24,921 nt of DNA from a virus, in IMG/VR virus record IMGVR_UViG_3300035660_001477, positions 1 through 24,921 of that record; one strand, given 5' to 3'. A program made the translations under genes and the position numbers. Numbering within the stretch: position 1 is the first letter of the stretch; the number at the start of each line of letters is the position of its first letter. Shown here piece by piece: positions 1 through 24,921 of the stretch. The notes below the pieces were generated by a model. The model worked only from the letters and a program-made list of their open reading frames with translations. It was not told the DNA's origin and searched no databases.

Positions 1-1455
1 TTAAGGTGATTTCCAAAACAAGTAAGCTTTACTCTGCAATAGAAAACCGCAGACTTTGATTAAGCGTGCAAGCCTTTCAAGGGTGGCTTTCATCACTTCT
101 TTAGCGTAAACTTCCTTCCTTCCGAAGGGTATGTGACAGAAAAAGTATTTCATAAAGCGAGCGTGACTGTGTTTGATGAATGCTTCTCTCACTGTTCGTA
201 GTTCCTTCTCGCTTAAGCTTTGTAGCTTGTTTAAAACGTATTTTTCGCTCCCCAACAGTTGAATGTTAAAGCCAAGCTTCTGCAGGATTTCTGCAATGGC
301 TAGGGCTTCTTTGGGCGGTGGTTGCTCGGCTATTTTCTGCATTCCAGCTTTTTCTGCGAAGGGATTGTATTTGGCCATGACAGCGGGCATTTCCACGTAA
401 GGCGTTCCAGCCTTAGCCAATGTTTCCCGCACAAGCTTCACGCCCAATCCTATGGTGCGGTATTTGGGATGCACAACAACACGGCTTATGATGCTCAGCT
501 TCTCGTTCAGCTCCTTCATATTCATTTTTGGGAGGAGGGCAAGCTTTCGCCCGAAACATGTGGGTGGCGGATAGCAATAGACGATAACCCCGCATAACTC
601 ATCCCCACGCTTTAGACAGAAGATTTTGCGAGGACCAGCTATTTTGTGGCTGCGATAGTGAAAGCCTGCAAGCCGTCTCCAGTCTTCCGTTGCGCCTTGC
701 TCTACATGCATTTCCTTGATAAGACTGCATTCCCTGGCAGGCTCGTTTGTGTAGTACACTATACAGATTTCTTTCCCAAACCGCTTGTGAATGTGGACAC
801 TCGAGTTTAGATCCTCAAATAAGTCTGTGTGAGTTGTCGCTGCAAGAACCGCTTTGCCTTGTTGACGTGCAAGCTTCTGAAGATTATAAGCCACGATCTT
901 AGCAGTGTCCCTGTCAAGCGTAGCCATAGCTTCATCCATTATCCAAAATTGAGCTTTGCTTTCCATCATTTTTGCTATTTTATAACGGTATTTCTGTCCA
1001 TCACTAAGCTGCTCATAACTGCGTAAGAAAAGGAAAGCATCGTTTAAGCCTACTTTACTCAGAAGCTCTAAGCCTTCCTCAAGGGTTTTGCCGACTGTTT
1101 CGATTAGGGGTTTACCAATGATTGGTAAAATATCATTAATGTTAATGTAGCTTAAGCCCATGTCTTGTTTGATGTCCTTCTCTAAAGCCTTCAGCAAAAC
1201 GCTTTTTCCGCTACCACTATCGCCCGTAATGTAAACGATGTCCGTAGGCCCTATGTTCAGCTCAACATTATCATAGATTATAAATTTCTCCCATTGGTCA
1301 AGCCCGAGACCAAAACCTTCAGCAACGGCCACAACACGTTCCGAAGGCTTGGGAGCAGCAGTCTCATAGGCTATGTTAAACGTGAACTTGCCAGAAAACC
1401 TATCATATGTACGTCGCATCTTACGAATCAGAAAAAACTCTTTACGCCTTCTCAA
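1..1455 (-). CDS. ABC-type ATPase fused to GNAT acetyltransferase (COG2401-like)
   Basis: An N-terminal ABC ATPase is fused to a C-terminal acetyltransferase. Visible motifs are Walker A GDSGSGKS (78-85), ABC signature LSDGQ (150-154), Walker B FWIMDEA (170-176) and an H-loop in TTHTD (207-211). The GNAT motif A is SRVVVHPKYRTIGLGVKLV (324-342), with the R/Q-x-x-G-x-G/A acetyl-CoA loop modified to RTIGLG. This arrangement is known as COG2401 in archaea; its substrate is unknown. No transmembrane segments are seen, so it is a soluble ABC protein and not a transporter. It is the last gene visible in the assembly operon, 67 bases after the large terminase. The start is TTG at 1455; an ATG at 1419 (12 residues later) is the alternative, and neither has a strong ribosome site. 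A role in packaging, DNA modification or host takeover is inference from position only. Confidence 0.85.
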   Translation of the reverse strand: MRRRKEFFLIRKMRRTYDRFSGKFTFNIAYETAAPKPSERVVAVAEGFGLGLDQWEKFIIYDNVELNIGPTDIVYITGDSGSGKSVLLKALEKDIKQDMGLSYININDILPIIGKPLIETVGKTLEEGLELLSKVGLNDAFLFLRSYEQLSDGQKYRYKIAKMMESKAQFWIMDEAMATLDRDTAKIVAYNLQKLARQQGKAVLAATTHTDLFEDLNSSVHIHKRFGKEICIVYYTNEPARECSLIKEMHVEQGATEDWRRLAGFHYRSHKIAGPRKIFCLKRGDELCGVIVYCYPPPTCFGRKLALLPKMNMKELNEKLSIISRVVVHPKYRTIGLGVKLVRETLAKAGTPYVEMPAVMAKYNPFAEKAGMQKIAEQPPPKEALAIAEILQKLGFNIQLLGSEKYVLNKLQSLSEKELRTVREAFIKHSHARFMKYFFCHIPFGRKEVYAKEVMKATLERLARLIKVCGFLLQSKAYLFWKSP

Positions 1456-1522
1456 GACTGAGCCCTACCTTGTGACACCCACAACTTTACGCTTCTGTAA
1501 CTTGCGACGTACATGCTTAAGC

Positions 1523-2923
1523 TTACCCAAGTTTAAAAGCCTCCAAATCAAGCTCTTTCATTTCAACAGTCGCATAAATCGCTAGGGCAGTAGCCCACCA
1601 TACATCATCATGCTGATTTTCAGGATGGTAATACCGGTATGTGCCATCCTTTTTCAATTCAAACCTCTCCACGTTAAGCTCCACCGAATAATTCAGCTTT
1701 TTAGTAGGTGAAATTTGAATCTCCACATATGGATACCTATAGGCTTCATTCAACATACGCTGTTTGAGTAGGCTAGCCATTTCCTGCTTTCGGGGTTGCG
1801 TGAAGTTTACGCCCTCAACATTCTGAATCCCACCGTTAGTCATATCCTCCACTATGTAATTGCCAACGCCAGTGATGTCAGCTCTAATTCTTTCAAAAGT
1901 CTCCCAGCGGTCCGCCAACGTTTTAACGTATCCTATCACAGAGGCATATTTAGTGCCCAAGGGCCACACTTTCAAATGACGTAGTATCGATTTCTCGCCC
2001 AAGCGTTCGGTAACCGCAAAAGCCGAATGATCTCTCTCCTTACCAAAATCTAAACCCCCAAAAAAGCGGCCTTGATGCGTAGGTCCCTCAAGATTCCATA
2101 ACTCTAAATTGGCGTCCTGGCACTTCGTAATAAGACTTAAGGGCAACCAAACAGCCTCATCCTCAGCCCACTCCGCCATCATCTCACGTTGCCAACGAAA
2201 CTGATCATCAGCATACTCTTCTTTCAGTTGATCAACCTTTCTCTTCGTTAAAGGACCATTAGGCTCCAGGGCTTGCTGCCACGTCACATGGCTTTTGGCA
2301 AAATGCCTATATTGAGGACGATTGAAAAACTTCCAAAACATGCTATCCGTCGAGCCAGGTGTGCTGCTGCAAATGAATTTTCCGTGGGCTTTGGTAGCGA
2401 GAGTAAACACGATGGCATCATAGAGTTCCTGGTCCGTTGAAATGTAATTGTACTCATCGGCATAAACGATATCAAGTGTAAAACCTCTTATTGTGTCTGG
2501 ATTGCAAGGAAAAGCCTGAATAAGGCTACCGTTACGAAGAGAAACCATAGTAGCCTGCAGCTTCCGATATAATCCCTTCGGCAGCCTAGATAAGAAGCCA
2601 TTAATCTTGCGGATCGGGATTTTCGTTTGGCGCCAGCTAGGACCTACAATCGCAATCTGAACGCCAGGATGTAGAAGGGCATAGTGGAGCAGCCAAGCAC
2701 TGATCATGTGCGTTTTGCCGCTTTGCCGGCTCCAGCGGAGAGCAACAGAATCATTTGCGTTGACTAATTCTGCACCAAAACGCTGATAATCCGTCAGTTT
2801 GAGGCCAAGCCACTTTTCACAGAACTCTACAAAATCTTCTGGGACCTTACGTTTCTGAGCCTCTAGGAGGCCTTCAACTTGCTGCTTTAGTTCTTCCGCC
2901 TTTTTCTTTTGCCATTGCTTCAT
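1523..2923 (-). CDS. terminase large subunit (TerL)
   Basis: This is the packaging motor and nuclease that pumps DNA into the prohead through the portal. The ATPase half has Walker A WSRQSGKT (64-71), Walker B DIVYADE (151-157) and coupling motif SST (186-188). The RNase H-like nuclease half shows its acidic residues in GLDFGKERDHSA (Asp292), RADITGVG (Asp349) and the C-terminal NQHDDVWWA (Asp439/440). At 466 residues it is a complete family member. The ATG at 2923 follows GGAG about 11 bases upstream. It overlaps the preceding small ORF by about 50 bases, which suggests coupled translation. TerL sits at the end of the assembly operon, far from portal and capsid genes, although the more common phage order puts it just before portal. 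Confidence 0.95.
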   Translation of the reverse strand: MKQWQKKKAEELKQQVEGLLEAQKRKVPEDFVEFCEKWLGLKLTDYQRFGAELVNANDSVALRWSRQSGKTHMISAWLLHYALLHPGVQIAIVGPSWRQTKIPIRKINGFLSRLPKGLYRKLQATMVSLRNGSLIQAFPCNPDTIRGFTLDIVYADEYNYISTDQELYDAIVFTLATKAHGKFICSSTPGSTDSMFWKFFNRPQYRHFAKSHVTWQQALEPNGPLTKRKVDQLKEEYADDQFRWQREMMAEWAEDEAVWLPLSLITKCQDANLELWNLEGPTHQGRFFGGLDFGKERDHSAFAVTERLGEKSILRHLKVWPLGTKYASVIGYVKTLADRWETFERIRADITGVGNYIVEDMTNGGIQNVEGVNFTQPRKQEMASLLKQRMLNEAYRYPYVEIQISPTKKLNYSVELNVERFELKKDGTYRYYHPENQHDDVWWATALAIYATVEMKELDLEAFKLG

Positions 2924-3206
2924 TAATCAACTTCTCCAACCGCTCCAAATCCTTCGTAACCTGAGCCTCATCAAAACTTTGAGTTACGCTATTGATGACT
3001 TGGGCAACATAAGAAGCCGCTCGGACCCATTTCTGTCTCTGCGGCAACCCCAATTTTTTGTTTTGCGCTTGCTTCGTTGTAAGAATAAAAAGTTCCTGAA
3101 GCTTTTGAAGCATGTTTTCTCGGATTTTCTGAGTATCAACTTTGGCTATTCGTCTGATTTTGTAGATTCGTTGGATGATCATTTTATTGCGTGAAATTTT
3201 AACCAA
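2874..3206 (-). CDS. small basic helical protein, possible terminase small subunit
   Basis: This 110-residue protein is predicted mostly helical. It has a strongly basic N-terminus (MVKISRNKMIIQRIYKIRRI) and a long heptad-like C-terminal helix (about 68-100). It lies directly upstream of TerL and overlaps it, which is the usual place of a small terminase. No family motif was recognised, so the TerS call is inference from position, size and basic/helical character. The TTG start at 3206 is preceded by a G-rich stretch (AGGGGTAGG) that could serve as ribosome site; the ATG at 3182 is an alternative without one. Confidence 0.6.
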   Translation of the reverse strand: MVKISRNKMIIQRIYKIRRIAKVDTQKIRENMLQKLQELFILTTKQAQNKKLGLPQRQKWVRAASYVAQVINSVTQSFDEAQVTKDLERLEKLINEAMAKEKGGRTKAAS

Positions 3207-3219
3207 TACGGACCTACCC

Positions 3220-3525
3220 CTACCCCCCTAGGTTTTTTCTCGACGAGAAAAGTTTCTTACGACCATGCCTTTCCTTGATCAACAATCCTCTGCCCCAGAG
3301 TTCATTCAGAATTTTACTTTCAAAAGCCCGACTACGTCCAGTAATTTGTGCAACCTCACCGGCCAAGACAGGCCTATCAAGCTTTTCTAAAGCGTTTAAT
3401 GTTGCCAAAAGTCGACTGGAAACTTGAACCTGCACCTGAGGCATAGCGGTTACCTTGGCGTCGATAATGTCAAGTTTTGAAAGAATCTTTTCGAATGCCA
3501 TTCTAACTTCACGGTTCGTTGGCAC
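3220..3525 (-). CDS. winged-helix DNA-binding protein
   Basis: This 101-residue protein resembles small archaeal winged-helix regulators. A short N-terminal coiled-coil (about 8-25) is followed by a wHTH at about 39-95. Its helix-turn-helix is LLATLNALEKLDRPVLAGEV plus AQITGRSRAFESKILNELWG, and the wing is GLLIKERHGRKKLF. The GTG start at 3525 lies two bases after the stop of the holin-like gene and has GAAGG about 8 bases upstream; an ATG at 3501 is possible. Being late in the assembly operon and next to the packaging genes, it could act in DNA recognition during packaging or as a late regulator. Neither can be decided from the sequence. Confidence 0.75.
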   Translation of the reverse strand: MPTNREVRMAFEKILSKLDIIDAKVTAMPQVQVQVSSRLLATLNALEKLDRPVLAGEVAQITGRSRAFESKILNELWGRGLLIKERHGRKKLFSSRKNLGG

Positions 3526-3527
3526 TG

Positions 3528-3785
3528 CTAAGCCTTCTGCCCCACAAAAATTCCCATTATTGTTCCACTTAAGCCCGTTATGGCAGCAAAAACTTCAGAG
3601 TTCCAGGAGCCCAGAAAAGCCATGTGGGCAACCTCGAGAGCTGACAAACAAACACTCATGCCAATCGCAAATTTCACACCTAACACAAGCTTCTCATTAG
3701 GCTCAACCACTTCAACTTGATCCCGGCCACGTGGCCCTCTCTTATGCACTCTGCGAGTAAGCGCCTTCTTAACCCAATCCCGCAT
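3528..3785 (-). CDS. two-TM membrane protein, holin-like
   Basis: The protein has 85 residues: a very basic N-terminus (RDWVKKALTRRVHKRGPRGR), a first hydrophobic segment at about 33-58 and a second at about 63-82 (EVFAAITGLSGTIMGIFVGQ). Small size, two membrane helices, a charged terminus and a place just after the tail genes match the general pattern of viral holins. No lysis enzyme is seen beside it, so holin is an inference. I chose the ATG at 3785 because AGAGGG lies 9 bases upstream. The TTG at 3794 would abut that site directly and is unlikely. Confidence 0.7.
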   Translation of the reverse strand: MRDWVKKALTRRVHKRGPRGRDQVEVVEPNEKLVLGVKFAIGMSVCLSALEVAHMAFLGSWNSEVFAAITGLSGTIMGIFVGQKA

Positions 3786-4164
3786 GATTAACAACCCTCT
3801 TCATAAAAGTACGCTTATTCAAAGCTCTGCGGCCACCCAACAAGAAACTGTTAACCAGCTGACGCGCCACCTGAGCGTCAACACAAGCCTTAGCAACAAC
3901 AATCACTTTCAAAGTCCACGTTAAAGGTACAGCAGTATAATCAATGTCAAAAATGCCGCTGGAATATTTGAAACTGTTCTGTGCAATAACAATATGCTTG
4001 CTTTTCTCGCCGAAAACTCCGATAAAAATGCCCCAACTATGGACAGGCACGTCAATAGCAATGCCCACGCCGCTACTCTTGCCCACGCTAGCATCAGTCC
4101 ATTCCACGCAGATTAGATCTCCAGGCTTAATATCGTTCATTTCTTTATCGAGTTTCTTTCTCAA
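3769..4164 (-). CDS. beta-rich hypothetical protein, tail region
   Basis: I do not recognise this 131-residue protein. The first 90 residues look like alternating beta strands with an SH3-like flavour (KPGDLICVEWTDAS, then GVGIAIDVPVHSWGIFIGVF). A basic helical tail follows (VARQLVNSFLLGGRRALNKR). It lies immediately after the hub/baseplate gene: TTG at 4164 directly follows that gene's TGA, with GAGGTTGAT about 9 bases upstream as ribosome site. It overlaps the holin-like gene at its end. An ATG at 4140 is an alternative start. Its position suggests a minor tail or lysis-associated protein, but nothing in the sequence shows this directly. Confidence 0.7.
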   Translation of the reverse strand: MRKKLDKEMNDIKPGDLICVEWTDASVGKSSGVGIAIDVPVHSWGIFIGVFGEKSKHIVIAQNSFKYSSGIFDIDYTAVPLTWTLKVIVVAKACVDAQVARQLVNSFLLGGRRALNKRTFMKRVVNHAGLG

Positions 4165-5775
4165 TCAAATCAACCTCGCAATCTTGTGTCTACTCATATG
4201 ATCTGACTTGCTCCTGAGAGCATACAAATAATCAGCCAGAAGCGGAACCTCACGACCCAACTCCAAAGTTATCTCAAGCGTCTGCGTTTTAGCATTAACA
4301 TAATACTCAACGGGGAGAATGCGAAAATCGGCGTTTACGTTTTCATTGGGCAGAACCACGGTGATCTTGTCTGCTGATAAAAGAGGTGTGGTTCCATAGT
4401 CGATGACTGTACTCCGGACCGTGGTGTACTCCGCAGGATCCTTAAGCTGTGCCAGAATAGCTTTTGCTCTCAGCATACATTCATTATCGCTGTAGAACTC
4501 CTCATCAACTTCAACAAGTTCTCTTAAACCGTAATTACTCTGGCTTGTGGCATCCTCTTGTGTGCTGCTATATCTTCGCCCACCAAAGAATAAGCCATCA
4601 ATCCACATAGTATTTCCGCCAGCTGCAAAACCGAAATACTCACACTGGACCTTCTTTATTTGCGTCCAATCAAATCCGCTATCGACAATCCAGTCATCCG
4701 CATTCTCAACGCCAACTTTAAGCGTCTCCAAACACCATTTGCTGTTGTCTTGGACCTCTACGCCCACGTCTACGTTATTGCCAATTCTAGCTACATGACT
4801 ATTTATATCGATCAACTTCACTGTTACCGGGTACTTTGCATTAAGGGCAAGGAAAAACTTTAGCACAGGATACAGGTTCGCATTAACCTCTTTTCCAGAG
4901 TTTAGAGTGAAAATACTGATCGCGTACTCTGCAATGCCTCGAACATTCTTTATGCTATACGATCCCTTAGCCTTCGAACTACCATCAAGACTGATCGTAT
5001 TATTGGCATCTCCAACACTCCAAGCGCCATCCGTCGGCGTCAGGCTTTCAGTCCACGCATCCTTGTCTAAAGGAGCGCTTTTGTCTGCAACACCATAGAC
5101 CGTAATCTTGTTTCTAACAGCGGTGATATCTTTGCGGTATTCGCTACTTTCAATCTTCTCGCTGAGGCTTACTGAAGAAGATTTGCTTAAGCGTTGGAAA
5201 AACTCGAATTTGCCATCAGGAGCCACGCGAAAATCATACCCAATAACGCCAGCCTTGTCGCTGGCTGCAGCAATAGCCTTGAGGATGTCGAATACTGGAG
5301 TATTGTCATATTCCAACTTGGTGAATGTTGTATCGGTATCTTCAACGAGCTCTGTTCCGCCACGGTTATGGCTTAATCCTGCGAAAGAATCCATCAAGTC
5401 CTTAACTATGGCTTCGCCTTTTTGATTGGAGTATGTCTTCGTAACTACCCTGCGGAATAGCTTTTCTCCCCAACATCGACCGCTCACACGCAGATAATTC
5501 TCGCTAGGACCTGACTCGTACTTGATGCTCTCGGTATGAGTGGTAATGATCTGTGGAACATTGACGCCTCTTCCAATATTGATATAACCATCCTGGCCAA
5601 CAATGATCGGATAAGTCCCGCCCGGACTATACTTTTTATCCCAATTCTGCAGAAGCAACTCCCAACTGCTGACTTCTTTCGTGGCTCCTAAATGTACTCT
5701 GGCCTCAACGACATCCCCTTGGGGCGGTGTAACAGAACCCAGAACCACAGCCAACTTCGGAATGTCAACACTCAC
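4165..5775 (-). CDS. tail tip/baseplate hub-like protein with beta-sandwich insert
   Basis: The 536-residue protein follows the tape measure, where siphovirus hub/tail-tip proteins are encoded. The N-terminal part (1-230) and C-terminal part (410-520) look like one hub-type fold. They carry WELLLQNWDKKYSPGGTYPI, NKITVYGVAD and the C-terminal LVEVDEEFYSDNECMLRAKA with a long helix then beta strands, as in gp27/Gp37-type hub proteins. Residues about 233-405 are a separate beta-rich module (TDGAWSVGD, then ISLDGSSKAKGSYSIKN, ending GNTMWIDGLFFGGRRY), resembling carbohydrate-binding jelly rolls. Start is GTG at 5775, overlapping the tape-measure stop as GTGA. The hub call rests on order and general pattern; the insert is inferred from its composition and clear boundaries. 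Confidence 0.75.
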   Translation of the reverse strand: MSVDIPKLAVVLGSVTPPQGDVVEARVHLGATKEVSSWELLLQNWDKKYSPGGTYPIIVGQDGYINIGRGVNVPQIITTHTESIKYESGPSENYLRVSGRCWGEKLFRRVVTKTYSNQKGEAIVKDLMDSFAGLSHNRGGTELVEDTDTTFTKLEYDNTPVFDILKAIAAASDKAGVIGYDFRVAPDGKFEFFQRLSKSSSVSLSEKIESSEYRKDITAVRNKITVYGVADKSAPLDKDAWTESLTPTDGAWSVGDANNTISLDGSSKAKGSYSIKNVRGIAEYAISIFTLNSGKEVNANLYPVLKFFLALNAKYPVTVKLIDINSHVARIGNNVDVGVEVQDNSKWCLETLKVGVENADDWIVDSGFDWTQIKKVQCEYFGFAAGGNTMWIDGLFFGGRRYSSTQEDATSQSNYGLRELVEVDEEFYSDNECMLRAKAILAQLKDPAEYTTVRSTVIDYGTTPLLSADKITVVLPNENVNADFRILPVEYYVNAKTQTLEITLELGREVPLLADYLYALRSKSDHMSRHKIARLI

Positions 5776-6323
5776 GGAGTACTTTCAACTCCTCGACGGT
5801 AGAGATCAGCCTCTCCAGCACGTTGAATGCTACGACCTTGAGTTGGCATTTCAGAAGCAGCCTCATTGAAGTTTTGAACGCTTGCAGTTGCAGCATTCAT
5901 TTGACTTGCGAAATACCACATAGCCGCGGCTGCTGCAACGATTACCGCTATACCGACACCAGTCAAGGCTAGAAATGTCCCATACGAAATGTTCAAAGCG
6001 TTCTGGGCAGCCGTGGCGATCCAGCATGCAGCAGCATAGACTTTCTGAGCCACAGCTAGACCAATACTTGTCCGCATAAACATGCCCATAACCGTGACAA
6101 CCATCATAGCACTATTGAAGACTCTAGCCTGCTCATCATTAAGCAATCCGAACTCATGTGCAATATGACCAATTACCATGCCAGTCGCACCTAAACCAGC
6201 AATAGCGGCGCCAAGGCTCTTTATCCGCACACTCAAGGCTTCAGCGTCTGTCTGTATCCTAGAAAACTCTGCACTAGCTCGGTTCACTGCTCGAATTGTA
6301 ACGGCAATCTCACGGAAACTCAT
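5772..6323 (-). CDS. short tape measure-like protein
   Basis: The 183-residue protein has the features of tape measure N-termini. It begins with a soluble helix of the type VTIRAVNRASAEFSRIQTDA. A glycine/alanine-rich hydrophobic segment follows (about 36-52, LGAAIAGLGATGMVIG), then hydrophobic stretches at about 70-110 and 112-137 and a polar tail. It lies between the chaperone/gp10-like genes and the hub gene, as tape measures do. Tape measures usually have 600-2000 residues, so this one is strikingly short and would specify a very short tail or only its core. The ATG at 6323 overlaps the previous stop (ATGA) and its own stop overlaps the hub GTG. A membrane protein of other function is the alternative. 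Confidence 0.65.
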   Translation of the reverse strand: MSFREIAVTIRAVNRASAEFSRIQTDAEALSVRIKSLGAAIAGLGATGMVIGHIAHEFGLLNDEQARVFNSAMMVVTVMGMFMRTSIGLAVAQKVYAAACWIATAAQNALNISYGTFLALTGVGIAVIVAAAAAMWYFASQMNAATASVQNFNEAASEMPTQGRSIQRAGEADLYRRGVESTP

Positions 6324-6688
6324 AAACCAGCCTCCGATTTGGCCTGCTCAATAGCGCCAATAATGTTCATTTCGAGACTTGGCAAATACTCTTGGATGGC
6401 CGGATAGAGATACGGTTGCGCTCGCATTCGCATAGTCCCCAATTCTACGAAAAGAGCGTAAGTAGCTTCAGCTCCTATCTCAGCGACCCAATCCTTGATC
6501 TTAGCATAGATTGAACTTCTTAAATGACCTGTTCTTACTGGAGCGTTTCGCATGGCTGCAGCCTTAACATCACTCGCCCAGCTGCACAGATACCGGTAGA
6601 CCTGACGCTGCATGCCACTATCAAACTTCTGCATTGCCGCTTGAAACTCTTCAACACCTTCAACGTCGCAGGTTATTTCAATGGCCAT
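6320..6688 (-). CDS. HK97 gp10-like head-tail/tail component protein
   Basis: The 122-residue protein matches the HK97-gp10-like pattern. An N-terminal helix starts after VEGVEEFQAAMQKFDSGM. The diagnostic APVRTGHLRSSI (about 50-61) and the C-terminal YALFVELGTMRMRAQPYLYPAI (about 77-98), with its G-T-x-x-M/R-x-A-x-P-F/Y-L core, follow. In most siphoviruses this neck protein is encoded between head-closure and tail-terminator genes; here it lies after the tail chaperone. The ATG at 6688 has GAGAGG about 10 bases upstream. Its first bases overlap the end of the -1 frameshift extension of the chaperone (stop at 6678-6680), which makes the arrangement compact. Confidence 0.85.
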   Translation of the reverse strand: MAIEITCDVEGVEEFQAAMQKFDSGMQRQVYRYLCSWASDVKAAAMRNAPVRTGHLRSSIYAKIKDWVAEIGAEATYALFVELGTMRMRAQPYLYPAIQEYLPSLEMNIIGAIEQAKSEAGL

Positions 6689-6881
6689 GTTTCTTTGCCT
6701 CTCTTTCCGCTTTCTCCTTCTCCTCGAGGGCCATCTGATCCATCACATTCAAGATGACACAGAACTGTTGGATTGTTTTTGCTGGCTCTCTCGCGAGCTG
6801 AGTGGGGAGCCATCCGAAGGCTTGACAAAGCCGAAACTCTGAAAGAGCCGGATGCGGCTTTCCTCGTCTAATTGCGAGAGT
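6678..6881 (-). CDS. -1 frameshift extension of tail assembly chaperone (GT product)
   Basis: After a -1 slip at F110-L111 (TTT TTA) the reading frame stays open for 67 more codons, to TGA at 6678-6680. The fusion product would be about 178 residues. The extension reads AFGWLPTQLAREPAKTIQQF near its middle, resembling the W-x-P/S-x pattern common in the downstream halves of phage chaperones, and ends in a charged helix EEKEKAEREAKK. This frame has a TGA just upstream of the slip region (about 6940) and no ATG until 6765-ish, so it is not an independent gene of normal size. Its stop overlaps the start of the gp10-like gene, closing what would otherwise be a 60-base gap in a tightly packed operon. 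Confidence 0.8.
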   Translation of the reverse strand, partial: TLAIRRGKPHPALSEFRLCQAFGWLPTQLAREPAKTIQQFCVILNVMDQMALEEKEKAEREAKKHGH

Positions 6882-7213
6882 AAAAAACGGAGATCCTCGT
6901 GACTCATGCCATTGAGTTTGTTCGCAACCTTTGAGAATAATTCACCAAGCTCTATAGGAACACCGACATCCTCGCCCAGAAGCTTCTCAAGTGAAATAGG
7001 TTTGCCCTCTGGCTGCTCCTTGAGACTCGCCCAGATAGTATCTGCTTGAATGGCGATGAAGTCGCTACTCTCAACTTCGCCGCTTGCCTTGCTGTATTTA
7101 GTGTACTTCTGAATGATGCGATTTCTCTTAGCCCATGTAATCTCCTGAAATACATAATGCCCTTGGTACTCTTTCCCAAATCTGTCATCAATTTCTAAGA
7201 TTTCAGTTTTCAT
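6749..7213 (-). CDS. tail assembly chaperone, zero-frame product
   Basis: This 154-residue acidic, mostly helical protein lies between the tail tube gene and the tape measure, the usual place of the G-type tail assembly chaperone. Chaperones of this kind coat the tape measure and guide tube polymerisation. The start, ATG at 7213, has a near-perfect AGGTGAT site a few bases upstream that overlaps the tail-tube stop codon. After residue 111 the zero frame becomes a low-complexity tail ending SNSSVSS, while the -1 frame carries a family-like sequence. The heptamer at 6881-6887 lets ribosomes switch frames, so this ORF is the short form of a two-product gene. Confidence 0.85.
   Translation of the reverse strand: MKTEILEIDDRFGKEYQGHYVFQEITWAKRNRIIQKYTKYSKASGEVESSDFIAIQADTIWASLKEQPEGKPISLEKLLGEDVGVPIELGELFSKVANKLNGMSHEDLRFLLSQLDEESRIRLFQSFGFVKPSDGSPLSSRESQQKQSNSSVSS
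6881..6887 (-). promoter_or_regulatory. -1 ribosomal frameshift slippery heptamer T_TTT_TTA
   Basis: On the minus strand the bases read CG T TTT TTA CTC. TTT and TTA are in-frame codons of the chaperone (F110, L111), so this is an X_XXY_YYZ heptamer in the correct phase for a -1 slip. About 18 bases downstream an imperfect hairpin can form at 6841-6862 (GAAAG paired with CTTTC, CCG with CGG, loop CATC). The spacing is longer than the usual 5-9 bases, so the stimulator is uncertain. Confidence 0.8.
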
Positions 7214-7223
7214 GCTTAATCAC

Positions 7224-8084
7224 CTAAGTAATTGCAAGAGGATCCTTAGCTACGAATCGCGCTTTGGCGCAGATTAAGTCTTCCAGCCATTTCGTGTGCG
7301 TTATGTTATCCCATTTGCATGCAGTGAAAACGGCTTTGCTGCTTCCTCCCAAGCCAAATTCCAAAGCAAACTCCGTGTCAGCCAACACTTCGTCCATTTC
7401 AGCCTTGCTTTCAAATTCGAAAGTCAATTCTCCGCTTAATTCCCTATGCCCGAACGGAATGTACTTCGCGAGATGCCCGCTTGACGTGCGAATCACTGGA
7501 ACTCTTTTCGGGTTGTTGATGATGTCAAACTTCCAATCGGTAACGCGGTCCAGAACTGTTGTGTTCTTTTTCACATAGCTTTCATGGAAGGCGACAGCTC
7601 CCGCATAATCCGCATATGTCGCACCCGTAATCTTCGCTGTTTCCGTCACGAGATCCTGACCTTCAAGCTCCATGACTGCCTTGATAACATCCTCGATGCT
7701 ACACTCGACCGAGACTTTACTGATGCGCATGCCCTTGAACAATAGCGAGATAATATCTGTCGCTGAAGCAAAAACCCCTTTATAGTAAATCACCTGACAG
7801 CTAAGGCTCTTATCCAAATCCATTTTAGCCCATTGCAAAAGATTTATCGGAGCCTCAGAAGGCACTATATAGTCAATTTTCAAGTTTGGTTTTCTCAGGC
7901 CCTTCTTAATAGCCTGCAAATCATAGCTGCCAGCGCCACGCAGTTTGAGGTTGCTAGGGTCGAGTCCAGGATCGATAACATTACAGGGCACGCCCAACAT
8001 CGATGGATTTGTGGGCGTGGTTCCAAAGACACTTTCCTCGACGTAGTAAAACCGCTCTTCATCTACTCCATATGTATCAACCAT
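7224..8084 (-). CDS. major tail tube protein
   Basis: The 286-residue beta-rich protein opens with MVDTYGVDEERFYYVEESVF then GTTP, a start typical of phage tail tube proteins (E-x-x-x-G-T-x-P). Strands continue in the pattern of the tube fold, and a late ELSGELTFEFESKAEMD region resembles the outer hairpin. It is followed by the chaperone and tape measure and preceded by the tail terminator, the standard siphovirus order. The ATG at 8084 has GGAGG 11 bases upstream. With no sheath gene beside it, the tail is probably non-contractile. A tail tube family search would confirm it; identification here rests on order, size and opening motif. Confidence 0.8.
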   Translation of the reverse strand: MVDTYGVDEERFYYVEESVFGTTPTNPSMLGVPCNVIDPGLDPSNLKLRGAGSYDLQAIKKGLRKPNLKIDYIVPSEAPINLLQWAKMDLDKSLSCQVIYYKGVFASATDIISLLFKGMRISKVSVECSIEDVIKAVMELEGQDLVTETAKITGATYADYAGAVAFHESYVKKNTTVLDRVTDWKFDIINNPKRVPVIRTSSGHLAKYIPFGHRELSGELTFEFESKAEMDEVLADTEFALEFGLGGSSKAVFTACKWDNITHTKWLEDLICAKARFVAKDPLAIT

Positions 8085-8105
8085 TTTTTATTCATTCCTC
8101 CATGA

Positions 8106-9095
8106 CTAAAATACTCCTGATATTGATTCGAAAAGCCAACCTTTCAAGAGAAACTCAGCCCTGAAAAGGTATGGCTTAACATCTGTGACGTCGATATTCC
8201 TGTAGCTCACGACATCACAGTAAGTGAGACCATAAACCTGAATTGTACACTGAACAAAATCGCAATAGAGGACCGCAGGCGTTGTGCCATTGCTTGGGTT
8301 CGTGGTTTTTGCCAGAAGCCAGACATAGCCATTCGCGTCGATAAAGTCCGTCCAGGCTGAAGAGATCGTGATGGTTAAGGTTTCGTCTCCCTCGCCTGTT
8401 CCGCTCTGGGCCTGTTGCCATGCTGAAACTACGTGATTCCAAACTTTGATTGTGGCGCCGTTTCCTCCAGGAGCGGTCCCATAACCCTCAAAACTAAGCA
8501 CGATCTTCTTGACACACTGCTCTCGAGGACCTATCTTGAATTTGAAAAGCATAAGGGCATATTCATTGTTGACGCTGTGGCTCTTTGAAAAGCGGACGTC
8601 GTCGCTGGACCAGATATTCTGATACTGCAGATTCGTGAGCTCGGTCCAGGATGCGCTCGAGGGAACGAGTTCTGTTGCTGCACCACCAGAGAAGGCCTTG
8701 TGAGGATCTCCGCTCGGATATCCGAGTCCATAGAAGTTGTAGACAGTTTGGTATGGCAAGTTTCTGTTCTCACGAATGATGGCATTGATCTGCGCAGTGA
8801 CCTTATCCCTCATCACTTTGCCCGCATCAGCTCCAGGAGCCGCCTTATCGACCGTGTAGATGTTGCATCTGAAAACCATGTACCGGCGTCTCAGACGTCC
8901 AGCAAGCTCAAGCTTCTGATCCTGGCTACTGTCGAGCCCCATCGTGATTTGAGCATCATACTCTTTGAGGAGCTCTCTATCATAGGCTTCCTTCGTCGCC
9001 AAAAGATTGGCCAATGAACCGTTATCCTTGACCACACGGATCCTCGTAGTAATCAACCGCAGAAGTGTCATCACAGGGTCCTCGAGTTCGCTCAA
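8106..9095 (-). CDS. tail terminator/completion-like protein with inserted beta-sandwich domain
   Basis: Residues 1-115 form a small alpha/beta module with conserved-looking AYDRELLKEYDAQITMGLD and RRRYMVFRCNIYTVDK followed by a helix. Residues 294-329 (SYRNIDVTDVKPYLFRAEFL) appear to be the final strands of the same fold. Between them (about 115-293) lies a Trp/Gly/Ser-rich beta module (WTELTNLQYQNIW, ATIKVWNHVVSAWQQAQ, TDFIDANGYVWLLAKTT), typical of jelly-roll carbohydrate-binding domains. Gene order (after head closure, before tail tube) suggests the tail terminator. The start is TTG at 9095: AGGAGG lies 11 bases upstream and the TTG overlaps the previous TGA (TTGA). The ATG at 9071 lacks such a site. 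Confidence 0.7.
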   Translation of the reverse strand: MSELEDPVMTLLRLITTRIRVVKDNGSLANLLATKEAYDRELLKEYDAQITMGLDSSQDQKLELAGRLRRRYMVFRCNIYTVDKAAPGADAGKVMRDKVTAQINAIIRENRNLPYQTVYNFYGLGYPSGDPHKAFSGGAATELVPSSASWTELTNLQYQNIWSSDDVRFSKSHSVNNEYALMLFKFKIGPREQCVKKIVLSFEGYGTAPGGNGATIKVWNHVVSAWQQAQSGTGEGDETLTITISSAWTDFIDANGYVWLLAKTTNPSNGTTPAVLYCDFVQCTIQVYGLTYCDVVSYRNIDVTDVKPYLFRAEFLLKGWLFESISGVF

Positions 9096-10714
9096 GTCGC
9101 TAAAAGCCTCCTGGCAATCGATTTGAAATAGATAGTCTGATTCTCGTAAGTGAAGGGTTGCAGGGTTTGAATCTCGTAATCCTCGCCCTTGCGACGTATC
9201 TTGTCATGATTGCGCACCGGCACAAATGTGTAGAAGGCCAAATAGTCATTGAGAAGATATCCAGCCTCAAGAAGCACCTCCTCAACTCTCACAGGAGAAA
9301 CAACCGCCAAAACGTCCAAGGGCTCTCCATAAGTTACGGTTTCAACAGCCTGACGTACAGGATAGAGCAAAACCGCTTCGCCTTTGCTGTTTAGAATACG
9401 AGTGAACTGTGTCAGCGGCTCCTCATAATTAAGAAACATGCGAGACAACCACGTGACGTTAGCCATCGCCTTTTGGGGAGTGATCGGACTATAGTCCGTG
9501 AAAACAGGACCCCAATAGAGAAACTCATCACTGTACTTGCTCACGACATTGTAGGCAAGCTTGAAGCTTGGAGGATCTCGCTCTTTCCTGATCTTCCACA
9601 AGATTCCCGTGGTGATCGCATCATAGTACGCACATGCTGGGAACCTCGTAACCACATCGATATAGCCCGGCCAACAGATCTCTGGCCAATAAGCAGGATA
9701 CTGCCCAGAAGCCCTAATCGACTGAACAAAATTGTAGACACGCTGACCGGTGAAACTCCAGCCCTCATACACATAGAGACCTAAGAGCGCGAAGCTCACA
9801 GGATCATCGTAAACTTCGGTATCATTGATTCCCACCCGGTACCAGACGCCAGAACCTGAAGGCGGAGGCTGATAATACAAATAGAGCTGCTCAAACCCAT
9901 CTCTGAGGAAGCCTGCAGCATCTGCCATCATGCCATTGTACCGAGAGGCATTAATCACATCGTATGTGTCTGCCAATGCTTTGAGTCCAATCAAGCAGTA
10001 AAGATTCTCAATGCTCATGATGGTGTCCCAAGTATCAGAAATCGAGACGTAGTTTGCGAAGCCCCCATAGTACTTGTCATGAAGCCCCAGAATGCTCGGC
10101 TGTTGCTGCATCGTATAGAGAAAAGTGTAACCCGCAAGTTTAGCAGCATCAAAATAGCTCGAAGTGCCTATCAGAGCATACGCCTTAAGCAACGCTGGAA
10201 TGACACGACCCGCATCGATGCTGTAATATTGGTTTGAAGATTCGCTGGATTTGAACCCGCCATAAGCCTTCTTCGCTGGATCTGTGCATTGCTGGGTAAG
10301 AAGCCAATCGGTTAACTCGATGATTTTTGAGCGAATCTCAGTTTGCTTAGAAACGAATTGAGTAGCGGCATATGCCTCACATAGAAATTCGATCGCAAAA
10401 GCTGCCGCAAAAACACCCTTGCCAAAACCCTTATCGCCATGATCTACGGTTCCGCCCTTCGCCACATAATAAGTGTACGCCAGATTATTTTTCATGGTCA
10501 CAACGTTGCCAGCAACAGAATCAACCTCATTCCACTCATTATGAGCAGAATCCTTGATCTCAACTTGCATGGCAGCACTAAACTTTGTTCCATCCGTAAC
10601 CGTCACATTCTTTTGGCCACCTGGAGGATCAGCAGCCATCGCAGTCGTGATCACATAGAACCAAGGCGCATAATGCATCACAAACTGATAGTAGGCATCT
10701 GGCACTGTTCCCAT
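9092..10714 (-). CDS. head-closure protein fused to a helical-barrel, glycosidase-like domain
   Basis: There are three parts. Residues 35-92 are a small beta module (VTVTDGTKFSAAMQVEIKD, then VAGNVVTMKNNLAYTYYVAK) of a kind common in phage structural proteins. Residues about 95-430 are rich in paired helices with aromatic turns (KAYGGFKSSESSNQYYSIDA, DKYYGGFANYVSISDTWDT), like alpha/alpha six-hairpin enzymes (glycosidases, terpenoid cyclases). Residues 433-540 look like a head-closure/stopper protein (YGEPLDVLAVVSPVRVEEVL, AGYLLNDYLAFYTFVPV, GEDYEIQTL). The gene lies between adaptor and terminator, as stoppers do. The ATG at 10714 overlaps the previous TAA (TAATG). Catalytic activity is not shown: acidic candidates exist (E236, D229, D304) but cannot be assigned. 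Confidence 0.7.
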   Translation of the reverse strand: MGTVPDAYYQFVMHYAPWFYVITTAMAADPPGGQKNVTVTDGTKFSAAMQVEIKDSAHNEWNEVDSVAGNVVTMKNNLAYTYYVAKGGTVDHGDKGFGKGVFAAAFAIEFLCEAYAATQFVSKQTEIRSKIIELTDWLLTQQCTDPAKKAYGGFKSSESSNQYYSIDAGRVIPALLKAYALIGTSSYFDAAKLAGYTFLYTMQQQPSILGLHDKYYGGFANYVSISDTWDTIMSIENLYCLIGLKALADTYDVINASRYNGMMADAAGFLRDGFEQLYLYYQPPPSGSGVWYRVGINDTEVYDDPVSFALLGLYVYEGWSFTGQRVYNFVQSIRASGQYPAYWPEICWPGYIDVVTRFPACAYYDAITTGILWKIRKERDPPSFKLAYNVVSKYSDEFLYWGPVFTDYSPITPQKAMANVTWLSRMFLNYEEPLTQFTRILNSKGEAVLLYPVRQAVETVTYGEPLDVLAVVSPVRVEEVLLEAGYLLNDYLAFYTFVPVRNHDKIRRKGEDYEIQTLQPFTYENQTIYFKSIARRLLAT

Positions 10715-11091
10715 TAGGCATTGACCACCCTGAACTCGCCAGGATTCAACTTGCCAATGATTCGCTTTGCCTCATCAAGCAAAAATTGTAAATTGCCACT
10801 TGAAAGGCCGCTTGGTGTACTGCTTGATTCAGCCACTGAAAGATCACCTAGTCGAAAACTGAGGCCAGAAGCTGAACCGCCAGTAATTCGACAGGCGCAA
10901 TAAATAGCTGCGAGATTGCCGATTGCAGTCTCCTCTTCATCCGTACAATTAGTCGGATCAATACTCAGACCTGTTTCTAGATTTACAGTTGCCGTTGCAC
11001 GGATAATGAAGCGATTGACAACATCATCTGGACACTCCGCTGCGGAAACATTAATTCTTTCTCGGACACCATCAGGCGTAACATTAACCAA
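10714..11091 (-). CDS. head-tail adaptor (connector) protein
   Basis: The 125-residue helical protein matches the portal-adaptor pattern (gp6/gp15-type). An N-terminal TPDGVRERINVSAAECPDDV segment is followed by a helix with FIIRATATV, an EEETAIGNLAAIYCACRITG helix, then a loop with SGLSFRLGDLSVAESS and a C-terminal helix (LQFLLDEAKRIIGKL). These proteins form the ring below the portal. It lies directly before the head-closure gene, consistent with this role. The only usable start is TTG at 11091, since an in-frame TAG lies two codons upstream; its ribosome site is weak. The stop overlaps the next ATG. Confidence 0.85.
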   Translation of the reverse strand: MVNVTPDGVRERINVSAAECPDDVVNRFIIRATATVNLETGLSIDPTNCTDEEETAIGNLAAIYCACRITGGSASGLSFRLGDLSVAESSSTPSGLSSGNLQFLLDEAKRIIGKLNPGEFRVVNA

Positions 11092-11101
11092 TGCCTATTT
11101 T

Positions 11102-11314
11102 CTATTTCCCGGCACTTACACCAGTAGCCTCAGAACACCCACATTCAAAACAGACAACCACTACGTAATAAGAATTACAATCAAAGATTCTAATAACCTT
11201 AACCTTTTCACTCGTGTGAAAAAGCTTCTGCCCCTCAGCTCGGGCAACAGCAACAACATCACCCAAATCGTGGAATTTACGCTCATCATCACGAATCACC
11301 AAAGCCTTAAGCAT
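11102..11314 (-). CDS. small hypothetical protein with Cys cluster
   Basis: I do not recognise this 70-residue protein. It has a beta/alpha start (MLKALVIRDDERKFHDLGDV), a helix with KLFHTSEKVKV, and a Cys-containing strand VCFECGCSEA that could help bind a metal. The ATG at 11314 follows the propeller stop codon by one base and has AGGTGGTG just upstream, supporting real translation. It separates the fibre/propeller genes from the adaptor gene. A chaperone for the fibre proteins or a small head component are possible, without direct evidence. Confidence 0.65.
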   Translation of the reverse strand: MLKALVIRDDERKFHDLGDVVAVARAEGQKLFHTSEKVKVIRIFDCNSYYVVVVCFECGCSEATGVSAGK

Positions 11315-11315
11315 T

Positions 11316-12392
11316 TTACACCACCTGAACCAATAATCCAGCTGTTGACGGCGGAACCTCTAATGTGTAGCCTTCAAATTTTACGTCATAAGGACTTGAA
11401 GCTCCGCTTTTCCATATTACACAAAGTTTTGACGAAAAAGGTTTGTAAGAACTGGATAGGCACGTCATTGTGGATTCGCCGGAACTTATTATTATGGCTG
11501 TCTGCCATGAACCACTGTCTCGGTCTCGATATTTTATTGTTGTTTGAGTTAGAAAATAGAACACTCGCACTTTATCCGTGTCTTTCCATGTTATGCTTGG
11601 ATGATATTGGTTCACAGTAGCGGATTCAACAGTTTCTTCGCTTCCCCAACCTGTTCCATAAGTGTATTTATTATAAATGATATCATAAGTAGAGTATTTG
11701 ATGAATGTGAAATGAACGTTATCGCCGTCTGCCACAGCATCGCCAGCGCCAAAAGTACATTGGCTGTTTGATGTGCCTATATTCACAGCAGAATCCCAAG
11801 TTGCATCATGATAAAGCCTGCTTTGAGATAAAGTGTTAGTTTTCATAGCGATTGCAAGCATCTTTCCGCCTGTTAATGACACAATTAATATTGCAGAATT
11901 AATTGTCATGGAACTCCATAAAGTTACCGGAGTCCCCCATGAACTGCCATCCGTTGCCGTTGCCTGACAAACTCTATGGTCGTATGTGGAATATATTGCA
12001 TAAGCAACCCATGGATAACCATTCGAATCTTTACACAATGTAGGGTTCATTCCTTTATCGGTTGTAATTTGAACTTCATTAGAATCCCAAGTTATTGTGC
12101 CATCGCCGTTTGCTGTTCCCTGCCTATAATATATATTTGAAGTTGAACCTTGACTTCTGACTAAGCATATTTTATTGTTAGGCTCATCATACCAAATGTC
12201 CATTCTTAATGGCGGATACGCTCCATAAGTTGAAAAACTGCTCCAATTCGTTCCATCCGTGCTTGTTCTCCAGCCAAAGTTCGTGCCATCATGATAGAAA
12301 CTCCACCACAGTCCGTTAGCATAGAAACATTTTTTCTGCCAATCACCCGCAAGAGGATTAAGACTTGTAGATGTGCCAACAATCGAAACCAT
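11316..12392 (-). CDS. sialidase-like beta-propeller protein, probable adhesin or spike
   Basis: The 358-residue, Trp/Ser/Thr-rich, all-beta protein has repeated blades. Asp-box-like turns include TSTDGTNWSSFS (about 43-54) and TATDGSSWGTPV (about 145-156), with further blade repeats such as NPTLCKDSNGYPWVAYAIYS and HPSITWKDTDKVRVFYFLT. This is the pattern of BNR/sialidase-type propellers used by viruses to bind or cleave surface glycans. Catalytic residues cannot be assigned, so binding is as likely as cleavage. The ATG at 12392 has an excellent AGGGTGATGG site overlapping the end of the preceding fibre gene. The fibre and propeller are encoded between capsid and adaptor genes, so attachment to the head or collar is possible. 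Confidence 0.75.
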   Translation of the reverse strand: MVSIVGTSTSLNPLAGDWQKKCFYANGLWWSFYHDGTNFGWRTSTDGTNWSSFSTYGAYPPLRMDIWYDEPNNKICLVRSQGSTSNIYYRQGTANGDGTITWDSNEVQITTDKGMNPTLCKDSNGYPWVAYAIYSTYDHRVCQATATDGSSWGTPVTLWSSMTINSAILIVSLTGGKMLAIAMKTNTLSQSRLYHDATWDSAVNIGTSNSQCTFGAGDAVADGDNVHFTFIKYSTYDIIYNKYTYGTGWGSEETVESATVNQYHPSITWKDTDKVRVFYFLTQTTIKYRDRDSGSWQTAIIISSGESTMTCLSSSYKPFSSKLCVIWKSGASSPYDVKFEGYTLEVPPSTAGLLVQVV

Positions 12393-12403
12393 AATCCATC
12401 ACC

Positions 12404-14143
12404 CTAACTGAAAGCCACAGATTGCTCACTCACAACTTCAATAGTCAAGTCCGCACCCGCTGTTCCACTACCCACTTGGTCAATGTCAATGGTCAACTTA
12501 TCGCCTTCCGCAAGGCTAGTAACATCAGGCGTGCCCGAGTCTCCTGTTGTAGCGCCAATAGCAATTTGCGGACGATTCGCTTGGGTTGTGAAGATTGTTG
12601 TTCCGTTTTTGTTAACATCAACGATTATTGCAGCTCCAGTCGGCGCCGTTTTTACTACGAGCTTCACCTTCGTAATAGTCAATGTACATGGAGCCAGCAA
12701 TGTAGGCGCCTTATCCGTGCCCGTTGTAAGCGTTCCAGTAACCGCAAAACTCAACGTGGTTTTAACCTTGCCCGTGGGCATCTGACCAGCCGCAAGCTTC
12801 GAACCCGCACTCAAACCCGCATAACCATTCGCCTGATCCTTATTCGCAGTCAACTCATGCCCGCTATGCGGAGCTGCTGCAGCAAGATGCGTGTCAAGCT
12901 GCGGATGCGTATTCGTGCCCTTATCCGTTAAGCTGGTATGACTTTTTTCCGTGAGGCTGGCTAGGGCATCATGCGGCACGACTGTACCGAGAGCATGCCT
13001 AACCGTCGTATCATGCTCTGTAATTGTAAATTTTGTATGGTGGTCATTTTCGCCGATGCCACTTAACTCAGAATGAGCAACATTTCCCCAAGCTGGATCA
13101 GTTCCATCACTTTTCAAAACCTTGTTCGCTAATCCCACAGCAAGTCTAGTCCATTTCGGCGTTGAATTGGCAATTATTAGGTCTCCACGAACAACAGCCG
13201 CAGCAAGCGTGTCTGTGTGCGTCGCCGAGAGAATATCATGGCTTGTTCCTCCCCCTTCAGTCTGCCAAGCGGGCAGCCCAGAGACAAGCTTCAAAACTTG
13301 ACCATCTGAACCTTTTGCAAGTCGTGCAATCTGAGGCGTAGCATCCACATAAAAAATGTCGCCAGAAGCTATCGCAGCGAGAATTTTAAAAACATTGTTT
13401 GCAGCTAAGCCCGCGTGGCATCCATCAACTTGATCAGCATTCTTCCCAGTCAAATTAGTAGGAATACTCGCCAGGGCTATAAGCGCCGAAGCATCCAAAC
13501 CACAATAACCATTCGCAGCACCCTTGTTTGCAATTTTCTCTAGGGCAGCAGCATGGTAAGTGTCAACTGTGTCGGCGTCAATCCCTAACGCATCATGCGC
13601 AGCCTTATCATGCCCAGTAATCGTACTCAACGCTTGATTATGCGCCTTCGGAGGCTGAGGATCAGCCAACTCACCGCTAAGCCCAGCAACATTAATCTCG
13701 TCTCCGCCGCCATTTTCGTGTGTGCTAGCGTGAGCCCCTGGAGCTCCCTTCGTCTCATGAATGTAACTATCGCTTGTGCTCTTGAAAACCAAAATAGTGT
13801 CGTCTACACGTGCAGTAATGTCAACATCTTTATCTTGAATTTTCGTAGCATTCCCATTGCTCGAGCCACCGCCCCCACCTCCACTGCCACGAATAGCCGC
13901 CTTAGAAATAATTTCAGCAGCATGCAATCCATCAACCATGTCAGCATCAAGCCCAGACCCAGGACCCTGAGGCAAAATTTCCAATAGGCCCTGTGCAGCT
14001 TGAGACCGCGCATGCTCAGCTACCAATGCCTTACTTTTAGCAATCAAAATCTCAGCTTCTGTTTTCGCATTATCCATAACAACATTGCCATCGCGAACAA
14101 GTTTACGATTTCTCTTCATAACCTTAACAGCATCCTCAGTCAT
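12404..14143 (-). CDS. repeat-rich fibre protein (head or tail fibre)
   Basis: The protein has 579 residues from the ATG at 14143, chosen because GGAAGG lies 6 bases upstream; the longer TTG and ATG starts at 14170 and 14149 lack this spacing. An N-terminal helical segment (EAEILIAKSKALVAEHARSQ) is followed by a Gly-rich linker (SGGGGGGSS). Repeats typical of phage fibres follow: three DADxVDGxHA-type units (LDADMVDGLHAA, IDADTVDTYHAA, KNADQVDGCHAG) and two GDxxxxxxTPxxxRLAxGxxxxVLK...PAW units. A His-rich stretch (SHTSLTDKGTNTHPQLDTHL) might bind metal in a trimer core. The last about 120 residues are a beta-sandwich tip. It overlaps the glycosyltransferase gene by 8 bases. Confidence 0.8.
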   Translation of the reverse strand: MTEDAVKVMKRNRKLVRDGNVVMDNAKTEAEILIAKSKALVAEHARSQAAQGLLEILPQGPGSGLDADMVDGLHAAEIISKAAIRGSGGGGGGSSNGNATKIQDKDVDITARVDDTILVFKSTSDSYIHETKGAPGAHASTHENGGGDEINVAGLSGELADPQPPKAHNQALSTITGHDKAAHDALGIDADTVDTYHAAALEKIANKGAANGYCGLDASALIALASIPTNLTGKNADQVDGCHAGLAANNVFKILAAIASGDIFYVDATPQIARLAKGSDGQVLKLVSGLPAWQTEGGGTSHDILSATHTDTLAAAVVRGDLIIANSTPKWTRLAVGLANKVLKSDGTDPAWGNVAHSELSGIGENDHHTKFTITEHDTTVRHALGTVVPHDALASLTEKSHTSLTDKGTNTHPQLDTHLAAAAPHSGHELTANKDQANGYAGLSAGSKLAAGQMPTGKVKTTLSFAVTGTLTTGTDKAPTLLAPCTLTITKVKLVVKTAPTGAAIIVDVNKNGTTIFTTQANRPQIAIGATTGDSGTPDVTSLAEGDKLTIDIDQVGSGTAGADLTIEVVSEQSVAFS

Positions 14144-15206
14144 ACACATCCTTCCTATAACCTTCAACAACTATCTCCCAAGGCTCACTCTGCGAATAAT
14201 CCCAACGAACCGAAAAATCCCAATCAGAAAAAGCCTTGAGTTTCTCCCTAAACCAATCTAAAGAAAAATCGTGCAGATGCAAAGGCTTCGTTTCATCCTT
14301 GCAAGACAAATACTCCCCATTCGGACATCTAACCTCAACTTTCTCAGCTGAAACACGTAGGATCTCTGAAAGGAATAGGTTCGGGTCCTGGACATGTTCG
14401 ATCAAGTGCCAACTATAGCTGCCCTCAAAGGCGCCATCCCGAAAAGGCAAATGACAAGCATGAGCCCTCACAAAATTTGGAATCTCATGAACCTTCAACG
14501 GCACATCATCATTAACACGTTGATCCACAACCCGATGCGCCGTAGCCTCAGGAAACAAATCAACATTCACATCACCTCGCGGTCTATGCCCGCAGCCAAC
14601 ATCTAAAAGCTTAGGCTTAAAAGGTTGAAGATGCCACTCGGGCAAATGCCCACAAAGTACGTCGCCATGAACCTTAGCCACAAACCCCGCCTTCTGAACA
14701 TCATAGGCAAAAAGGACATCCTCACCAACACCAGACTCGTATCTAAAGCGGACTCCAGCCTCCAAAACTCGCCTTTTGATTAAAATGCAACCACTCGCAA
14801 AAACCCAGCCAGACAATATCTGGCCTTCAACAGCCTGACGCGGAAGATACCAAACCTTAGCCTTCTCATCCAAAAACCCACAGATCAAAGCGTTCCGATC
14901 ATCATGCCTAGGAACCACACCAAACGCCACATCCACATCTAACCCATGCAGACTTCCAAAGGCATTATACGGAACTTCCACGTCAGCTTGAACGAGCCAT
15001 AAATGCGAAAAATCATCCTCTAATGCTCGTAGTATAAGCTGATTCTCCGCTTCAACAATGCCTTCAATGCCAATTTTACTTGAGGGCGGAGTCACAAAAA
15101 CTTCATGCTCAACGGAGCCCATAGCCACTTTTATATGATTCAGAATATCCTCTCGGTAACTACGAAAACGGTCGTTATCCGCAAGGCTCGGAATCCCGAC
15201 AAGCAC
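14136..15206 (-). CDS. glycosyltransferase-methyltransferase fusion
   Basis: The N-terminal half (1-195) looks like a GT-A-type glycosyltransferase. It opens MLVGIPSLADNDRFRSYRED, has WLVQADVEVPYNA (about 70-82) in the DxD position, and GEDVLFAYDVQKAGF (about 160-174) as the usual acceptor-side acidic motif. The C-terminal half (198-356) is a class I SAM methyltransferase: LLDVGCGHRPRGDVNVDLFP (motif I), CHLPFRDGAFEGSYSWHLIEHV (motif II region) and EILRVSAEKVEVRCPNGEY. The start is GTG at 15206, two bases after the preceding stop. Its place between capsid and fibre genes suggests that it decorates virion proteins or surface glycans; the acceptor is unknown. Confidence 0.85.
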   Translation of the reverse strand: MLVGIPSLADNDRFRSYREDILNHIKVAMGSVEHEVFVTPPSSKIGIEGIVEAENQLILRALEDDFSHLWLVQADVEVPYNAFGSLHGLDVDVAFGVVPRHDDRNALICGFLDEKAKVWYLPRQAVEGQILSGWVFASGCILIKRRVLEAGVRFRYESGVGEDVLFAYDVQKAGFVAKVHGDVLCGHLPEWHLQPFKPKLLDVGCGHRPRGDVNVDLFPEATAHRVVDQRVNDDVPLKVHEIPNFVRAHACHLPFRDGAFEGSYSWHLIEHVQDPNLFLSEILRVSAEKVEVRCPNGEYLSCKDETKPLHLHDFSLDWFREKLKAFSDWDFSVRWDYSQSEPWEIVVEGYRKDVYD

Positions 15207-15208
15207 TC

Positions 15209-15490
15209 TTATTTTGTCTTTTTCGACTTTTTTGGGATCTCTAAAGGGACTTCGGGCTTAACTTCAGGTGCAGCCTCAACCTTCGACGGTGCAGCCACGA
15301 CCTTCTTCTCAGGCTCAAGGCACTCAAGCCATTTCTCGCCTTTGTAACTTGCCGGCAGATCCACAACGTCACCTGGCAAATGCGTAACGCCAGCTACATC
15401 CGTGAAACCCTGCACGCTACCCTTGCCCTTTTTCAGTTTAAACTTCAGCTTTTTCAACCTCCTTGACTTTTTTAAGAGACTAACTAACAA
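15209..15490 (-). CDS. small Lys/Pro-rich protein with a PGDVVDLPAS motif
   Basis: Up to 93 residues: a basic N-terminus, a short fold with HLPGDVVDLPASYKGEKWLE, and a charged AAPSKVEAAPEVKPEVPLEI tail ending in lysines. The PGDxVDLP pattern followed by W-L-E resembles short FluMu-N-like phage proteins found near capsid genes. The start is doubtful. The TTG at 15490 sits in a T-tract with no ribosome site, but a perfect AAGGAGGT lies at 15457-15464. Nine bases past its core comes an in-frame CTG (15446-15448), which would give 79 residues. It may be a minor head protein. Confidence 0.65.
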   Translation of the reverse strand: MLVSLLKKSRRLKKLKFKLKKGKGSVQGFTDVAGVTHLPGDVVDLPASYKGEKWLECLEPEKKVVAAPSKVEAAPEVKPEVPLEIPKKSKKTK

Positions 15491-15528
15491 AAAAGGGAGA
15501 AGCTACGGAAAGGGTTAACCCGGCGCCG
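15489..15528 (-). terminator. possible terminator or RNA processing site after the capsid gene
   Basis: Downstream of the capsid stop codon the minus strand contains CGGCGCCG (15521-15528) and the palindrome GGGTTAACCC (15512-15521), and then, after 17 bases, a run of six T (15489-15494). Archaeal terminators mainly need a T-tract. This could give partial termination after the highly expressed capsid genes. The hairpins are short, so this is tentative. Confidence 0.35.
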
Positions 15529-15529
15529 C

Positions 15530-16411
15530 TTAGGACAACCCAGTAACTTCGCAAATACTAGTGGGTCTTTTTACACGCGGCGCCACGACTTCTCTGACTA
15601 CGCATTTCAAGTTGCCTCGCACGTCTTCTTGTTTGCGGACTTCAAGGTCTCTACCGACGACAAGCTCAAAGTTCTCCTGTGAAGGCTCTAGGACCAGAGC
15701 ACTCGTTGTTGCTGCAGCACTGGTATATAGGCTGTCTGAAACGTAGACGCCAGCCGAGAACAAATCTTTGATTACCTCGATCCACTTGACCGCAGTATTA
15801 GTTACCAATGCTCGCAATTTTGCAGCCCACGCACTTCGAAGAACACAAGCGTAAGGCCCCATGTGACCATCAGTCTCAAGTTCGCCAATCGCAGCTGACA
15901 AGTCCGTAAGCGCGTTTGCTGGCCATGCACCAGCACTAGCCTTCGTGTTTCTACCAGTTGCCGTCGCCAAACCCTCAACGCCCAAAGCGCTGAAACCAGT
16001 ATATTCACCTGTGATAAGCAATTTGTCTTCGTCTTCAGCGACTTTCCTAGCGGCGTTTTCAGCATCCTGCAAGTCAAGCGGTACACCATTTGATCGACTT
16101 GCTTCTAGCTCTCTCCACATTACCTCAAATTCCTTATCAATTACCGGTACTGTGATGTCAAAAGATGCCTTTTCTGTGCGGTCCTTACTTCCAGTTTCGC
16201 CATAGAGGCTTATGCGAGCAGCCGACATGTTCGTTCGCTTGTAACCTCGCACAGTCATGAAACCAGCATGGGGCAACGTGAAAACTGGAAACAGTCGACG
16301 GCCAATCAGCAAAGGCTTCACTGTCTCGACAACGCGAGTATCAATGTAGAGAACTTCTTCCTGTGTTAAGCGTCCTGGAACGTCCATTCCAACACGTCTC
16401 AAAGTTTGCAT
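15530..16411 (-). CDS. major capsid protein, encapsulin-like HK97 fold
   Basis: The 293-residue protein reads like an encapsulin/linocin-M18-type shell protein. An N-terminal helix region (LTQEEVLYIDTRVVETVKPL) is followed by an E-loop segment with FDITVPVIDKEFEVMWRELE. The characteristic DLQDAENAARKVAEDEDKLL with ITG follows (about 113-135), then TDGHMGPYACVLRSAWAAKL (about 180-200), GVYVSDSLY, and a closing PRVKRPTSICEVTG. Encapsulins and HK97 capsid proteins share one fold, and viruses with encapsulin-like capsids are known. The gene sits in the standard order after the decoration protein. It lacks the long N-terminal delta domain, consistent with the separate scaffold gene. ATG at 16411. 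Confidence 0.9.
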   Translation of the reverse strand: MQTLRRVGMDVPGRLTQEEVLYIDTRVVETVKPLLIGRRLFPVFTLPHAGFMTVRGYKRTNMSAARISLYGETGSKDRTEKASFDITVPVIDKEFEVMWRELEASRSNGVPLDLQDAENAARKVAEDEDKLLITGEYTGFSALGVEGLATATGRNTKASAGAWPANALTDLSAAIGELETDGHMGPYACVLRSAWAAKLRALVTNTAVKWIEVIKDLFSAGVYVSDSLYTSAAATTSALVLEPSQENFELVVGRDLEVRKQEDVRGNLKCVVREVVAPRVKRPTSICEVTGLS

Positions 16412-16417
16412 AGCCTA

Positions 16418-16894
16418 TCAGCTCGCTGCAGCAGGTTCATGTCCCGGGTTCCAATGCACCAGAATCTCAGCGTCAACGGTTACGTTGCTTGACTCCCAAG
16501 CTGTACCGATAACAGTGCCCTGGGCACCCATGGCACCAACAGCTTGCTTCGCAACTTTGCCATCTGCAGCCGTAACTAATTTGTCGCCGCGAGTAACGTT
16601 TTCAGCAGCCAACAAAGTGAGCTTCGCAATGCATGCCCCAACAACAACCATAGCTTGGTTACCAACTGCATACGCATCAGACTCAAGCTTATCCGGGGCT
16701 ACATCGAGAAAACCCACGATTCCATCAGCCTTGGCACCAGCTTCCTTAACGGTTTGGTCTACACCATCGAAAATGACAACTCTGCCAGGAAGCATCTTCG
16801 CAGCCGTAGCAGCAGCTCCAATCTCCATCTCAATACGGAGAGGATCGCCAGCAGCGATTACTTGATTTCCCGGTTTCTGAATTGCTTGAGGCAT
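16418..16894 (-). CDS. capsid decoration/stabilising protein (DUF2190-like)
   Basis: The 158-residue beta-rich, Ala/Val/Gly-rich protein has an early GDPLRIEMEIGAAATAAKML, a PGRVVIFDGVDQTVKEAGAK strand pair, GFLDVAP, and a VTRGDKLVTAADGKVAKQAV repeat-like hairpin. This is the profile of small beta-sandwich capsid spike/decoration proteins that sit upstream of phage capsid genes. The ATG at 16894 follows the scaffold stop by two bases and has AAGGAG about 10 bases upstream. Decoration is inferred from order and composition. Confidence 0.8.
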   Translation of the reverse strand: MPQAIQKPGNQVIAAGDPLRIEMEIGAAATAAKMLPGRVVIFDGVDQTVKEAGAKADGIVGFLDVAPDKLESDAYAVGNQAMVVVGACIAKLTLLAAENVTRGDKLVTAADGKVAKQAVGAMGAQGTVIGTAWESSNVTVDAEILVHWNPGHEPAAAS

Positions 16895-16896
16895 AA

Positions 16897-17355
16897 CTAG
16901 GCAGCTCCTTGAGCCTTACGCTTCTGCGCCGTAGCCCAACTAAGGTCTCCCACAGTCAAGCCTTTCTCACGATCCGACACGTCCGCAGCTGACACGCCAA
17001 AACGCACACTATTAACCTTTGGTAGCCTCGCCTGATCCAACGTAGCCCTGATACTCTTCAACTCTTCAATGCTTTTAGCGACAAGCTCATCAATGTTAAA
17101 ACTTGAGCGGGGCAGAATTTCGCCAATTAGCTTCGCCTTTTCTTGCCCTTCAAGCACATCATTAACTTCTTTCAGCTGCGTAGTCAGATCGCTAATCAAC
17201 TGATCCTTCTCGCCCATTTGACGCTTAGAATCTTCCAGTTGTGCAAGAGCCTCATCATGTAATTCTTTCACAGTCTTATTCTTAACATCGCCTTTGTTGT
17301 CACCTTTAGGGTCAGAACTATTCGAACTAGACCCACCTTTATTGTCATCTGTCAT
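16897..17355 (-). CDS. capsid scaffolding protein
   Basis: The 152-residue highly charged protein has a disordered Ser/Gly/Asp/Lys-rich N-terminus, a coiled coil at about 28-75 (VKELHDEALAQLEDSKRQMG, DQLISDLTTQLKEVNDVLEG) and a C-terminal region ending WATAQKRKAQGAA that may contact the capsid protein. This profile and the position between protease and decoration/capsid genes are typical of scaffolds. The ATG at 17355 has AGGA about 8 bases upstream. The 83 bases between it and the protease gene contain a CACCC/GGGTG hairpin and an A8 run, with no clear function. Confidence 0.8.
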   Translation of the reverse strand: MTDDNKGGSSSNSSDPKGDNKGDVKNKTVKELHDEALAQLEDSKRQMGEKDQLISDLTTQLKEVNDVLEGQEKAKLIGEILPRSSFNIDELVAKSIEELKSIRATLDQARLPKVNSVRFGVSAADVSDREKGLTVGDLSWATAQKRKAQGAA

Positions 17356-17438
17356 TTTATATTCCTGCTCATTTCTGGCTTTTTTTTACACCCCGCCGTA
17401 GGGTGAGCATCATCATTTCGATGCCATTCTGCAACATT

Positions 17439-18839
17439 TTATTCGGTCCCAAAAAGGGACATGTTACTGTGAAAATACCTGCGACTACGCGCAAGCTCCT
17501 CATAAGGATCAAGACGTGGACACGCGGAATCTTCAGTGCCACAAACTTCAGACTCAATTTTATTCTCTGAATGCTCTCGGTTCCAAGACCGCACAGCTGC
17601 ACAGAGCTTGTCAATAGCAGCACGCTTGCCACCTTCAGGCATAGTCTCACTCTGCTTCACTCGGGCAAGTGCGTTCGCAAGATGATCATGATCAATCCCG
17701 CCCTCAGCATTTTTGAAGGGCAAATGCCGCTTGCTACGCGGAACTGTCTTACCCTGATCGTCCTTCTCGCCATCCTCAACGTAAGCGAAAGCGGAATCTG
17801 GCAAATCATTAATGTACTCAGTTGTCCATTCAGCATCCATCGTCGGACCTGCAGCCGCGGCTTCACCTATCATGCTCAACTTCTCAGTCAAAAACTCGAC
17901 GTAAGCCTTTGTTTCAGCGTCCAAAACCGTTAAGTCTTCACGTAGTCTCTGCTGCTCCTCTTCACTCAAGTGACTTTTAGGATACAGGTTTTCCATAATG
18001 GTGGTCCGCTGTTTTTCCAAATCCTTCAGCTTTTTCTTGATTCCCTCAAGGCTCATCGCCTCAACAGAATCTTTGTGCTCTTTAACCCAGGCCTGAGCCT
18101 TTTCCATCGTCCAATCCTTCGCAACCTCAAACATGTAATTCTGAATCACTGTAGAACCGTTCGGATCACTCTTCAGCTTGCCAATAATGGCATGAATGCC
18201 CTGGTCAGCACTCAGAACAATCGTTCGAAAACTGCCATCCACAAATAGGTCCGGGTCCCGAACACGTATCCTCACATAATTCTCTGTAACTTCAGGATCC
18301 CCGTGTTTCGCAAAGAGGCTATCAACAGCCATGCCACAGAATGGACTAGGGCAACGCCCTTCAGGAACGCCACTCGCCACGTGGCCAAACATGAAGTTCT
18401 GCTGGAAAAAGTCGTAAGGCTCATCTCCGAATTTGCCAGGCGTGAACACGTCCTCGCAGAAATAAGCCACGCTAACATCCTTCAATTCGCCTTTCTTCAC
18501 ACTCTCAAGAAACGGCTGATCACAGTTAGCTTTTAGGAATCGGGTATCTCCGATTATGCCGTTGATCTTCGGAGAGAACTTGACGCCTTCAACCTTGCCT
18601 CGAATATCCGCTCTGTTTGTTACAAAGACCGTGGAAATATGGCTGAGGGCTACGACCCAGGCGCCTTCAAGCGTCCAAGCCGCATCCTGGAGCTCCTTCG
18701 CACTACGATAACCCTTTCCATCAGCAAACGGCAAAATGCTTTCTCGGGTTAGAATCGTGGGTACGACTACGGAATCCGCATCCTCACGAATCTGCTTGCT
18801 CGAATCAAACTCAACCTTGTTTGTTCTGACTGTTCGCAT
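17439..18839 (-). CDS. prohead protease-like protein (DUF2213-type) with long C-terminal extension
   Basis: This has 466 residues from the ATG at 18839, chosen because GGAGG lies 10 bases upstream; the upstream TTG at 18869 is not supported. Residues 1-175 match the DUF2213 prohead protease pattern: TRESILPFADGKGYRSAKEL, then a His in VVALSHIST (about H67), a Ser in ELKDVSVAYF (about S123), and FMFGHVASGVPEGRC (about H153). A second module (VRDPDLFVDGSFRTIVLSAD to EVAKDWTMEKAQAWVKEH) and a helical region follow. A C-terminal module (DLPDSAFAYVEDGEKD, RHLPFKNAEGGIDHDHLANA) ends the protein and is also found in other phage head proteins. The family matures capsids and may remove the scaffold. 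It overlaps the portal gene. Confidence 0.8.
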   Translation of the reverse strand: MRTVRTNKVEFDSSKQIREDADSVVVPTILTRESILPFADGKGYRSAKELQDAAWTLEGAWVVALSHISTVFVTNRADIRGKVEGVKFSPKINGIIGDTRFLKANCDQPFLESVKKGELKDVSVAYFCEDVFTPGKFGDEPYDFFQQNFMFGHVASGVPEGRCPSPFCGMAVDSLFAKHGDPEVTENYVRIRVRDPDLFVDGSFRTIVLSADQGIHAIIGKLKSDPNGSTVIQNYMFEVAKDWTMEKAQAWVKEHKDSVEAMSLEGIKKKLKDLEKQRTTIMENLYPKSHLSEEEQQRLREDLTVLDAETKAYVEFLTEKLSMIGEAAAAGPTMDAEWTTEYINDLPDSAFAYVEDGEKDDQGKTVPRSKRHLPFKNAEGGIDHDHLANALARVKQSETMPEGGKRAAIDKLCAAVRSWNREHSENKIESEVCGTEDSACPRLDPYEELARSRRYFHSNMSLFGTE

Positions 18840-20214
18840 CTTTGTTTTTCCTCCGTAACCATGAAACAAACTTTTTTACAAGCCCCACATCATCCCCAGA
18901 AACCGAAACCGCACCAGGGCTCTGACCAAACGGCTGCTGCTCCGCCTTTTTCACACCCAAAACAACTTGCCCAGCGCCATTCGGCAACGGGGTCAATTTT
19001 TGTTCAGCTCGAATCTCGTCAACCGTCATCCACGCAGTCTTGAAGTTACGAGACTGAGCCAGCTGCAACTCCACAGCAGCCTTATCCTTCTCGCTAAGTT
19101 CAATACCGCTCAGCCAGACAACCCGATAATCATTCACACGGCGAATCTGGCCAGTAACCATTAAACGATCAACAAGCTCCCAGATCACAGGTTCACAGAG
19201 GCTTTGCTGATCACTAATCAATTTGAAATACTCACGCTCATTCACTTCAGAACCAGTCAAGGCTCCAGCTTGAGCACCACGCAAGATAGCTACAGGAGTA
19301 CCAGTCCCACAGCTCATACTTTCCAAAATCGGCGTCGTATAAGGCTCAGGATTCAAAGCCTTGCCCGCAACACCCTTAAAATCCAAAATCTTATCGTCAC
19401 CATGCAAAAAGTACGTTCGGGCGTTTAAATTCTCGAATTGCTTGCTTGCCTCCAGGTCATCTATGTCTTTCTTTTTGGCATCCTTAATCGTGACATCGGC
19501 AAAACCGGCCCCAACGCGAAAGAGAGTCTGGCCAAGACCCCACCTCTCATTACGCCACACGGTAAGATCATCATAAATAACCTCCAAAACAGGCAAACCC
19601 TTCCACGGATGATCCAGAAGACGAGTAGCACAATGTATTGCACGGCTGAAATGAAGCTTAACCTGCTGCACTCCAGAACGCCGAATAGTGTAAAGGACAG
19701 GCAAGCCAAATCGTGAGCTCTCCGGATCCTTATCTTCATCAGAAGACTGGACCGTGCACTGCAAACTACTGTAGGGCAGCAACTCACGAATTTCCTTGGC
19801 GCCGGACACTTCTGCACTTAGGTTTTTGCCGTAGTCCACGTAGGTTATAGCCACTATAGCCCAGCCGAACAAACGCTCATAAGCAACCATCTGAGTCAAG
19901 ACTGCCACAGTATTCAAATCATCAAGAACCTTCGCAACTTCCCTACTCCAGTTCGGATCAGGCTTCTCAGCAATTTCCTCGATCTTAAAGCCCTTCGCAA
20001 AAATGTCATGAGCAACCTTGAACACGGTCCGATTAGCCACAGGCTCACGCCTAACAGCAAAAAGAAGATCCTCCTGATTAAGAGGCATCCCAAAATCAGC
20101 CTGCCACGTGGCGCCAGCACCACGAACGCCATAAGTATCAGCTACATCTTTCCTCGCACGCTTAGAATTGGAGCCTGAGCTGGAATCTTGACGAGATGAA
20201 GCCTTAGCAACCAT
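18811..20214 (-). CDS. portal protein
   Basis: This 467-residue protein is the dodecameric channel at the capsid vertex. Portal-type features include VRREPVANRTVFKVAHDIFA with KGF near 75-95, the helix RLFGWAIVAITYVDYGK, a wing region with LGQTLFRVGAGFADVTIKDA, and the late crown/clip part with GTGTPVAILRGAQAGALTGS followed by a long ISDQQSLCEPVIWELVDRLM helix. It resembles DUF1073-type portals. I use the ATG at 20214, preceded by TTAGGA about 9 bases upstream. The 17-residue hydrophobic extension to the TTG at 20265 is probably untranslated leader. It is the first gene of the minus-strand assembly operon, downstream of the divergent promoter. Confidence 0.9.
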   Translation of the reverse strand: MVAKASSRQDSSSGSNSKRARKDVADTYGVRGAGATWQADFGMPLNQEDLLFAVRREPVANRTVFKVAHDIFAKGFKIEEIAEKPDPNWSREVAKVLDDLNTVAVLTQMVAYERLFGWAIVAITYVDYGKNLSAEVSGAKEIRELLPYSSLQCTVQSSDEDKDPESSRFGLPVLYTIRRSGVQQVKLHFSRAIHCATRLLDHPWKGLPVLEVIYDDLTVWRNERWGLGQTLFRVGAGFADVTIKDAKKKDIDDLEASKQFENLNARTYFLHGDDKILDFKGVAGKALNPEPYTTPILESMSCGTGTPVAILRGAQAGALTGSEVNEREYFKLISDQQSLCEPVIWELVDRLMVTGQIRRVNDYRVVWLSGIELSEKDKAAVELQLAQSRNFKTAWMTVDEIRAEQKLTPLPNGAGQVVLGVKKAEQQPFGQSPGAVSVSGDDVGLVKKFVSWLRRKNKDANSQNKQG

Positions 20215-20272
20215 CACAAACAATCCTAACAGGCAATAACAATAAGAAAATACTGAAAACTGCAAAAAGAAC

Positions 20273-20312
20273 CTTATTAGGAGTTTATTTAATTAAATGA
20301 ACTACTAATAAG
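20273..20312. promoter_or_regulatory. 40-bp palindromic operator candidate in divergent promoter
   Basis: The left arm CTTATTAGGAGTTTATTTAA and the reverse complement of the right arm (CTTATTAGTAGTTCATTTAA) match at 18 of 20 positions. The centre is the palindrome TTTAATTAAA. The dyad overlaps the likely TATA box of the minus-strand assembly operon. It also lies just upstream of the TATA-like element of the plus-strand HTH gene. A dimeric regulator bound here could control both directions; the adjacent HTH protein is the obvious candidate. Confidence 0.7.
20284..20298 (-). promoter_or_regulatory. TATA-like promoter element of the assembly operon
   Basis: The A/T-only core (minus strand ATTTAATTAAATAAA) lies about 75 bases before the portal ATG. 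Transcription would begin about 26 bases downstream, near 20260-20265, leaving a leader of about 50 bases that carries the TTAGGA ribosome site. The call is based on composition and spacing only. Confidence 0.45.
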
Positions 20313-20322
20313 CCTTAAAAAC
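20313..20322 (+). promoter_or_regulatory. TATA-like element for the HTH gene, leaderless spacing
   Basis: CCTTAAAAAC is centred about 24-26 bases before the ATG at 20342. In archaea this spacing puts the transcription start at or beside the start codon. That fits the lack of any Shine-Dalgarno sequence in the bases before the ATG. The element abuts the right end of the 40-bp palindrome. Confidence 0.45.
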
Positions 20323-20341
20323 AATAAAACCCCAAGAATAT

Positions 20342-20644
20342 ATGATTCTCTTGCGCCTAACAAAGCAAATGCATGAAATTCTCAAGCTAAACCTGCAGGG
20401 CCTATCAGCATACAAAATCGCCAGAAAACTCAACCTGGACCCGCCTACAGTTTATGCTAGCCTCAAAGCAGCCAAACTAAACTTTGCACAAGCAGACATA
20501 ATGATAACCGAATTGAAAACATTAGGCTGGCCCCTAAAACTGCCTGAAATCGAAAAAGAAATCAACAACAGAACCGCGCAGAAAAAGAGAACAAGACAAG
20601 AACAACCGACCTCTGTAGAAGAGATCGCATTCAAGATGGGATAA
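20342..20644 (+). CDS. small HTH DNA-binding protein
   Basis: The 100-residue basic protein has a helix-turn-helix at about 9-45 (QMHEILKLNLQGLSAYKIAR, then KLNLDPPTVYASLKAAK). The pattern is that of HTH proteins in which the second helix reads out DNA. A second helical part (PLKLPEIEKEINNRTAQKKR) and a charged tail follow. It is encoded opposite to the structural operon, across the 40-bp palindrome, and is probably transcribed as a leaderless mRNA. It heads a two-gene plus-strand unit with the membrane protein. A repressor or switch role is inference. Confidence 0.7.
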   Translation: MILLRLTKQMHEILKLNLQGLSAYKIARKLNLDPPTVYASLKAAKLNFAQADIMITELKTLGWPLKLPEIEKEINNRTAQKKRTRQEQPTSVEEIAFKMG

Positions 20645-20668
20645 AGTGAAGGAGGTGAATGAAGAAAA

Positions 20669-21136
20669 ATGGCATTACAATTCAACTTGACGAAAGGCCT
20701 ACTCTACGGCATAACTCTTGGCTTACTCTTCGGCGTTGCCATATTCGTTCTGGCTTCAAATGCTTATGGTCTGGGTTTCATTCCTGCTGCACTTACACCA
20801 ACGGTAATCGCTGGTCTCGTGTTCGGGAATGGTATCTTGACTGGCATTAGCTGGGAATATGGCAAATGGCTGAAAGAGTCGCACAACTATGGCTTAATGT
20901 TCTGCATAACAAACGGGTTCTTGGTGGGCATTACTTTCGGAATATACTTTGGACTCGGGATATTTGTTATTGCTGGAATCGCTTATGGGCTTGGCTGGCT
21001 CACTTTGACTCCAGTGGAAGTGGCAGGCATAGTTTTCGGAGCTTCCATACTAATGTTCATAACAAACGAGTATGCCGACTGGCTGGATCGTCAAAAAGTG
21101 CAGACTTCAGCAACTGGCCCACCGGCAACAGCCTAG
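20669..21136 (+). CDS. internally duplicated membrane protein
   Basis: The 155-residue protein consists of two homologous halves. Residues 9-68 (GLLYGITLGLLFGVAIFVLA, NAYGLGF, TPTVIAGLVFGNGILTGIS, EYGKWL) align with residues 82-139 (NGFLVGITFGIYFGLGIFVI, IAYGLGW, TPVEVAGIVFGASILMFIT, EYADWL). Each half has two membrane segments, so four in total, with soluble linkers. The start is supported by a perfect AAGGAGGTGA site 10 bases before the ATG. Function is unknown; immunity, superinfection exclusion or membrane takeover are possible for a virus. Its stop TAG and the stop of the convergent gene share the palindrome CTAG at 21133-21136. Confidence 0.8.
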   Translation: MALQFNLTKGLLYGITLGLLFGVAIFVLASNAYGLGFIPAALTPTVIAGLVFGNGILTGISWEYGKWLKESHNYGLMFCITNGFLVGITFGIYFGLGIFVIAGIAYGLGWLTLTPVEVAGIVFGASILMFITNEYADWLDRQKVQTSATGPPATA

Positions 21137-21669
21137 AATATTATTTTCCCTTCTCCTGCAACCTCACTTTTTTCCATTTCTTTATCAGTTAATTCAGCGG
21201 TTTTGGCAGACCAATTACGCAGCATAAAATCGCTTAGAGCCCAGTTTCTACCAACCTTATCGGCTACTCTCTCGCCGATCTCATTTTGCATTCGCTTATT
21301 CATGCGTTTGATCCTACGAGTAATATGATGATATTTGAGACCGTACTTAGCTACGCGAGCATGAATGTCTTTAGGCGGCAAACCTTCAGATCCTGTAGCG
21401 CGAAGGATATCCAAGATTGCCTGGTCTCGACTATCATTACAAGCAATGTCGATTAAATATTGAGAGTCAACATCCATCAGGTGTCGGAGACCGAGAGTAA
21501 GCCCTCTTAACATACGTTTAATCTCTCGAATTTCCTCAGCATTGCGACGTACAAGGATGTTTAGCCACTTATACTTACCATATTTTTGCTCTGGAGTACG
21601 TCGCCTTTTAATTTTAACATTACTCGTAGTATTCTCTGTCAAAAACTCAACAAACCCTCCAGAGAGCAT
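21133..21669 (-). CDS. winged-helix-like DNA-binding protein
   Basis: The 178-residue basic protein has an N-terminal KIKRRRTPEQKYGKYKWLNI segment, a helix of EEIREIKRMLRGLTLGLRHL type and a C-terminal wHTH at about 80-150. The wHTH has DQAILDILRATGSEGLPPKD as helices 1-2, IHARVAKYGLKYHHITRRIK as recognition helix, and then a wing ending in VADKVGRNWALSDFML. It resembles archaeal virus transcription regulators but no family was assigned. The ATG at 21669 lacks a ribosome site. A GGAGGG lies inside the first codons, so a TTG at 21640-21642 is an alternative start. The stop overlaps that of the convergent membrane protein gene. Confidence 0.7.
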   Translation of the reverse strand: MLSGGFVEFLTENTTSNVKIKRRRTPEQKYGKYKWLNILVRRNAEEIREIKRMLRGLTLGLRHLMDVDSQYLIDIACNDSRDQAILDILRATGSEGLPPKDIHARVAKYGLKYHHITRRIKRMNKRMQNEIGERVADKVGRNWALSDFMLRNWSAKTAELTDKEMEKSEVAGEGKIIF

Positions 21670-21919
21670 GTATTGAATGTAGCGAATGTTGAGATGTTAA
21701 CCTAGACCAAACAGCATCACAAATATGCAGTCTTACGACAACCGCAAAACGTGACCCTTTCAACAAAACAAGCAATTTTAAGCCCACTTCAAACACCATG
21801 AAAAAGACGCCTAAACAACCTTTCACAGCCAAAATACTACGAGGATACTCTGCCCTAGTGTACTCGCAGTCGCCGCAGTCGTAAACATTTGTTTTACTGT
21901 GTTGTTCTTCCATTTGCAT
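21647..21919 (-). CDS. doubtful small ORF with CxxC and hydrophobic stretch
   Basis: This would encode 90 residues: a CxxC near the start (VYDCGDCEYTRAEYPRSILA), a hydrophobic stretch (GVFFMVFEVGLKLLVLL) and a tail of low coding character ending SLHSIHALWRVC. It overlaps both neighbours by about 25 bases, which fits the operon's packing, but has no clear ribosome site or family. If it is not a gene, the 224 bases 21670-21893 contain nothing else that I can support. Confidence 0.35.
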   Translation of the reverse strand: MQMEEQHSKTNVYDCGDCEYTRAEYPRSILAVKGCLGVFFMVFEVGLKLLVLLKGSRFAVVVRLHICDAVWSRLTSQHSLHSIHALWRVC

Positions 21920-22442
21920 CGTACTCGCTTAACCTTTCAGCCAAAATGTAAAAACGCGGAATAGTGCGTTGTGGATTAGCGATAACTTTGCCTTTGCGTT
22001 TCAATCTGAGGACGATTCGGCGGAAAGCGTCATGTTTGAGCTCCAAAAAGTCTCGGAAACAAAATTCACGGTTGAGCTCCCACGCTTTCTCTAGGACATA
22101 TGCCTCAAAAAGCATACTACTAAATGTTCTCCGAAACTCCGGTTTAACACAATCAAGACTGTAAGGCTCGCGCCTAGGTTTTTGTACCTGGTACTGAAAA
22201 ACATTATTCTGCTGAATATTCACAACTTGCTGGGCTGTGCGAACCTGAGCCGCGCCTTCAATGCCTTTCATAAACGAATCTGTCAGGCTTAAGGTTAAGT
22301 GACATACGTCCATACCATTGTCTTTTGCCCATTGCACATACTCTTTCCATCTTTGAAATTCAGATAAGTTTGGGGCTCGAAAATTGCAGATCAAATTTTT
22401 GGGTTGAGAAGCTAAAGTGCTCTGACCATGAGCCCCAGCCAA
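21894..22442 (-). CDS. hypothetical protein with C-terminal winged-helix-like domain
   Basis: The protein has 182 residues. The N-terminal part has a helix SEFQRWKEYVQWAKDNGMDV and a short strand/helix CHLTLSLTDSFMKGIEGAAQ. A Gln/Asn-rich linker follows (VVNIQQNNVFQYQVQKP). The C-terminal 60 residues look like a wHTH (KAWELNREFCFRDFLELKHD, AFRRIVLRLKRKGKVIANPQ, IPRFYILAERL). The TTG start at 22442 has AGGAG 10 bases upstream. It follows the Cys-rich miniprotein in the early block. A DNA-binding regulatory or replication-accessory role is inference. Confidence 0.7.
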   Translation of the reverse strand: MAGAHGQSTLASQPKNLICNFRAPNLSEFQRWKEYVQWAKDNGMDVCHLTLSLTDSFMKGIEGAAQVRTAQQVVNIQQNNVFQYQVQKPRREPYSLDCVKPEFRRTFSSMLFEAYVLEKAWELNREFCFRDFLELKHDAFRRIVLRLKRKGKVIANPQRTIPRFYILAERLSEYDANGRTTQ

Positions 22443-22454
22443 AAACAGCAGCTC

Positions 22455-22649
22455 CTATTCTTCGCTGTCGCCTTTGCATTTTGACCGGTGATCGCAGAAG
22501 TCGCAGGGCTCCACTCCCGAGGTACATTCACTTTGAAACTCGCAGAACTCACACATCTCAACTCCCGCCATAGCCCAACCGTAATTGTCGCCGAAGCATC
22601 CAGGTAAACCTTCACCAAAACACGAAGGCAAATCATCCTCTTCGCTCAT
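22455..22649 (-). CDS. Cys-rich miniprotein with duplicated CxxCx5C motif
   Basis: The 64-residue acidic protein has two nearly identical metal-site units, CEFCEFQSEC (33-42) and CDFCDHRSKC (49-58). An N-terminal pair LPSCFGEG/LPGCFGDN is also duplicated. Six Cys in CxxCx5C pairs suggest zinc, or possibly an iron-sulfur cluster. The ATG at 22649 has GGGAGG six bases upstream, supporting expression. It lies directly after the PolX-like gene. Partner and function are unknown. Confidence 0.75.
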   Translation of the reverse strand: MSEEDDLPSCFGEGLPGCFGDNYGWAMAGVEMCEFCEFQSECTSGVEPCDFCDHRSKCKGDSEE

Positions 22650-22661
22650 TCCAAGCCTCCC

Positions 22662-23156
22662 TCAAACTTCCCGATCCTTTGGCTCGACGTAGGCGAGTCC
22701 CAGAGCCGCAAAGATTTCCGCTTCGGTCCTAGAAGCGACGACTTTTCCGTCTTTGATTACGCCTTCAGCCGCGCTTAACATTAAACCCATAGCCCTAGCC
22801 CTCGAACAAAGCTTAATGTTATGCTCTTTGCTTCCAGTTCGAATAAGCAGCAGAACACCCCAAGTTTCTGGACGAGCCCTGTAAATATCTACTTGTATTG
22901 TTTCGCTTAGACTGCGCGTCGGAATTTTTAGTGTCACAAGTTCCGGACCGGCTTTAATGACATCAGCAAGCATGGTATTTTTGAGGCGTTGGATTATCGT
23001 GTTCCACATCCAAGACTGCGGAATCAAAACAATGTCGATGTCGTGAACTTCAGGACGTTTACGCCGGATAGAACCTACTACTTGAATTTTGTCACAAAGA
23101 TGGTCAATACAATGCACAATTCTGTCAGCTAAGAAACCAGCTTCCTCAAGCTTCAT
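22662..23156 (-). CDS. minimal PolX-type DNA polymerase beta nucleotidyltransferase
   Basis: The 164 residues equal the catalytic part of a family X polymerase. VVGSIRRKRPEVHDIDIVLI contains the GS...DxD motif (Asp39, Asp41), and TIQVDIYRARPETWG provides the third catalytic Asp (Asp90). TGSKEHNIKLCSRARAMGLM is the dNTP-binding/thumb region. The end, RTEAEIFAALGLAYVEPKDR, is the conserved C-terminal motif of PolX thumbs. The 8-kDa/HhH DNA-binding domain and the PHP nuclease usual in archaeal/bacterial PolX are missing. The ATG at 23156 overlaps the helicase stop (TAATG), with GAGGAGGT upstream. Gap filling with the helicase is a plausible role; terminal transferase activity is another. Confidence 0.85.
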   Translation of the reverse strand: MKLEEAGFLADRIVHCIDHLCDKIQVVGSIRRKRPEVHDIDIVLIPQSWMWNTIIQRLKNTMLADVIKAGPELVTLKIPTRSLSETIQVDIYRARPETWGVLLLIRTGSKEHNIKLCSRARAMGLMLSAAEGVIKDGKVVASRTEAEIFAALGLAYVEPKDREV

Positions 23157-24685
23157 TAGGCGACCTCCTCTATCAATTCCAATTTGAAACCCCGCTGTGT
23201 GATCGCCAACAACCGTTTTTGATAAGCCTCATACTCCGCCCTCGTCATCAAAATAATATGCTGAGTCTTCCTCTCCGAATGCATCAACCGCCCAAAACGT
23301 TGACTCTCCTGCATTCGGCTGCCGAAAAGAAAAGCCACCTCAACAATGCGCTCCAGTTTCAGATCGCTTAAACCTTCGTCTCCCACCCGGCTGACCACAC
23401 AAGCCTGGCTGTTACGTATAATGTCTAAGCGTTCTCGTGTTTCGCCATAAACAAAGGGAATCTCTAAGCGTTTGCTGATCTCCTCTCCGTAGTCCAAACT
23501 ATCACAGAAGATTATGGTCTTGAGTGGTAGGCGCATTAATTCGTCAAGTTTGCGGTCCTTAGCCCTACGATCTGGCAAAACGTAAACTCTAAATTGAGGC
23601 ACATGGATGATTCGAAGTTTAAGCAGGTCAGACCAAGACATGCCTATTGGAAAACCTGTGAGAGCGAAAATGTAGTTTTCTCGGCCATCTTCTCTGAATG
23701 GGCTGCCGCTGAAGCCGATACGATACTTAGCCTGGATTGTACTCAGTTTAATGAAAGTTGGAGCTGGAAGATGCTGACACTCGTCAAACAACACAACTGA
23801 CCAGGGTTTCCGCGCAACCTTTTCATAGGCGTGGTAAGTCTCGACAGTTACCTCCGTTCTGGATGACGGATTAAAAATTGGCAGTCTTTCAAACCACTGC
23901 TCTTTCAATGTTAACGTAGGCACAATAACTAAGTGCGGCCCCTTAACCGAAGCAATTATCCTATGCCCGAAGAGACTTTTTCCAGTTCCAAACGCCCAGA
24001 AAATGCCCATTGCCCCACGCTGGGTAAACTCTTGCCAAGCCCTATCCTGGATATCCTCAATGTTCTTTGCTTTGCAGATTTCACTGTACTTTAGCTTACC
24101 CTGATCTATCCAAGGTCTCAGATCCTCCGGCGTGATTGGTTTAGCCATGAATGGCAACGAGCCATCTTCGATTAGTTGAGCGATTAATCGGAACTCATTG
24201 CCCTGTTTGATTCGTATACGGTCCTTGCCCTCTCTTCGGCTTAGAAAGTGATTGTATTTTTGCCAAGCACGTTCTTGGAGTTGCTCGCCGGTCAAAAGCA
24301 TGTTATCATAAACTTTCAAGGGCAAGGACTCGGGGAATTTCAGTTTTTCCTCGAGTTCTGACGGAATCTCGCTGAGCCATTTGACGTACTTGTTTACAAT
24401 GAAAATGTTGTAGCTCTGCGTGCTATGATCTAAATAGCCAACTTGAAGTTTCAACCATTTAGGAACGATAACCCACCATTCATTGCCATACTTCGGAATC
24501 ATCACATAAGGCTCTTCCAAAAAAGACTGCAAATATTCAAGGTCAACCTGGCTGCTCTGGTCCTTGGTTAGCGCTTCCTTAAAGCGGCTCGCTAAATCAT
24601 CTCTTCGCTTCTGAAGTGCAATAATGGCTTCCTCAATTTTGGCGTCAGCTTCAGTGACAACTTTCTGCAGCTCTTCAACGCTCAT
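23156..24685 (-). CDS. SF2 helicase, XPB/Rad25-like
   Basis: The 509-residue protein has an N-terminal coiled coil (1-40) and a strand-rich DNA-binding region to about 190. Helicase motifs follow: motif I AFGTGKS (231-237), Ia-type VIVPTLTLKEQW (253-264), motif II DECQ (301-304), motif III GFSGSPFREDG (324-334), IIFCDSLDYGEEIS (391-404), and motif VI QESQRFGRLMH (459-469). The DECQ-box, the SGSP motif and the RFGR arginine finger place it near XPB/Rad25-type repair and phage helicases. The ATG at 24685 overlaps the upstream stop (ATGA). It is coupled to the PolX-like gene, which suggests repair-like viral replication. Confidence 0.9.
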   Translation of the reverse strand: MSVEELQKVVTEADAKIEEAIIALQKRRDDLASRFKEALTKDQSSQVDLEYLQSFLEEPYVMIPKYGNEWWVIVPKWLKLQVGYLDHSTQSYNIFIVNKYVKWLSEIPSELEEKLKFPESLPLKVYDNMLLTGEQLQERAWQKYNHFLSRREGKDRIRIKQGNEFRLIAQLIEDGSLPFMAKPITPEDLRPWIDQGKLKYSEICKAKNIEDIQDRAWQEFTQRGAMGIFWAFGTGKSLFGHRIIASVKGPHLVIVPTLTLKEQWFERLPIFNPSSRTEVTVETYHAYEKVARKPWSVVLFDECQHLPAPTFIKLSTIQAKYRIGFSGSPFREDGRENYIFALTGFPIGMSWSDLLKLRIIHVPQFRVYVLPDRRAKDRKLDELMRLPLKTIIFCDSLDYGEEISKRLEIPFVYGETRERLDIIRNSQACVVSRVGDEGLSDLKLERIVEVAFLFGSRMQESQRFGRLMHSERKTQHIILMTRAEYEAYQKRLLAITQRGFKLELIEEVA

Positions 24686-24921
24686 GCTGAAGCCTCCAAG
24701 AGCAAGCTGTAAACTGGTCCCAAAACGACCAAGGAGAGCGGAATACTATGCACATGCTTGGAAGCTTCTAAACGCACAACCTGATTAGCCCTGAAGCCAA
24801 GCAACGCCAAGTCTTTCTGACAGAAACGGCAAACCTTCAAAACCCCGTCTTGACTGCCAAAAGACACAGCGTAATCAGCTTCGTGGCCTGTTGCGGGGAA
24901 ACAGAGCCTACACTTGGACAT
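24682..24921 (-). CDS. zinc-ribbon-like protein, possibly partial
   Basis: The 79 residues carry a CxxC pair at the start (MSKCRLCFPATGHEADYAVS, C4/C7) and a second pair at 31-34 (VCRFCQKDLALLG). This is the arrangement of a small zinc ribbon. A beta-rich C-terminus (HSIPLSLVVLGPVYSLLLEA) overlaps the helicase start by four bases. The ATG lies exactly at the window edge, so the protein may start here or extend further. Similar small zinc proteins precede helicases in archaeal mobile elements. Function is unknown. Confidence 0.65.
   Translation of the reverse strand: MSKCRLCFPATGHEADYAVSFGSQDGVLKVCRFCQKDLALLGFRANQVVRLEASKHVHSIPLSLVVLGPVYSLLLEASA

Follow-up and report, generated by a model that had tools for sequence, protein, structure and literature searches.

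The gene at positions 6,678 to 7,213 of the window, by which we mean the whole 24,921-nucleotide stretch analysed from virus record IMGVR_UViG_3300035660_001477, very probably encodes the G and GT tail assembly chaperones of a tailed virus of Bathyarchaeia and expresses them by programmed -1 ribosomal frameshifting. We directly observe a slippery motif, its phase and its conservation in relatives, a switch in the reading frame under selection, the homology and predicted fold of the parts, and a conserved gene order. The gene comprises the following features:

6,678 to 7,213, minus strand: G-T fusion gene with a predicted 178-residue frameshift product, supported by the junction heptamer and -1 extension of its relatives
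6,749 to 7,213, minus strand: zero-frame open reading frame, the G protein of 154 amino acids; residues 1-111 are conserved, and the tail past the slip site is open and poorly conserved
6,881 to 7,213, minus strand: G domain, residues 1-111, with a tail assembly chaperone fold according to a predicted model and its fold matches
6,881 to 6,887, minus strand: slippery heptamer T_TTT_TTA, in phase and kept in relatives
6,678 to 6,881, minus strand: -1 frame extension, the putative T domain, 67 codons plus stop; matches PHROG 9001, with pN/pS of 0.2-0.3 in the -1 frame

Zero-frame codons 109-111 read CGT TTT TTA (R109, F110, L111), and the phase of the heptamer fits a -1 slip. The -1 frame opens at 6,941, 18 codons 5' of the heptamer, and from 6,881 it continues for 67 codons to a TGA at 6,680-6,678, which overlaps the next gene (6,688-6,320) by 11 nt. 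Fusion of 111 and 67 residues would give a protein of 178 amino acids. A preliminary description of this DNA had reported the heptamer in the right phase, the 67 open codons and the overlapping stop, and had predicted products of about 154 and 178 residues; all of this holds, with the product lengths following from the open reading frames.

Relatives were gathered by scans of IMG/VR and GTDB genomes, which yielded 397 loci besides the window, a count that includes overlapping pieces of the same contigs. Between positions -150 and +200 these represent 275 unique sequences, or 146 after thinning below 85% identity. Searches with profile HMMs of each part, G and the extension, found both in 397 of 398 sequences, window included. 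The arrangement that characterizes G/GT genes, a conserved X_XXY_YYZ heptamer at the frame junction followed by an extension in the -1 frame, is present in 396 of those 397. The heptamer is T_TTT_TTA/G (T-type) at 343 loci (TTTTTTA 310, TTTTTTG 33) and A_AAA_AAC/T/A (A-type) at 53 (AAAAAAC 48, AAAAAAT 4, AAAAAAA 1). The exception, locus L242, does carry AAAAAAC, but its G and extension stand one base off the usual relation, as from an indel. Other long open reading frames of the same loci contain 33 in-frame TTTTTT[AG] heptamers among 271,389 codon positions, or about 1.2e-4 per codon; the junction heptamer is therefore not a product of chance. The preliminary description had pointed to related contigs as the place to look for conservation of the heptamer and both frames, and to homologues lacking the heptamer and the -1 frame as evidence against a frameshift; the relatives have both.

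Selection on the two frames changes at the same place. Variability is concentrated at third positions of the zero frame 5' of the heptamer and of the -1 frame 3' of it, with the switch at the heptamer in both types. Upstream in T-type genes, zero-frame pN/pS is 0.39 and -1-frame pN/pS about 1.5. Past the heptamer, the -1 frame has values of 0.29 (T-type) and 0.22 (A-type), and the zero frame 1.07 (T-type) and 1.75 (A-type). The heptamer thus marks the point where purifying selection passes from the zero frame to the -1 frame. The zero frame past this point had been described as degenerate. Its conservation is indeed lost, but in T-type relatives it remains open for 28-46 codons; in most A-type genes it meets a stop within 0-4 codons. 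Zero-frame stops are depleted in the first 40 codons past the T-type heptamer (0.04 versus 1.11 per 40 codons in the third frame), and 96% of T-type zero frames stay open for at least 30 codons, compared to 56% in a synonymous simulation. The T-type zero-frame tail is thus depleted of stops, yet its amino acids are hardly conserved (pN/pS about 1).

The identification as a tail chaperone gene, also made in the preliminary description, is supported for both halves, G by fold and T by profile match. The G domain model (pLDDT 89.6) shares its fold with YqbN (3klu; Z 8.9), which we take to be an XkdN-like prophage relative of a tail chaperone, and with the HK97 tail assembly chaperone (2ob9; Z 6.8), at sequence identities of only 10-12%. 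Although Z scores near 7-9 are modest by themselves, the two leading entries comprise a tail chaperone and a presumed prophage relative of one. Chaperones of the haloarchaeal virus HCTV-1 and of Bacillus phage Gemini are among the Foldseek matches of G to viral models. As modelled, the G domain folds as a tail assembly chaperone. The extension, which modelled alone reached a moderate pLDDT of 78.7, matches PHROG 9001 'tail assembly chaperone' with an E value of 3.9e-12, and 28 of 28 members of that family match; a profile search of this kind had been proposed earlier. By sequence comparison, the T extension is homologous to known chaperone extensions, those of PHROG 9001 and of Bacillus phages. 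The G protein had no match in INPHARED phage records at 0.01, and its PHROG matches are weak. The link to bacterial phages was made by tblastn with the extension and by the fold of G, not by the sequence of G.

Neighbouring genes are those of a tail module:

7,224 to 8,084, minus strand: tail tube (major tail) protein gene, directly upstream of GT and a conserved neighbour (Pfam Phage_tube_2, E 2.6e-15)
6,320 to 6,688, minus strand: HK97-gp10-like tail completion gene (PF04883, E 1.2e-8; phrog_5), present in 144 of 146 thinned loci
5,772 to 6,323, minus strand: probable short tape measure gene, 183 amino acids, from weak PHROG tape measure matches and position; a neighbour in 139 of 146 thinned loci
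4,165 to 5,775, minus strand: tail tip protein gene, phrog_400, YqbQ-like, from profile matches and conserved order

The order tube, GT, gp10, tape measure, tip is kept in relatives. GT sits between the tail tube gene and the weakly identified tape measure gene, with the gp10-like gene intervening. A tape measure of 183 residues would correspond to a tail of about 27 nm at 1.5 Å per residue, which is very short. Elsewhere in the window, positions 1-1,455 encode a protein that joins an ABC-type ATPase region to a GNAT acetyltransferase region (Pfam); a similar ATPase sequence was found in the relative L155.

From these observations we infer that slippage occurs, at an efficiency that would yield two products with distinct roles. 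Most ribosomes would stay in the zero frame and produce G (154 amino acids). A minority would slip by -1 with the Phe and Leu tRNAs on TTT-TTA, which would re-pair with TTT-TTT, and would continue in the -1 frame to produce GT (178 amino acids). By analogy with phage lambda, whose heptamer is G_GGA_AAG, unlike the T_TTT_TTA of the window, the role of G would be to cover the tape measure protein, and that of T to bring in the tail tube protein.

The two heptamer types differ in position. The A-type heptamer, found in 45 of the 275 unique sequences (the other 230 are T-type), lies one codon upstream of the T-type position relative to the extension; this offset of -3 is seen in 45 of 45 unique A-type sequences. 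The junction context differs accordingly: in one example, E-E-T-R-F-L (T-type) becomes E-E-T-K-N (A-type). On a tree built from the two protein parts without the junction, the distribution of types needs four changes, at least two of which are forced by well supported branches, and recombination could also explain such changes. Because another heptamer replaces the T-type, and does so repeatedly on the tree, it is slipperiness rather than the encoded amino acids that is conserved. In A-type genes the interval in which the shift must occur starts a median of 9 codons ahead of the heptamer and ends about 5 codons after it, and in 25 of 27 genes the A-type heptamer is the sole such heptamer within the permitted interval.

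The same product could in principle arise by transcriptional slippage on the six-base run, whereby some mRNAs would carry one base fewer (or two more) and the extension would be read by unshifted ribosomes. It is consistent with this minor rival that every heptamer is a homopolymer run of T or A, with no mixed type such as G_GGA_AAC at the 396 loci. Polymerase slippage, however, usually favours longer runs, and the runs here are six long in 265 and seven long in 10 of the 275 unique sequences, never longer. Moreover, the X_XXY_YYZ phase is preserved when the run moves by exactly one codon. We consider transcriptional slippage improbable. It is less probable still that the extension is a separate gene that overlaps G and has its own start codon. 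Annotations of Bacillus phages, for example Finn, do call the extension its own gene, and 43 of 45 A-type genes have an ATG 18 nt downstream of the heptamer start. In contrast, the open -1 stretch, as far as the conserved core, lacks ATG, GTG and TTG in 198 of 230 T-type genes. The first such codon in the -1 frame of the window comes 135 nt past the heptamer start, too late to launch the conserved part of its extension as a separate product. Judging from these start codons, independent initiation is excluded for most T-type genes, including that of the window.

The chance that faulty sequencing or assembly, or decay of an in-frame fusion, produced the arrangement is negligible. The preliminary description had raised an error in the T run as a possible objection, which many independent contigs exclude: hundreds of them have the identical frame relation and heptamer, and both halves are under purifying selection. 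Among the relatives, which keep the arrangement, we found nothing to favour an error or a decayed fusion. Programmed ribosomal frameshifting is thus our preferred reading of the junction.

T-type and A-type genes differ in the sequence around the slip site. Downstream of the T-type heptamer no conserved RNA structure was found, and folding of the 40 nt past it is slightly weaker than in synonymous nulls (mean z +0.45). A GARGAR stretch at -11 to -6 was considered as a Shine-Dalgarno-like stimulator and rejected; its third positions carry A and G in roughly equal shares, which is explained by Glu codons. In A-type genes, synonymous positions just past the heptamer are unusually constant. A weak hairpin starting 6 nt downstream has 86% of cells paired and two pairs that covary, with a covariation score above all 500 shuffles; the RNAalifold consensus for A-type sequences predicted no structure. 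This hairpin is a candidate stimulator, and the data on it are suggestive only. A-type relatives also have GGGCGATG conserved after the heptamer, where synonymous variation is low (e.g. L099, 10,327-10,386).

Among the genome loci with relatives, 21 of 23 are titled Bathyarchaeota or Bathyarchaeum, one Crenarchaeota and one is a Bipolaricaulis MAG; several of the host-genome matches are on contigs of 0.2-2.2 Mb. One gene in a Bathyarchaeota MAG is 87% identical to the window gene. The host of the virus in the window is, by its relatives, most likely a member of Bathyarchaeia, and the preliminary description of the gene as archaeal-type fits these titles. The relative in the Bipolaricaulis (bacterial) MAG (L100, JAQTNX010000020.1) sits on a long branch and may reflect either a binning error or a bacterial host. 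One Bathyarchaeota genome (JAAKEZ, G001; locus L084) has five PHROG 9001 matches, and therefore several such proviruses.

A tblastn search with the consensus extension found 33 phage records of Bacillus, Geobacillus and, weakly, Thermoanaerobacterium, with E values down to 1e-8. Bacillus siphoviruses (Andromedavirus Finn, Andromeda and Blastoid; 276BB001 and 019DV002) and Geobacillus GBK1 carry a homologous -1 extension and share the order tube, G, T, tape measure; a joined G-T gene is annotated in two of the Bacillus siphovirus records. The nine Bacillus or Geobacillus records examined have a six-A heptamer at codons 109-113, A_AAA_AAG in seven and A_AAA_AAA in two, whereas the viruses of Bathyarchaeia have T_TTT_TTA/G or A_AAA_AAC/T (A_AAA_AAA once), and A_AAA_AAG is absent from all archaeal members found here. 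The hosts differ, and so does the placement of the tail completion gene: in the Bacillus phage records examined it precedes the tube gene, and the tape measure comes directly after T, with no gp10-like gene between, whereas in the window it lies between GT and the tape measure.

Phage lambda gpG/gpGT is a similar case of a tail chaperone that gains a C-terminal T domain by -1 frameshifting (PMC5009743). Among viruses with archaeal hosts, a -1 frameshift in the G-T gene has been reported for the haloarchaeal viruses HVTV-1 and HCTV-1, -2 and -5 (PMC8211752). The slip site is A_AAA_AAC in HCTV-2, G_GGA_AAC in HCTV-1 and G_GGA_AAG in HCTV-5 (PMC5009743); HVTV-1 differs from the window in its G_GGA_AAG and in a different, longer extension. 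The preliminary description had called chaperone frameshifts well known in bacterial siphoviruses. The Bacillus homologues agree with this, and the haloarchaeal precedents need to be added (PMC8211752, PMC5009743). Very few examples of programmed -1 frameshifting are known in archaea: one is a cellular gene, and the others come from a handful of haloviruses (PMC8037382, PMC8211752). The genes described here are a new archaeal branch of a known system and not the first archaeal case, the haloarchaeal viruses being earlier. Two open-licence papers on Bathyarchaeia viruses and proviruses make no mention of frameshifting, though one of them names JAAKEZ010000002, the contig that carries L084.

A_AAA_AAG greatly exceeds A_AAA_AAC and U_UUU_UUA in slipperiness in E. 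coli; on mammalian ribosomes, A_AAA_AAC is among the best sites and U_UUU_UUA is the HIV site (PMC5009743). One could envision, as a tentative reading, a single homologous G-T gene in both domains whose slip site is tuned to the ribosome and tRNAs of the host, in T-type genes with no recognisable stimulatory structure. The heptamers of the Bathyarchaeia viruses would then be of the kinds that are slippery on eukaryotic ribosomes, as in HIV and other retroviruses. The contrast between heptamers agrees with such tuning but does not prove it, because heptamers are inherited within each group and may reflect one or a few events; the mixture of heptamers in HCTV-1, -2 and -5 is also relevant here.

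Open-reading-frame finders that ignore the shift overlook the T domain in such genomes. The loci assembled here offer, for a single site in viruses of uncultured archaea, hundreds of naturally occurring variants, together with heptamer replacement and a bacterial homologue, and the determinants of slippage on archaeal ribosomes therefore become testable.
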